From: Actinomycetota bacterium | GTDB lineage: Bacteria > Actinomycetota > Acidimicrobiia > IMCC26256 > PALSA-555 | Direction of reading: 5' to 3' | Length of the DNA stretch: 64,000 nucleotides | Assembly (NCBI GenBank): GCA_016870355.1 | Contig: VGBR01000008.1 | Location: forward strand, 1 to 64,000 | Shown: positions 1 to 64,000 of the stretch, one piece after another | How the letters are laid out: the number at the start of each line of letters is the position of its first letter | Position numbering within the stretch: the stretch's first letter is position 1 | Notes under the pieces: model-generated | The model's input: only the letters and a program-made list of their open reading frames with translations | Database searches by the model: none | Told to the model about the DNA's origin: nothing | Position numbers and translations under genes: made by a program

Positions 1-3
1 GCC

Positions 4-1998
4 TTGACGACGTACCTCCCCGATTCGCGCGCGCCTCGATCGGCATACCCCCCTGTGCCGAGGAAGCGGCCGCCGGCAGTGCCGGCGGCCGCTTCGCGCG
101 TCGACGGCGGCTTTGCCAACCGCCGGCGCACGGAGTCGTCGCGTGCGGCGACGACCTATGGAGGCGTCGGCGGCGGCTTTGCCAACCGCCGGCGCACGGA
201 GTCGTCGCGTGCGGCGACGACCTATGGAGGCGTCGGCGGCGGCTTTGCCAACCGCCGGCGCACGGAGTCGTCGCGTGTGACGACGACCCAGAGAGGCGCG
301 CGAGTCGCTAGACGAGCTCGACCGGTTCGACCGGGTTCGTCGCGGCTTCGGCTCCAGTGGCTGTTCGTGGCGATGCTCATCGTGTTCTCGTTGGTCGGGC
401 TCCGCCTGGTGCAGCTCCAGGCGCACGACGGCGCGCGGTACCACCGGCTCGGACTCGATCAGCGAGTGCGCACCGTCACGCTCGCGGCCGACCGAGGCTC
501 GATCTTCGACCGCAACGGCAAGGACCTGGCGCTGTCGATCTCCCGTTCGAGCATCTGGGCCGACCCCAAGCTCATCGACGACCCCATTGCGGCGGCCAAC
601 CAGCTCGCGCCACTGGTCGGCGTCGACGCGTTCACCCTGGCCGAGCGCTTCTCGGAGCCAGGTGCACGCTTTGTGTACGTCGCACGTCAGGTCGAACCGG
701 AAGTGGAGCGTCAGGTGAAGGCGCTCGATCTCGACGGGATCGGGTACGTGCCCGAGTCGAAGCGGTACTACCCGGCCTCTCCGCTGGCTGCGCCCTTGCT
801 CGGTTGGGTCGGGCTCGACAACAACGGCCTCGGTGGCCTCGAGTTCGGCGCGGAGTCCGTGCTCGCCGGTCGGCCAGGGCGAATGACCGTCGAACAGGAC
901 GCAGTCGGACGCAACTTGCCCGACGGCGAACGCCACGTGCAGGCGGCCGAGCGCGGTGCTGACCTCGTGCTGACCATCGACGAGTCGTTGCAGTTCGAGA
1001 CCGAGCGCGCGCTTGCGGAAGAGGTCACGCTCGCCGGCGCCAAGGGCGGCATTGCCGTGATCGCTGACACTCGCACGGGCGACATCCTGGCGATGGTGTC
1101 GGTCGATGGCGCGACCGACGCAGCACCGGCACACGCGGCCTACGCGAGCACTCCGAACCGTCCGCTCACCGACGTCTTCGAGCCCGGGTCGACTGCGAAG
1201 GTCGTGACGATAGCGGCCGCGCTCGAGGCCGGAATCGTCGCGCCCAGCACAGTGCTCCAGGTCCCGGGCAGCATCGTCGTCGACGGTGAGGAGTTCGCGG
1301 ACGTGAAGAGCCACCCCGCCGCGATGACTGTCGCTGACATCGTTCGTGAGTCGTCGAACGTCGGGACGATCCTGATCGCTCGTGCGCTCGGAGCGGAGCG
1401 CTTCGACGCCGCGCTGCGCTCGTTCGGGTTCGGCGCACCCACCGGGCTCGAGTTCCCTGGCGAGGCCGAGGGCATCCTGTTGCCGCTCGAGAGCTACAAC
1501 GCGACCAGCCTGGCGTCGATGCCGATCGGTAGCGGGATCGCGGTCACGGCGATGCAGATGCTCGACGTGTACCTGACGATCGCGAACGACGGTGTCGCGC
1601 GCACGCCGCGCCTGATCGCCGCAACGATCGACGCGGACGGCGAGCGTCACGAGACACCGCTGGGCAGCACCCGCCAGGTCGTGTCCGCGCAGACCGCACA
1701 GGCGATGCGCACGATGCTGGCCGGCGTCGTGAGCGGCGGCACGGGCACGAAGGCTCAGATCGTGGGCTACCAGGTCGCAGGGAAGACCGGTACCGCTCGA
1801 AAGCCGCCGTACGACGAGCCGCCATATCGATACGTTGCGTCGTTCGCAGGCTTCGCGCCCGCAGAGTCACCGCGACTCGCGGCGATCGTCGTGCTTGACG
1901 AGCCGACGAACAGCTACAGCGGTGGTCAGGTCGCCGCACCGGTGTTCGCTCGGATCATGCAGCATGCGCTGGCAGTCGAGCGGGTCCCGGCGTCGTGA
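4..1998 (+). CDS. ftsI: Penicillin-binding protein / FtsI-type transpeptidase (N-terminal start uncertain: TTG at 4, GTG at 277, or upstream of the window)
   Basis: TM segment LRLQWLFVAMLIVFSLVGLRLVQLQ, PBP dimerisation region (ADRGSIFDRNG), SxxK (GSTAK), SSN and KTGT motifs; located directly before murE. Confidence 0.9.
   Translation: MTTYLPDSRAPRSAYPPVPRKRPPAVPAAASRVDGGFANRRRTESSRAATTYGGVGGGFANRRRTESSRAATTYGGVGGGFANRRRTESSRVTTTQRGARVARRARPVRPGSSRLRLQWLFVAMLIVFSLVGLRLVQLQAHDGARYHRLGLDQRVRTVTLAADRGSIFDRNGKDLALSISRSSIWADPKLIDDPIAAANQLAPLVGVDAFTLAERFSEPGARFVYVARQVEPEVERQVKALDLDGIGYVPESKRYYPASPLAAPLLGWVGLDNNGLGGLEFGAESVLAGRPGRMTVEQDAVGRNLPDGERHVQAAERGADLVLTIDESLQFETERALAEEVTLAGAKGGIAVIADTRTGDILAMVSVDGATDAAPAHAAYASTPNRPLTDVFEPGSTAKVVTIAAALEAGIVAPSTVLQVPGSIVVDGEEFADVKSHPAAMTVADIVRESSNVGTILIARALGAERFDAALRSFGFGAPTGLEFPGEAEGILLPLESYNATSLASMPIGSGIAVTAMQMLDVYLTIANDGVARTPRLIAATIDADGERHETPLGSTRQVVSAQTAQAMRTMLAGVVSGGTGTKAQIVGYQVAGKTGTARKPPYDEPPYRYVASFAGFAPAESPRLAAIVVLDEPTNSYSGGQVAAPVFARIMQHALAVERVPAS
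63..95. repeat. 33-bp perfect inverted repeat (16-bp arms, 1-nt centre): gaagcggccgccggca-g-tgccggcggccgcttc
   Basis: Read directly; arms are exact reverse complements. Confidence 0.95.
106..290 (+). repeat. Tandem 66-bp repeat, two near-complete copies plus a diverged third (peptide GGFANRRRTESSRAATTYGGVG)
   Basis: Copies start at 106, 172 and 238; visible in both DNA and translation. Confidence 0.95.
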
Positions 1999-2074
1999 TG
2001 GTCGGGAACGAAACGATGAGCGTGGCCGATACCCTGAGCCGCATCCGGGCGAGTAGGAAGGATCGGTCGCGCGC

Positions 2075-3550
2075 GTGCTGCTGACGGAGCTCCTGAGCGG
2101 AGCCGAGGTGCTTGCGTGGCGGGGAGATCGTGCGGTCGAAGTTGACGCACTCACTCACGACAGCCGCTTGGTTCGCCCCGGTGCGTGCTTCGCGTGCATT
2201 CCCGGGCACGACTCTGACGGGCACCTGCACGCGCCGGCTGCGGTCGCGGCAGGCGCCGTCGCGTTGCTGGTCGAACGGGAGCTGGATCTCGGTGTCGCCG
2301 AAGCTGAAGTGCGCGACGTCCGACGCGCGCTGGGGCCGACCGCCGCGCGGCTTCACGGGTTCCCGTCGCGCGAGATGCGCTGTCTTGGGATGACCGGCAC
2401 CAACGGGAAGACGACAAGCACCTATCTGCTCGCGGCGATCGGTCGTGCGGCAGGGGAGCGCGTCGGCATCGTGGGCACCACGGGCGCGCACATCGACGGC
2501 GAAGCCCTCCCGATCGACCACACGACCCCCGAAGCCACGGAGCTCCAGGAGCTGCTGGCGAGGATGCTGACCGCGGGCGTCGGCACGGTCGCGATGGAGG
2601 TGTCGTCGCACGCGCTCGATCAGCACCGGGTCGACGGCACGTGGTTCGCGGCGGTGGGGTTCACGAACCTCACGCACGAGCACCTCGACTACCACGGCTC
2701 GCTGGAGGCCTACCTCGAGGCCAAGGCCGAGCTGTTCCGCTCCGATCGCGCCGGTGCCGCCGCGATCAGCGTTGACGACGAGCACGGCCGCGACCTCGTC
2801 GCTCGCGCTCGCGCGGAAGGACTCCCGACGTCGACCTTCGGGATCGACGCCACCGATGCTGATCTGGGTGCCGAGGATGTCGATCTCGGCGCGACCGGCA
2901 CGAGCTTTGTGCTGCGCGATCGCCGTTCGGGTGACAGCACTCAGGTCACGTTGTCGGTGCCGGGACGGTTCAACGTGAGCAACGCGCTAGCGGCTGCCGG
3001 TGTCGCGTTGGCCGGCGGATTCGACCTTTCGACAGTCGGATCCGGGTTGTCGTCACCGGTGGTCGTTCCCGGTCGGTTCGAACGCGTCGAGGTCGGTCAG
3101 CCGTTCCACGTGCTCGTCGACTATGCCCACACGCCTGACGCGCTCAGCACGGCGCTCGCCGCGGCGCGCACCATCGCCGAGGACCACCGCGTGATCGTCG
3201 TCTTCGGCTGTGGTGGCGATCGGGACCGCGAAAAGCGCCCGATGATGGGGCATGCCGCGACCGCAGGCGCCGACGTCGTGATCATCACGTCCGACAACCC
3301 ACGCGGTGAAGATCCCGCACAGATCGCGGATGAGGTCCTGATTGGCGCTCGCAGTGGCGCCGCGGAGGTCCGCGTAGAGCTCGACCGTCGCGCCGCCATC
3401 ACCGGTGCGCTCGACGAGGCCCGGCCGAAGGACGTCGTGCTCATCGCGGGCAAAGGGCACGAGGCCAAGCAGACCAGCGAAGGTGCCGTGCGCCCGTTCG
3501 ACGATCGAGTCGTGGCGCGCGAGGAGCTGGGGGCGCGGTCGTGGACATGA
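2075..3550 (+). CDS. murE: UDP-N-acetylmuramoyl-L-alanyl-D-glutamate--2,6-diaminopimelate ligase
   Basis: GTNGKTT P-loop, HEHLDYHG, and DNPR motif (TSDNPRGEDP) typical of mDAP-adding MurE; cluster order. Confidence 0.93.
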   Translation: MLLTELLSGAEVLAWRGDRAVEVDALTHDSRLVRPGACFACIPGHDSDGHLHAPAAVAAGAVALLVERELDLGVAEAEVRDVRRALGPTAARLHGFPSREMRCLGMTGTNGKTTSTYLLAAIGRAAGERVGIVGTTGAHIDGEALPIDHTTPEATELQELLARMLTAGVGTVAMEVSSHALDQHRVDGTWFAAVGFTNLTHEHLDYHGSLEAYLEAKAELFRSDRAGAAAISVDDEHGRDLVARARAEGLPTSTFGIDATDADLGAEDVDLGATGTSFVLRDRRSGDSTQVTLSVPGRFNVSNALAAAGVALAGGFDLSTVGSGLSSPVVVPGRFERVEVGQPFHVLVDYAHTPDALSTALAAARTIAEDHRVIVVFGCGGDRDREKRPMMGHAATAGADVVIITSDNPRGEDPAQIADEVLIGARSGAAEVRVELDRRAAITGALDEARPKDVVLIAGKGHEAKQTSEGAVRPFDDRVVAREELGARSWT

Positions 3551-4923
3551 GCGCGACGGAGATCGCACACGTGACCGGTGGAACGGTGCTGACCAGCTCC
3601 GGTGACGCGCGAGCCACGTCGGTCACCATCGACTCGCGAGCGACGAAGCACGGAGCGCTCTTCGTGGCCCTCAGCGCCGCGCGAGACGGCCACGACTTCG
3701 TCGACGACTCGTTTGAGGCGGGTGCGTCAATAGCGCTCGTCGAGCGAGAAGTGGCATCAACTCGACGTGATGTCGCGCTGGTCAAGGTGTCGAACACAGT
3801 CCGCGCGTTGAGCGCCTTGGCTCACGAAGCGCGTCGACTGATGCGGGACGTGGTCGTGGTCGGGATCACTGGATCGGCGGGCAAGACCGCGACGAAGAAC
3901 CTCACGCAGGCGGCACTGGCGCGCACACATCGTGTGCATGCGAGTCCGGCGTCGTTCAACAACGAAGCCGGACTCCCGCTGACGCTGCTCGGAGCGCCGG
4001 ATGACGTCCAAGTCGTCGTCGCCGAGATGGGCGCGCGCTTCGAGCACAACATCGCTGACCTCGCGAAGGTCGCAGAGCCTCAAGTGGGCGTCATCACCCA
4101 CATCGGACTTGCGCATGCGGGGCATCTCGGCGGCCGAGATGGGATCACCCGCGTCAAGGGAGAGCTGATCGAAGCGCTTCCGGCCAGCGGACTCGCAGTG
4201 CTGAACGGTGACTGCGATCGTTCAGCCGAGCTGGCCACGCTGACATCCGCCCGCGTGCTGCGGGTCGGGCGCGCTGGGACCAACGACGTGCGGACGACCG
4301 ACATCACTCTGGACGCTGATCTTCAGCCGCGCTTCACGATCGAGACGCCGTGGGGTACCGCAGCGGTCGCGCTCTCCGTGCGCGGCGAGCACCAGGTCGA
4401 GAACGCGGCGCAAGCAGCGGTGGTGGCGCTCGAGCTCGGTGCTCCTCTCGACGACGTCATCCTCGGCTTGGGGGACGCCCGTGGCGAGGCGCAGCGCATG
4501 GAGCTGGTGCGAACGCCGGACGGGGTCATCGTCCTCAACGACGCCTACAACTCGAGTCCAACGTCGGCTGCTGCCGCCGTGCGTTCGCTGGCGAGTCTCG
4601 ACGCATCCGGCCGGCGGATCGCGGTGCTGGGCGAGATGCTGGAGCTCGGCGACAGCGCCGCGGTTGAACACGAAGCAATCGGCGCGCTGGCTGGCGCGAT
4701 CGGCATCGACCTCGTCGTCGCCGTGGGCGCGTACGCCGACTCGATCGCCAAGGGCGCGAGTGGAACGCACACGGACGTCGTGACCGTTGCCGACCCGGTC
4801 GCGGCGTCGGAAGTGCTCGCACAAGAGGTTCGGTCTGGTGACGCCGTGCTGGTGAAGGCGAGCCGAGCCATCGGACTCGAGCGCGTCGCCGAGGAGCTCG
4901 TTCGCGCGGGAGTCAGACCGTGA
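3541..4923 (+). CDS. murF: UDP-N-acetylmuramoyl-tripeptide--D-alanyl-D-alanine ligase
   Basis: GSAGKTATKN P-loop, NDAYNSSP motif; between murE and mraY. Confidence 0.93.
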   Translation: MDMSATEIAHVTGGTVLTSSGDARATSVTIDSRATKHGALFVALSAARDGHDFVDDSFEAGASIALVEREVASTRRDVALVKVSNTVRALSALAHEARRLMRDVVVVGITGSAGKTATKNLTQAALARTHRVHASPASFNNEAGLPLTLLGAPDDVQVVVAEMGARFEHNIADLAKVAEPQVGVITHIGLAHAGHLGGRDGITRVKGELIEALPASGLAVLNGDCDRSAELATLTSARVLRVGRAGTNDVRTTDITLDADLQPRFTIETPWGTAAVALSVRGEHQVENAAQAAVVALELGAPLDDVILGLGDARGEAQRMELVRTPDGVIVLNDAYNSSPTSAAAAVRSLASLDASGRRIAVLGEMLELGDSAAVEHEAIGALAGAIGIDLVVAVGAYADSIAKGASGTHTDVVTVADPVAASEVLAQEVRSGDAVLVKASRAIGLERVAEELVRAGVRP

Positions 4924-5969
4924 TCGCGCTGCTCATCGCCGCAGGCGTCGCGTTCGCCGTTGCCGTCCTGGGTACGCCCATGCTCATCCGCCTGCTGCGC
5001 AAGTGGGAGATCGGCCAGCTCATCCGCGACGACGGACCCTTCACACACCCGCACGCCAACAAGGCCGGCACACCCACGATGGGTGGGATCGCCGTCGTCG
5101 TCGCCGTCGGGATCGGGTACGCGACTGCGCACCTCCGCGGCGAAGAGCTGAAGTTCGCTCGCAGCGGGCTCACGCTCATGGCCCTCATCGTCGGGATGGG
5201 GCTCGTCGGCTTCATCGACGATTACCTCGCCGTGCGGCGCCGCCGGAACCTCGGCCTGCGCAAGCGAGGCAAGGCGGCAGGCGAGGTCCTCGTCGCGAGC
5301 GGGTTCGCGCTGTTGGCCCTCAACTGGGTCATGGCGTCGACGAACTTGTCGTTCACCCGTCAGCTCGATCTGAACCTCGGCACCACGGGCTGGTTCGTGT
5401 TCGCGGTGTTCGTGATCGTCGGGAGCGGGAACGCGGTGAACCTCACCGACGGGCTCGACGGGCTCGCAGCCGGCGCGGCAACGCTCACCTTTGGTGCGTT
5501 CATGGTGATCTGCTTCTGGCAGTTCCGGCACACTGACATCTACCAGGTCGAGCGAGCGTCGACGATCGACATCGCGGTGGTCGCGGCCGCGCTCACGGGC
5601 GCGTGCGCGGGCTTCCTCTGGTGGAACGCCGCGCCGGCACGGATCTTCATGGGGGACACCGGATCACTCGCCATCGGTGCGGCGATGGCCGGCCTCGCGT
5701 TGTTCTCGAACGTGATCCTCCTACTCCCGATCCTCGGCGGCCTCTACGTCATCGAGACCCTCAGCGTGATCGCGCAAGTCATCTCGTTCCGCGGCTTCAA
5801 GCGCCGGATCCTCCGCATGGCGCCCATCCATCACCACTTCGAGGTCAGTGGCTGGCCGGAGTTCACCATCATCGTCAGGTTCTGGCTCTTCGCGGGCGTG
5901 CTGGTCGCGCTCGCGCTCGGCTTCTTCTACGGCGACTTCGTCATCAACTTCCCGGAAGCCCTCGTATGA
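4920..5969 (+). CDS. mraY: Phospho-N-acetylmuramoyl-pentapeptide-transferase
   Basis: GTPTMGG, FIDDYLAVRRRRNLGL, NLTDGLDGLA, MAPIHHHFE motifs. Confidence 0.96.
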   Translation: MIALLIAAGVAFAVAVLGTPMLIRLLRKWEIGQLIRDDGPFTHPHANKAGTPTMGGIAVVVAVGIGYATAHLRGEELKFARSGLTLMALIVGMGLVGFIDDYLAVRRRRNLGLRKRGKAAGEVLVASGFALLALNWVMASTNLSFTRQLDLNLGTTGWFVFAVFVIVGSGNAVNLTDGLDGLAAGAATLTFGAFMVICFWQFRHTDIYQVERASTIDIAVVAAALTGACAGFLWWNAAPARIFMGDTGSLAIGAAMAGLALFSNVILLLPILGGLYVIETLSVIAQVISFRGFKRRILRMAPIHHHFEVSGWPEFTIIVRFWLFAGVLVALALGFFYGDFVINFPEALV

Positions 5970-7351
5970 CCGGCGACGCGCGCAAAGTCGTCGTGATTGG
6001 CCTCGCGGTCACCGGTGATGCCCTCGTGCGCTTCCTCACGCGGCGCGGCGACGAAGTGGTCGTCGTAGAGGACGCGCTGGGCGATGGCCCGGAGTACGCC
6101 GCGCGCGTGCAGCAAGCACGCGCCGCCGGCGCCGTTGTGGCCGAACGTGTGGGCGCCGCCAACGCGAGCGCGCTCGCCGCCGGAGCCGACCTCGTGGTGC
6201 CGAGTCCGGGCGTTCCCGACCGTCACCCGGCCATCGTGGGTGCGCGTCGCGCGGGTGTCGTGGTGAGATCCGAGATCGATCTCGCTGCCGAGCTGATCAC
6301 TGAGCGCGATGACCGGCCTCAGCTCGTTGCGGTTACCGGTACGAACGGCAAGACAACCGTGACGACGCTCACCGCCGCGATGCTCGCGGCTGGCGGGCTC
6401 CGTGCTGTTGCGGCGGGGAACATCGGCCGCCCGCTCCTCGAAGCAGCCACTGATGACGTCGACGTCATCGTCGCCGAGGTGTCCTCGTTCCAGCTCGCGT
6501 TCACCACGAAGGCCTTCCGTCCGCGCGCGGCCGCGTTGTTGAACCTCGGCGCGGACCATCTCGACTGGCATCGCACGTTCGACGCGTATGCACGCGCCAA
6601 GGCGCAAGTGTTCGCAGAGCAGCGCGATCACGATCTGCTGGTCTTCAACGCGGACGACGCGGTCGTCGCGGGACTGGCTGCCGAAGCGAGCGGTCGCCGG
6701 ATGCCCTTCTCCGTCGCTCCGGGCGCTGCAACGGGGTTGCGCGTGCTCGACACCGCGACGGGTCCGATCCTCGTGACCGCGGCCGACGATGAGCTCGCCG
6801 CACTCGAGTCGCTTCCGCGCCGCGGAGTCGCTGACGTGGCGAACGCCTTGGCTTCCGCCGCGCTCGCCCTGGATCTCGGTGCGGAGCTCGACGCCGTGCG
6901 CTCCACGCTCGCGTCATTCACCGGACTGGCCCATCGGATGCAGCTGGTAGCGGAGCACGCCGGCGTCCGCTACATCGACGACTCGAAGGCAACCAACGTG
7001 CACGCCACGTTGGCTGCGGTCGGTGCCCTCGAAGACGTGGTCCTGATCGCGGGCGGGCGCAACAAGGGTCTGGATCTCGGTGAGCTCCGTGTGCTCGCGC
7101 CGCGCCTTCGGGCGGTCGTGGCGATCGGTGAAGCAGCGGATGAGGTCCAAGAGGCCTTTGCCGGGATCACCCCGACGATTGCGGCGCCGACCATGCGCGA
7201 CGCGGTGCGGTCAGCACGGGATCACGCCGAGCCCGGTGACACCGTGCTGCTCTCGCCGGCGTGCGCATCGTTCGATTGGTACACGTCGTACTCCGCGCGC
7301 GGCGATGACTTCGCGCGCGAGGTACGCGGTCTCGTGGAGGTCGAGGGATGA
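5966..7351 (+). CDS. murD: UDP-N-acetylmuramoylalanine--D-glutamate ligase (ATG at 5966; the longer ORF from 5603 is a spurious extension)
   Basis: VTGTNGKTTVTTL, DDSKATNVHAT motifs; ATGA overlap with mraY. Confidence 0.93.
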   Translation: MTGDARKVVVIGLAVTGDALVRFLTRRGDEVVVVEDALGDGPEYAARVQQARAAGAVVAERVGAANASALAAGADLVVPSPGVPDRHPAIVGARRAGVVVRSEIDLAAELITERDDRPQLVAVTGTNGKTTVTTLTAAMLAAGGLRAVAAGNIGRPLLEAATDDVDVIVAEVSSFQLAFTTKAFRPRAAALLNLGADHLDWHRTFDAYARAKAQVFAEQRDHDLLVFNADDAVVAGLAAEASGRRMPFSVAPGAATGLRVLDTATGPILVTAADDELAALESLPRRGVADVANALASAALALDLGAELDAVRSTLASFTGLAHRMQLVAEHAGVRYIDDSKATNVHATLAAVGALEDVVLIAGGRNKGLDLGELRVLAPRLRAVVAIGEAADEVQEAFAGITPTIAAPTMRDAVRSARDHAEPGDTVLLSPACASFDWYTSYSARGDDFAREVRGLVEVEG

Positions 7352-8487
7352 GCACAAAGACCCGCACGGCGACGCGCACCATCGCTCCTCGGCCGGCAAC
7401 GCGGCCCGGCGTGTATGTGTTGCTGCTCGCGACCATCGGTGTGCTCAACGTGATTGGGCTCGTGATGGTCCTTTCGGCTTCGTCGGTCTTCTCGCTCGAC
7501 AGCCATGGATCCGCGTGGTACACGTTCATCCGGCAGATGGCGTGGACGCTGCTCGGTGTCATCGGCTTCCTTGTCGCACTTCGCGTCGACTACCGCGCCT
7601 GGCGCCGCATCTCCGAGCCCTTCCTCTTCTTGAGCGGCGCGCTCCTCGTGCTCGTGTTCGTCCCCGCGATCGGGCTCGAGGTCGCCGGCGCGCGTCGGTG
7701 GCTCGGCGTCGGCAGCTGGAGCATCCAGCCGAGCGAGCTCGCCAAGCTCGCGCTCATCGTGTTTGCGGCGAACCTCCTGACGCGCCGCGAGCCGGAAGTC
7801 CACGACTGGCGCCGAGTGCTCCGGCCGGTGCTGCTCGTACTGGGTGGGTTCGCGTTCCTCGTGGTCCTCGAGCCGGACTTGGACTCAGCCCTGCTGATCG
7901 GCATCATCGTGGGCGTCGTCTTGATGGTCGGTGGGGTCCGTCTCGCGCACCTCGCCGCCGTGGGTGGCGCTGGTGCCGCGCTCGCCGCGATCTTTGCGCT
8001 GTCGGCTCCCTACCGGCGCGACCGCGTGCTCACGTTCCTCGACCCGACCGCCGACGCCGCCAACACGGGTTACCAGGCGGTGCAGAGCTTCATCGCGTTG
8101 GGGAGTGGTGGCATCGATGGCGTGGGTCTCGGCGCGGGCCGGGCCAAGTGGCTCTTCTTGCCGAACGCTCACACCGACTTCATCTTCGCCGTGATCGGCG
8201 AGGAGCTCGGACTGATCGGCACCTTCATCGTGCTCATCCTCTTCTTTGCACTCGTGGCGTTCGGCACGGTCACTGCGCTGCGCGCACCCGATCGCTTCGG
8301 CATGCTCCTGGCAACAGGGATCACCGCATGGATCGGCGCGCAGGCGCTCGTGAACATGGGCGGCGTCGTGGGGATCCTCCCCGCATCGAGCGTCCCGTTG
8401 CCGTTTGTGTCGTTCGGAGGGTCTGCGCTCTTGGTGACCATGGTGGCGGGCGGTGTGCTCGCGAACATCGCGAGGCAGACGCAGTGA
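7348..8487 (+). CDS. ftsW: Lipid II polymerase/flippase-family protein FtsW (SEDS)
   Basis: Multi-TM SEDS protein, GARRWLGVGSWSIQPSELAKLAL, PLPFVSFGGSALLV. Confidence 0.93.
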   Translation: MSTKTRTATRTIAPRPATRPGVYVLLLATIGVLNVIGLVMVLSASSVFSLDSHGSAWYTFIRQMAWTLLGVIGFLVALRVDYRAWRRISEPFLFLSGALLVLVFVPAIGLEVAGARRWLGVGSWSIQPSELAKLALIVFAANLLTRREPEVHDWRRVLRPVLLVLGGFAFLVVLEPDLDSALLIGIIVGVVLMVGGVRLAHLAAVGGAGAALAAIFALSAPYRRDRVLTFLDPTADAANTGYQAVQSFIALGSGGIDGVGLGAGRAKWLFLPNAHTDFIFAVIGEELGLIGTFIVLILFFALVAFGTVTALRAPDRFGMLLATGITAWIGAQALVNMGGVVGILPASSVPLPFVSFGGSALLVTMVAGGVLANIARQTQ

Positions 8488-9590
8488 CGTCTCCCACTCC
8501 GATGTTCGCCCTCGTGACGGGAGGGGGGACGGGTGGTCACGTCTACCCGGCCCTTGCCGTCGCCCAGGAGCTCGTGCGCCGCGGCTATGACCGCGCCGGT
8601 TTGAAGTTCGTCGGCGCGCAGCGAGGTCTGGAGGCCACGGCCGTACCCGCGGCCGGGTTCGACATCGAGCTTCTCCCCGGGCGCGGGATTCGGCGCAGCC
8701 TTCGGCCGTCGGCGCTGTGGGCGAACCTGGGTGCGCTCGTCGGTGCCGGCCGTGCCTTCGTTCGCGCGTTCCGTCTCGTCGGTCGCACGCGGCCACGGGT
8801 CGTGTTCGGCGTCGGCGGCTTCGCGTCCTTGCCCTGCGTAGTCGCCGCACGACTGCGTCGCGTCCCAGCGGTCGTGCACGAGCAGAACGCCGCCCCTGGG
8901 ATGGCCAACCGGATCGGCGTCCGACTCGGTGCTCGTCCCGCGGTCTCGCTGCCGGGGACTCCGCTGCGCGGTGCGGTGTTGACCGGCAATCCCATCCGTC
9001 CCGAGATCGCGGCCGTGAGGCGGGTGCCCTCCCAGCCGCCGTTGATCGCAGTGTTCGGCGGGAGCCTTGGTGCGCGCCGCATCAACGACGCGGTCGTCGC
9101 CCTCGCCGCCGCATGGCGCGGTCGTGACGACGTTGCCTTGAAGCTCGTGACCGGTCCTCGTGACTACGACCGTTGCGCCGATCTCGTCGCGCAACAACGT
9201 GAGGCAGGCGATCGGCTGTCGTTCGAAGTCGTTGCGTACGAGCAGGACATGCCGGCCCTCTACGAGCACGCGTCGGTCGCGGTCTGTCGTTCCGGCGCCG
9301 TCTCAGTCGCCGAGCTCGCGGTGGTCGGGCTGCCGGCAGTGCTCGTCCCGTTGCCGGGAGCCCCGGGGGATCACCAGACGCACAACGCGCTCGCGCTCTC
9401 GGAGGTTCACGCCGCGGTGCTCGTGCCCGACGCGGAGCTTGACGCGGACCGGCTTGGAGCTGTGCTCGACGGCCTCCTGGGGGATCGCGTGCGGCTCGAG
9501 GCCATGTCCGACGCAGCCCGTCGTGTGGCCCGACCCGATGCGGCAAGTGCGGTCGCGGATCTGGTCGAGGAGGTGGCTCATGCCGCCTGA
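8484..9590 (+). CDS. murG: UDP-N-acetylglucosamine--MurNAc-(pentapeptide) pyrophosphoryl-undecaprenol GlcNAc transferase (GTG start at 8484)
   Basis: GGGTGGHVYPALAVA, HEQNAAPG, GGSLGARRIN motifs; the 7080 ORF start is a read-through extension. Confidence 0.93.
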   Translation: MTSPTPMFALVTGGGTGGHVYPALAVAQELVRRGYDRAGLKFVGAQRGLEATAVPAAGFDIELLPGRGIRRSLRPSALWANLGALVGAGRAFVRAFRLVGRTRPRVVFGVGGFASLPCVVAARLRRVPAVVHEQNAAPGMANRIGVRLGARPAVSLPGTPLRGAVLTGNPIRPEIAAVRRVPSQPPLIAVFGGSLGARRINDAVVALAAAWRGRDDVALKLVTGPRDYDRCADLVAQQREAGDRLSFEVVAYEQDMPALYEHASVAVCRSGAVSVAELAVVGLPAVLVPLPGAPGDHQTHNALALSEVHAAVLVPDAELDADRLGAVLDGLLGDRVRLEAMSDAARRVARPDAASAVADLVEEVAHAA

Positions 9591-10968
9591 CGAGCTCGAC
9601 CTTTCGAGCCCGCGCCACCTCCACGTGGTGGGCATCGGCGGAGCCGGGATGAGCGCGATCGCAACGGTGCTGGCGCGGATGGGCCACCACGTCAGCGGCT
9701 CGGACTTGAAGGCATCGCCGCGCACCGAACGCCTGCGTGCGATGGGGGTCGACGTTCACGTCGGTCACGTCGCCAAGCACCTGCCCGAAGCTCTCGACGC
9801 CGTGATCGTGTCGACCGCGGTGATACCGAGCAACGCCGAGGTCGTGGCAGCCAACGACCGCGCCGTGCCGGTCCTCCGTCGCGCCCAGGCGCTGCGCGCG
9901 ATCGTGAGAACCCGCCAGTCGATCGCCGTGGCCGGAAGCCACGGCAAGACCACCACCTCGTCGATGCTCACGCTGTGCCTGCGCGCTGCGGGGTGGCATC
10001 CCAGCTTCTTGATCGGTGGCGACCTCAACGAGGTCGGCACCAACGCGGCATATGACACCGGCGAATGGCTCGTGGTCGAAGCCGACGAGAGCGACGGCAC
10101 GTTCCTCGAGCTGATGCCCGACGCCGCCATCGTCACGAACATTGAAGCGGATCACCTCGATCACTATGGCGACTTCGACGCGTTGGTGCGCGCCTTCGAA
10201 GACTTTGTCGATCGAGTGTCCGGTGTCTGCGTCGTGTCGGCCGATGATCCACTCGCCGCCAAGTTGGCATCGACGCGCGATCACGTTCGAACGTTCGGAG
10301 TCGCCGAGCACGCGGACTACCGGATCGTTGACTACGAAGGTGCCCGCACCGGAAGCCGGTTCGACGTCGCCCGCGGTGGGGAGGTGCTCGGGAGCATCGA
10401 GCTCCCTGTGCCAGGTGCTCACAACGCCGCGAATGCGATCGCTGCTTGTGCACTGGCCCTCGAGCTGGGCGCGCCGTTCGATGCGTTGCACTCGGCGTTG
10501 GCGAGATTCGGTGGCGTCGCCCGCCGCTTCCAGTTCCGCGGCGAGGTCGAGGGCGTGACGCTCGTGGACGACTACGCGCACATCCCCGGCGAAGTTGCTG
10601 CGATGGTCCAAGCGGCGCGTGAAGGCGATTGGAACCGGGTCGTGGTGATCTTCCAGCCGCATCGGTACACGCGAACGGCGCGACTGTGGCGCGACTTCGC
10701 GGACGCGTTCGTCGATGCCGACGCGCTGATCCTCACCGACGTGTACGGCGCGGGGGAGCCCCCGCAACCTGGGGTGTCGGGTCGGCTCCTCGTGCAGTCG
10801 GTGCTCGACGCGCATCCCGCGCTGCCGGTCACCTACCTCCCGCGACACGCCGATGTGGTGTCGCACGCGCTCGCGCTGACTCGTCCCGGAGATGTGGTGC
10901 TCACGCTCGGTGCCGGTGACATCAACACGGTTCTGGATGAGTGGCTGGGCGCGGGAGCAGTGGCGTGA
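9580..10968 (+). CDS. murC: UDP-N-acetylmuramate--L-alanine ligase (ATG at 9580)
   Basis: HVVGIGGAGMSAIA, AGSHGKTTTSSM, DDYAHIPGEV motifs. Confidence 0.94.
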   Translation: MPPDELDLSSPRHLHVVGIGGAGMSAIATVLARMGHHVSGSDLKASPRTERLRAMGVDVHVGHVAKHLPEALDAVIVSTAVIPSNAEVVAANDRAVPVLRRAQALRAIVRTRQSIAVAGSHGKTTTSSMLTLCLRAAGWHPSFLIGGDLNEVGTNAAYDTGEWLVVEADESDGTFLELMPDAAIVTNIEADHLDHYGDFDALVRAFEDFVDRVSGVCVVSADDPLAAKLASTRDHVRTFGVAEHADYRIVDYEGARTGSRFDVARGGEVLGSIELPVPGAHNAANAIAACALALELGAPFDALHSALARFGGVARRFQFRGEVEGVTLVDDYAHIPGEVAAMVQAAREGDWNRVVVIFQPHRYTRTARLWRDFADAFVDADALILTDVYGAGEPPQPGVSGRLLVQSVLDAHPALPVTYLPRHADVVSHALALTRPGDVVLTLGAGDINTVLDEWLGAGAVA

Positions 10969-11948
10969 TGACCAGTCCCGCACTCGTCGACGATGTCGCG
11001 GCGGCACTCGAAGCGCGACTACCCGGTGCGGTGACGCGCAATGCTTCCATCGCGGATCTCACGACCTATCGAGTCGGTGGACCCGCGGCTGTGCTCGTGC
11101 GCGTGACCGACGAAGACGCGCTGCGTGAGGTCGCGGGCGTCGTCGCGGAGACCTGTGTCCCGGTACTCGTCGTCGGACGCGGGTCGAACCTGTTGGTCGC
11201 CGAGGCCGGCTTCTCCGGGGTCGCCATCGCGCTGTGCGATCGCTTCGACGCGGTCGATGTCGACGCGCGTGCCGGTGTTGTCGGCGCCGGCGGGAGCGCT
11301 CCGCTGCCCGTTGTTGCCCGGCGGGCCGCGAGCGCAGGCGTGGGCGGCCTCGAGTTCCTGGTCGGGATCCCGGGGTCGGTCGGCGGTGCCGTGAAGATGA
11401 ACGCCGGCGGGCACGGCCGGGAGACACGCGAGGTGCTCGAGTGCGCCTGGGTGCTCGATCTGGCAGCAGGGGAGAGCGCCCCGGTCGAAGAGCGCGACGG
11501 CGCGGCGCTCGACTTCTCGTACCGGCACTCCAACCTCCAGGACTCACACATCGTGCTGGGCGCGCGCCTTCAGGGTGCGCCCGATGCCATCGATGAGTGT
11601 GAAGCGCGGATCGCGGACATCGTGCGTTGGCGCCGCGAGCATCAGCCCGGCGGATCCAACGCGGGGTCGGTCTTCCAGAACCCGCCGGGTGATTCGGCCG
11701 GGCGCCTGATCGACGCCGCCGGACTCAAGGGTCTGCGCGTCGGCGGCGCCTTTGTGTCGGACAAGCACGCCAACTTCTTCCAAGCCGAGCCCGGCGCGAC
11801 CGCCGACGACGTCGCCGGGCTCATCGCCCTCGTCCGGACGCGCGTCGCCGACGCCACTGGCGTCACGCTCGAACCGGAGCTGAGGATGATCGGCTTCTCG
11901 GGTGTCAACGACACCCCCCAACAGTCCGCCGTGCAGGAGGACGCATGA
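10968..11948 (+). CDS. murB: UDP-N-acetylenolpyruvoylglucosamine reductase
   Basis: TYRVGGPAAVLV, GRGSNLLVAE, GIPGSVGGAVKMNAGGHG, GSVFQNPPG motifs; ATG 10968 overlaps the murC stop. Confidence 0.94.
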   Translation: MTSPALVDDVAAALEARLPGAVTRNASIADLTTYRVGGPAAVLVRVTDEDALREVAGVVAETCVPVLVVGRGSNLLVAEAGFSGVAIALCDRFDAVDVDARAGVVGAGGSAPLPVVARRAASAGVGGLEFLVGIPGSVGGAVKMNAGGHGRETREVLECAWVLDLAAGESAPVEERDGAALDFSYRHSNLQDSHIVLGARLQGAPDAIDECEARIADIVRWRREHQPGGSNAGSVFQNPPGDSAGRLIDAAGLKGLRVGGAFVSDKHANFFQAEPGATADDVAGLIALVRTRVADATGVTLEPELRMIGFSGVNDTPQQSAVQEDA

Positions 11949-12787
11949 CGACCTACGCACCACCCCGTCGCACGCCACGCGCACCACACGCGCCGCGCTC
12001 GCGCCCACCCAAGCGAACCCGTCCGCCTCGCCCGCGTCCGGCAGCGAAGTCGCGGCCACACGCGCGACCGGTGCCGATGGACCCGCGGTCGCGGGAGCGC
12101 CGCGTCGCGGTGACGCGCGAAGCCGGCCGTCGTCGCCTGCGCCGGTTGCTCTGGGTGCTCGGCGCGATCGGCACGGCCGCGCTTGGCACCGGACTCGTGC
12201 TCTCGCCGGCGCTCGACGTCAACCAGATCGAGGTCAGGGGAGTGGACAGCGCCTATCGGGCCGAGGTGCGGGCCGCCGCTGCGGTCGCCCGTGGCGAGGC
12301 GCTGCTCTTGGTCGACACCGGTGCGGTGACGAGGAGGGTCGAGCAGCTGATCTGGGTCGACGAAGCGAACGTCGTGCGCCGACTGCCCGGCACGCTCGCA
12401 GTCGAGGTGACCCCGCGGTTCCCGGTCGCGTGGCGCACCGGCGGTGACGGCACGATCGAGCTCATCGACGACCGCGGGGTCGCGATCATGCCCGCGCCCG
12501 GACCGCCACTCGGGCTTCCGGAGCTCCAGGTGGGCGGCGACGACATCCGGGCGGCCGCCAGGGTGGCCAACTCGATCCCCGAGGGCCTCGGGCCGCGGGT
12601 GGGCCGGGTCACGATCACCAACGGCGAGGCGAGCGTCTGGCTGACCTCGGGTACCGAGATCCAGCTGGGTCGAGTGCTGAGCGTCCACGAGAAGCTGCGG
12701 GCAGCCGAAGCCGTCCTTCAGGCCCTCGGTGGCGTCGCGGTCAACTACGTGAACGTCAAGGTGCCGAGCGCGCCGGTCACGGGCTGA
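11945..12787 (+). CDS. ftsQ: FtsQ/DivIB cell division protein with POTRA domain
   Basis: Basic N-terminus, one TM, POTRA-like VNQIEVRGVDSAYRAEV; between murB and ftsZ. Confidence 0.87.
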   Translation: MTTYAPPRRTPRAPHAPRSRPPKRTRPPRPRPAAKSRPHARPVPMDPRSRERRVAVTREAGRRRLRRLLWVLGAIGTAALGTGLVLSPALDVNQIEVRGVDSAYRAEVRAAAAVARGEALLLVDTGAVTRRVEQLIWVDEANVVRRLPGTLAVEVTPRFPVAWRTGGDGTIELIDDRGVAIMPAPGPPLGLPELQVGGDDIRAAARVANSIPEGLGPRVGRVTITNGEASVWLTSGTEIQLGRVLSVHEKLRAAEAVLQALGGVAVNYVNVKVPSAPVTG

Positions 12788-12837
12788 CGCGCCGAGTCCT
12801 GAGTCAGATGGATGGAGACAACAGCGGACATGGACAC

Positions 12838-12843
12838 TAGGAT
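12838..12843 (+). promoter_or_regulatory. Candidate -10 box TAGGAT in the ftsQ-ftsZ interval
   Basis: TANNNT hexamer in an otherwise GC-rich intergenic stretch. Confidence 0.3.
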
Positions 12844-13081
12844 TGACGCCGATTCGGCCCCGGTGCCGCACCACACGGGCGCTGCGCCGAACCCCTCGGA
12901 CCGTTTCTCGGTTGGCCGCGCGCCGACCGCGGAGCCCGAGGCACCCGAGCCCGACATCCCCCGGATTCACCCGTCGGGCGACGACAATGGTGGGGTCGGC
13001 ACTTCGGGGGCGCCGAGTGGCCCACCAGCTAGCCCCGCAGGACGGGGCGATACCCCGAGTGCGAGCGGAAGGAAGACCGAG

Positions 13082-14173
13082 ATGCTGGGGGACCCGCAGA
13101 ACTACCTAGCAGTCGTCAAGGTCGTCGGCGTCGGTGGTGGTGGTGGCAACGCCGTCAACCGCATGATCGACGCTGGCCTGAAGGGCGTCGAGTTCGTCGC
13201 CGTCAACACCGACGCGCAGTCGCTGCTGATCAGCGACGCCGATGTCAAGCTCGACATCGGGCGCACGCTCACCCGTGGCCTCGGCGCCGGCTCTGACCCC
13301 GACCTCGGCCGCCAAGCGGCAGAGGACCACCGCGACGAGATCGAAGAGGTGCTCAAGGGCGCCGACATGGTCTTTGTCACCGCGGGCGAGGGCGGCGGCA
13401 CCGGCACCGGTGGTGGGCCGGTGGTGGCCGAGATCGCCCGGTCGATCGGTGCGCTCACGATCGCGATCGTCACCCGACCATTCAGCTTCGAAGGCCGCCG
13501 GCGCGCCGTGCAGGCCGATGGCGGCATCCAGCGCTTGCGCGCCGTGGTCGACACGTTGATCGTCGTCCCCAACGACCGATTGCTCGAGGTCGCCGACGGG
13601 AAGGCGTCGCTGCTCACCGCGTTCAAGATGGCCGACGATGTGCTGCTCCAGGGTGTGCAGGGCATCGCGGACCTCATCACGACGCCCGGGCTCATCAACA
13701 CCGACTTCGCCGACGTGCGCGCGGTCATGAAGGACGCCGGCAACGCGCTCATGGGGATCGGCGCGGCCTCAGGTGAAGGGCGCGCGCTGTCCGCAGCGCG
13801 GAGCGCGATCTCGAGCGTGCTGCTCGAAGCGAGCATCGAAGGCGCGCGGGGGCTCTTGCTCAACGTCGCGGGGTCGTCGGATCTGGGTCTGTTCGAAGTC
13901 AACGAGGCTGCAGAGGTCGTGAAGGAGACGGCGCACCCGGACGCGAACATCATCTTCGGAGCAACCATCGACGACTCGCTCGGCGATGAAGTGCGAATCA
14001 CGGTGATCGCGGCGGGCTTCGAGCGCGCCGTCGGTGAGACGCGCTCGACGATGAAGCGTCGCCGGGAGCCAAGCCTGGGGCTGGCCGATGAGCTGGCGCG
14101 CTCCGTGTTCGACGATGTCGACGACGGTGGTGGTGGGGACGACGGCTTCGACGTGCCCGAGTTCCTTCGCTGA
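13082..14173 (+). CDS. ftsZ: Cell division GTPase FtsZ (ATG 13082 with upstream ggaagga; the ORF is open back to 12812)
   Basis: [40 protein letters not shown]-terminal conserved peptide DVPEFLR. Confidence 0.96.
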
Positions 14174-14200
14174 GAAGGACGTCACCCGACACGATCGCCC

Positions 14201-14917
14201 GTGATCGAGCTGCGGTTGGGCCGAGCCCGGGCGATCTGGACCGACCGGCTTGGCGGAGTCTCGGCTGCGCCGTACGACGACGCGAACCTCTCTCTACGGG
14301 TCGGTGACGACGACGCCGCCGTCGGCGAGAACCGAGCGCGGCTGGCGGCACACCTCGAGCTCGTGCCTCCAGAGCAGTGGTGGTGGCTTGATCAAGTGCA
14401 CGGGAGCACGACCATCGTCGCGACTGCTCCCGCGCCGAGCTCGCCTCCTGTCGCGGACGCGACCATCACGGCCACCCCGGGCCTTCCCTTGACCGTGATG
14501 ACGGCGGACTGCGCGCCGATTGCGCTCGCCACCAATGACGCGGTGGGAGTCGTGCACGCCGGGTGGCAGGGGATCGTCGCAGGCGTGATCGATGCAGGCG
14601 TCAGTGCCTTGCGCGACGTCAGCCACGGCGAGATCAAGGCTGCGATCGGACCGTGCATCCGGCCCGCGCGCTACGAGTTCGGTCGGGCCGAGCTCAATCG
14701 CGTCGTCGACGTGCTGGGTTCCGACGTCGAGGGGCGCACCGACAACGGCGACCCTGCGCTGGACCTCCCGCGTGCGGCGCGGCTCGCGCTCGAGCGCGCG
14801 GGAGTGGTCGACGTTGACGATGTCGAGATCTGCACGGCCGCGTCGCCTGACTACTTCTCTCATCGCCGCGACGGCACGACCGGCCGTCAGGCGCTCGTGC
14901 TCGTCCTCGAGTCATGA
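14201..14917 (+). CDS. pgeF: YfiH/laccase-domain purine nucleoside phosphorylase-like (peptidoglycan editing factor PgeF family)
   Basis: TADCAPI, VGVVHAGWQGIVAGV, AAIGPCI motifs; conserved location after ftsZ. Confidence 0.85.
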   Translation: MIELRLGRARAIWTDRLGGVSAAPYDDANLSLRVGDDDAAVGENRARLAAHLELVPPEQWWWLDQVHGSTTIVATAPAPSSPPVADATITATPGLPLTVMTADCAPIALATNDAVGVVHAGWQGIVAGVIDAGVSALRDVSHGEIKAAIGPCIRPARYEFGRAELNRVVDVLGSDVEGRTDNGDPALDLPRAARLALERAGVVDVDDVEICTAASPDYFSHRRDGTTGRQALVLVLES

Positions 14918-15579
14918 CCGATCCGCGTGTCGACCTTGCGGCCAACGTCGCCGAGATCCGCGGTCGGATTGCGGATGCCGCGAGCCGGAGTGGGCGAAAT
15001 CCCGACGCGATCACGCTCATCGCCGCGGCCAAGACGGTTGGCACGGACGCTCTCGTGGCGGTGCTTGCCGCCGGCGTCGTCGACCTCGGCGAGAACCGCA
15101 CCCAAGAGCTGCTCGCGAAGGCGCCCTTGTTGGCCGACGGTCCTGTCGCCCCGGTATGGCACTTCATCGGGGCGTTGCAACGCAACAAGGTGCGAGCACT
15201 TGCACCTTGGGTGCAGCGTTGGCACACGATCGACCGGTTGGAGCTGGCCGAGACCGTGGCGCGGCACGCGCCGGGCGCACGAGTGCTCGTCGAGGTGAAC
15301 CTCGGGGATGAGTCCGCGAAGGCGGGATGCGCTCCCGACGACGTACCAGCACTCGTTGATGCCGTGCGCGATCGCGACCTTGTGGTCGAAGGCCTGATGG
15401 CGGTGCCGCCACACGACGCCGATCCGCGACGTTGGTTCGCGTCCTTGCGAGAGCTGGCGGCACAAGAGGGACTTCCCCAGCTGTCGATGGGCATGAGTCA
15501 CGACTACGAGATCGCGGTCGAAGAAGGCGCCACGATGGTGCGCGTCGGGCGGGCCCTGTTCGGCGAACGTGCGGTGTGA
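14914..15579 (+). CDS. YggS family pyridoxal phosphate homeostasis protein
   Basis: AAAKTV, LGENRTQELLAKAP, WHFIGALQRNKVR, SMGMSHDYEIAVEEGATMVRVG. Confidence 0.92.
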   Translation: MTDPRVDLAANVAEIRGRIADAASRSGRNPDAITLIAAAKTVGTDALVAVLAAGVVDLGENRTQELLAKAPLLADGPVAPVWHFIGALQRNKVRALAPWVQRWHTIDRLELAETVARHAPGARVLVEVNLGDESAKAGCAPDDVPALVDAVRDRDLVVEGLMAVPPHDADPRRWFASLRELAAQEGLPQLSMGMSHDYEIAVEEGATMVRVGRALFGERAV

Positions 15580-15618
15580 GCGGCGCCGCGGCGACCTCGG
15601 ACCCGAAGCCGCCGAGAA

Positions 15619-15641
15619 GCGCCGCAGGTACCCTGCGGCGC
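15619..15641. repeat. Intergenic palindrome gcgccgcagg-tac-cctgcggcgc
   Basis: 10-bp perfect arms, 3-nt loop; same core as at 33294-33310 and 35840-35868. Confidence 0.9.
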
Positions 15642-15741
15642 CGGCGGCGTGGCCCGAGCGGCCTGGTGCGTAGCACCAAGAGCGGGAGTGGGTGGCGTAA
15701 CCTGGCTTCACGGAGGGCGTGCACACCCAGCACGCGATGGT

Positions 15742-16368
15742 TTGGCTTCCCTGTGGCGTCGCGCGATGGTCTATCTGGGCCTGCAAGATGATGACGACTA
15801 CTCGTACGACCAGTACGGGTACGGCGGTCAGGACGACGACCCGTACGTGGGCGAAGACCCGTACGTGGGTGACAACCGTCCGCCCCGGGCGATGGGTGGG
15901 GGTCCGGAGTACGCCGACGTCGGTGCCCGAGGCTTCCCCGAGACACGCGACGTGCGGCCGGTGCGGGAAGCACCTCCCACGCCGATGCGCGACTACGGCG
16001 AGCCGACCGTGCGCCCGCTTCCGCGCGCCGTGCCGCCGTCTGGGGTCATGGTCACGAAGCCAGCGGTCGTGCGGGCCGTGCCAATGCCCGCGGCCAAGGT
16101 GCACGTTGTGGAGCCGCACGGGTTCAACGACGCACCCGAGATCGGGGACCGGGTGAAGGACAACCAGGCCGTCATCCTCAACCTCCAGGATGTGCCGCGC
16201 GATCTCCAGCGTCGCCTGATCGACTTCAGCAGCGGCTTGGCGTACGCGGTGGGCGGCTCGATGTCACGTGTCGCCGATTCGGTGTTCCTCATCACCCCCC
16301 TGAACGTTCACCTCTCCGAAGAGGAGAAGGAGAAGCTCAGGGGTCGCGGGTTGTACCGGCGCGACTAG
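15742..16368 (+). CDS. sepF: SepF cell division protein (TTG 15742 proposed; ATG 15766 alternative)
   Basis: N-terminal amphipathic SLWRRAMVYLGLQDDDDY, NLQDVPRDLQRRLIDFSSGLAYAVGGSMSRVADSVFLITP. Confidence 0.9.
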   Translation: MASLWRRAMVYLGLQDDDDYSYDQYGYGGQDDDPYVGEDPYVGDNRPPRAMGGGPEYADVGARGFPETRDVRPVREAPPTPMRDYGEPTVRPLPRAVPPSGVMVTKPAVVRAVPMPAAKVHVVEPHGFNDAPEIGDRVKDNQAVILNLQDVPRDLQRRLIDFSSGLAYAVGGSMSRVADSVFLITPLNVHLSEEEKEKLRGRGLYRRD

Positions 16369-16383
16369 ACGCTCACCTCGCCC

Positions 16384-16632
16384 ATGGTCGAAGACATCCT
16401 GTGCCTGCTCCTCACGATCTTCATCGTCCTCCTCTTCATCCGCGCGCTGCTGTCGTGGTTCCCGGTCGAGCCCGGCTCGTTCCTCGCGCAGCTGAACGAC
16501 GTGTTACGCCTGCTCACGGACTGGGCAGTGCTCCCGCTCCGCTCGGTCATCCCTCCCGTCGGGATGCTCGACGTCTCGTTTCTGGTGCTCACCTTCGGCT
16601 TGTTGATCCTGAGGACCGCGATCTGCGAGTAG
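16384..16632 (+). CDS. YggT family small membrane protein
   Basis: Two hydrophobic segments, RALLSWFPVEPGSFLAQLNDVLRLLTDWAVLPLRSVIPPVG; sepF-yggT-divIVA order. Confidence 0.88.
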   Translation: MVEDILCLLLTIFIVLLFIRALLSWFPVEPGSFLAQLNDVLRLLTDWAVLPLRSVIPPVGMLDVSFLVLTFGLLILRTAICE

Positions 16633-16704
16633 CGCGGCCGCCCGGAGACGACCGTTGCGCACCATGGCGTTACGCCCCCTTCGGACCGCCTCGCACTCGT
16701 TCAC

Positions 16705-16710
16705 TACCAT
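16705..16710 (+). promoter_or_regulatory. Candidate -10 (TACCAT) 8 nt before divIVA ATG
   Basis: TANNNT at leaderless spacing. Confidence 0.45.
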
Positions 16711-16718
16711 TGACGCCC

Positions 16719-17744
16719 ATGGCAACCATGGACATCACTCCTCAAGAGCTTCGCGACATCGAGATTCGTGAGGCCTGGCGCGGATACCACCGCGACGACG
16801 TCGACGAGCTCCTCGAGCGAGCCGCGGCGACCATCGAACACCTCGAAGTCGAGGTGAGCCAGCTGCGCGCTCGTGGCGGTGGCGCGCCGATGCCGGCGGC
16901 AGCCCCCGCGCCCGCGGCGCCAATTCCCGCGCCGGCGCCCGCCGCGATGGCGACGCGGCCTGTTCGCACGCCTGAGACCGATGTCATTCAGCGCACCCTC
17001 GTGCTCGCGCAGAAGGCGGCGGATGAAGCCGTCGCCGAAGCCAAGACGAAGGCCGCGCAGATCGTCACCGAGTCCGAGGAGCGCGCGCAGGAGCTGGTCG
17101 CCGAGGCTGAGGCGAACGCGCGTCGCATCGCCGACGCCGAGAAAGCCCGCCTCGAAGAGGACATCGCGCGGCTCACCGAAGCCCGCGACACCCTCACCGC
17201 TGATGTCGACGCGCTCGAACGCTTCGAGCAGGACTACCGCGAGCGTCTCAAGGCTGCGATCCAGGCCGAGCTCGATCTGCTCGAGTCAGGAGTCGGCGGC
17301 GAACCGCGTCCCGAGGTCCACGAGCTCGACCTGCCGGACTCCGGTCCGTCGTGGTCGGCGTCCCAGGAAGGTGTCGGCACGATCGAACCGTCGCCAGCGC
17401 TCGCCGCCGTGCCACCGCCGAGCCCCACACCGACCGTGCACATCGAAGCCGTTCCCGCGTACGAAGCTGCGGCACCAGAGTCCGACTGGGACCCGGCCCC
17501 TGCCGGCGGTTGGACCGAGGGCGGCGACGACCGCACCGAGGTCGGGCTCGGGCTGGCGGCCGACGATGACGAGTACGTCGCCCAGGGCGACAGCCTCGAC
17601 GACGACGCGTTCTTCGCGTCATTGCGAGAGGCCGTGCGCGACGACTCGCCGCTTGGGCCAACGCGTGAGCGTGAAGAAGACGCGGCGTACTTCGACGAGG
17701 ACGACACCGAAGAGCACCGTCGCCTCTTCAAGCGTCGCCGGTAG
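16719..17744 (+). CDS. divIVA: DivIVA/Wag31-family polar growth protein
   Basis: MDITPQELRDIEIREAWRGYHRDDVDELLERAAATIEHLE plus a long coiled coil. Confidence 0.9.
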   Translation: MATMDITPQELRDIEIREAWRGYHRDDVDELLERAAATIEHLEVEVSQLRARGGGAPMPAAAPAPAAPIPAPAPAAMATRPVRTPETDVIQRTLVLAQKAADEAVAEAKTKAAQIVTESEERAQELVAEAEANARRIADAEKARLEEDIARLTEARDTLTADVDALERFEQDYRERLKAAIQAELDLLESGVGGEPRPEVHELDLPDSGPSWSASQEGVGTIEPSPALAAVPPPSPTPTVHIEAVPAYEAAAPESDWDPAPAGGWTEGGDDRTEVGLGLAADDDEYVAQGDSLDDDAFFASLREAVRDDSPLGPTREREEDAAYFDEDDTEEHRRLFKRRR

Positions 17745-17748
17745 CGCG

Positions 17749-17774
17749 GGCGGGGAGGGCAGGCCCTCCCCGCC
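17749..17774. terminator. Hairpin between convergent divIVA and ileS: ggcggggagggc-ag-gccctccccgcc
   Basis: 12-bp perfect arms; no T-tract, so an intrinsic terminator is only inferred. Confidence 0.55.
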
Positions 17775-17812
17775 AGCCCCTCCCAACGCGACTGTTCCGT
17801 GCTGAGGTGGTT

Positions 17813-17835
17813 GAGCGGCGGGCAAGCCGCCGCTC
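17813..17835. repeat. Second hairpin in the same convergent gap: gagcggcgg-gcaag-ccgccgctc
   Basis: 9-bp perfect arms. Confidence 0.7.
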
Positions 17836-17857
17836 GGGCGCTCCGATCCGTTCGTGG

Positions 17858-20800
17858 TCAGCGCTTCTGAACCGACACCGAAGCCGTTGCGTCCCCGAGC
17901 ACGAGGTCGAGCATTCCTTCTTCGCGGTCGTGGACGATCGCGAGGTCGACGGCCAGAACTTCCGTCTTGATGTAGTCCGCGTGCTGCTCGGCGGCTTCAG
18001 CGATCTCGCCGGTCGCCGCGAGCACGACGTCGATGCGATCCGAGAGCTCGAGACCGATCTCTTTTCGGTGATCGTTGAGGGCTCGTACGAGCTCCCGTGC
18101 GACGCCCTCTCGCTTGAGGTCATTGGTGACGGTGGTGTCGAGGGCCACCGCGATGCCCGCTTCTTCGACGAGGACGAGGTCTTCGTGTGCAGCGGCGCGC
18201 ACGTCGAGATCGTCGGGGCCGAGTTCGACGGACTCACCGTCGACGTCGACGGAATAGGAGCCGGTGGAGTCGAACGCGCGCAGGACTTCGTTGCCGTCGA
18301 TCTGCTCGAGCCGTGCTTTCAGGGCGGGCATGCGCCGTCCGAGGCGGGGACCGAGTGTTCGGAAGTTCGGAACGATCTTGCGCTCGGCGAGCCCTTCCAT
18401 GTCGGCCAGCAGCTCGAGACGCTTCACGTTGAGCTCGTCGGCGATCTCGTTGGTCACGGCGTCATCGAGGATGACGCGCCCAGGCAGCATCACCAACGCG
18501 CGGGGGAGGGGTTGGCGGACCTTGATCTTCGACTCGGTGCGCGCGGCACGTCCGAGCGTGACCACCTGGCGCGCCAGCGCGACCTCGGCTTCCAGTTCGG
18601 TGTCGATCGCGCTCTCGTCGACGACGGGCCAATCCGCGAGGTGTACCGATGACTCCCCGGTGAGGTTCGAATAGATCTCGTCAGACGTGAACGGGCACAA
18701 AGGTGCGAGCAGCGTGCAGAGCGTCGTGAGGCACTCGTACAACGTTGCGTGGGCTGCGGGGTCGGTCGACTTCCAGAAGCGCGAACGGCCACGGCGCACG
18801 AACCAGTTCGAAAGGTCGTCGACCATCTGCTCGAGCTCTTGCGCGGCGCGCATTGCGTCGTATCCCTCGAGCGCGTCGGTGATGGCGCGAATGGTCGAGT
18901 GGAGACGGGAGCGAGCCCACCGATCGAGGACGTGCGTGGGCGGCGCGGGCGAGATCGAAGGCTCCCAGCCGTCGAGGTTCGCATAGGTCACGAAGAACGA
19001 ATAGGTGTTCCAAAGCGTCAAGAGGAATCGTCGGGTTGATTCGTCGATCGCCTGAGTGTCGACCCGTCGATTTGTCCACGGCGAGCCTGCGGAGAAGAAG
19101 TACCAGCGCAGCGCGTCGGCGCCTCGGGTGTCGAGGATGGACCACGGGTCGATGACGTTGCCCCGTGACTTCGACATCTTCTGGCCGTCCGCGTCGACGA
19201 TGTGCGCAAGACAGACCACGTGGCGGTACGGAGCGCGATCAAACACGAGTGTGTTCACCGCGAGCAGTGAGTAGAACCAGCCGCGGGTCTGGTCGATCGC
19301 CTCGCAGACGAAATCAGCGGGGAACCGGTGATCGAGATCGTCTGCATGTTCGAAGGGGTAGTGGAGCTGCGATGCCGGCATCGCGCCGGAGTCGAACCAC
19401 GAGTCGAGGACCGCCTCGACCCGCTCGGCGCGGCCGTTGCACTCCGTGCATTGGAAGGTGACGTCGTCGACGGCTGGTCGATGCAGATCGAGATCGCCGA
19501 GGTCGCGGCCAGCACGCTCGGAGAGCTCTGCTACTGATCCGATGCAGTGGTCATGGCCGCAATCGACGCAGCGCCAGAACGGAAGTGGTGTTCCCCAGAA
19601 GCGGTCGCGAGAGAGCGCCCAGTCGACGTTGTTCGCGAGCCAGTCCCCGAAGCGGCCGTGCTTGATGTGCTCGGGGTGCCAGCCGACGGCTTCGTTCTCG
19701 GCGAGGAGCTCGCTTCTGCGGTCAGACGTGCGCGCAAACCACGTGGGCTTGGCCCAGTAGATGAGTGGCGTGCCGCACCGCCAGCAGTGCGGATATGAGT
19801 GGGTGTGCTGCTCGACCCTCTGCAACCGACCGGCAGCGTCGAGTGCCGCGATGATGTCCGCGTCCGCGTCCTTCACGAAGCGGCCCGCGTACTGGGCGAC
19901 GCTCGCGTCGAAGCTCGCGGTTGCGTCGACAGGGTTCAGTGTCGGGAGGCCCTCCCGCTCACCGACCTCTCGGTCGACCTCGCCGAACGCCGGCGCGAGG
20001 TGCACGATCCCTGAGCCGTCCTCGATCGTGACGAAGTCGGCGCAGACCACGCGAAACGGATCGCTCGCGGGGTCCGCGTCGATCATGTCGAACGGCCGCT
20101 CGTAGTGCAGGCTCACGAGGTCGGCCGTCGGCACGGGTCCCACGACGGTCGCGTCGTCGCCGAGGACCGAAGCAACACGGGCCGTCGCGAGCACGACGTC
20201 GCGTGCACCGGGAGTGCTGACGCGCACATAGTCGATGTCGTCTCCGATGGCGACGGCGACGTTGGAGATCAGGGTCCAGGGCGTCGTGGTCCACACGAGC
20301 AGGTCGAAGTCGGCATCGACCACCGGAAAGCGCACGTACACCGATGGCTCGGTGATGTCCTCGTACCCCTGGGCGACCTCATGGCTCGAGAGCGCAGTTC
20401 CGCAACGACCGCAGTACGGCACGACGCGGAAGCCCTCGTACACGAGGTTGCGATCCCACATCGTCTTGAGGTGCCACCAGACGCTCTCGATGAACGTGTT
20501 GTCGAGGGTCCAATACGCATCTTGGGTGTCGATCCACATCCCGATCCGGGTGGTGAGTGCTTCGAAGTCGTCGACGTATCGGTGCACGGACTCCCGGCAG
20601 CGTTGATTGAACTCGGCGATGCCGTATGCCTCGATCTGCTGCTTGCCGGAGAAGCCGAGTTCCTTCTCGACCTCGAGCTCGACGGGGAGGCCGTGACAGT
20701 CCCACCCACCCTTTCGGGCGACGTGGCGGCCTCGCATCGTATGGAAGCGGGTATAGAGGTCCTTGTAGACACGAGCCCACACATGGTGGATGCCGGGTCG

Positions 20801-20959
20801 ACCGTTCGCCGTGGGTGGCCCTTCGTAGAACACCCACTCCGGCGAGCCTTCGCGCCGGCGCAAGCTCTCGGCGAACACGCCGCCGTCAGCCCAGCGCTCC
20901 AGGACGCGCTTCTCCAGCGCAACGAGATCGAGGTCGCGAGCAACAGACGAGAAGCCCAC
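17858..20959 (-). CDS. ileS: Isoleucyl-tRNA synthetase
   Basis: YEGPPTANGRPGIHHVWAR, WDCHGLPVELEVEKELG, KMSKSRGN; 1033 aa. Confidence 0.96.
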   Translation of the reverse strand: MGFSSVARDLDLVALEKRVLERWADGGVFAESLRRREGSPEWVFYEGPPTANGRPGIHHVWARVYKDLYTRFHTMRGRHVARKGGWDCHGLPVELEVEKELGFSGKQQIEAYGIAEFNQRCRESVHRYVDDFEALTTRIGMWIDTQDAYWTLDNTFIESVWWHLKTMWDRNLVYEGFRVVPYCGRCGTALSSHEVAQGYEDITEPSVYVRFPVVDADFDLLVWTTTPWTLISNVAVAIGDDIDYVRVSTPGARDVVLATARVASVLGDDATVVGPVPTADLVSLHYERPFDMIDADPASDPFRVVCADFVTIEDGSGIVHLAPAFGEVDREVGEREGLPTLNPVDATASFDASVAQYAGRFVKDADADIIAALDAAGRLQRVEQHTHSYPHCWRCGTPLIYWAKPTWFARTSDRRSELLAENEAVGWHPEHIKHGRFGDWLANNVDWALSRDRFWGTPLPFWRCVDCGHDHCIGSVAELSERAGRDLGDLDLHRPAVDDVTFQCTECNGRAERVEAVLDSWFDSGAMPASQLHYPFEHADDLDHRFPADFVCEAIDQTRGWFYSLLAVNTLVFDRAPYRHVVCLAHIVDADGQKMSKSRGNVIDPWSILDTRGADALRWYFFSAGSPWTNRRVDTQAIDESTRRFLLTLWNTYSFFVTYANLDGWEPSISPAPPTHVLDRWARSRLHSTIRAITDALEGYDAMRAAQELEQMVDDLSNWFVRRGRSRFWKSTDPAAHATLYECLTTLCTLLAPLCPFTSDEIYSNLTGESSVHLADWPVVDESAIDTELEAEVALARQVVTLGRAARTESKIKVRQPLPRALVMLPGRVILDDAVTNEIADELNVKRLELLADMEGLAERKIVPNFRTLGPRLGRRMPALKARLEQIDGNEVLRAFDSTGSYSVDVDGESVELGPDDLDVRAAAHEDLVLVEEAGIAVALDTTVTNDLKREGVARELVRALNDHRKEIGLELSDRIDVVLAATGEIAEAAEQHADYIKTEVLAVDLAIVHDREEGMLDLVLGDATASVSVQKR

Positions 20960-21012
20960 TAGGGGAGCCTATCGTGGCGCTTTCTGGCCGCTGTGCACGA
21001 TTCGGAGGCAAC

Positions 21013-21366
21013 GTGAGCGACGCGAACGACCTCGTGGAGCAAGACGGCGACGGTGTGAGCGTCGCGGTGCACGTGCAGCCTCAGGCGGGTCGCACCGCGA
21101 TCGTCGGGCGCCACGGCGACGCACTCAAAGTCCGCGTCGCGGCGCCACCTGTCGACGACCGCGCGAACGAAGCGGCCGTCGCGCTCATCGCCGAGATGTT
21201 CGACGTGCCCCCAACGGGCGTTCGTGTGGTCTCGGGTGATCGTTCACGAGTCAAACGGCTGCACGTCGACGGCATCGAGCTCGAGACCGCGGTCGAGCTC
21301 GTCGACCGCGCGCTCGAACAGGCCGCCGAGCCGCCGGGACCGCGCCGACGACGTCAGCGGGACTGA
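21013..21366 (+). CDS. DUF167 (YggU) family protein (GTG 21013)
   Basis: VHVQPQAGRTAIVGRHGDALKVRVAAPPVDDRANEA typical of DUF167; upstream ggagg. Confidence 0.87.
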   Translation: MSDANDLVEQDGDGVSVAVHVQPQAGRTAIVGRHGDALKVRVAAPPVDDRANEAAVALIAEMFDVPPTGVRVVSGDRSRVKRLHVDGIELETAVELVDRALEQAAEPPGPRRRRQRD

Positions 21367-21472
21367 CCCCTCCGAGGTCGCCCGATCGTTGATGGGGATG
21401 GGGCGAGGCGATACGCTCCCTCGCTCTCCCGAGACCGTTCCGGTCCGAGTTGCCACTCGAAAGGGATTCAGG

Positions 21473-22279
21473 ATGCCGGGAGCATCTCGTACGAAGACGA
21501 CGACCCGCTGCGCCGCGCCGGCCAAGAAGTCGGTCGCCAAGAAGGCCCCGGCGAAGAAGTCCGTCGCCAAGAAGGCCCCGGCGAAGAAGTCCGTCGCCAA
21601 GAAGGTCGCACCGAAGAAGTCGGCGACTCCGAAGAAGGCGCCGCCGAAGAAGGTGGCGAAGACCAAATCCGTCGCGAAGCCGGCGAAGGCTCCCGCCAAG
21701 ACGGCAACGAAGGCGCCAGCGAAGGCCGCCGCGCCGGTCAAGGCGGATCCGCCAAAGCCAGACAAGGCCGCGGTGTTGAGCAAGATCACCGCGGCGCGAC
21801 TCCCGGGTGCGGTCGCCGACGACGCGGGCACGAAGCCGGTGGCCGTGAAGAAGGGCAACGTCATCTGCGAGCTCTCCGGCTTCGAAGTGACGCCGAGCAA
21901 GCCCGTGCTCTCCGACAAGACGCTCGAGAAGCTGAAGCAGAAGCTCGTGGAGGAGAAGCAGCGGCTCATCCACCAGGCTGAGGAGCTCACGGCCGAGGCT
22001 GAGCAGCTCGCCGCGGAGCGCGAAGCCGGCGACACGCAGTTCGACGAGGAGTCCGGCGAGGGCGACACGGTCAACGTCGAGCGCGAGCGGGATCTGCTGC
22101 TGTCAGCCAAGAATCGTCAGGTCGTAGAGGAGATCGACGAGGCACTGGCGCGGATGAAGAAGCACTCCTACGGCGTGTGCAAGTACGCCGGTCGAAAGCT
22201 TCCGCTCGAGCGTCTCGAAGCGATCCCCTACGCGAACGTCTGCGTCGACTGCAAGGCGCGTGCCGAACGCCGACGCTGA
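21473..22279 (+). CDS. TraR/DksA-family zinc-finger protein with Lys/Ala/Pro-rich (histone H1-like) N-terminal tail
   Basis: C-terminal YGVCKYAGRKLPLERLEAIPYANVCVDCKARAERR; N-terminal KKAPAKKSVAKK repeats. Confidence 0.85.
   Translation: MPGASRTKTTTRCAAPAKKSVAKKAPAKKSVAKKAPAKKSVAKKVAPKKSATPKKAPPKKVAKTKSVAKPAKAPAKTATKAPAKAAAPVKADPPKPDKAAVLSKITAARLPGAVADDAGTKPVAVKKGNVICELSGFEVTPSKPVLSDKTLEKLKQKLVEEKQRLIHQAEELTAEAEQLAAEREAGDTQFDEESGEGDTVNVERERDLLLSAKNRQVVEEIDEALARMKKHSYGVCKYAGRKLPLERLEAIPYANVCVDCKARAERRR
21511..21630 (+). repeat. 30-bp period tandem repeat (gaaggccccggcgaagaagtccgtcgccaa) encoding KAPAKKSVAK
   Basis: 21541-21570 and 21571-21600 are identical; flanking copies degenerate. Confidence 0.93.
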
Positions 22280-22757
22280 CCTGTCGGTCGCGCGGCCGCG
22301 GTGGCAGCTCTCGGCCGCGATCGTGGTCGGGATCCTCGCGGTCGACCAGCTCACGAAGGCGTGGGCGGTCAGCGAGCTCGAAGACGGACCGATCTCGATC
22401 ATCGGTGACGATGTCGAGCTGCACCTCACCTACAACTCGGGCGGCGCCTTCAGCTTGTTCCGTGGCTTCACGCCGTTGCTGGCCGTCCTCGCGATCGTCA
22501 TCGCGGTCGTGTTGGTGCGCAGTGTGCGCCAGACCCAGGATCGTTGGACGTTGGTCGCGCTGTCGCTCGTCCTCGCGGGCGCGCTCGGGAACCTCGCGGA
22601 TCGCGCGTTCCGGCCCCCGAGCTTCCTGTCAGGGAAGGTCGTCGACTTCGTGAGCGTCGGCTCGTTCCCCACGTTCAACGTCGCCGACAGCGCCATCACG
22701 ATCGGCGCGATCCTTCTGGTGATCCTGGCCTTCATCCCACGCGCTCACGAGGCGTGA
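22260..22757 (+). CDS. lspA: Lipoprotein signal peptidase
   Basis: VDQLTKAW, YNSGGAFSLF, GALGNLADR, VVDFVSVGSFPTFNVADSAI. Confidence 0.94.
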   Translation: MPNADADLSVARPRWQLSAAIVVGILAVDQLTKAWAVSELEDGPISIIGDDVELHLTYNSGGAFSLFRGFTPLLAVLAIVIAVVLVRSVRQTQDRWTLVALSLVLAGALGNLADRAFRPPSFLSGKVVDFVSVGSFPTFNVADSAITIGAILLVILAFIPRAHEA

Positions 22758-23704
22758 CCCACGACGGGCTGGAGCCCATCGTGGTGCCGGCAGCGCTCGC
22801 CGGTGAGCGGATCGATCGCGCGCTTGCGTTGGTCACGGGTTGGAGTCGTTCGGCGGTGGCCAACCTGGTGCGCGACGGCGACGTCGTCGTGGACGGGCAA
22901 CCGGTTGCTCGTAGTCACCGACTGCGCGAGGGAGAGGCGATCGAGATCACCCACGAACCGGAGCGGGGAGCTGTTCCGGTCGCCGAGCCGGTGCCTTTCG
23001 ACGTGCGCCACGAGGACGCCGACCTCGCGGTGGTGGCGAAGCCCGCTGGCCTGGTTGTGCACCCCGGCGCTGGTCACGAGCACGGGACGCTCGTTCACGG
23101 GCTGCTCCACCGGTACCCGGAGATCGCGAACGTCGGTGACCCGACGCGGCCGGGCATCGTGCACCGACTCGATCGCGACACGAGTGGCCTGCTCGTCGTG
23201 GCGCGTTCGTCGGTTGCCTATGACGCGCTCGTCGAGATGATGGCGGCCCGAACCGTCGACCGTCGGTACGTGGCGTTGGTGTGGGGGGTGCTGAGCTCGC
23301 CACGCGGCCTTGTGGACGCGCCGATCGGTCGATCGGTCCGTCGGCGCACCCGCATGGCCGTTCGCGCCTCGGGTCGTGAGGCGCGCACGGCGTACCGCGT
23401 GCAGGAAGAGTTCGGCGACGCTCGGGTGTCGCTCCTGGAGTGCGTTCTGGAGACCGGGCGCACGCACCAGATCCGCGTGCACCTCGCGTCGATCGGGCAT
23501 CCGGTCGTGGGCGACGCCGCATATGGAGGCGCGCGCCCCGGTGTGGAGCTCGACCGCCCGTTCCTGCACGCGGCGGCACTGGGCTTCGCGCATCCGGTGA
23601 CCGGGGCCAGGGTCGAAGTGGAGGAGCCGCTAGCCGAGGACCTGGATGGGGTCCTGAGCCGGCTCCGGGCGGGCTCGTCCGACAGTGCCGGAGCGGCGGG
23701 GTAG
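22754..23704 (+). CDS. rluD: RluD-type pseudouridine synthase
   Basis: S4-like N-terminus, GIVHRLDRDTSGLLVVA, GRTHQIRVHLASIGHPVVGD. Confidence 0.92.
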   Translation: MTHDGLEPIVVPAALAGERIDRALALVTGWSRSAVANLVRDGDVVVDGQPVARSHRLREGEAIEITHEPERGAVPVAEPVPFDVRHEDADLAVVAKPAGLVVHPGAGHEHGTLVHGLLHRYPEIANVGDPTRPGIVHRLDRDTSGLLVVARSSVAYDALVEMMAARTVDRRYVALVWGVLSSPRGLVDAPIGRSVRRRTRMAVRASGREARTAYRVQEEFGDARVSLLECVLETGRTHQIRVHLASIGHPVVGDAAYGGARPGVELDRPFLHAAALGFAHPVTGARVEVEEPLAEDLDGVLSRLRAGSSDSAGAAG

Positions 23705-23859
23705 AGCTCCGACACCGCCGGCGCGAGCCGCCTGGTTGGGGCACCCAACGGCCTTTGGGCCGATTCCCGCGGACCGTACGCCTTGTGGGGCAAGCGCTCC
23801 CTTCGGGCGTGGCCAAGAACCGGTAAAGATCGAGGGCCCTCGGCGCCGACCCTCAACAG

Positions 23860-24564
23860 ATGCGGGTGCTGTTGGTCGAGGACGACGACACGATCGCCTC
23901 GCCGTTGCAGCGGGGCCTCGCCCGGGAGGGCTTCTCGGTCGACCGTCAGGCGACGGGCAACGGCGCGCTCGAGAGCGTCAGGGTGGGCGCTGCGCCTGAG
24001 GTGATCCTGCTCGACCTCGGACTTCCCGACATCGATGGGTTCGAGCTCTGCCGTGAGCTGCGCCAGCTCACTGACGTCCCGGTGATCGTCGTGACGGCGC
24101 GCGGCGACGAGGTGGACCGTGTCGTCGGCTTGGAGCTCGGCGCGGACGACTACGTGGTGAAGCCGTTCGGCTTGCGCGAGCTCGTGGCGCGGATCCGTGC
24201 CGTGTCGCGGCGCTCGTCCAACGCGCCGATCTCGAACGGATCCGAGGACCTCGATCATGACGCTCGGCTCGTGGTGGATCGGCGCACGCGCGAGGTCGTG
24301 GTCGACGGGCGTGACGTCGCGCTGACGCCGAAGGAGTTCGACTTGCTCGCCCTGCTCGCTGAGGACCCGGGAGCGGTGTGCAGCCGACAGCGGATCCTCG
24401 ACGAGGTGTGGGATCCCCACTGGTACGGACCCACCAAGACGCTCGACGTGCACGTCTCGAGCCTCCGCCGCAAGCTCGGTGATCCAGCGCTCGTCGAGAC
24501 GATCAGAGGTGTGGGCTACCGCCTCCAGGAAGGATCGGCCGCGCGGCACGTCGTGAGTCGATGA
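23860..24564 (+). CDS. OmpR/PhoB-family response regulator
   Basis: Receiver MRVLLVEDDDTI...DLGLPDIDGFELC, C-terminal winged helix LTPKEFDLLALLAEDPGAVCSR. Confidence 0.92.
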   Translation: MRVLLVEDDDTIASPLQRGLAREGFSVDRQATGNGALESVRVGAAPEVILLDLGLPDIDGFELCRELRQLTDVPVIVVTARGDEVDRVVGLELGADDYVVKPFGLRELVARIRAVSRRSSNAPISNGSEDLDHDARLVVDRRTREVVVDGRDVALTPKEFDLLALLAEDPGAVCSRQRILDEVWDPHWYGPTKTLDVHVSSLRRKLGDPALVETIRGVGYRLQEGSAARHVVSR

Positions 24565-25949
24565 GACGGCGGCTGCTCTTCAGCTATCTCTCGCTCACGC
24601 TGTTCGTGCTGCTCGCGCTCGAGCTGCCACTCGGCGTCTCGTTCGCCAACGCCGAGCGACGTCGGCTCGTCAGCGACGTGCAGACCGAGGCGTTCGCGGT
24701 CGCGTTGCGGGCGGACGAAGTGTTCGCGGCCACCGGTGACACCGAGCTGAGCGAGCTCGTCGAGCACTTCCATCGTCGCACTGGTCACGGCGTGGTGGTG
24801 GTGTCGGAAGCGGGAACGGTGCGCGCCGCTGCCGGTCGTGGTGAGCCAGTCCTCAACAGCACGGTCAGCGACGACGGCGCGCTCGGCGTCGCCCTGCGTG
24901 GTCGTCAGGTGACGCGTGAACGCGAGTTCGCGGGTGAGGATGTCCTCGCGACCGCGGTGCCGGTGTTGGACCGAGATGAGGTCGTGGGCGCGGTGCGCGT
25001 GTCGTCGTCACTCGACGTGGTTGCGGAGCGCACCCAGCGGAACTGGATGTTGCTGGCGGCTCTCGGAGGAGTGGTGTCCCTGGTCGTGCTGCTCGTCAGC
25101 GTGCTCCTCGCGCGTTCGTTCACCCGCCCGTTGGCGGCGCTCGACGCGGGCGCGGCTCGTCTGGGGCGCGGTGACCTGCGAGCCCGTGTGCCTGTGCCCG
25201 ATGACCCACCGGAGCTGCGCGGGTTGGCCGAGTCCTTCAACGCGACTGCGGAGCAGCTCGAGGCGCTGGTCCGATCGCAACAGAGCTTCGTGGCCGACGC
25301 ATCGCATGAGCTGCGCACTCCGCTGGCCGCGCTCAGCCTGCGACTGGAGAACCTCGAAGCCGAAGGTGGCGCCGAGGACCTCGACGGTGCACTCGCCGAA
25401 GCGCACCGGCTGTCACGACTCGTCGATGGTCTGCTCACGCTGGCGCGCGCGGAGGACGCGGTGCGAGCGGTGTCCGAAGTCGAGCTGCGCCCGTTGATCG
25501 AAGCGCGACTCGACGCCTGGGAAGCAGTCGCGACGGAGAGAGGTGTGGAGCTCGAAGTTGACGTGGCCGATGTGCAGGTCTGGAGCGCGCCTGGTCGACT
25601 CGAGCAGGTCCTCGACAACCTGCTGAGCAATGCGCTGGACGTGGCGCCCACAGACACGACGATCAAGATCGAAGCTGGAGCCGCCGCGCAGCACGTCGTC
25701 CTCGAGGTGCGCGACGCGGGTCCGGGGATGACCGCGGCACAACGGGCGCGTGCGTTCGATCGCTTCTGGCGCGCCGACCCGTCGCGCAAGGAGCGAGGCG
25801 GCTCAGGGTTGGGCTTGGCCATCGTGCGGCGCTTGGTGACTGCGGACGGCGGCACTGTGACCCTTGGGTCCGCGCCCGAAGGAGGTCTCGCGGTGACGAT
25901 GCGGCTCGTAGGCAGCCGTCAGCCGGTGACGGCGTCTGCCGTGCCGTGA
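24561..25949 (+). CDS. Sensor histidine kinase (HAMP, HisKA, HATPase)
   Basis: DASHELRTPLAALSLRLE, DNLLSNALD, GSGLGLAIVRRLV. Confidence 0.92.
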   Translation: MRRRLLFSYLSLTLFVLLALELPLGVSFANAERRRLVSDVQTEAFAVALRADEVFAATGDTELSELVEHFHRRTGHGVVVVSEAGTVRAAAGRGEPVLNSTVSDDGALGVALRGRQVTREREFAGEDVLATAVPVLDRDEVVGAVRVSSSLDVVAERTQRNWMLLAALGGVVSLVVLLVSVLLARSFTRPLAALDAGAARLGRGDLRARVPVPDDPPELRGLAESFNATAEQLEALVRSQQSFVADASHELRTPLAALSLRLENLEAEGGAEDLDGALAEAHRLSRLVDGLLTLARAEDAVRAVSEVELRPLIEARLDAWEAVATERGVELEVDVADVQVWSAPGRLEQVLDNLLSNALDVAPTDTTIKIEAGAAAQHVVLEVRDAGPGMTAAQRARAFDRFWRADPSRKERGGSGLGLAIVRRLVTADGGTVTLGSAPEGGLAVTMRLVGSRQPVTASAVP

Positions 25950-26356
25950 CCCACTCGGGTCCGCTCGACCAGGTCGGCGAGCGTGACCCGCTCCAAGACC
26001 AAGCGCATCTCGTCGGACACGCCGACCCACACCTCTTGGAGCACGCAGTGGCCCTCACAGTGGTCATGCTCACCGACGTAGGTGGTGAGTGGACCGTCCA
26101 CCGCGGCGAGGATCTCGGCCAGGGTGATGCCAGACGCGGGTCGGGCGAGCACGTACCCACCCCCGACGCCACGCTTGGAGCGCACGAGGCCCGCGCCCTT
26201 CGCGGCAAGGAGGATCTGCTCCAGGTAGGGCTGCGGGAGGTTGGTGCGCTCGGCGATCTCCTTGACCGACGTGGGTTGGTCGGAGCCGTGGAGCGCGAGC
26301 GACAGCAGTGCCCGAGCGGCATAGTCGCCGCGAGTCGAGACCTTCACCGACGTCAT
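25919..26356 (-). CDS. Rrf2-family transcriptional regulator
   Basis: VSTRGDYAARALLSLA, LPQPYLEQILLAAKGAGLVRSKRGVGGGYVLARP. Confidence 0.9.
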   Translation of the reverse strand: MTSVKVSTRGDYAARALLSLALHGSDQPTSVKEIAERTNLPQPYLEQILLAAKGAGLVRSKRGVGGGYVLARPASGITLAEILAAVDGPLTTYVGEHDHCEGHCVLQEVWVGVSDEMRLVLERVTLADLVERTRVGHGTADAVTG

Positions 26357-26394
26357 GGTCGCGCGTGAGCAGCCGATCTGCGACAACTGCGGCA

Positions 26395-26400
26395 TAGCGT
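26395..26400 (+). promoter_or_regulatory. Candidate -10 (TAGCGT) 6 nt before GTG 26407
   Basis: TANNNT at leaderless spacing. Confidence 0.4.
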
Positions 26401-26406
26401 GCTGGG

Positions 26407-27501
26407 GTGCTGGCTGACGCCGTTCGTCCGGTCTACGACGGCCCCGGTCTGAGCACCCTCGTTCCCGCGATCCTCTCGACCCCACGGGCTGACTGGTTGC
26501 CCGCGTCCGCGCGTGAAGCACGCAGCGTCGTGCTCTTGGTCCTCGACGGGCTCGGGTGGGACGCACTCGACGCGAACCGGACCCGCCTCACGAACCTGGC
26601 TTCGCTCGACGGGGGACCGGTGCCGACCGTCGTCCCGTCGACCACTGCGACCGCACTCACCTCCCTCACGACGGGGCTCGCGCCGGCCCAGCACGGTGTC
26701 ACCGGATTCCGCGTGCGACTCGACGGCGGCGTCCTCAACATCCTCTCCTGGCAGGGTGTGAAGCCTCGTCCGCCCGACCCTCGCTCGGTGCAACGGCATG
26801 CAGCCTTCCTGCGGCGCGAGGTTCCGGTCGTGACCAAGGCCGAGTTCCGCAACAGCGGGTTCAGCACCGTGCAGCACGACGGTGCTCGGGTCCACGGCTG
26901 GACAGCGCTGTCGTCACTGGTGGAGCACTGCCGCCGGCTCGTCGAGGCAGGGGAGCCGTTCGTGTACGCGTACTACCCGGGTGTGGACACCGTCGCGCAT
27001 CATCACGGGCTGCGCGACGGCTTCTACGACGCCGAGCTGGGTGCCGCTGACCGCCTCGTGGGTGATCTGCTCGATGTGCTTCCCGACGAGTGCGCACTCG
27101 TCGTGACCGCTGACCATGGTCAGGTGCACATGGGGCAGGACAGCTGGCTTGCGCTGGGCGTGTCGAGCACGCTCGTCGACGTCTGCTCTGGCGACGGCCG
27201 ATTCCGATACCTGCACGCGCGCAAAGGCGCGGCGCGCGAGCTGGTCGCCGAGGCGCGCAAGGAGCACGAACGTCACGCGTGGGTGTTGTCGCGCGAGGAG
27301 CTGCTCGACGAAGGTTGGCTGGGACCCGATCCATCGCCCGCGACACGGGCCCGAGTCGGCGATGTGGTGCTCGCGGCCCGCGACGCGGTGGGGTTCGTCG
27401 ACCCCGAGCTGCCGGTCGAAGCCCGTCTCCGCAGTGCGCACGGCTCTCTCACCGAGGCAGAGATGCTGGTCCCCGTCGTCGCCGGGCGGGGGCGGGGCTG
27501 A
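26407..27501 (+). CDS. Type I phosphodiesterase/nucleotide pyrophosphatase-like (alkaline phosphatase superfamily)
   Basis: VVLLVLDGLGWDAL, PSTTATALTSLTTGLAPAQHGVTGF, TADHGQVHMG. Confidence 0.85.
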   Translation: MLADAVRPVYDGPGLSTLVPAILSTPRADWLPASAREARSVVLLVLDGLGWDALDANRTRLTNLASLDGGPVPTVVPSTTATALTSLTTGLAPAQHGVTGFRVRLDGGVLNILSWQGVKPRPPDPRSVQRHAAFLRREVPVVTKAEFRNSGFSTVQHDGARVHGWTALSSLVEHCRRLVEAGEPFVYAYYPGVDTVAHHHGLRDGFYDAELGAADRLVGDLLDVLPDECALVVTADHGQVHMGQDSWLALGVSSTLVDVCSGDGRFRYLHARKGAARELVAEARKEHERHAWVLSREELLDEGWLGPDPSPATRARVGDVVLAARDAVGFVDPELPVEARLRSAHGSLTEAEMLVPVVAGRGRG

Positions 27502-27538
27502 GCGAGCAGCGAAGGGTGTGCCTGTCGGAGTGGGGCGC

Positions 27539-27544
27539 TACAGT
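27539..27544 (+). promoter_or_regulatory. Candidate -10 (TACAGT) for dnaE
   Basis: TANNNT overlapping the first of two palindromes upstream of dnaE. Confidence 0.35.
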
Positions 27545-27562
27545 GCGATTCGAATCACACTG
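27541..27562. promoter_or_regulatory. Imperfect palindrome cagtgCgattc|gaatcAcactg upstream of dnaE
   Basis: 11-nt arms with one mismatch. Confidence 0.7.
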
Positions 27563-27564
27563 AT

Positions 27565-27593
27565 GTAGTTCTCCACAGGGTGTGGAGAACTAC
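27565..27593. promoter_or_regulatory. Perfect palindrome gtagttctccaca-ggg-tgtggagaactac upstream of dnaE
   Basis: 13-bp perfect arms, 3-nt centre. Confidence 0.85.
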
Positions 27594-27616
27594 CCACCGG
27601 CGTAGGGGGAGCGGCA

Positions 27617-30600
27617 CTGAGCAAGTCCTTCGTCCACCTCCACCTGCACACCGAGTACTCGATGCTCGACGGCGCGTCCCGGATCGGCGACGTCGTCGAG
27701 CGCGCGGTCGCCGACGGGCAACCGGCCGTCGGGATCACCGACCACGGGAACATGTACGGCGTCCTCCCGATGTACCAGGCCGCGCGCGAGGCCGGCATCA
27801 AGTGCATCGTCGGTGAAGAGGCCTACTTCACGACGGGGGACCGACGCGACAAGCCGCGCCGAGCCGACTCCGACATCTTCCATCTCACACTGCTCGCCGA
27901 GAGCGACGTCGGCTACCACAACCTCATCAAGGTGTCGTCGGGCGCGTACCTCGACGGCTTCCACTACCGACCGCGCGCCGACTTCGAGCTGCTCGAGCAC
28001 CACGGCGAGGGTCTCATCGGCACGTCCGGCTGCCTCGGCAGCGCGGTGTGTCAAAGGTTCCTCGCGGGAGACGACGCCGGTGCGCGTGAGCTCGCGGCGA
28101 GGTTCCAGGACGTGCTCGGCCGAGACAGCTTCTTCATCGAGCTCCAGGATCACGGGCTCGCCGACCAGCACCGCGTGAACCATCGGCTCATCGAGCTCGC
28201 GAGATCGATCGACGCGCCACTGCTCGCCACCAACGACAGCCACTACACGCATCGTGACGATGCCGAGGCGCACGCGGCGCTGCTGTGTGTGCAGACCGGC
28301 ACGACACTCGATGACCCGAACCGGTTCAAGTTCGACGCGAACGAGTTCTACCTGAAGACGGCGGCTGAGATGCGCTCGCTGTTCTCGGCCTACGAGGAGG
28401 CATGCGACAACACGCTATGGATCGCCGAGCGGGCAAACGTCGACATCGAGTTTGGCAACGCAGTGCTCCCTGCGTTCGCGACGCCTGAGGGTCACGACGA
28501 GGACTCGTATCTCCGCGAGCTCACGCTGGCGGGCGCCCAGGAGCGCTACGGAAGTCCGCTGCCGCCGCACGTCGCCGAACGTGTCGAGTTCGAGCTGGGT
28601 GTCATCGAGACCATGGGGTTCTCCGCGTACTTCCTCGTGGTGTGGGACCTCGTGCGGTACGCGCGCGAACGCGGGATCCGCGTCGGTCCGGGAAGAGGGA
28701 GCGCCGCGGGATCGTGCGTCGCGTACTCGTTGCGGATCGTCGACATCGATCCGATCCGCTACGACCTGCTCTTCGAGCGGTTCCTCAACCCCGGGCGCAA
28801 GCAGATGCCCGACATCGACATGGACTTCGACTCGCGGTACCGAGGCGAGATGATCCGCTACGCGGCGCAGCGCTACGGCGAGGACCATGTCGCGCAGATC
28901 GTGACGTTCTCGACGATCAAGGCGCGGGCCGCAGTGCGCGATGCATCACGGGTGCTCGGCTACCCGTACGGGGTCGGCGACAAGATCGCGAAGCTGATGC
29001 CGCCGCTGATCATGGGACGCGACACCCCGCTCACCGCCTGCCTGGAGCTCCAGCGCGGGCATGAAGACGGCTTCAAGATGGCGGGTGAGCTGCGCGAGCT
29101 CTACACCGCCGACCCCGACGCGAAGCGCGTCATCGACGTGGCGACCGGCCTCGAGAACCTTCGCCGCCAAGATGGCATCCACGCCGCCGCGGTGGTGATC
29201 ACGCGTGACCCCCTCACCGAATACCTGCCCGTGCAACGGGGCCGCACGCCGGCGGGCGACATCGCCGAGGGCCCGATCGTCACGCAGTACGAGATGCACG
29301 GCGTCGAGGATCTCGGACTCCTCAAGATGGACTTCCTTGGCCTGCGCAACCTCGACGTGATCGAGGTGACGCTGGACCTCGTGGCTGCGAGCACCGGCAC
29401 TCGCCCCGACATCGATGCGATCCCGCTCGATGACGCGCGCACCTTCAAGATGCTCCAACGCGGCGACACCGTGGGCGTGTTCCAGCTCGAAGGTGGGCCG
29501 GTTCGCTCGCTGCTGCGATCGCTGGCGCCGACAGGGTTCGAGGACATCGCCGCCCTCACGGCCCTGTATCGACCCGGGCCGATGGCCCAGAACTGGCACA
29601 ACGAGTACGCGGACCGCAAGAACGGTCGCAAGGCCGTCGACTACCCGCACGACGACCTCGTGCCGATCCTCGAGCCCACCTACGGCTTGATGATCTACCA
29701 AGAGCAGCTGATGCGAGTCGCGCAGCGACTCGCCGGCTACTCGCTCGAAGAAGCCGACAACCTCCGCAAGGCGACGGGCAAGAAGGACCGCAAGCTCATC
29801 GCCAAGGAGCGATCGAAGTTCGTCGACGGCTGCGTCGCACAAGGCCACGACCAAGCGTTTGGTGAGCGCATCTTCGACACCATCGAGCCGTTCGCTGACT
29901 ATTCCTTCAACAAGTCGCACTCCGTCGGTTACGGCTACGTCGCCTACCAAACCGCGTATCTGAAGGCGAACCATCCGGTCGAGTACCTGGCCGCGCTGCT
30001 GACGAGCGTGAAGTCCAACAAGGACCAGACCGCGGTGTTCCTCAACGAATGCCGACAGATGGACATCCCCGTCCTCGTGCCCGACGTGAACGAGTCGGAG
30101 CAGGACTTCACCGTGCGCACGACGCCCGACGGTCGCAACGCGATCCGGTACGGGCTATCGGCCGTGCGCAACGTGGGGGAGGGCGTCGTCGCGCTCATCA
30201 GCGCCGCCCGTGATGCCAGCGGTCCATTCACCGACTTCCACGACTTCTGCGAGCGGGTCGACCCTGGTGCGCTCAACAAGCGCACGGTGGAGTCACTGAT
30301 CAAGGCTGGCGCGTTCGACTCTCTTGGTCACGCGCGCAAGGGTCTCGTCGACGTCCACGAGCAGATCATCGAGGACGCAGTCGGTCGTCGTCGCCGCCGC
30401 GACCAGGGGAACTTCAGCTTCTTCGACCTGGAAGAGGGTGGCTTCGGTGAGGATCCGGGCTTCTCTCACCAGCTGGAGATCACCACCGACGAGTACGTGA
30501 AGTCACAGCGCCTCGGGTTCGAGAAGGAGATGCTCGGGCTCTACGTGAGTGAGCACCCGCTGCTCGGTGCCCAAGGGCGGCTCAAGCGGTACATCGAATG

Positions 30601-31123
30601 CACCCTGTCGGACCTGCGCGAGCTCCGTGACGGTGAGATGCGCGTGGTCGGCGGCATCGTCACCACGTTGTCGCGCAAGTACACGCGCAAGGGCGACTTC
30701 ATGGCGACGTTCGTGCTCGAGGACCTCGGTGCTGCGCTCGAGGTCATGGTGTTCCCGCGCACGATGACGAACTACGGCCACCTGCTCGAAGACGACGCGA
30801 TCATCTGTGTGAAGGGCCGGCTCGACCTGCGTGACGACCAGCCGAAGGTCATCGCGATGGAGATCACCCGACCCGAGATCGCGCTCGACCATGAATCCGA
30901 CCCGGTGCGAATTTGCACCAAGGCGACCGTGTTCACTGACGAGCGGGTGCAGCAGCTGAAAGACGTGCTGCTCCAGCATCCAGGCGACAGTGCCGCGTAC
31001 GTGCAGCTCGAAGGCACCCAGCGAACGACGGTCCTCCGGCTGGCCGATGAGTACCGCGTCGAGCCCAGTGCAGGCCTCTACGCAGAGCTGCGGGTGCTGT
31101 TCGGCCCTGACTGCCTGCGCTGA
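27617..31123 (+). CDS. dnaE: DNA polymerase III alpha subunit (probable CTG start at 27617; first ATG at 27662 is inside the PHP motif region)
   Basis: SFVHLHLHTEYSMLDGASRI PHP motif, PDIDMDFDSRYR, YQEQLMRVAQ; agggggag 7 nt upstream of CTG. Confidence 0.95.
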   Translation: MSKSFVHLHLHTEYSMLDGASRIGDVVERAVADGQPAVGITDHGNMYGVLPMYQAAREAGIKCIVGEEAYFTTGDRRDKPRRADSDIFHLTLLAESDVGYHNLIKVSSGAYLDGFHYRPRADFELLEHHGEGLIGTSGCLGSAVCQRFLAGDDAGARELAARFQDVLGRDSFFIELQDHGLADQHRVNHRLIELARSIDAPLLATNDSHYTHRDDAEAHAALLCVQTGTTLDDPNRFKFDANEFYLKTAAEMRSLFSAYEEACDNTLWIAERANVDIEFGNAVLPAFATPEGHDEDSYLRELTLAGAQERYGSPLPPHVAERVEFELGVIETMGFSAYFLVVWDLVRYARERGIRVGPGRGSAAGSCVAYSLRIVDIDPIRYDLLFERFLNPGRKQMPDIDMDFDSRYRGEMIRYAAQRYGEDHVAQIVTFSTIKARAAVRDASRVLGYPYGVGDKIAKLMPPLIMGRDTPLTACLELQRGHEDGFKMAGELRELYTADPDAKRVIDVATGLENLRRQDGIHAAAVVITRDPLTEYLPVQRGRTPAGDIAEGPIVTQYEMHGVEDLGLLKMDFLGLRNLDVIEVTLDLVAASTGTRPDIDAIPLDDARTFKMLQRGDTVGVFQLEGGPVRSLLRSLAPTGFEDIAALTALYRPGPMAQNWHNEYADRKNGRKAVDYPHDDLVPILEPTYGLMIYQEQLMRVAQRLAGYSLEEADNLRKATGKKDRKLIAKERSKFVDGCVAQGHDQAFGERIFDTIEPFADYSFNKSHSVGYGYVAYQTAYLKANHPVEYLAALLTSVKSNKDQTAVFLNECRQMDIPVLVPDVNESEQDFTVRTTPDGRNAIRYGLSAVRNVGEGVVALISAARDASGPFTDFHDFCERVDPGALNKRTVESLIKAGAFDSLGHARKGLVDVHEQIIEDAVGRRRRRDQGNFSFFDLEEGGFGEDPGFSHQLEITTDEYVKSQRLGFEKEMLGLYVSEHPLLGAQGRLKRYIECTLSDLRELRDGEMRVVGGIVTTLSRKYTRKGDFMATFVLEDLGAALEVMVFPRTMTNYGHLLEDDAIICVKGRLDLRDDQPKVIAMEITRPEIALDHESDPVRICTKATVFTDERVQQLKDVLLQHPGDSAAYVQLEGTQRTTVLRLADEYRVEPSAGLYAELRVLFGPDCLR

Positions 31124-31126
31124 GAG

Positions 31127-31321
31127 TCAGCGTTCCCGCTTGCCGGCGGCCTTGCCGATGTGGAACGCGGCGAAGCCCACGATGACGTAACCGACGAGCG
31201 CGATCACGGCTTTGACGACGCTCAGCGCGGAGCCGAACAGCAGCCATGCGAGCAGCCCGATCACGACGACACCCACGACCTTCGCGCTGACCGGCGTCGT
31301 GGGTCGCTCCAGATCGCTCAC
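31127..31321 (-). CDS. Small (64 aa) predicted membrane protein
   Basis: VVGVVVIGLLAWLLFGSALSVVKAVIALVGYVIVGFAAFHIGKAAGKRER; GTG start with TACGCT 6 nt upstream. Confidence 0.6.
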   Translation of the reverse strand: MSDLERPTTPVSAKVVGVVVIGLLAWLLFGSALSVVKAVIALVGYVIVGFAAFHIGKAAGKRER

Positions 31322-31368
31322 GATTCCAGCGTAGGCCGCACCATCTGGGCCCCAACCCGCGCCGTGCC

Positions 31369-32052
31369 ATGCTCTCGCCCGTGGAGATCGGTGTCCTCGG
31401 CGCAACCGGACCAGCAGGTACGGGCATCGCGGCACGGCTCGCGGCCATCGGCCACAACGTGGTTGCCGGGTCCCGCGAGCGCTCGCGTGCCGACGCAGTG
31501 GTCGCGACCTTGCGGGAGAAGTGGGATGCGCGCGTGGACGGGCTGCGCGCTGGCACAAACGACGATGCCGCCGCGGCGCAGGATCTCGTGATCGTCGCAA
31601 CCACTTGGGAAGGCGCCGTCGACACCGCGGCTGCCCACGCCAGCGCGCTCGCCGGCAAGGTTGTGGCCTCGATGGCGAACGGCCTCGAGAAGGTCGGTCA
31701 CGAGTTCCGTCCGGTGTTGCCCGAGGCCGGCTCGCTCGCGGAGGCCGTGCAGGCCGCGGCGCCTGCAGCACGTGTGGCTTCGGCGTTCCACATGATCCCT
31801 GCTGCGACCTTCGGCAACCTCGACGAGGAGATGGACAGCGATGTCGTGGTGTGCAGCGACGACGACGTGGCGCGAGACCTCGTCATCGACCTCGTGTCCT
31901 CGATCCCGAACCTCGGAGCGTTCGACGGTGGGTCGCTGGCCAACTCCGTGGGGCTCGAGGCGTTCACTGCGGTGTTGCTCACGGTGAACCTGCGCCACAA
32001 GGGTTCGGCCACGCTTCGCCTCGCAGGGGTCGACCGGCGCTCGCCCAGATGA
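31369..32052 (+). CDS. F420-dependent NADP oxidoreductase-like (NpdG/Fno family)
   Basis: IGVLGATGPAGTGIAARLAAIGHNVVAGSRE Rossmann motif; TVNLRHKGSATLRLAG C-terminus. Confidence 0.8.
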   Translation: MLSPVEIGVLGATGPAGTGIAARLAAIGHNVVAGSRERSRADAVVATLREKWDARVDGLRAGTNDDAAAAQDLVIVATTWEGAVDTAAAHASALAGKVVASMANGLEKVGHEFRPVLPEAGSLAEAVQAAAPAARVASAFHMIPAATFGNLDEEMDSDVVVCSDDDVARDLVIDLVSSIPNLGAFDGGSLANSVGLEAFTAVLLTVNLRHKGSATLRLAGVDRRSPR

Positions 32053-33233
32053 CGCTGCGGCTCTACGACACCTCGACGCAAGACCTTCGGGCCTTCGAGC
32101 CTGATCACGTCGTGCGGATGTACGTGTGCGGCATCACGCCCTACGACTCCACGCACCTCGGTCACGCCGCGACCTACTTGGCATATGACCTGTTCGTGCG
32201 CCGACTCGAAGACCTCGGCCACGAGGTCCGCATGGTGCGAAACGTCACCGATGTCGACGACTCGATCCTGCCCAAGGCGCGCGAGCTCGGCGTGCCGTAC
32301 CTCGAGCTCGCGGCGTCTGAGCTCGCTCGCTTCCAGTCGGACATGACCGCGCTCGACATGCGCCCGCCGATCGCCGAGCCCCGGGCGACCGAGTCGATCG
32401 AGGGGATGATCGACCTGATCAATGGCCTCCTGGCCAAGGAGCATGCGTACACCGTCGAGGGCACCACGTACTTCGACATCGCCACGTTCCCGCGCTTCGG
32501 CGCGCTGTCGCACTACTCGCGCGATGAGATGGTCGCGTTCGCGCGCGAGCGCGGTGGCAATCCCGATGATCCACATCGACGAGATCCGCTCGACTTCGTT
32601 CTCTGGCAGCCCTCCGCCGCCGACGAACCGTCATGGCCGGCACCGTTCGGACCGGGCCGACCCGGTTGGCATGTCGAGTGCTCGGTGATGGCGATGGCCA
32701 ACCTCGGTCCGACGCTCGACCTGCATGGCGGCGGGACCGACCTGATCTTCCCGCACCACGAATGTGAGATCGCTCAGAGCGAGTGTGCGACCGGGGAGCC
32801 GTTCTCGCGGCATTGGATGCACTCCGCAATGGTCAGCTACGAGGGCGAGAAGATGAGCAAGTCCCTCGGCAACCTCGTGTTCGTGAGCGACCTGCTCGAG
32901 ACGGCCGACCCGAGGGCGATTCGGCTCGCACTGATGCGCCACCACTACCGGGCCGGGTTCGAGTGGTACGGCACCGACCTCGATGAGGGCACCGCGTTGC
33001 TGCACCGACTGGTTGCCGCGGCCCGATGTGACAGCGGTGCCGATCCGCGCCCGTATGCCGACCGAGTTCGCGCCGCGCTCGACGCCGATCTCGACGCGCC
33101 GCGCGCCGTCGAAGCGCTCGACGATCTTGCGAGCGCGGTGCTCTCAGGTGGTGACGACGCATCCGCACCGGGCGAGCTGCGCGCGCTCGGCTCGCTCTTG
33201 GGGCTCGATCTGTCCAAGTCATTGAGTCCCTGA
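32049..33233 (+). CDS. mshC: Cysteinyl-tRNA synthetase homologue most like MshC (L-cysteine:1D-myo-inositol GlcN ligase)
   Basis: MYVCGITPYDSTHLGHAATY (MshC-like, not CysS GPTVYDxxHIGNAR), SWPAPFGPGRPGWHVEC, DLIFPHHECEIAQSEC, GEKMSKSLGNLVFV. Confidence 0.8.
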   Translation: MTLRLYDTSTQDLRAFEPDHVVRMYVCGITPYDSTHLGHAATYLAYDLFVRRLEDLGHEVRMVRNVTDVDDSILPKARELGVPYLELAASELARFQSDMTALDMRPPIAEPRATESIEGMIDLINGLLAKEHAYTVEGTTYFDIATFPRFGALSHYSRDEMVAFARERGGNPDDPHRRDPLDFVLWQPSAADEPSWPAPFGPGRPGWHVECSVMAMANLGPTLDLHGGGTDLIFPHHECEIAQSECATGEPFSRHWMHSAMVSYEGEKMSKSLGNLVFVSDLLETADPRAIRLALMRHHYRAGFEWYGTDLDEGTALLHRLVAAARCDSGADPRPYADRVRAALDADLDAPRAVEALDDLASAVLSGGDDASAPGELRALGSLLGLDLSKSLSP

Positions 33234-33293
33234 ACGCGCGATTCCGGAGCCAGCGTGCGAGCAGAGGACTTCGCCAGCGAGTGAACGACCGTA

Positions 33294-33310
33294 TCGCAGG
33301 TATCCTGCGA
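33294..33310. repeat. Palindrome tcgcagg-tat-cctgcga overlapping a candidate -10 (TATCCT) of thrS
   Basis: 7-bp perfect arms; TATCCT 33301-33306 is 8 nt before GTG 33315. Confidence 0.7.
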
Positions 33311-33314
33311 CACA

Positions 33315-35309
33315 GTGAACGAGCGAATAGAGATGGCGAGCAACATCGTTCTGACGTTGCCTGATGGTTCGACGCGCGACGTCGTGTCGGGTACGAGAGC
33401 GGCCGAGGTGGCTGCGGCGATCGGCAAGGGTCTCGCCAAGGCCGCAGTCGCGGCACGGTTGGACGGAGAGTGGATCGACCTCGAGCGCCCCATCGAGCAT
33501 GCCGGCGCGCTCGAGATCATCACCGACGCATCCCCCGACGGGCGCGAGGTGTTGCGCCACTCCACCGCCCATGTGATGGCGCAAGCGGTGACCGATCTGT
33601 TCCCTGGCGCGCGGTACGCGATCGGCCCGGCGATCGAAGATGGCTTCTATTACGACTTCGAGCTGCCGGATGGAGCGCGGTTCACCGATGAGGATTTGCC
33701 CCGCATCGAAGCGCGCATGCAGGAGATCGTGAAGGCGGCCCAGCCATTCGTGCGCGAGGAGGTCGCTCGTGACGAAGGTTTGGAGCGGTTCTCCGATCAG
33801 CCGTACAAGCGGGAGATCATCGAACGAGTCGACGCATCAGAGGTAGGCGAGGGCTCGGTGATCTCCGTCTACCGGAACCCACGTTCGGGCAACGACGACT
33901 TCGTCGACCTCTGCCGTGGACCGCACGTGCCGACCACGAAGCGGCTTGGTTCCTTCAAGCTCACGAAGGTGGCTGGCGCGTACTGGCGCGGCGACGAGCA
34001 CGGCCCGCAGCTCCAGCGGATCTACGGTACGGCCTGGGAGTCGAAGAAGGCGCTCGAAGAACATCTGCACCGCCTCGAGGAAGCCGAACGGCGCGACCAC
34101 CGCAAGCTCGGAGTCGAGCTCGACCTCTTTTCGTTCCCCGAGGAGATCGGCTCTGGTCTCGCGGTGTTCCACCCCAAGGGCGCGCTCGTCCGCAAGATCA
34201 TGGAGGACTACTCGCGCGAGCGACACGAAGCCGGTGGCTACTCGTTCGTGAACTCGCCGCACATCACCAAGGAACAGCTCTTCCAGACATCGGGACACCT
34301 CGACTGGTTCGCCGACGGAATGTTCCCTCCGATGCACGTCGACGAAGGGTCGGGGGAGGGCACGAAGTACTACCTAAAACCGATGAACTGCCCGTTCCAC
34401 ATCCTCATCTTCCGGAGCCGGCTGCGTTCGTACCGCGAGCTACCGCTGCGGATGTTCGAGTTCGGCTCGGTGTACCGCTACGAGAAGTCCGGCGTGGTGC
34501 ATGGCCTGACACGGGTGCGCGGCATGACCCAGGACGATGCCCACATCTTCTGCTCCAAAGAGGAGATGCCACAGGAGCTTGGCTCACTTCTCGACTTCGT
34601 CCTGGAGCTCTTGCGCGACTTCGGTCTCGAGGACTTCTACCTCGAGCTCTCGACGAAGCCGCCAGACAAGGCCGTAGGTACCGACGAAGAGTGGGAAGAG
34701 GCAACGGCGGCACTGCGCGCCGCGGCCGAGCGCGCCGGACTCGAGCTGGTGCTCGACGAGGGTGGTGGCGCGTTCTACGGTCCGAAGATCTCCGTGCAAG
34801 CGCGTGACGCGATCGGGCGGACGTGGCAGCTCTCGACCATCCAGGTCGACTTCCAGATGCCGCAACGCTTCGAGCTCGAGTACGTCGGCGCGGACAACGA
34901 GCGCCACCGGCCGATCATGATCCACCGCGCGCTCTTCGGTGCGATCGAGCGCTTCTTTGGGATCCTCGTGGAGCACTACGCCGGTGCATTCCCGGTCTGG
35001 CTCGCGCCGGTGCAGGTGGCAGTGCTGCCGGTGGCCGATCGCCATGAGGCATACGCCACGCGCCTCGTGGATCGCCTGCGCGCCGAGGGCGTGCGCGTCG
35101 AACACGTCGCCGCTCACTCCGACGGGCTGGGTGCGCGCGTGCGGAGGGCCAAGCTCGAAAAGGTCCCGTATGTCCTCGTGGTGGGAGACGAGGACGCTGA
35201 CGCGGGGACGGTCGGCGTGAACGTGCGGGGGAGCGAGGAACCCGAGCGGGGCGTCGCGGTCGACGACCTTGTCGAGCGTGTCCGCGCGGCGGTGCTCACG
35301 CACGCATGA
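33315..35309 (+). CDS. thrS: Threonyl-tRNA synthetase
   Basis: TGS domain, [62 protein letters not shown]. Confidence 0.96.
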
Positions 35310-35797
35310 CGCTCGATCGGCTGTGGGCCGGCTGGCGCGCGGAGTACGTCGGCAGTGTCGGCGCTGAGGTCGACGACAGCGGCTGCCTGTTCTGCGTGCT
35401 GGCGGAGTCAGAGCCTGACGAAGCGCTGGTCGTCGCCCGCAGCGATCGCACGTTCGCGGTGCTCAACGCGTACCCGTACACGTCGGGACACCTGATGGTG
35501 GCGCCGCTGCTGCACGAGTCCGAGCTTGATGCCCTCGGCCCTGAGGACGCGGCATCGCTCATGTCGATGGTCCAACGCGCCTGCACAGCGGTGAAGGCTT
35601 CGTATGCGCCGGACGGTTTGAACGTGGGCGCGAACCTCGGGCGAGCCGCCGGTGCGGGCGTCACCGGTCACCTGCACGTGCACGTCGTCCCGCGCTGGGT
35701 CGGCGACACCAACTTCATGACCGCAACCGCCGAAGCCCGCGTGCTCCCCGAGTGGCTCCCGACGACCCTCGAGCGGCTCCGCGCAGCGTGGCCCTGA
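35306..35797 (+). CDS. HIT-domain protein (AP4A phosphorylase-like)
   Basis: [36 protein letters not shown]; conserved between thrS and pgsA in actinobacteria. Confidence 0.9.
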
Positions 35798-35839
35798 CTC
35801 GCTCTCGGCCCTGCGGGCCGGGCCGCTCGGGCCACGCTC

Positions 35840-35868
35840 GCTGCACCGCAGGGTACCTGCGGTGCAGC
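35840..35868. repeat. Intergenic palindrome gctgcaccgcagg-gta-cctgcggtgcagc
   Basis: 13-bp perfect arms, 3-nt loop. Confidence 0.92.
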
Positions 35869-35895
35869 CGCTCGCTCTGGGTAGCGTTCCCGTCT

Positions 35896-36372
35896 ATGGC
35901 GAACGGCGACGAGCTCCCAAAGGATCTCGATGTCACCGCCTATGTCGGGCCGTACCTGTTCCCCGACCTCAAGCGCCGTCGCATCGCCGGATTGGTCGTG
36001 GCCGCCGTCGCACTGATCGGACTCATCGGCGGAGTCTCCAGCGGCAACGACGGTCTGCTTGTTGCCGGGATCCTGTTGGCGCTGATCGCCGCGTACCACT
36101 GGCGCGCGAGTTGGCACCTGGAGCTTGACCAGACCGAAGCCCTGGCCGCCGCCAGTCGCGCCGTCGGCTTCCCGGTGGGCCACGCATCAGCGCAGCTCGG
36201 CTGGCGCGGACTCCTCTCGCGCCCGAGCTGGCGCATCCTTCTCTATTCGGCCGACTCGCCCCCGACGCAACGAGGCCTGGCCGAGATCGACGCGATCGAC
36301 GGCACCATCCTCGGCCAGTACGTCGAGGACAACCCCGAAGACTGGTCTCAGTACGGTCTCGAGAGTCCCTAG
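35896..36372 (+). CDS. Conserved hypothetical membrane protein (two predicted TM segments)
   Basis: IAGLVVAAVALIGLIGG and GLLVAGILLALIAAYHW; TAGCGT 8 nt before ATG. Confidence 0.65.
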   Translation: MANGDELPKDLDVTAYVGPYLFPDLKRRRIAGLVVAAVALIGLIGGVSSGNDGLLVAGILLALIAAYHWRASWHLELDQTEALAAASRAVGFPVGHASAQLGWRGLLSRPSWRILLYSADSPPTQRGLAEIDAIDGTILGQYVEDNPEDWSQYGLESP

Positions 36373-36464
36373 ATCTTGGCGTTCTCAGCCTTCGCCGGGA
36401 CCCGCACATGGGCGAGCCGTCAGGATCGCCAGTGTGAAGACGACGAATGTTCGACCCCGCAGAG

Positions 36465-38471
36465 CTACGACTTCGCCTCCACGAGCGACGCGGTGATGCG
36501 GTCGACCATGTGCGCGGGTACCGGGTCGTAGTGCGAGTGCTTGAGCGTGAAGCGGCCGCGTCCCTGGGTGTGCGATCGCAGGTCGATCGCGTATCGCAGC
36601 ACCTCCGAGGTGGGAACGAGCGCGACCACCTCTACTTCTCCGTTGCCGATCGCGCTCGAGCCCTGGATGCGACCCCGCTTGGAGTTGAGATCGCCCATCA
36701 GGTCGCCCTGGTAGGCCTCGGGTGCGATCACGACCAGCTCGCTGATCGGCTCGAGGAGGATCGGCTGCGCCTTGGCCATCGCCTCCTTGAAGCCCAGCGA
36801 GCCCGCCATCTTGAAGCTCATCTCAGAAGAGTCAACCGGGTGGTACTTGCCGTCGAAGCAGGTGACGCGCACGTCGACCACCGGGAAGCCGTGCAAGCCA
36901 CCGCCTGACATGGTCTCGGCGATGCCCTTCTCGACCGCGGGGATGAACTGGCGAGGGATCGCGCCGCCGACGATCGAATCGACGAACTCGAAGCCGCTTC
37001 CGCGCTCGAGCGGCTCGATGCGCACGAACGCGACGCCGAACTGTCCGTGGCCGCCCGTCTGCTTCTTGTACTTGCCTTCTGCCTCCGCAGTCTCGGTGAT
37101 CGTCTCGCGGTAGGCGACCTTCACATCGTCGGTCTGAACTTCGACGCCGAACTTGCGCGAGAGCTTCTCGAGGGCGATGCCGACGTGCGTCTCACCCATG
37201 CCCCAGAGCAGCGTCTGGTGCGTCTCGGGGTTGCGCTCGATGCGGATCGCGGGGTCTTCGTCCTGGAGACGGTGCAGCGCGTTGGCGAGTTTGTCCTCAT
37301 CACCCTTGTTCTTGGCTTTGATCGCCACGGCCAACGTCGGATTGGGGGGATCAAGTGGTTCGACCTCGATGTCGGTGCCGCGCGTCGCGAGCACGTCGCC
37401 GGTCGCGGTGTCGGTGAGCTTGGCGACGGCACCGATGTCGCCGGCGGACACCGACTTCACCGTCTGTTGCTCCTTGCCGCGCATCGTGGAGAGCTGGTGC
37501 AAGCGCTCCTCGCTCATCGTGCGGCCATTCAAGAGGTTGGCGTCCTGGTCGACGGAGCCCTGGAGCACCTTGAAGAGGTTCACGCGCCCGACATAGGGGT
37601 CCACGATCGTCTTGAACACGAACGCGGCTGGCGGACCGTCTCCGACGCTCGGCGCCGGTCCTTCCTCGGCGATGAAGTGTGCGAGACGGTCGACACCGAC
37701 GAGCTTCGTGGCGCTGCCGCACAGCACCGGGAACACGCTTGCTTCGGCGATGCCCTTGGCGAGTGCCTGCTCGAGCTCCGGCGTGGTGAGCTGCTCGTCG
37801 TCGAGGTAGCGCTCCATCAGCGCGTCGTCGGCGACGACGATGCCCTCGACAAGCGCGTCGTGCACCTTGTGCTCCTCGGTGGCCATGTCGTCGGGCACCG
37901 CGCCGCTCGTGCCCTTGCCGGACGTGCCGTCGTAGGTCACGGCTTCGTCAGTCAGGAGGTCGACCACGCCGGAGAACGATGCCTCTTCACCGATCGGGAG
38001 CTCGAGCGGCGCCACACCAGCACCGAATCGCTCCTTGAGCTGGTCGAGGGTGCGGGCGAACGACGCCCGTTCCCGGTCGAGCTTGTTCACGAAGATCGCG
38101 CGCGGGATTCCCTGCGCCTCGGCGAGTGCCCAGGCCGTCTCGGTCTGCACCTCGACGCCTTCGACCGCCGACACCACGAACACCGCCAGGTCGGCGGCAC
38201 GGAGCGCAGCGGCCACGTCGCCGACGAAGTCGGCGTACCCGGGAGTGTCGATGACGTTGATCTTGTGACCGTCGTACTCAAAGGGCGCGAGCGCGAGCGA
38301 GACCGAGATCGTGCGCTTCTGCTCTTCGGGATCGAAGTCGCACACCGTGGTGCCGTCTTCGACGCGACCCATGCGCGTGATCGCACCCCCGACGAACAGC
38401 AGTGCCTCTGCGAGCGTGGTCTTGCCCGCGCCTCCGTGACCGACCAGGGCCACGTTCCGGATCTTCGACAC
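36465..38471 (-). CDS. fusA2: Elongation factor G-like protein (FusA2/EF-G2 type)
   Basis: GHGGAGKTT, DTPGYADFVGD, NKLDRERA, EF-G domains III-V (KKQTGGHGQFGVAFVRIEPL). Confidence 0.88.
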   Translation of the reverse strand: MSKIRNVALVGHGGAGKTTLAEALLFVGGAITRMGRVEDGTTVCDFDPEEQKRTISVSLALAPFEYDGHKINVIDTPGYADFVGDVAAALRAADLAVFVVSAVEGVEVQTETAWALAEAQGIPRAIFVNKLDRERASFARTLDQLKERFGAGVAPLELPIGEEASFSGVVDLLTDEAVTYDGTSGKGTSGAVPDDMATEEHKVHDALVEGIVVADDALMERYLDDEQLTTPELEQALAKGIAEASVFPVLCGSATKLVGVDRLAHFIAEEGPAPSVGDGPPAAFVFKTIVDPYVGRVNLFKVLQGSVDQDANLLNGRTMSEERLHQLSTMRGKEQQTVKSVSAGDIGAVAKLTDTATGDVLATRGTDIEVEPLDPPNPTLAVAIKAKNKGDEDKLANALHRLQDEDPAIRIERNPETHQTLLWGMGETHVGIALEKLSRKFGVEVQTDDVKVAYRETITETAEAEGKYKKQTGGHGQFGVAFVRIEPLERGSGFEFVDSIVGGAIPRQFIPAVEKGIAETMSGGGLHGFPVVDVRVTCFDGKYHPVDSSEMSFKMAGSLGFKEAMAKAQPILLEPISELVVIAPEAYQGDLMGDLNSKRGRIQGSSAIGNGEVEVVALVPTSEVLRYAIDLRSHTQGRGRFTLKHSHYDPVPAHMVDRITASLVEAKS

Positions 38472-38620
38472 GAGCCGAACCCCCTTCGTCGCGACGGACG
38501 TTCGCGGAGTCTACGGTCGCGCTGCCCCTCGTTCCTCCGGGCACAGACGTTGTGGGAACAGGGGCCGATCAGAGCGCCCTGATACCCTGACCCCTCCGAT
38601 CGTCGAAAGGCTCTCGCCGC

Positions 38621-39301
38621 ATGCTGGACGGACGTTGGCGCGCGAAGGCCGAACGGGGTCTCGATCCCATCGGACGGGCGTTGCATCGCATCGGCGTGTC
38701 GGCTGACGCGCTCACGATCTTCGGACTGTTGGTTGCGATCGGCACCGCTGCGCTCATCGCGAACGGAAACCTGGCGCTCGCGGTCATCGGCGTGATCCTG
38801 ACCGGGCTTCCGGACCTGCTCGATGGCTCGGTCGCGCGCCACAGCGGCACCGCGGGATCACGCGGCGCGTTCCTCGACTCGGTCTGTGACCGGGTCGCTG
38901 ATTCGGTGCTGCTCGCCGGGGTCGCGTGGCACCTGACCGACGAGAGCGCGAACGCCCCCGTGCTGGCACTGGGTGTGCTCGCCTTGTCGCTCCTCGTGTC
39001 CTACGAGCGGGCCAAGGCCGAGGCGCTCGGGTTCTCGGCGCGCGGTGGTGTGATGGAGAGGTTCGAGCGCCTCGTGTTGCTCGGCGTGGGGTTGACCTTC
39101 GACATCCTCATGCCGGTCCTCTGGGTGATGCTGGTGCTGACGGCCGTGACTGCGCTCCATCGGTTCGCGATGGTCTGGCGGCAGGCCAGCCCTTCCGAAC
39201 GGCCCGCGATCTCTGACCGCATGCGCACGAGGTTCGTGCGGAGTCACCGTGCCCGGCGCTACCGCCCGCGCCGCCTATCTCGCGTATCGCGGCGGCGCTG
39301 A
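38621..39301 (+). CDS. pgsA: CDP-alcohol phosphatidyltransferase (probable phosphatidylinositol phosphate synthase)
   Basis: Intact D-x2-DG-x2-AR-x8-G-x3-D-x3-D motif (DLLDGSVARHSGTAGSRGAFLDSVCD); followed by PIM genes. Confidence 0.88.
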   Translation: MLDGRWRAKAERGLDPIGRALHRIGVSADALTIFGLLVAIGTAALIANGNLALAVIGVILTGLPDLLDGSVARHSGTAGSRGAFLDSVCDRVADSVLLAGVAWHLTDESANAPVLALGVLALSLLVSYERAKAEALGFSARGGVMERFERLVLLGVGLTFDILMPVLWVMLVLTAVTALHRFAMVWRQASPSERPAISDRMRTRFVRSHRARRYRPRRLSRVSRRR

Positions 39302-40142
39302 GGTCGCGCGGGCTCTCCCGCGTTCGATCGGAGTGCACGTCGCCCGCGGTGTGTCGCGCGCGATGACAACCGTCTGGACGACTCGGCGGAGGCAAGTCGA
39401 GCGCAACCTCGAGCGGGTGACGCGCGGTGAGCTGAGCCAGGAAGAGCTGCGCCAAGCCTCCGGGCGCCTGTTCGCGAACTACGGCCAGTACTGGCACGAG
39501 CTCTTCCGGCTGCGCCTCAACGACCCCGCGATCGAGCGCGACACCGAGGCGGAGGGCTACGAGCACATCGCCGGGCCACAGGCCGAGGGACGCGGGGTGA
39601 TCCTGGCGCTCCCGCACCTCGGCAACTGGGACGCCGCTGGCGCGTGGCTGGCCGGGCGCGGTCATCACATCACCGTGGTGGCCGAACCACTCGAACCGCC
39701 TGAGCTGTTCTCGTGGTTCGTCGAGCAGCGCCGAGTGCTCGGGATGGAGGTGATCCCGCTCGGCGCCGGCGCGGCCGGGGCATTGCTGCGTGCACTCGCC
39801 GACGGGGGCATCGCGGCTCTTGTGTGCGACCGGGACCTCACCGGTGACGGGGTCGAGGTCGAGCTGTTCGGCGAGCCCACGACGATGCCGGGCGGACCCG
39901 CGGTACTTGCGCTGCGCACCGGTGCGCCGATCGTGCCGGTCGGGATCTACTTCTTGGCGGAAGGCCGCCGACGGCTGCGGATCATGCCGCCGGTGCCCGC
40001 GGAGCGACGGGGGACCGTGCGCGACGATGTGCAGCGCGTGACTCAGGACCTCGCCCGTGTCTTCGAGGAGCTCATCTCGGCTGCCCCCGACAACTGGCTG
40101 ATGATGCAGCCGGTGTGGCCGAGCGACAGTCGCGCGCCATGA
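39249..40142 (+). CDS. Phosphatidylinositol mannoside acyltransferase (LPLAT family)
   Basis: LPHLGNWDAAGAWL, MEVIPL, CDRDLTGDGVEVELFG; between pgsA and pimA. Confidence 0.87.
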   Translation: MPGATARAAYLAYRGGAEVARALPRSIGVHVARGVSRAMTTVWTTRRRQVERNLERVTRGELSQEELRQASGRLFANYGQYWHELFRLRLNDPAIERDTEAEGYEHIAGPQAEGRGVILALPHLGNWDAAGAWLAGRGHHITVVAEPLEPPELFSWFVEQRRVLGMEVIPLGAGAAGALLRALADGGIAALVCDRDLTGDGVEVELFGEPTTMPGGPAVLALRTGAPIVPVGIYFLAEGRRRLRIMPPVPAERRGTVRDDVQRVTQDLARVFEELISAAPDNWLMMQPVWPSDSRAP

Positions 40143-41299
40143 GCGGACCGAACATTGGTGGCGCCGAAGTGCGCCGGCCGCTGCGGGTGGCGTTGATGTG
40201 CCCGTACTCGCTGTCGCTGTTCGGTGGTGTCCAGCTCCAGGTCCTCGGGCTCGCGCGGGCGCTGCGCACCATGGGGGTGGATGCGCGCGTCGTGGCACCG
40301 TCCGATGGGCCGCCGCCCGGCCCGGGGATCATCAGCGTCGGACCAACGCGCCGCTACCCGCAGAACGGCTCCATTGCCCCGATCGCATCAGGCCGCGCCG
40401 TGGCGAACCGAACGCTCGAAGCGCTGCGTTCGTTCACGCCGGACGTGCTCCATCTGCACGAACCCTTCTCTCCAGGCGCAAACCACGCCGCCATCCTCGG
40501 GACCGAGATCCCAGCCGTCGGCACGTTCCACGCCGCGTATCCCGGACGCAACGGTTGGTACGACGCCCTGCGCGTCCCGTTGCGGCGCGTCATCCAGCGA
40601 CTCGCGGTGTGTACCGCCGTGTCGGACGAAGCGATGCGCAACATCGAAGCCACGTTCGATGTGCCGTGCGACATCCTCCCCAATGGGGTCGAGATCGACA
40701 CGTTCGCGAGTGCCGAGCCGTGGCCGACCTCGCGCCCCGCGGTGTTCTTCGTCGGTCGGCATGAGCCGCGCAAGGGACTGCCAGTGCTCATCGACGCGTT
40801 CAGCCGCGTGACCGAGGACGCGGTGCTTTGGGTTGCCGGAAGCGGTCCGGAGACCGATGCCCTCCAAGCGCGCGGCCCGCGTGACGGGCGCATCGAGTGG
40901 TTGGGCGTCATCGACGAGGACGAGAAGGCGCGCCGACTGCGCGGCGCCACGGTCGCCTGCTTCCCGTCGATCGAAGGCGAATCGTTCGGCGTCGTGCTGC
41001 TCGAGGCGATGGCCGCGGGCGCCGCGGTGGTTGCATCCGATCTCACCGGATACCGGGACGTGTCCAGCGATGGGCGCGACGTGCTGCTCGTGCCCCCGGG
41101 CGATCCCGCGGCGCTCGCCGTCGCCCTTGAACGCGCACTCGGGGACAAGGCATTGCGAGCCGCACTCGTCGCCGCTGGCAACACGCGGGCGAAGGAGTTC
41201 GGGATGGGTCAGCTCGCGGAGTCCTTCCTCGAGCGCTACGACGCCGCCATCGGGGGTGCGGTCGGTCGTCTCGACCGGAGAAGTCCGGCGAGGCTCTGA
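40139..41299 (+). CDS. pimA: Phosphatidylinositol alpha-mannosyltransferase
   Basis: GT4 fold: [59 protein letters not shown]. Confidence 0.9.
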
Positions 41300-41376
41300 C
41301 CTGTGGACAGAGGCGTCGCGACGCCTTCTATGATGTCGCCGGACCGAATCAGCCAGCGCTTCGGAGGGGTCGGCCA

Positions 41377-41937
41377 GTGACACCTGTGTATGTGATCGTC
41401 GGTGTTCTCGTTGTTCTGCTCCTCATCGTCATCCTCATCTACAACAGCCTGATCCGGTCGCGGAACCGCGTCGACAACGCGTGGTCGCAGATCGACGTGC
41501 AGCTCAAGCGGCGCTACGACCTGATCCCGAACCTCGTGGAGACGGTCAAAGGCTACGCGGCTCACGAGCGTCAGACCCTCGAAGCCGTCACGAGCGCGCG
41601 TGCACAGGCCATCGACGCGCAGCAGAGTGGCACGGTCGGCCAGCAGGCCCAGGCTGAGAACGCGCTGACGGGCGCGTTGAAGAGCCTGTTTGCAGTGTCT
41701 GAGGCCTACCCCGACCTCAAGGCCAACCAGAACTTCCTGCAGCTGCAGGAAGAGCTCACGTCGACCGAGGACCGCATCGCCTACGCGCGGCAGTTCTACA
41801 ACGACAGCGTGCTCAGCTACAACAACTCGATCCAGGTCTTCCCGAAGAACATCCTCGCTGGGATGTTCAACTTCGAGAAGCGGGAGTTCTTCGAGGGCGA
41901 GGCCGAGGCGCAGGGGCCGGTCAAGGTCGAGTTCTAG
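41377..41937 (+). CDS. lemA: LemA family protein
   Basis: N-terminal [37 protein letters not shown]. Confidence 0.94.
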
Positions 41938-41976
41938 TCACTCCGCACGCTTGGTCCGGCACGTGAGCGCCAGGAG

Positions 41977-42930
41977 TTGAAGAAGATGAGCGAGGCTCCA
42001 CAGCCCGTCGCGCGTACCGACTTCTACCAGGAGATCCGGCGCAACAAGTGGCGGACGTTCTGGATCCTCGTGGCGTTCGTCGTGCTCATCCTGCTGGTCG
42101 GCGCGGCCTTCGACGTCCTCATCGGGGCGGGGTTCGTGGCGGTGGCGATCGCGTTGGTCGTCGCGATCGTGATGGCGTTCTTCTCCTACTTCTATTCAGA
42201 TCGCGTGGCGCTGGCGGCTTCTCGCGCGAAGCCGGCTGAAGGGGAGGAGTACCGCCGCTATCACAACCTGGTCGAGGGGCTGTGCATCGCTGCCGGCTTG
42301 CCGAAGCCCAAGCTCTACGTCGTCGAAGACCCGGCCCCGAACGCCTTTGCGACCGGCCGCAACCCGAAGCACTCGTCGCTGGCGGTCACCACCGGCCTGC
42401 TCAACATGATGAACCGCGTCGAGCTCGAGGGCGTGATCGCCCATGAGCTGTCGCACGTGAAGAACTACGACATCCTCGCTGGCACGGTCGCCGTCATCGC
42501 AGTCGGCACGATCGCCCTCTTGGCTGACCTCGGGCTGCGTTTCATGTGGTTCGGAGGGGGGAAGGGTCGTCGCGACTCGCGCGACAGCGGAGGGATCGGA
42601 ATCGTGCTCGTGATCATTGCGTTTGCCTTGCTGGTGCTGGCGCCCGTCGCCGCGCAGCTGATGCAGTTCTCGATGAGTCGCAAGCGCGAGCTGCTCGCGG
42701 ACGCCACCGGGGTGCAGCTGACTCGATACCCACCCGGTCTGTGCTCCGCGCTCAAGAAGCTTCGAGACGACACCGCCGTCGTCCACTACGCGACGCGGGC
42801 TACCGCGCAGCTCTGGATCGAGTCGCCGTTGGAGCGGGACAAGGAGAAGAAGCAGGGGAGCTGGTTGAACCGCGCGTTCGACACGCACCCTCCGCTCGAC
42901 GACCGGATCCGCACGCTGGAGTCCATGTGA
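41977..42930 (+). CDS. htpX: M48 family zinc metalloprotease (HtpX-like)
   Basis: HELSHVKNYD motif, four TM segments; adjacent to lemA. Confidence 0.92.
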   Translation: MKKMSEAPQPVARTDFYQEIRRNKWRTFWILVAFVVLILLVGAAFDVLIGAGFVAVAIALVVAIVMAFFSYFYSDRVALAASRAKPAEGEEYRRYHNLVEGLCIAAGLPKPKLYVVEDPAPNAFATGRNPKHSSLAVTTGLLNMMNRVELEGVIAHELSHVKNYDILAGTVAVIAVGTIALLADLGLRFMWFGGGKGRRDSRDSGGIGIVLVIIAFALLVLAPVAAQLMQFSMSRKRELLADATGVQLTRYPPGLCSALKKLRDDTAVVHYATRATAQLWIESPLERDKEKKQGSWLNRAFDTHPPLDDRIRTLESM

Positions 42931-44036
42931 GATTGGTTGGGTGGCGAGCGCGCGCCGGCACGCTCGCAGCGTGCGTAGTGCTCGTGGCCGGCGCGTGCAG
43001 CGACGGGAGCAGCGAGCAGGCCGCGAAGCCGAAGAAGCCGACACCGACGAGCACCACCACGACGACCATCCCGGTCCCGGTCGCACCGTTCACCAACCTG
43101 CCCGACACCGATGGCGTGGCGAATGGGCGCGCGTCGTTGGCGGTCAAGATCGAGAACAGCCCGGACGCGCGGCCGCAGTCCGGCCTCGATGTCGCCGACA
43201 TCGTCTATGAAGAGGTCGTCGAGGGTGGGATCACCCGGTTCTGGGCCGTCTTCAACTCGCGAGCACCGGAGAGCGTCGGCCCGGTGCGTTCGGTGCGGGC
43301 CATGGACCCCGGCATCATCAGTCCGCTTGGCGGGGTGATCGCGTACTCGGGTGGCACCGGTCCGAACGTTGCGCTCGTCCGGGCAACCGGCTTGGTGTAC
43401 GTGGACGAAGGCAACGCCGCCGATTCGCTGTACCGGGAGGGAAGTCGCAGCGCGCCGCACAACCTCTACGGGCGCACGGCGTCGTTGTGGGCGCGAGGTG
43501 GCACACCAGTACCACCACGACCGATGTTCCAGTACGTCGACGAAGGTGAATCGTTCACCGGCGTCCCGATCATCGCCTTCACGGTCGGCTTCCAGCCCGG
43601 CTACGACGTGACCTACGTGTGGAACGAGGCGCGGGCGGGTTGGCTCCGCTACCAACCGGCAAACGCACGGTTCGACGCAATCGGATCGACGCCGATCCCG
43701 AACCAGGTCGCGCCGCAGAACGTCATCGTGCAGTTCATCGACTACCCGAGGGGCTCCGAGGGTGACGTGATGGGCAGCGGCGCCGCCTGGGTGTTCTCGA
43801 ACGGACAGTACGTGCAAGGCACGTGGACCAAGCTCTACCAAGGCGCGCCGACCAGCTTCAGCGACGCCAACGGTGAACCGATCGCGCTGACGCCCGGTCA
43901 GACCTGGGTCGAGCTCTTCCCGACGGGTGGGCCCGTGGGTGTGCTCGCGCCGCCACCCACGACGACCTCGACGCAGCCCGAGAAGAACCAGGACGACGAC
44001 AAGAAGAAGCAGAAGAACCAGCAGGACGACGACTAG
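42927..44036 (+). CDS. DUF3048 (YerB-like) domain lipoprotein (GTG 42927)
   Basis: Signal peptide and Cys (VVLVAGACS), then [37 protein letters not shown]. Confidence 0.85.
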
Positions 44037-44075
44037 CGCGACCGATACCCCGGCCGACGCGGATCGGCCCGCCGG

Positions 44076-44081
44076 TACACT
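44076..44081 (+). promoter_or_regulatory. Candidate -10 (TACACT) 7 nt before pdxS ATG
   Basis: TANNNT at leaderless spacing. Confidence 0.5.
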
Positions 44082-44088
44082 TGCCTGC

Positions 44089-44994
44089 ATGAGCACCGAC
44101 GCTCCCGGGCCTGCCTCGCACACTGTCGGCACGACTCGCGTGAAGCGCGGGCTCGCCGAGATGCTGCGGGGCGGCGTCATCATGGATGTCGTCACCCCCG
44201 ACCAGGCCAAGGTCGCTGAAGATGCCGGTGCGGTCGCGGTGATGGCGCTCGAGCGCGTGCCGGCCGACATTCGGCGTGATGGCGGCGTGGCGCGGATGAG
44301 CGATCCGGCCATGATCGAGGGAATCCGCCAGGCAGTCACGATCCCCGTCATGGCGAAGTGCCGAATCGGCCACTTCGCCGAGGCCCAGGTGCTCGAGTCG
44401 CTTGGTGTCGACTACGTCGACGAGAGCGAAGTCCTCACGCCGGCCGACGAGGCGCACCACGTCGACAAGTGGGCGTTCACCGTCCCGTTCGTGTGTGGGG
44501 CGACGAACCTGGGGGAGGCGCTCCGGCGCATCGCCGAAGGCGCCGCGCTCATCCGTTCCAAGGGTGAAGCCGGCACCGGCAACATCGTCGAGGCAGTTCG
44601 GCACCTCCGTTCGATCCTCGGCGACATCCGCAAGATTCAGGTCGCGGACGAAGCTGAGCGCTTCGCGTGGGCCAAAGAGCTGCGCGCGCCCGTCGACCTC
44701 GTGCAGCAGGTTGCCGAGCGCGGCGAGCTCCCCGTGCCGTTGTTCTGCGCCGGCGGCATCGCTACTCCGGCCGACGCCGCGTTGGTGATGCAGCTGGGTG
44801 CGCAGGCCGTGTTCGTGGGCAGCGGCATCTTCAAGAGTGAGGACCCGTCACCGCGCGCAAAGGCGATCGTTGAGGCGACGACGCACTTCCGGGACCCGGC
44901 GATCGTGGCGAAGGTCTCCCGAGGCCTCGGTGAGCCGATGCGCGGCGAGGAGATCGAGGGCCTCGAGGTAAAGCTCGCCGAACGCGGCTGGTAG
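44089..44994 (+). CDS. pdxS: Pyridoxal 5'-phosphate synthase subunit PdxS
   Basis: [38 protein letters not shown]. Confidence 0.97.
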
Positions 44995-45090
44995 GCCATG
45001 ACTCGGAGGCCTCCAGGTGATCGGCAAGGCGCCCGGCGCGGTCCGTAGGACGACGAGCGGGTACCCCGATCGTCGAGCGGCGGTTGCCAA

Positions 45091-45666
45091 GTGAAGGCGG
45101 GCGTCTTGGCATTGCAGGGAGCGTTTCGCGAGCACGGTGAGGTGCTCGACGCACTGGGCGTCGCGACCATCGAAGTTCGAACTCCACACGAGCTCGCAGG
45201 AATCGACGCGCTCGTCATACCCGGCGGCGAGTCGACGACGATGGGCATGCTCCTCGACACGTCAGGGTTGCGGGAGCCGATCGCGGAGCGACTGCGCGAG
45301 AGCCTGCCTGTGTTCGGGACCTGCGCCGGGTTGATCCTGCTGGCCGACGACGTGATCGACGGTCGCCCTGACCAAGAGCCGTTCGGTGTGCTCGACGCTC
45401 GAGTGCGGCGCAATGCATACGGTTCACAGCTCGCGTCGTTCGAAGCTGATCTCGACGTGCGAGGCCTCGCCGGCGGGTCGTTCCGGGCGGTGTTCATCCG
45501 CGCCCCGGTCGTCGAGGCAGTGGGCGATGCCGTTGAGGTCCTCGCCGAGCACGACGGCCACCCTGTGCTCGTGCGACAGGGCAGGATCTTCGCCTCGACC
45601 TTCCACCCGGAGCTGTCGGGCGACCTACGTATCCATGAACGGTTCCTCAGTGAGGTGATGACATGA
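45091..45666 (+). CDS. pdxT: Pyridoxal 5'-phosphate synthase glutaminase subunit PdxT
   Basis: GVLALQGAFREH, PGGESTTMG, FGTCAGLILL, FHPEL. Confidence 0.96.
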   Translation: MKAGVLALQGAFREHGEVLDALGVATIEVRTPHELAGIDALVIPGGESTTMGMLLDTSGLREPIAERLRESLPVFGTCAGLILLADDVIDGRPDQEPFGVLDARVRRNAYGSQLASFEADLDVRGLAGGSFRAVFIRAPVVEAVGDAVEVLAEHDGHPVLVRQGRIFASTFHPELSGDLRIHERFLSEVMT

Positions 45667-46415
45667 GCGGCCATTCCAAGTGGCACTCCATCAAGCACAA
45701 GAAGGGTGCCGCCGACAAGGCGCGCGGCAAGCTCTTCGCCAAGCTGATCCGACAGATCGAAGTGGCGGCGCGAGAGGGCGGGGGCGAAGTCGATGCGAAC
45801 CCGACCTTGCGCACGATGGTGCAGAAGGCTCGTGACGCATCAGTGCCGACTGATACAATCAAGAACGCGATCAAGCGAGGAACCGGCGAGCTAGAGGGCG
45901 TTCGGTACGAGACCGTTACCTACGAGGGCTACGCCACGAACGGTGTCGCGGTGCTCGCTGAGTGCCTCACGGACAACCGAAACCGCACCGGCCAAGAGGT
46001 CAAGAACGTGTTCACGCGCAACGGCGGCTCGCTTGCAGAGCCGGGCGCGGTCTCGTGGCAGTTCGAGCGCAAGGGCGTGATCATCCTGGAGAAGGCGGCC
46101 GCGACCGAGGACGACCTCATGCTCATCGCGCTCGACGCTGGCGCCGAGGACATCACCGATCAGGGCGACGCGTGGGAGGTCACCACCGGCCCGACCGAAC
46201 TCCACGCCGTGCGCAGCGCGATCGACGCGGCCGGCATCGCGGTCACGAGCGCCGATCTGACGATGCTTGCGACCACGACCGTTGCGCTCGGTGCCGAGGC
46301 TGACGCACGCGCGGTCCTCCGGGTGATCGACGCGTTAGAGGAGCACGACGACGTGCAGAACGTGTTCGCCAACTTCGACATCCCCGACGAGGTGCTCGAG
46401 TCGGTCATGGCATGA
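45663..46415 (+). CDS. yebC: YebC/PmpR family translation/transcription regulator
   Basis: [40 protein letters not shown]. Confidence 0.97.
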
Positions 46416-46879
46416 GCAAAGGCCCGCAGGTCGGTGATCCCGCGCCCGACTTCACGTTGCCTGGCGTGCAGGGGCACGACCGCCGTGGCTACACCCTGTC
46501 GGACTACCGCGGGCAGAAGGTGCTCCTCGCGTTCTATCCGGGTGACTTCACCCTGGGATGCACGCGTCAGATGTGCACGTACCGTGACAACTTCGACGAG
46601 TTCACCGACGTTGATGCCACCGTGTTTGGCATCTCGCCGCAGGACGTCGACAGTCACGAGCGATGGATCGAGAAGCAGGGCTTCCAGTTCCCACTGCTTG
46701 CCGACACCGATCGCAAGGTGGCCGAGGCGTACGGCATCGCCGCACCGGTGATCGGAGTCCGGCGCTCGATCTTCGCCATCGACACCGCGGGTCTCGTGCA
46801 GTACCGCTGCACCGGCACCGTGCGGGCGATCTTCAAGCCACCGAAGGCGATCGCGGAGATCCTCGACCGAGCACCTTGA
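46412..46879 (+). CDS. bcp: Thioredoxin-dependent peroxiredoxin (Bcp/AhpC-TSA family)
   Basis: [34 protein letters not shown]. Confidence 0.87.
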
Positions 46880-46910
46880 ACCGCCCGACCGCACTAGATT
46901 GCGGCCCGTC

Positions 46911-47369
46911 ATGGACGTCTCGGTCACAGTCAACGGTCAGCCGCAGCGGCACGACGTCGAACCGCGCACGTTGCTCGTGCAGTTCTTGCGCGAGTCGTGC
47001 GATCTGACCGGCACGAAGGTCGGATGCGACACGTCGTCGTGTGGCGCGTGCACCGTCCTCGTCGATGGCGAGTCGGTGAAGTCGTGCACGATGCTCGCAG
47101 CGCAAGCCGATGGCAGCTCCATCACCACGATCGAGGGCCTCGCGCAGGGCGGTCTGCAGCATCCTGTGCAGCAGGCGTTCGCGGAGCACCACGGCCTCCA
47201 GTGCGGCTACTGCACCTCGGGCATGGTGCTCGCTGCGGTCTCGTTCCTCGATGAGAACCCGAACCCCACCGAAGCGGACGTCCGACTTGGTCTCGAGGGC
47301 AACCTCTGTCGCTGCACCGGCTACCACAACATCGTGCAAGCCGTGCTCGCCGCGGCCCGGTCGAGATGA
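46911..47369 (+). CDS. 2Fe-2S small subunit of a xanthine dehydrogenase/CO dehydrogenase-family molybdo-hydroxylase (CoxS-like)
   Basis: [16 protein letters not shown] and [10 protein letters not shown]...CRCTGYHNI cluster motifs. Confidence 0.92.
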
Positions 47370-48187
47370 TCCCGGCGCCGTTCGAGTACGTGCGCGCGGC
47401 ATCAGCCGACGAAGCGCTTGCCGCGCTGGCCGAGCACGGCGACGATGCGAAGCTGCTCGCGGGCGGGATGTCGCTCCTGCCCCTCATGAAGCTGCGGCTC
47501 TCGACTCCGACCGTGCTCGTCGACGTAGGGCGAATCAGTGATCTCGCGCACATCACTGATGCCGGTGATCACCTCGCGATCGGTGCGCTGACCCGTCATC
47601 GCGAGCTCGAGACCAGCGACCTCTTGGCGAAAGAGTGCAACGTGCTGCGCTCGGTGGCCGCAGAGGTGGGTGACAACCAGGTTCGCCACCGAGGAACGAT
47701 CGGCGGATCCACCGCACACGGCGACCCGGCGTCCGACCTTCCCGCGGTGTTGCTGGCACTAGACGCAACGCTGGTCGCACGTGGGCCGAATGGCGAGCGC
47801 ACGATTGCCGCGAGCGAGTTCTTCCAGGGCTTCCTCGAGACGGTCCTGGCGCCCGACGAGCTGTTGACGGAGATCCGGGTGCCCAAGACCGGACCGACGG
47901 GGTTCTCGTACCAGAAGTTCAACCGTCGCGCGCAGGACTGGGCGATCGTGGGTGCGCTGGCCATTCGCAACGGAACGACACGCGTCGCACTGGTGAACAT
48001 GGGTGCGACGCCAGTGCGCGCACAGGCAGTGGAAGCCGCGCTCGCGGGCGGTGCAACCGCACACGATGCGGCTGCCCATGCGGCTGAAGGCACGGAGCCG
48101 CCGTCGGATTTGAACGCGGGACCTGAGTACCGCGAGCACCTCGCACGTGTGCTCGTGCGCCGAGCACTCGAAGCCGCCGGCGTGTGA
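47366..48187 (+). CDS. FAD-binding medium subunit of a molybdo-hydroxylase (CoxM-like)
   Basis: [42 protein letters not shown]. Confidence 0.92.
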
Positions 48188-48780
48188 AGGTTGCCGCCGC
48201 GGTCCTTGCCGCGGGGCAAGGCACGCGGTTCGCCGGCGGCGAGCCGAAGCCGCTGGCGCTCCTCGGCGGTCGGTCCCTCGTGTCGTGGGCCCTCGATGCC
48301 GCGCTCAGCAGCGACCTGCGGCCCGTCGTGCTCGCCGTGCCAGCGGACGCGGACACACTGGCCTCCACCGCGACTGCCGAGGTGCAGGTCGTGGTCGCCG
48401 AGCACGCTGCGCAGGGGATCGCCTGGTCCTTGCGGGCAGTGCTCGACCAGCTGGAAGGAATCGATGACGTGTCCGCTGTGTGCGTCGGACTGGCCGACCA
48501 GCCGCGGATCGGTGCGAACGCCTACCGGCGACTCGCGGCAGCACATGGAGACGGCGCGGAGATGGCGGTCGCGATCTACGACGGGCAGCGAGGGAACCCG
48601 GTGCTGATCGGGCGTTCCCTCTGGTCCGCAGCGCGCGAGCTCGATGGCGACGTTGGAGCGAAGGCGCTGATGCAGGATCACGACGCGACCGAGGTGGATT
48701 GCACGGGTACGGGAGATCCACGCGATGTCGATACGCTCGACGACCTGCACGCGCTCGAGGAGGAGACCGGTCGACCATGA
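48184..48780 (+). CDS. Nucleotidyltransferase family protein (MocA/MobA-like, Mo-cofactor cytidylyl/guanylyltransferase-like)
   Basis: AAVLAAGQGTRFAGGEPKPLALLGGRSLV; GLADQP; adjacent to coxS/coxM. Confidence 0.85.
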   Translation: MKVAAAVLAAGQGTRFAGGEPKPLALLGGRSLVSWALDAALSSDLRPVVLAVPADADTLASTATAEVQVVVAEHAAQGIAWSLRAVLDQLEGIDDVSAVCVGLADQPRIGANAYRRLAAAHGDGAEMAVAIYDGQRGNPVLIGRSLWSAARELDGDVGAKALMQDHDATEVDCTGTGDPRDVDTLDDLHALEEETGRP

Positions 48781-49427
48781 AGATTGAGGACGAGTTCCGG
48801 GTAGCGGTGCCTGTCGAGCAAGCCTGGGCAGTCTTCCTCGACGTCGAAGGGATCGCGCCGTGCATGCCGGGCGCGCAGCTCCAAGAGGTGGAAGGCGACG
48901 AGTACCGCGGGACGGTGAAGGTGAAGGTGGGACCGATCACCGCGCAGTACAAGGGCGCAGCGCGGATCATTGAAGCCGATGAGGCGGTACGGCGCATCGT
49001 CATCAAGGCCGACGGGCGTGATACCCGCGGGCAGGGCAACGCATCGGCGACGATCACCGCCGCGCTCCAGCCCGATGGCGACGGCACCAAGGTCTCGATC
49101 GACACCGACCTCAACGTCACCGGCAAAGTCGCGCAGTTCGGCCGCGGCGTCATGGCCGACGTCAGCGCCAAGCTCCTCGCGCAGTTTGTGCAGTGCCTCG
49201 AGTCGACCAAGCTCTCCGGTGACACGCCACCACCGGCGGCGAGCACGCCATCACCTCAGGCGTCGGCGGAACCTGCGGCAGACGCGGGTGTGCGGACCAT
49301 CGACGCGCCCGAGGCCGAGGCCGTCGACTTGATGAAGGTCGCTGGGGGCGCGGTGGCGAAGCGGCTCGTGCCCCTCGTGGGGGCGGTCGTCGTGATCGGG
49401 CTGATCATCTGGCTCGTCCTGGAGTGA
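48777..49427 (+). CDS. CoxG-like SRPBCC protein with a C-terminal TM anchor
   Basis: MKIEDEFRVAVPVEQAWAVFLDVEGIAPCMPGAQLQEVEGDEYRGTVKVKVGPITAQYKG; C-terminal LVGAVVVIGLIIWLVLE. Confidence 0.87.
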   Translation: MKIEDEFRVAVPVEQAWAVFLDVEGIAPCMPGAQLQEVEGDEYRGTVKVKVGPITAQYKGAARIIEADEAVRRIVIKADGRDTRGQGNASATITAALQPDGDGTKVSIDTDLNVTGKVAQFGRGVMADVSAKLLAQFVQCLESTKLSGDTPPPAASTPSPQASAEPAADAGVRTIDAPEAEAVDLMKVAGGAVAKRLVPLVGAVVVIGLIIWLVLE

Positions 49428-49481
49428 CGTCTGGAGTGGGGCTCGACTGAGGCCATCCACCAACCTGTCCGCCTCGGCTCG

Positions 49482-49487
49482 TAGGAT
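49482..49487 (+). promoter_or_regulatory. Candidate -10 (TAGGAT) 7 nt before ruvC GTG
   Basis: TANNNT at leaderless spacing. Confidence 0.45.
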
Positions 49488-49494
49488 CGAACCC

Positions 49495-50061
49495 GTGTTC
49501 GATCCGTCCGGGCCTGTGCTCGGCATCGACCCTGGCCTGTCGCGCTGCGGGTACGGGGCGGTCCATCCCGACGGCGGCCAGCCGCGGGCCGTCGCCTTCG
49601 GCATCCTCAGCACGCCTCTTGGTGACCCGCTGCCGGATCGCCTCGCGGCGCTCGAAGCCGACCTCACGGCGCTCGTGGCCGAGGTCGGCCCCCGAGCGAT
49701 GGCGGTGGAGCGCGTGCTGTTCCAGGCGAACGTGCGCACCGCGATCTCCGTGGGGCAGGCGAGTGGCATCGCGCTCGCCGTCGCGTCCCGCGCCGGGATT
49801 CCCGTCACGCATTACAGCCCCAATGAGGTGAAGCTCGCCGTCACGGGGTTCGGCGCGGCGGCGAAGGCGCAGGTACAGGTGATGGTGCAGCGTCTTCTCG
49901 GGCTCGCCACCGCACCACCACCCGATGCCGCCGATGCGCTCGCGCTGGCGATGTGTCACGGATCATCCGCACGCACGACCGAAGCGGTCGGCGACACCCC
50001 GCCAGGTCGAGGATTCGAGGCGGCGGTCGCGGCCGCGATGGCACGGGAGGGAGCTCGATGA
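49495..50061 (+). CDS. ruvC: Holliday junction endonuclease RuvC
   Basis: LGIDPGLSRCGYG, VERVLFQANVRTAISVGQASG, DAADALALAMCH. Confidence 0.95.
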   Translation: MFDPSGPVLGIDPGLSRCGYGAVHPDGGQPRAVAFGILSTPLGDPLPDRLAALEADLTALVAEVGPRAMAVERVLFQANVRTAISVGQASGIALAVASRAGIPVTHYSPNEVKLAVTGFGAAAKAQVQVMVQRLLGLATAPPPDAADALALAMCHGSSARTTEAVGDTPPGRGFEAAVAAAMAREGAR

Positions 50062-50648
50062 TCGGATCCCTGCGCGGTGATGTGCTCGACCGCAGTCCAT
50101 CTGGCGAAGTCGTGCTCGATGTTGGCGGCGTGGGGTATCGGGTGCTCGTCCCTACGGGCGCGCTCGAAGACCTTCGTCCCTCCGCCCCTGCGTTCCTGTA
50201 TACGCACCTGCATGTGCGCGACGACGCGATGGTGCTCTTCGGGTTCCCGACGCGCGAGGAGCGCGACACGTTCGAGGTGCTGATCGGCGCGCCCGGCGTC
50301 GGTCCGAAGCTCGCGCTCGCGATCTTGTCGGTGCACTCCCCGTCGTCGTTGCGTCGTGCGCTGCTCGACGACGACCTTGACGCGCTCACCTTGGTGCCCG
50401 GCGTCGGCAAGCGGACGGCGCAGCGATTGTTCGTCGATCTGCACGCCCGCCTCGAAGTGCCGCCGATGGGGGCGATCGCCGACGATGCGGACCACCCATC
50501 AGCACGCACCGAGGTTCGAGAAGCGCTGGCCGGCCTTGGCTACGGCACCGATGAGGTGCGCGAGGTCCTTGCTCGGCTGCCCGACGAAGGTGCTGTCGAA
50601 GACCTGTTGCGTGATGCACTCCGGCAGCTCGCCGGTGCACGCGCGTGA
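50058..50648 (+). CDS. ruvA: Holliday junction DNA helicase subunit RuvA
   Basis: MIGSLRGDVL, GVGYRV, FGFPTREERDTFEVLIGAPGVGPKLALAIL, VPGVGKRTAQRL. Confidence 0.95.
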   Translation: MIGSLRGDVLDRSPSGEVVLDVGGVGYRVLVPTGALEDLRPSAPAFLYTHLHVRDDAMVLFGFPTREERDTFEVLIGAPGVGPKLALAILSVHSPSSLRRALLDDDLDALTLVPGVGKRTAQRLFVDLHARLEVPPMGAIADDADHPSARTEVREALAGLGYGTDEVREVLARLPDEGAVEDLLRDALRQLAGARA

Positions 50649-50666
50649 TGCCGAGGCGCTGACCGC

Positions 50667-51710
50667 ATGAGGGACGAGCTCTTGGCCGCTGTCGCCGATC
50701 CGGTTGAACGCGCCGAGGAGACGACGCTCCGACCGCGTCGCCTCGACGAGTTCGTCGGTCAGACCAGCCTCAAGGAGCACCTCGAGATCATGTTGGGCGC
50801 TGCTTCGCGGCGCGGGCAGGCCGTCGACCATCTCTTGTTCGCCGGCGCGCCGGGTCTTGGCAAGACGACTCTCGCGTGCATCGTCGCGACCGAGCTCGAC
50901 GTCGGGCTCCGGATCACGAGCGGACCCGCGCTCGAGCGCGCGGGCGATCTCGCCGCGATCCTCACCAACCTCGACGATGGCGACGTGCTGTTCATCGACG
51001 AGATCCACCGCCTGCCCCGTGCAGTGGAAGAGGTTCTCTATCCCGCGATGGAGGACTTCCAGCTCGACATCGTCATCGGGAAAGGACCGTCAGCGCGCTC
51101 GATCCGGCTCGACCTCCCGCGCTTCACGCTGGTCGGCGCCACGACGCGGAGCGGGATGATCACGGGACCGCTGCGCGACCGATTCGGCTTCCTCGCCCGC
51201 CTCGACTACTACGAGCCCGACGACCTCGTCTCGATCCTCCAACGGTCCTCGCGCATCCTTGGGGTGCCACTCGCTGCGGAAGGTGCAGTCGAGATCGGGC
51301 GGCGCGCTCGTGGCACGCCTCGGATCGCGAACCGTCTGCTGAAGCGGGTGCGTGACTACGCGGAGATGCGCGGCGACGGTCAGATCGATCTCGCGACCGC
51401 TGGTGCGGCACTGGCGTTGTTCGAAGTCGACGAGCTCGGGCTCGACAAGGTCGACCGCGCCATCTTGCACGCACTGTGCGCGATGTTCTCCGGTCAACCG
51501 GTGGGTCTGGGCACGCTCGCGGTCGCCGTGGCGGAGGAGCCCGAGACGGTGGAAGACGTCTACGAACCGTTCCTCCTGAAGCGGGGGCTCATCCAACGCA
51601 CCCCACGCGGCCGGATCGCGACGGCGAGTGCGTACGCACATCTCGGGGTCGTCGCTCCCGCGAACACGGCGAGCTTGTTCGACTCGGAACCCACGCCGCC
51701 GGAGTCCTGA
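50667..51710 (+). CDS. ruvB: Holliday junction DNA helicase RuvB
   Basis: [50 protein letters not shown]. Confidence 0.97.
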
Positions 51711-51755
51711 GAACGCCCTCCGCTACCATCCCCTGACTCTTCAGGGAGCGTTTCG

Positions 51756-52046
51756 ATGGTGTACGCAATTGCTTGGTTTGCACTGCTGTTCGTGGCCTTC
51801 TACGTGTTCGTCGTACGTCCTCAGCGTCGCCAGGTCACGGCACATCGCGCCTTCGTGGCGAGTCTCGAGATCGGTGACGAAGTGATCACCGCCGGCGGGC
51901 TGTACGGCACGGTCCGCGCGCTGCGCGACGACGTCGTGGAGCTCGAGGTCGCCGATGGCGTGGTCGTGCGGATGGCCCGGGCCGCAATTGCTCGACCCGT
52001 CGCAGCGCCTGTCCCCGCCGAGGACCTCGATGACGAGACTGCCTGA
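51756..52046 (+). CDS. yajC: Preprotein translocase subunit YajC
   Basis: Single N-terminal TM, FYVFVVRPQRRQVTAH, IGDEVITAGGLYGTV; followed by secD/secF. Confidence 0.92.
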   Translation: MVYAIAWFALLFVAFYVFVVRPQRRQVTAHRAFVASLEIGDEVITAGGLYGTVRALRDDVVELEVADGVVVRMARAAIARPVAAPVPAEDLDDETA

Positions 52047-52049
52047 CCG

Positions 52050-53546
52050 GTGACGCTTCGCCGTCTCAAGACCTACCTCGTCGTCACCATCCTGGTGGCG
52101 TTTGCCGGCGTTGCCGGTGTCGTGGCTGCCGGCGACGAGCCCGTGCTCGGCCTCGACCTTCAAGGCGGGATCTCCATCGCCTACGAAGCCGTCGGGCAAG
52201 CCCGGCCCGGGGCACTTGACGTGGCACGCGACATCATCGAGGAGCGCGTGAACGGTCTCGGTGTGTCACAAGCCGAGATCACGCGTGAGGACCGCACAAT
52301 CACGGTGAACCTCCCTGGGGTGAGCAACCGCGACGAGGCGGCTCGGATCGTGGGCCAGACCGGCGAGCTCCGATTCCGCGGTGTGCTCGCGGTCGTCGGA
52401 CCCAAGGGACAAGAGCCTGAGGAGGCGAGCACCACCACATCGAGCGGTGCCGTGGCTCCGACGACGACGACCACCACAACCCCACCGAGCCAAGAAGCCT
52501 TGCGGGCCGCGATCAAGGCGTGCGACACCGAGACAGTCAGTGCCGCGTTGGCCGCGGGTGAGCAGATCCCAACTACATCGTTCGAGGACAACAAGCGCAA
52601 GGACTGCGTCGTGCTCCGCGAGCGCGAGAGCCGGAACCGGATCTACCTCGGTCCTACCGAGGCGACGGGCGGCATCGTCCAGAACGCGAACTCCGAGTTC
52701 GCGCCGGGTCAGGGGTACGCGGTCAACGTCAACTTCACCTCAGAGGGGAGCGTGGAGTTCGACACGATCGCCGCGAAGTACGTGCAACAGCAGCTGGCGA
52801 TCGTGCTCGACGACCGCATCCAGTCGGCACCCGTGATCCAAGAGGCTTCGTTCCAGGGCACCGCGCAGATCACCGGCGACTTCACGGTGGACGAGGCCGA
52901 CGAGCTGGCCAAGGTCATCAACTACGGCGCGCTGCCCGTCCGGCTCGAGAAGCTGAACACTGTCAGCCTTTCGCCGACGCTCGGCCGTGACCAGCTCGAC
53001 GCGGGCATCGCGGCCGGCGCGATCGGACTCATCCTTGTTGCCGGGTACATGCTCATCTACTACCGGCTGCTCGGTGCCGTCGTCATCGCTGGTCTGCTGC
53101 TCACCGGGATGCTCACGTACGCGCTCATCACCTTCTTGGGCTCGACCGTGAACCTCGCCCTCGACCTTGCCGGTGTCACCGGTCTGATCGTGTCGATCGG
53201 CGTCGCCGTCGACTCTTACGTCGTGTACTTCGAGCGATTGAAGGATGAGGTGCGGACGGGCAAGACCGTGCGATCGTCGGTGGACCGCGGGTTCACGCGC
53301 TCGTTCCGGACGATCCTTGCCGCCGACCTCGTGTCGATCATCGGGGCGGCGGCTCTCTTCTTCGTTGCTGCCGGTTCGGTCCGCGGCTTCGCGTTCTTCC
53401 TGGGGCTGTCGACATTCCTCGATCTGCTGGTCGGCTACTTCTTCATGCATCCGGCGGTGTCGTTGCTCGCGCGTCGGCCGGCCCTGGTTCGGATGCGCGG
53501 TGTGGGCATCGCCGCAGGTCTTGATGCCCCGGGGGTCCAGGCGTGA
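52050..53546 (+). CDS. secD: Protein translocase subunit SecD
   Basis: LGLDLQGGISIAYE, SPTLGRDQLDAGIAAGAIGL, six-TM C-terminal domain. Confidence 0.95.
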   Translation: MTLRRLKTYLVVTILVAFAGVAGVVAAGDEPVLGLDLQGGISIAYEAVGQARPGALDVARDIIEERVNGLGVSQAEITREDRTITVNLPGVSNRDEAARIVGQTGELRFRGVLAVVGPKGQEPEEASTTTSSGAVAPTTTTTTTPPSQEALRAAIKACDTETVSAALAAGEQIPTTSFEDNKRKDCVVLRERESRNRIYLGPTEATGGIVQNANSEFAPGQGYAVNVNFTSEGSVEFDTIAAKYVQQQLAIVLDDRIQSAPVIQEASFQGTAQITGDFTVDEADELAKVINYGALPVRLEKLNTVSLSPTLGRDQLDAGIAAGAIGLILVAGYMLIYYRLLGAVVIAGLLLTGMLTYALITFLGSTVNLALDLAGVTGLIVSIGVAVDSYVVYFERLKDEVRTGKTVRSSVDRGFTRSFRTILAADLVSIIGAAALFFVAAGSVRGFAFFLGLSTFLDLLVGYFFMHPAVSLLARRPALVRMRGVGIAAGLDAPGVQA

Positions 53547-54676
53547 CCACGACACCGATCGTCACGTCGCGCCGAGGGTTCTTCCAGACGCTGCGCGACA
53601 TCTACCACGAGAAGACGAACTTCGACTTCGTCGGTCGGTCGTGGCTCTGGGCGATCATCTCCGGCACTGCTCTGCTCGCATCGATGGCTGCGCTCGCGCT
53701 GTCGGGTCTGAACCTCGGGATCGACTTCGAAGGCGGTTCGCAGTGGCAGCTCACCGTCAGCGGCAAGACACCAGCGGTCGCCGACGTGCGCGATGTCGTC
53801 GAAGAGGCTGGCGCGCTGGAAGCCAAGGTGCTGCTGCTCGGCGACGACGGGGTGCGGGTGCAGTCGGCAGAGCTGGGCGACAAGGCTCAGGCGCGGGTCA
53901 CCGAGGCGCTCGCCGAGTACGGACAGGTTGATGCCGGTGACGTCTCGGTCACCGACGTCGGTCCGACGTGGGGCGATCGCATCAGTCGAAAGGCGCTCGT
54001 CGCGCTCCTTGTGTTCTTCGTGCTGATCGCGATCTATCTGACGTTCCGGTTCGAGGGGAAGATGGCACTCGCGGCCCTCTCGGCCGTCGTGCACGACATC
54101 ATCATCACGGTGGGTGTGTACGCCATCACGGGGTTCGAGGTCACCCCCGCCACCGTGATCGCGTTCCTCACGATCCTCGGGTTCTCCCTGTACGACACGG
54201 TCGTGGTGTTCGACAAGATCAGCGAGAACACGCCGACGGTCGGGGCTGCACGGGGAGACACCTACTCAGCGATGGTGAATCGCTCGATGAACTCGGTCCT
54301 GATGCGCTCGCTGAACACGTCGTTCGTCGCGCTGCTCCCGGTCGCGTCGCTGTTGGTGGTGGGGAGCGGGTTCCTTGGTGCGGTCACCATCCGCGACTTT
54401 GCCCTCGCGCTGTTCGTCGGGCTTCTGGTCGGCGCGTACTCCTCGATCTTCGTGGCAACGCCGATCCTGGCCTGGATGAAGGAACGGGAGCCTCGCTATC
54501 GAGCGTTGCGCGACCGCTCCGCGGCGCACATGGCGCGGGCTGGGGTGGCGCCAGCCCAGCCGTCGCCCGACGACGCGGCGGAGGTCGAGCCGGGGACGAT
54601 GCCGCCAGCACCGCCTCGCCCACCCGGTGCGGTCGCGCCGCGCCCACGCCAGCAACGCCGGAAGCGCAGGCGCTGA
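53543..54676 (+). CDS. secF: Protein translocase subunit SecF
   Basis: GLNLGIDFEGGSQWQL, GFSLYDTVVVFDKISEN, NRSMNSVLMRSLNTS. Confidence 0.95.
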   Translation: MTTTPIVTSRRGFFQTLRDIYHEKTNFDFVGRSWLWAIISGTALLASMAALALSGLNLGIDFEGGSQWQLTVSGKTPAVADVRDVVEEAGALEAKVLLLGDDGVRVQSAELGDKAQARVTEALAEYGQVDAGDVSVTDVGPTWGDRISRKALVALLVFFVLIAIYLTFRFEGKMALAALSAVVHDIIITVGVYAITGFEVTPATVIAFLTILGFSLYDTVVVFDKISENTPTVGAARGDTYSAMVNRSMNSVLMRSLNTSFVALLPVASLLVVGSGFLGAVTIRDFALALFVGLLVGAYSSIFVATPILAWMKEREPRYRALRDRSAAHMARAGVAPAQPSPDDAAEVEPGTMPPAPPRPPGAVAPRPRQQRRKRRR

Positions 54677-54694
54677 CCCGCGATACTTGAGGGG

Positions 54695-56926
54695 GTGAGC
54701 ACCCGCGAGACTCGTCCGGATCGTCGGTCGGGCCTCAGCCTGCCGTGGCGTCGTCATCACGTCGATGTCGAGCTCGCACCGCTCTTCGCGTCGTTCCACA
54801 AGCGGCACCGCCGAGCTGACACCGCAAGGATCGAAGAGGCATTCGACGTTGCGCGGCAGGCGCATGCCGACCAGGTCCGTCGATCGGGCGAGCCCTACAT
54901 CACCCATCCACTCGGTGTGGCGATGATCCTTGCCGAGCTTGGGCTCGACGACGTGACGATCGCGGCGGCCTTGCTGCACGACGCAGTCGAGGACACTGCG
55001 ATCGCGCTCGAGCACCTCGAGGAGCAGTTCGGGTCGGAGATCGCGTCGATCGTCGACGGGGTGACGAAGCTCGACCGGCTTCAGTTCGAGTCCAAGGAGG
55101 CCCAGCAGGCGGCGACCTTGCGGAAGATGCTCGTGGCGATGGCGAGCGACATCCGAGTGCTCCTGATCAAGCTCGCAGATCGCCTCCACAACATGCGCAC
55201 GATCGCGTCGCTTCCCGAGGTCAAGCAGCGCCGCATCGCGCAGGAGACTCTCGACGTCTACGCGCCGCTCGCGCATCGCCTGGGCATCGCGGACGTGAAG
55301 TGGCAGCTCGAGGACCTTGCGTTCGCGGTGCTTCACCCGAAGCGCTACGCGGAGATCGAGCAGATGGTCGCGAGTCGGGCACCTGCGCGCGACGAAGAGC
55401 TGCAAGCCGTCATCGCTCAGATCAAGGATCGGCTTGCCGAGCTGCACATCGACGCGCAGGTGCAGGGTCGACCGAAGCACTACTGGTCGATCTACGAGAA
55501 GATGATCGTGAAGGGCAAGGCGTTCGACGAAGTGCAGGATCTGATTGGTGTGCGCGTCGTCGTCGGCTCTGTGAAGGACTGCTACGGCGCACTCGGCTCG
55601 ATCCACGCGCTGTGGGCACCGGTGCAAGGTCGCTTCAAGGACTACATCGCGATGCCCAAGTTCAACCTGTACGAGTCCTTGCACACGACGGTCGTGGGTG
55701 CGGAAGGCAAGCCGGTCGAGGTGCAGATCCGCACGCACGAGATGAACCGCCGGGCTGAGCAAGGCATCGCGGCGCACTGGGGGTACAAGGAGCGGTCTCA
55801 AGCCGAGGACCTCGCGTGGCTGCACCGGATGGTCGACTGGCAGCAAGACACCGACGATCCGACCGAGTTCATGCACACGTTGAAGGTCGACCTCGAGCAG
55901 GACGAGGTGTTCGTGTTCACGCCCAAGGGTGAGATCGTGACCCTCGCCGCCGGCGCGACCCCGGTCGACTTCGCGTACGCCATCCACACTGAGGTCGGCC
56001 ACCGTTGCATCGGTGCGCGCGTGAACGGTCGCCTCGTGCCGCTTGACGGCGCGCTCCAGTCCGGCGACTCGGTCGAGATCTTCACGAGCAAGGTCGAGGG
56101 TGGCGGCCCCAGCCGCGACTGGCTCCAGTTCACGCGGACGCCGCGCGCGCGCACGAAGATCCGGCAATGGTTCTCCCGCGAGCGCAGAGTTGATGCCATC
56201 GACACCGGTCGAGAGGAGCTCACGAAGGCGCTTCGCCGCGAAGGCCTGCCGGTCCAGAAGATGGCTCGGTCGGCCTCTCTCACCGCGGTCGCCGAGGCGA
56301 TGCACTACGCCGACCTCGAGGCGTTGCACGCGGCGATCGGAGAGGGTCACGTCTCGGCCCTGGCCGTGGCCCAGCGCGTGCAGCGCGAGTTGCGCGGCGG
56401 GGAGGAGCAGCTTCCGGTCACCATTCAGCGGCCACCAACTTCGGCTCGCGGACGCAAGGCCGTTGGAGTGCACGTCGAGGGACTCGACGACGTGATGGTG
56501 CGCCTGTCTCGGTGCTGCACACCCGTGCCCGGTGACGAGATCATGGGCTTCGTCACGCGCGGCAGAGGTGTGTCGGTGCACCGATCGGACTGTGCAAACG
56601 CAGTCGCGCTCTTTGCACAAGCGCACCGGGTGATCGAAGTCGAGTGGGACCACGACGAGACCGCCACCTTCGTGGTGTCCGTGGAGATCGAGGCGCTCGA
56701 CCGGTCGTCATTGCTGCGTGACGTCGTGCAGGTGCTCGCTGAGCACCACGTGAACATCCTCGGTAGCACCTCCCAGACCAGCAGCGATCGCGTTGCCCGG
56801 TTCCGGTTCGAGTTCGAGCTGGCCGATTCAAGCCACCTCGAGTCGCTGCTGAAGGCCGTGCAGCGTGTGGACTCGGTGTTCGACGCCTACCGCGTCCTGC
56901 CCGGCGCCGCCGCGACTCGCACCTGA
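54695..56926 (+). CDS. relA: RelA/SpoT (p)ppGpp synthetase/hydrolase
   Basis: HD domain LLHDAVEDT, RelA_SpoT FNLYESLHTTVVG, TGS, ACT domain. Confidence 0.96.
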   Translation: MSTRETRPDRRSGLSLPWRRHHVDVELAPLFASFHKRHRRADTARIEEAFDVARQAHADQVRRSGEPYITHPLGVAMILAELGLDDVTIAAALLHDAVEDTAIALEHLEEQFGSEIASIVDGVTKLDRLQFESKEAQQAATLRKMLVAMASDIRVLLIKLADRLHNMRTIASLPEVKQRRIAQETLDVYAPLAHRLGIADVKWQLEDLAFAVLHPKRYAEIEQMVASRAPARDEELQAVIAQIKDRLAELHIDAQVQGRPKHYWSIYEKMIVKGKAFDEVQDLIGVRVVVGSVKDCYGALGSIHALWAPVQGRFKDYIAMPKFNLYESLHTTVVGAEGKPVEVQIRTHEMNRRAEQGIAAHWGYKERSQAEDLAWLHRMVDWQQDTDDPTEFMHTLKVDLEQDEVFVFTPKGEIVTLAAGATPVDFAYAIHTEVGHRCIGARVNGRLVPLDGALQSGDSVEIFTSKVEGGGPSRDWLQFTRTPRARTKIRQWFSRERRVDAIDTGREELTKALRREGLPVQKMARSASLTAVAEAMHYADLEALHAAIGEGHVSALAVAQRVQRELRGGEEQLPVTIQRPPTSARGRKAVGVHVEGLDDVMVRLSRCCTPVPGDEIMGFVTRGRGVSVHRSDCANAVALFAQAHRVIEVEWDHDETATFVVSVEIEALDRSSLLRDVVQVLAEHHVNILGSTSQTSSDRVARFRFEFELADSSHLESLLKAVQRVDSVFDAYRVLPGAAATRT

Positions 56927-57026
56927 TCCACAGCTCGGCTCCGCGCCGCGCTCCCGGTCTTCCGACCAGAGCTCTGCTTGGCCTCCGGGCGCCCTCAACC
57001 ACCCCAGATCGAGGGCGGGCGGGTCG

Positions 57027-57032
57027 TACGAT
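57027..57032 (+). promoter_or_regulatory. Candidate -10 (TACGAT) 6 nt before hisS ATG
   Basis: TANNNT at leaderless spacing. Confidence 0.45.
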
Positions 57033-57038
57033 CGGGCG

Positions 57039-58331
57039 ATGGCCGCGTCCGATGCCTCTCCCTATCGCGCGCCCATCGGCACTCACGATGTGCTCCCGCC
57101 CGACTCGGAGCGGTGGGCCGCGGTTGTCGGTCGCTTCGCCGAACGAGCCGCTCGGTTCGGCTACGGCCTCGTCATCACGCCGATCTTCGAGCACGCCGAG
57201 GTCTTCGAGCGCATCGGCGACTCGACCGACGTCGTCCGCAAGGAGATGTACGACTTCGTCGACCGCGGTGACCGCCGTCTCGCGCTTCGGCCCGAGGGGA
57301 CTGCGCCCGTGGTGCGCGCCTACGTGCAGCACCGTCCGACACCGCCGTGGAAGACGTGGTACGTCGCGCCGAACTTCCGCTACGAGCGCCCCCAGAAGGG
57401 CCGCTACCGCCAGCACTGGCAGCTCGGCGCGGAGGTGCTCGGTGTCGATGATCCTGATGTCGACGTCGAGGTGATCGCACTCGCGCACGGGTTCTATGCC
57501 GATCTCGGGCTGCGCCAGGTACGGCTGCTCGTCAACTCGATGGGAACGCCCGAGGATCGCGCCGAGTACGTCGAAGTCCTTCAGCGCTATCTGCTCGACC
57601 ACGCCGAAGGGCTCGACCCCGAGTTCCGTCAGCGCGCCGAGGAGCATCCGCTGCGCGTCCTCGACGCGAAGCAAGAAGCGTGGCAGGACGTGATCGAGCG
57701 TGCACCGCAGCTCACCGAACACCTTTCGGCTGATTCCCGCGTGCACTTCGAGCGGGTGCAGGAGGGTCTCGAGGCGCTCGGCATCGAGCACGAGCTCGCG
57801 CCACGGCTCGTGCGCGGCTTCGACTACTACACGAGCACCACTTTCGAGTTCGCCAGCGACGCGCTCGATGCCGCTCAGAACGCGATCGGAGGCGGCGGTC
57901 GCTATGACCGACTTGCCGAGGAGATGGGGGGACCGGCCACACCCGGCATCGGCTTCGGCATGGGTATCGAGCGCATCCTCATCGTGTGCGATGCGGAGGG
58001 CGTGTCCGTCGGCACGGATGCGCCCGCACTCGATGCGTTCATCATCGACAACACCGGTGGTGAGGCCGCGACCCGGCTGGTTGCGCAGCTGCGCGACGCG
58101 GGGTTGCGGGCCGACCGATCGTACGGAGGCCGATCGGTGAAGGCGCAGTGGAAGGAAGCGGATCGGTCGGGCGCGGCCTACGGCGTGATGATCGGTCCCG
58201 ACGAGCTGGCCCGCGGTCAGGTGGGCGTGAAGGACCTCCGCGGTGCACACGGTGACAAGGAGCAGGCCGAAGTCGTGCTCGAGCAGGTCGCGGCCTGGTT
58301 GCTCCAACGAGCTGAGGAACGCGCCCGATGA
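57039..58331 (+). CDS. hisS: Histidyl-tRNA synthetase
   Basis: GTHDVLPPDSERW, LRPEGTAPVVRAY, FRYERPQKGRYRQHWQLG, GGGGRYDRL. Confidence 0.96.
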   Translation: MAASDASPYRAPIGTHDVLPPDSERWAAVVGRFAERAARFGYGLVITPIFEHAEVFERIGDSTDVVRKEMYDFVDRGDRRLALRPEGTAPVVRAYVQHRPTPPWKTWYVAPNFRYERPQKGRYRQHWQLGAEVLGVDDPDVDVEVIALAHGFYADLGLRQVRLLVNSMGTPEDRAEYVEVLQRYLLDHAEGLDPEFRQRAEEHPLRVLDAKQEAWQDVIERAPQLTEHLSADSRVHFERVQEGLEALGIEHELAPRLVRGFDYYTSTTFEFASDALDAAQNAIGGGGRYDRLAEEMGGPATPGIGFGMGIERILIVCDAEGVSVGTDAPALDAFIIDNTGGEAATRLVAQLRDAGLRADRSYGGRSVKAQWKEADRSGAAYGVMIGPDELARGQVGVKDLRGAHGDKEQAEVVLEQVAAWLLQRAEERAR

Positions 58332-60088
58332 TGCGCTCGCACCGTGCCGGTGATCTGCGTCCAGAGCACCGCGGTGAGCAGGTGACCGTCTGTGGTTGGG
58401 TCGACGGTCATCGTGACCACGGTGGCGTCGTGTTCGTCGACCTGCGCGACATCGCGGGCGTGGTGCAGGTCGTGCTCGACCCGCAACACGTGCAGGGCGC
58501 CGATCCGCACGCGGTGCGATCGGAGTTCGTCTTACGGGTCACCGGACTCGTGCGCGACCGGCCCGACGGGACGATCAACACCGAGCTCCCGAGCGGCGCG
58601 ATCGAGGTTGCTGCTGAACAGGTCGAGGTGCTCAACGCATCCGATCCGACGCCGATCCCGATCGACGAACGGGCTGAGGTCGATGAGGTGCTTCGGTTGC
58701 GGCACCGCTATCTCGATCTGCGCGGCCAGCGGATGCAGTCGAACCTGCGCCTTCGTGCGCTGGTCACGCGCACGCTGCGCAAGGAGCTCGACGAGCGCGG
58801 GTTCATCGAGATCGAGACGCCATTGCTCATCGCGTCGACCCCCGAGGGTGCGCGTGACTTCGTGGTTCCAGCTCGGCTCGCGCCGGGGTCGTTCTACGCG
58901 TTGCCGCAGAGTCCACAGCTCTTCAAGCAGCTGCTCATGGTGGGCGGGATGGATCGCTACTACCAGGTCGCGCGCTGCCTGCGAGATGAAGACCCGCGCG
59001 CCGACCGGCAGTTCGAGTTCACGCAGCTCGACGCCGAGATGAGCTTCGCCGACGCCGAAGACGTGATGGAGGTGATCGGCGCGGTGGTGGCGGCCGCGAT
59101 CGAAGCGGCAACGGGTGAGCCCGCACCCGCGGTCGAACGCATCACGTGGCACGACGCGATGGAGAGGTACGGCACGGACAAGCCCGACCTGCGCTTCGGC
59201 CTGGAGCTGGTCGACGTGAGCGAGGTGTTTGCCGCGACCGAGTTCCGAGCGTTCCAGGCCGATGCGGTGAAGGCGATCCGTGTTCCGGACGGTGGTGACT
59301 TCGCCCGCAACCGACTCGACGGCCTGATCGAGAGGGCGAAGTCGCTCGGCGCCGAGGGCCTGGTGTGGATGCGAGTGCAGGAAGGTGGTGTGCTCGACGC
59401 ACCGGTCGCGAAGTTCCTCTCCGAGGCTGAGTGCATCGGTCTCGTCGACTGCACCGCAGCCGAGCCGGGCGACCTGCTCCTCCTCGTCTCCGGGGACCGG
59501 TCGCTCGTGCGTCGCGTGTTGGGGACCATTCGTCTCGACCTCGGTCGGCCGCCGGTCGGTGAAGGGCCGATGCGGCTCGCGTGGGTGGTCGACTTCCCGC
59601 TCTTCGAGGCCGTCGACGACGACGGCAACCCGGTGCCGGCGCACCATCCGTTCACGACGCCACACCCCGACGATCTCGAGCTGCTCGCGTCCGCGTCCGG
59701 GCCCGCGCTCCTCGCGGTCCGCTCGCTGGCATACGACCTCGTGCTCGACGGATGGGAGCTGGGGTCGGGGAGCGTTCGAATCCACCGAGCCGACCTCCAG
59801 CAACAGATCTTCGAGCTGCTGGGCATCAGCCCCGAGCAGGCACAGGCGCGATTCGGGTTCCTCCTCGACGCGTTCCGCTACGGAGCTCCGCCTCATGCCG
59901 GCTTCGCGTTCGGCATCGACCGTCTCGTCATGATCCTGTGCGGTGAGGAGAACATCCGAGAGGTCATCGCCTTCCCCAAGACGCAGTCGGGTGCTGACCC
60001 GCTCACCGGCGCGCCGACTCCGCTCGAGGCCGTGCAGCTCACCGAGCTCGGCTTGAACGTACGTCCACCGACGAAGAAGGGCGGGTAG
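58328..60088 (+). CDS. aspS: Aspartyl-tRNA synthetase (AspRS)
   Basis: VCGWVDGHRDHGGVVFVDLRD, FALPQSPQLFKQ-like YALPQSPQLFKQLLMVGGMDRYYQVARCLRDEDPRADRQ, GFAFGIDRLVM. Confidence 0.96.
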   Translation: MMRSHRAGDLRPEHRGEQVTVCGWVDGHRDHGGVVFVDLRDIAGVVQVVLDPQHVQGADPHAVRSEFVLRVTGLVRDRPDGTINTELPSGAIEVAAEQVEVLNASDPTPIPIDERAEVDEVLRLRHRYLDLRGQRMQSNLRLRALVTRTLRKELDERGFIEIETPLLIASTPEGARDFVVPARLAPGSFYALPQSPQLFKQLLMVGGMDRYYQVARCLRDEDPRADRQFEFTQLDAEMSFADAEDVMEVIGAVVAAAIEAATGEPAPAVERITWHDAMERYGTDKPDLRFGLELVDVSEVFAATEFRAFQADAVKAIRVPDGGDFARNRLDGLIERAKSLGAEGLVWMRVQEGGVLDAPVAKFLSEAECIGLVDCTAAEPGDLLLLVSGDRSLVRRVLGTIRLDLGRPPVGEGPMRLAWVVDFPLFEAVDDDGNPVPAHHPFTTPHPDDLELLASASGPALLAVRSLAYDLVLDGWELGSGSVRIHRADLQQQIFELLGISPEQAQARFGFLLDAFRYGAPPHAGFAFGIDRLVMILCGEENIREVIAFPKTQSGADPLTGAPTPLEAVQLTELGLNVRPPTKKGG

Positions 60089-60166
60089 GTCACGGGAATG
60101 CCAAAGGCGATCGCCCGCGGCGCAGGTACCGACCATCGTGGGTCGACTCCGCCCGCTTTGTCTCGT

Positions 60167-60199
60167 GCGGCGGCGGGTGGCAAAGCCACGCGCCGCCGC
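60167..60199. repeat. Long hairpin gcggcggcg-g-gtggc-aaa-gccac-g-cgccgccgc in the aspS-rarA gap
   Basis: 9 bp + G/G mismatch + 5 bp stem, AAA loop. Confidence 0.85.
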
Positions 60200-60222
60200 G
60201 GCCGCAGTGAGCCGGGGCAGAA

Positions 60223-60240
60223 GCCGCCGCTTGCGGCGGC
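60223..60240. repeat. Hairpin gccgccgc-tt-gcggcggc
   Basis: 8-bp perfect arms. Confidence 0.8.
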
Positions 60241-60260
60241 GACCAATGGACATGGGGGCT

Positions 60261-60288
60261 GGCGCGAAGCGCCCGGCCCGCAGGGCCG
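60261..60288. repeat. Two abutting hairpins ggcgc-gaa-gcgcc and cggccc-gca-gggccg before rarA
   Basis: 5-bp and 6-bp perfect stems ending about 10 nt before the rarA start. Confidence 0.7.
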
Positions 60289-60297
60289 TAAGCAGAG

Positions 60298-61605
60298 ATG
60301 ATGGACCTCTTCAGCACTGCGGTCGAGGACCGGCTGCGGTCACGCGCGCCACTCGCCGCGCGCTTGCGGCCGCGCTCGCTGGATGAGGTCTTCGGTCAGG
60401 AGCATCTCCTCGCGCGCGGCCGCCCGCTGCGCACACTGATCGAGTCGGATCGCCTGTCATCGGTCGTGTTGTGGGGGCCGCCGGGCACCGGGAAGACCAC
60501 GATCGCCCGACTCGTCGCGGGCGCAACCGAGAAGGCGTTCGAGCCCCTCTCGGCCGTGAGCGCCGGAGTGAAGGACGTGCGTGAGGTCGCAGCCCGGGCG
60601 CGCGCGCGGCTCGGCGAGCAGGGCCAAGGAACCATCCTCTTCCTCGACGAGGTGCACCGCTTCAGTCGGACGCAACAAGACTCGCTCCTCCCGTTTGTCG
60701 AAGAGGGGTTGTTCGTGCTGATCGGTGCGACGACGGAGAACCCGTTCTTCGCGTTGACCGGGCCGCTGTTGTCACGGTCAAGCCTCTTCCAGCTGGAGCG
60801 ACTCGAGCCGGCTGCACTCGCCGCGCTGCTCGAGCGCGCGCTGACGGATCCACGAGGTCTCGACGGAACGGTCGAAGTGGATGAAGACGCGATGGAGCAC
60901 CTCGTCGACCGTGCCGACGGAGATGCGCGTCACGCGTTGACATCGCTCGACGTGGCAGCAGCGCTCGCCACCGAGACCGGACGACGTTCCATCGCGTTGT
61001 CGGACGCTGAGGCGGCGCTCGCGCTGCGGGCCATTCGCTACGGCGACGACGAGCACTACGACGTCCTCTCCGCGTTCATCAAGAGCATCCGCGGCTCAGA
61101 CGTTGACGCCGGCCTCTACTGGCTCGCGCGGATGCTCTCGGCCGGGGAGGATGCCCGCCTGATCGCACGGCGGCTGGTCATCCTCGCCTCGGAAGACGTC
61201 GGCCTCGCCGACTCCAACGGATTGGTCGTTGCCGACGCGGCCGCTCGCGCGGTCGAGTTCGTCGGGCTCCCGGAGGCACAGCTCAACCTTGCGCACGCCG
61301 TCGTGTACCTGGCTCGGGCACCCAAGTCGAACTCCGTGCCGATCGCGCTGGGTGCCGCGCACGCCGACGTTCGTGACCTTCCCGCCGGTCGAGTGCCGGT
61401 GCACCTCCGCGACTCCCACTCTCCGGGTGCGGCCGTGCTCGGGCACGGCGAGGGCTACCAGTACCCCCACGACGCGCCCGACGGGTGGATCGACCAGGAG
61501 CACCGACCCGACGAGGTGGCCGGGCGTCGCTACTGGCATCCGACGGGCCGTGGCAAGGACGTCGATGTCGCCCGCGAGGCACCCGAACCCAAGGAGTCGC
61601 GATGA
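60298..61605 (+). CDS. rarA: Replication-associated recombination protein A (RarA/MgsA AAA+ ATPase)
   Basis: LRPRSLDEVFGQEHLL, WGPPGTGKTTIARLVA, LFLDEVHRFSRTQQDSLLPFVEEG, GATTENPFFAL. Confidence 0.94.
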   Translation: MMDLFSTAVEDRLRSRAPLAARLRPRSLDEVFGQEHLLARGRPLRTLIESDRLSSVVLWGPPGTGKTTIARLVAGATEKAFEPLSAVSAGVKDVREVAARARARLGEQGQGTILFLDEVHRFSRTQQDSLLPFVEEGLFVLIGATTENPFFALTGPLLSRSSLFQLERLEPAALAALLERALTDPRGLDGTVEVDEDAMEHLVDRADGDARHALTSLDVAAALATETGRRSIALSDAEAALALRAIRYGDDEHYDVLSAFIKSIRGSDVDAGLYWLARMLSAGEDARLIARRLVILASEDVGLADSNGLVVADAAARAVEFVGLPEAQLNLAHAVVYLARAPKSNSVPIALGAAHADVRDLPAGRVPVHLRDSHSPGAAVLGHGEGYQYPHDAPDGWIDQEHRPDEVAGRRYWHPTGRGKDVDVAREAPEPKESR

Positions 61606-61943
61606 GCGCGGCGGAGTGGATCGGAATCCTCGGCGTCGTGGTCCTCGGCGTCGTGGTGCTGCTGACGCGGGCGCGTCTGGCGCGCGCCACCCGGCAGCTG
61701 CACCACCTCGAACGACGGGTCAGCGAGCTCGAGATGTCGATGAAGGTTGTCGAAACCGAAGCCCACCTGGCTGGCGCGACCGCCCGACGCGCCGCCGCGG
61801 CCGCCGGTGCCGAGGAGCCCCCTCCTCGAGTTGTGTTCGAGCCGGTGACCGGCCGCCTCCTGCGTGTGGTCGCGGTCGGTGCCGGAGCGCGCCGAGCACT
61901 CCACCGGCTCGCACGCCCGGTTGGACGCCGGCGGGCGGTGTGA
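61602..61943 (+). CDS. Small membrane-anchored coiled-coil protein (DUF948-like position upstream of alaS)
   Basis: N-terminal TM WIGILGVVVLGVVVLL, then LHHLERRVSELEMSMKVVE; ATGA-type overlaps with neighbours. Confidence 0.65.
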   Translation: MSAAEWIGILGVVVLGVVVLLTRARLARATRQLHHLERRVSELEMSMKVVETEAHLAGATARRAAAAAGAEEPPPRVVFEPVTGRLLRVVAVGAGARRALHRLARPVGRRRAV

Positions 61944-62185
61944 AGCGGATCTTCTGGGTCGGCGTGGGCTTCGGTCTCGGCGTCGCCGCGAGCCGCCGAC
62001 GCGGCGCGAGGCCACGCGGCCACGGTCGCGCCGGTGGTTGGGCGCGCCGCCACGTGCGGGACGCGCTCGCGGCTGGACGCACAGAAGCCAAGCAGCGCGA
62101 GGCCACACTTCGGTCGGTGTTCGCCGCCCCGAGCCATTGGACTGAGAAGCGAACAAGCGACAGGACGCGCAACCTCGACAAGTAG
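61940..62185 (+). CDS. Small basic protein with an N-terminal hydrophobic segment, conserved-location gene before alaS
   Basis: KRIFWVGVGFGLGVAASRRRG; GTG overlapping the previous stop. Confidence 0.6.
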   Translation: MKRIFWVGVGFGLGVAASRRRGARPRGHGRAGGWARRHVRDALAAGRTEAKQREATLRSVFAAPSHWTEKRTSDRTRNLDK

Positions 62186-62188
62186 CCT
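62183..62188 (+). promoter_or_regulatory. Candidate -10 (TAGCCT) 7 nt before alaS ATG
   Basis: TANNNT at leaderless spacing. Confidence 0.45.
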
Positions 62189-62195
62189 GGATCGG

Positions 62196-64000
62196 ATGCC
62201 ACCGCGCACTGCCGACGAGCTTCGGGCTGCATTCCTCGCCTTCTTCGAGGCGCGCGGGCACGCGGTCGTGCCGTCGGCCAGCCTGATCCCGCACGATCAG
62301 ACGCTGCTGTTCACGAACTCCGGCATGGTGCCGTTCAAGCCGTACTTCGTGGGCGACGAGACCCCTGCTTCACGCCGCGCCACATCGGTGCAGAAGTGTG
62401 TGCGCGCGGGCGGCAAGCACAACGACCTCGAGGACGTCGGGCGTACGAATCGTCACTTCACGTTCTTCGAGATGTTGGGCAACTTCAGCTTCGGCGACTA
62501 CTCCAAGACCGAAGCGATCGAATGGGCGTGGGAGCTCTACCAGGACGTGCTCCAGCTGCCGGCCGACCGGTTGTGGGTCACGGTGCATGTATCCGACGAT
62601 GAAGCGGCGGAGATCTGGCACAAGCGGATCGGGTTGCCCGAAGCTCGCATCCAGCGTCTCGACGAGGACAACTTCTGGCGCATGGCCGACACCGGGCCGT
62701 GCGGGCCATCGAGCGAGATCTTCTGGGACCTCGGCGAGGAGTTCGGCGCGGACGGTGGTCCGGTGGTCGACGAGAACCGATACGTCGAGCTGTGGAACCT
62801 GGTGTTCATGCAGTACAACGCTCAGCCCGACGGGCAGATGGTCCCGTTGCCCAGTCCGAGCATCGACACCGGTGCCGGCCTCGAGCGGAACCTGGCCGTG
62901 CTACAAGGTGCGGCCACCGTGTGGGACACGGACGCGTTTCGTCCGCTCATCGCGGCGGCCGAGAAGGTCAGCGGTGTCACCTACGGGGGCTTCCCGGGAT
63001 CGGACGCTGACACCTCGCTGCGCATCCTCGCGGAGCACGGTCGCACGATGACGTTCCTTGTTGCCGACGGTGTCGTGCCGTCGAACGAGGAGCGGGGCTA
63101 TGTGCTGCGTCGAATCATCCGGCGCGCGGTCCGTCACGCGTTCCTGCTCGGCGCCACCGACGCGGTGACGCCCGCACTGGTGGACGCCACCGTCCGCTCG
63201 ATGGGGAACGCGTACCCAGAGATCGTCAAGAGCCACGAGCTCGTCGCGAGCACCGTGCAACGCGAGGAAGAGCGATTCCGCCAGACCCTCGAACGCGGGC
63301 TCGACATGCTCGACGACCTCCTCGCGAAGGGTGATGTGAGCGGGGAGGACGCGTTCTTCCTGCACGACACCCTCGGCTTCCCGATCGATCTCACGCGCGA
63401 GATCGCGCAGGAGCACGCGCACAACGTTGATCTCGCCGGCTTTGAGGCGAAGATGGAAGAGCAGCGCCGCCGCGCGGTCGCGGCCCACAAGTCCAGTGCC
63501 ACCGCCGCGCCGACTGAGGCCTACCGCGAGCTCTATGAGGAGATCGGGGCCACGGAGTTTGCCGGGCGCCAGGAGCTCGAGACGGTCGGTGCCAAGGTGC
63601 GCGGGCTCGTGCAGCACGGTGCGCGAGTTTCGGATGCATCCAGCGGCGAGATCGAAGTCGTCCTCGACCGCACTCCGTTCTACGCGGAGTCCGGCGGGCA
63701 AGTGGGCGACACGGGCACGCTCACCACGGATCGAGGCGTGCTCGTGCGCGTCATTGATACCCAGTACGGCTTGAACGATCTTGTCGTCCATCGCGGCACG
63801 GTCGAGGAAGGAACGGTCGGCGAGGGCGATGAGGTCACCGCGCGGGTGGACACCGAGCGTCGGAACCGCATCCGACGCAACCACACCGCGACTCACGTGC
63901 TGCACTGGGCGTTGCGCGAGGTGCTCGGCTCGCATGTGCAGCAAGCCGGGTCATTGGTCGCGCCAGACCGGCTTCGCTTCGACTTCAGCCACTTCGAGGC
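62196..64000 (+). CDS. alaS: Alanyl-tRNA synthetase, 3'-truncated by the window edge (absent from the ORF track because it has no stop codon)
   Basis: Frame from ATG 62196: LRAAFLAFFEARGHAVVPSASLIPHDQTLLFTNSGMVPFKPYFVG, GAGLERNLAVLQG, RNHTATHVLHWALREVLG. Confidence 0.96.
   Translation, partial: MPPRTADELRAAFLAFFEARGHAVVPSASLIPHDQTLLFTNSGMVPFKPYFVGDETPASRRATSVQKCVRAGGKHNDLEDVGRTNRHFTFFEMLGNFSFGDYSKTEAIEWAWELYQDVLQLPADRLWVTVHVSDDEAAEIWHKRIGLPEARIQRLDEDNFWRMADTGPCGPSSEIFWDLGEEFGADGGPVVDENRYVELWNLVFMQYNAQPDGQMVPLPSPSIDTGAGLERNLAVLQGAATVWDTDAFRPLIAAAEKVSGVTYGGFPGSDADTSLRILAEHGRTMTFLVADGVVPSNEERGYVLRRIIRRAVRHAFLLGATDAVTPALVDATVRSMGNAYPEIVKSHELVASTVQREEERFRQTLERGLDMLDDLLAKGDVSGEDAFFLHDTLGFPIDLTREIAQEHAHNVDLAGFEAKMEEQRRRAVAAHKSSATAAPTEAYRELYEEIGATEFAGRQELETVGAKVRGLVQHGARVSDASSGEIEVVLDRTPFYAESGGQVGDTGTLTTDRGVLVRVIDTQYGLNDLVVHRGTVEEGTVGEGDEVTARVDTERRNRIRRNHTATHVLHWALREVLGSHVQQAGSLVAPDRLRFDFSHFE

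Follow-up and report, generated by a model that had tools for sequence, protein, structure and literature searches.

The dnaE gene in the window, by which we mean the whole 64-kb stretch of DNA analysed here, carries a conserved palindromic unit, GAATCACA-CTGA-TGTAGTTC (27552–27571), that overlies its predicted transcription start. The best reading, to which we assign a probability of roughly 0.7, is that this unit is an operator at +1 of dnaE for a dimeric regulator, other than LexA and NrdR, of a replication, recombination, and dNTP regulon, and that it is coupled to DnaA at dnaE. The conservation of the motif, its position in the promoter, its co-occurrence at the genes described below, its spacing, and its independence from the SOS and NrdR boxes were computed, and from sequence we infer protein binding, repression, a role for DnaA, and the likely nature of the regulator. 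How bacteria set the amount of the replicative polymerase is little understood, and to our knowledge dnaE has seldom been seen as specifically regulated. One operator that links dnaE with ribonucleotide reductase, recA, and recO across a whole class offers a concrete way to ask how little-studied actinobacteria match their replication capacity to initiation, as well as a defined bait for finding its regulator.

Upstream of dnaE, the preliminary description had placed a TACAGT −10 candidate and two consecutive palindromes at 27541–27593, all of which are present exactly where described. The gene before them, for a type I phosphodiesterase/nucleotide pyrophosphatase, is an open reading frame at 26407–27501 (+ strand) that matches Pfam PF01663 (E = 2.9e-27), and its end is followed, after 37 nt, by the candidate dnaE −10 hexamer TACAGT (27539–27544, + strand). 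Palindrome 1 (27541–27562, CAGTGCGATTC|GAATCACACTG) contains one mismatched pair, and palindrome 2 (27565–27577/27581–27593) has perfect arms of 13 bp around a GGG loop. Perfect 13-bp arms with a loop of at most 8 nt occur at three places in the window, against an order-1 Markov expectation of 0.0 per 64 kb, and near-palindromic 22-mers like palindrome 1 occur seven times, against about two expected. Chance would hardly produce the 13-bp repeat in this window; on its own, the 22-mer near-palindrome would be unremarkable. Three other perfect G+C-rich hairpins in the window (63–95, 17749–17774, and 35840–35868) are without clear T-runs and look like gene-end hairpins.

The dnaE coding sequence (27617–31123, + strand), which encodes the DNA polymerase III alpha subunit (Pfam PHP, 7–179; DNA_pol3_alpha, E = 4.1e-94), begins with a CTG codon behind a Shine–Dalgarno sequence, AGGGGGAG (27604–27611, + strand), and gives LSKSFVHLHLHTEYSMLDG; the relatives were aligned from this codon. 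Because dnaE starts at this CTG, its leader is short. The ATG at 27662 chosen by the ORF caller, in place of the CTG at 27617–27619, would remove the HxH motif of the PHP domain.

For the comparison, dnaE upstream regions were collected from relatives at the levels of genus, family, order, and class, together with those of named genome records. The loci are mostly from class Acidimicrobiia, and the named records, a few of which repeat earlier genomes, are nearly all uncultured, with the complete genome of strain IMCC26256 (CP011489), a candidate cultured carrier of the operator, in addition. The unit was present in 43 of the 47 relatives and in 55 of the 80 named records, with the dnaE score below 14 in 25 of the 80; the relatives, mostly metagenome assemblies, were counted individually and without correction for kinship. 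The consensus over 88 distinct dnaE upstream regions is GAATnACA-N4-TGTnATTC (23.5 bits), and A2, A6, C7, A8, T13, G14, T15, and T19 are kept in 95–100% of these loci. The operator of the window scores 27.0 bits, and the next best place in the window 10.5. Outside the class, the unit was found upstream of dnaE in about 15 genomes of other classes and was absent from others, including three with larger genomes.

Judged from these alignments, the conserved operator is the right half of palindrome 1 together with the left half of palindrome 2, and the remainder of palindrome 2 is an inverted pair of DnaA-box-like 9-mers, whereas the outer arms of both palindromes are private to this genome or its genus. 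An extra half-site, TGCGATTC (27544–27551), abuts the operator and completes palindrome 1, and is not kept outside the genus; a degenerate extra half-site, GAACTACC (27587–27594), makes palindrome 2 perfect and is not kept in relatives. Neither half-site, nor the operator, is assigned to a strand. Of the first proposal, a regulatory role at the dnaE promoter is supported, with a DNA operator as its most likely form, but the palindromes as first drawn are not the two operators, and it is the unit across their junction, rather than the palindromes themselves, that has been conserved upstream of dnaE.

In 70 of the 88 dnaE loci, the 22 nt before the unit contain a TANNNT hexamer, as compared with 7.7 expected; it starts most often 6–10 or 15–18 nt before the unit, and the distance to the −10 is nearly fixed. 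Because the −10 lies just upstream, the unit would cover approximately +1 to +20 of dnaE, which is the classical place for a repressor operator, relative to the start site that we infer from the hexamer. A dimeric DNA-binding regulator is thus predicted to occupy 27552–27571, over the predicted dnaE start, and, when bound, most likely blocks RNA polymerase at dnaE.

The same stretch could instead be the terminator of the upstream phosphodiesterase gene, as a perfect hairpin lies 63 nt past its stop codon. However, the hairpin is followed by no T-run, and it is therefore not an intrinsic terminator; no terminator was detected at this place. In addition, a conserved −10 stands just ahead of the unit in most relatives, and the unit is kept at recA, nrdJ, and recO, whose upstream genes differ. 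A terminator is thus highly improbable.

With regard to the sequence that adjoins the operator, TCCACA starts 0 or 1 nt past the unit in 44 of the 88 dnaE loci, and an inverted TGTGGA partner is present in 32, at spacings of mostly 2–4, 14–18, and 26 nt, with one value only between 5 and 13. Steps of about 11–12 bp separate these clusters and suggest proteins bound along the same face of the helix; close relatives enter the clusters as separate counts, and hence no probability is given. The TT of the operator end and TCCACA together read TTCTCCACA, which is one base from the actinobacterial DnaA box TTGTCCACA of M. tuberculosis and S. coelicolor (PMC4285127). In the window, a 9-mer within one base of TTGTCCACA was found at 27569–27577 (TTCTCCACA, + strand), sharing the last 3 nt of the operator, and, inverted, at 27581–27589 (TGTGGAGAA, which on the − strand reads TTCTCCACA), with 3 nt between the two. 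These are the only two TYNTCCACA boxes in the 64 kb. At the dnaA loci of the clade, 1–8 such boxes were observed per locus, mostly 3–5 per 3 kb with a background of 0.09, and in most of eight dnaA regions an inverted pair of such 9-mers, 10–24 bp apart, lies near one end of dnaA. The 9-mers of the window are thus like DnaA boxes in sequence, in their inverted pairing, and in their presence at dnaA as well, but they differ by one base and are fused to a separate palindrome. The overlap between the operator and a DnaA-box-like site that has an inverted partner makes it probable that, at dnaE, DnaA either occupies DNA next to the regulator or competes with it, and such involvement of DnaA would link production of the replicative polymerase to the initiation state.

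The other explanation offered for the palindromes was an RNA hairpin in the leader of dnaE; it would span 27565–27593 and act on translation or stability. The predicted fold is strong (−35 kcal/mol for 79 nt, z = −4.3, with all 13 pairs formed), and the TCCACA...TGTGGA inverted pair is kept in the 32 loci described above. However, the outer five pairs of the 13-bp hairpin are lost even within the genus, and the stem positions of the conserved 20-bp palindrome do not covary (0.151, versus 0.176 in shuffles), so that the compensatory changes anticipated in both arms were not observed. The loop lengths jump (about 3, 16, and 26), with the box spacings changing in steps of approximately one DNA turn. 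In five genomes the cassette is inverted, with the boxes only upstream of the unit and, in four of the five, a TANNNT downstream, and the cassette is also found in a convergent intergenic region, next to crgA. A search of Rfam returned no family and one chance match below threshold. These results indicate that a DNA element fits better, and an RNA hairpin is quite unlikely.

The operator is also found elsewhere in these genomes. The strict pattern gave 0–4 sites per genome, as compared with 0–1 for the reversed control, in 12 genomes. A profile search of 25 genomes, with gene calls around the matches, located the operator at recA, recO, the nrdR–nrdJ interval, a WhiB-like gene, and the crgA/Zn-ribbon interval, each in several families. 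In one to three genomes the search also placed it at dnaB, scpA, a UvrD-like gene, and the gene of a small protein adjacent to ku; of the weak matches left over, many are probably chance. For the ortholog test, in which 330 nt upstream were scored in 30 genomes per gene at a threshold of at least 16 bits, the matrix was trained on the dnaE sites only, and therefore the recA, nrdJ, and recO sites did not shape it. Sites at or above the threshold were observed upstream of recA in 22 of 30 genomes, of nrdJ in 24 of 30, and of recO, whose sites are often weak, in 12 of 30. The lexA regions, taken from largely the same genomes as a negative control, gave 0 of 30, and shuffled sequences gave 0 of 600, with a 99th percentile of 8.3. 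The operator occupies the −10/+1 region at recA and nrdJ and lies around the −10 at recO; it is accompanied by an SOS box at recA, by NrdR boxes at nrdJ, and by DnaA-like boxes at dnaE. Because this common operator stands at dnaE, recA, nrdJ, and recO, and in some genomes at a WhiB-like gene, dnaB, and scpA, it would define a regulon of replication, recombination, and dNTP functions.

Early matches, at recA and beside lexA, initially pointed to LexA. A diverged LexA (SOS) operator would be consistent with recA and recO being damage genes and with a palindromic unit that overlaps the promoter, and the SOS box of Actinomycetota is likewise a short palindrome over repair-gene promoters. At recA both are found: the SOS box comes first, and the new unit follows it after a few bases, around the −10. 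However, the SOS box, GAAC-N4-GTTC, differs from the unit in sequence and spacing, and the unit covers dnaE, nrdJ, and recO. Whereas the unit is absent from all 30 lexA upstream regions, the canonical box is present in 29 of them, as well as in 27 of 30 recA promoters, most of them alongside the unit, so that lexA and most recA promoters carry ordinary SOS boxes. A diverged LexA operator is therefore extremely improbable. This agrees with the earlier remark that palindrome 1 contains TTCGAA and yet is no SOS box, as GAAC-N4-GTTC is absent from the operator. In the window, the canonical sequence occurs at 24918 (within coding sequence), 33875, and 49489.

Two observations concern recA itself. 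In the assembly of the window, recA is present in duplicate (contigs C23, 11785–12587, and C27, 3320–4120); the copies are identical over 224 residues, lie near contig ends, and differ in part of their upstream sequence, which may reflect a duplication or a strain mix. In five genomes, the recA match is broken at the same residue (about 196) by approximately 1–1.2 kb, mostly one long open frame, which is probably an intein.

For nrdJ, the unit lies at the promoter, between nrdR and nrdJ, and NrdR senses dATP/ATP; the unit might thus be an operator for NrdR, whose regulon would then also take in dnaE, recA, and recO. Boxes for NrdR come in pairs, spaced by about three turns of the helix (PMC9110341, PMC12051234). 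Like the new unit, the NrdR box pair is located near +1 of the nrdJ promoter, and both are present at nrdJ, where NrdR's own box pairs (e.g., CACCCCCATCTCGCGG and CCACAACATCTTGTGG, with a 31-bp pitch) adjoin the unit, in agreement with the NrdR literature. In contrast to the two 16-bp C-8-G boxes of NrdR, about 31 bp apart, the new unit has 20 bp and C-6-G spacing, and dnaE has only one such palindrome. NrdR was rejected on these grounds as the regulator, and such an extended NrdR regulon is very unlikely.

Other candidates for the regulator were also rejected. An XRE protein is encoded immediately after a strong site in one genome but lacks a close ortholog in relatives; a MerR-B12 protein, whose gene neighbours an nrd gene in one genome, is without an ortholog in the genome of the window; and the Rrf2 neighbour of dnaE is kept at many loci where the motif has been lost. 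A CRP/GlxR site (TGTGA-N6-TCACA) was rejected because TGCGA-TTCGAA-TCACA is found only in this genome, the left half being absent from relatives. The RDR/DdrO palindrome of Deinococcus likewise serves recA and other repair genes as a further operator that is independent of LexA, but its sequence differs from that of the unit and it is not known to be linked to DnaA boxes. The consensus motifs of DdrO (RDRM) and PafBC look different by eye from the operator. MtrA acts on oriC in a relative (PMC4285127). Its box in M. tuberculosis, however, consists of direct repeats of GTCACAgcg (PMC4285127), similar to GTCACAGCG, whereas the operator is an inverted repeat whose half-site can have C, T, or G at position 5. 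A plasmid search gave no match, and among open-licence PMC papers, judged by title and abstract, we found none on the motif or on LexA in Acidimicrobiia.

The cassette of palindrome and DnaA boxes was also found past the 3′ end of crgA in 12 of 12 genomes examined, in one of them about 0.7 kb beyond. Its orientation is constant, the palindrome facing crgA and the boxes lying away from it, and where a small Zn-ribbon gene is visible, that gene converges on the cassette from the opposite side. Because this copy lies between convergent 3′ ends, the element is not solely a promoter element; the cassette cannot block the promoter of either neighbour, and promoter blocking leaves it unexplained. The crgA copy is a possible non-promoter replication-control site, for which DnaA titration or reactivation is the obvious idea.

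The whole element might then be mainly a chromosomal DnaA-binding site for titration or reactivation, with its placement at dnaE secondary and the palindrome protein an accessory factor. The crgA cassette, which keeps the same order and has 2–3 boxes, is consistent with this, as is the finding that in two genomes it shares a contig with dnaA, at distances of about 15 and 21 kb; in one complete genome the distance is about 337 kb. However, the promoters of recA, nrdJ, and recO have the palindrome but mostly lack DnaA-like boxes, and the −10 is at a nearly fixed distance at dnaE, so that this explanation is unlikely. Starting from the operator reading, we propose only tentatively, at somewhat less than even odds, that a previously undescribed transcription factor of Acidimicrobiia, active in other actinomycetotal classes as well, runs a core replication regulon (dnaE, nrdJ, recA, and recO, and in places dnaB, scpA, and a whiB) together with DnaA, and that the crgA cassette may control the initiation cycle from outside any promoter, with a function like that of datA or DARS.

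Two further sets of operator copies were observed. A strong copy lies beside ku, apparently before a gene for a small CxxC protein, in three genomes, and in six genomes the operator is found at the gene of a WhiB-family regulator, which could represent a second tier of the regulon.
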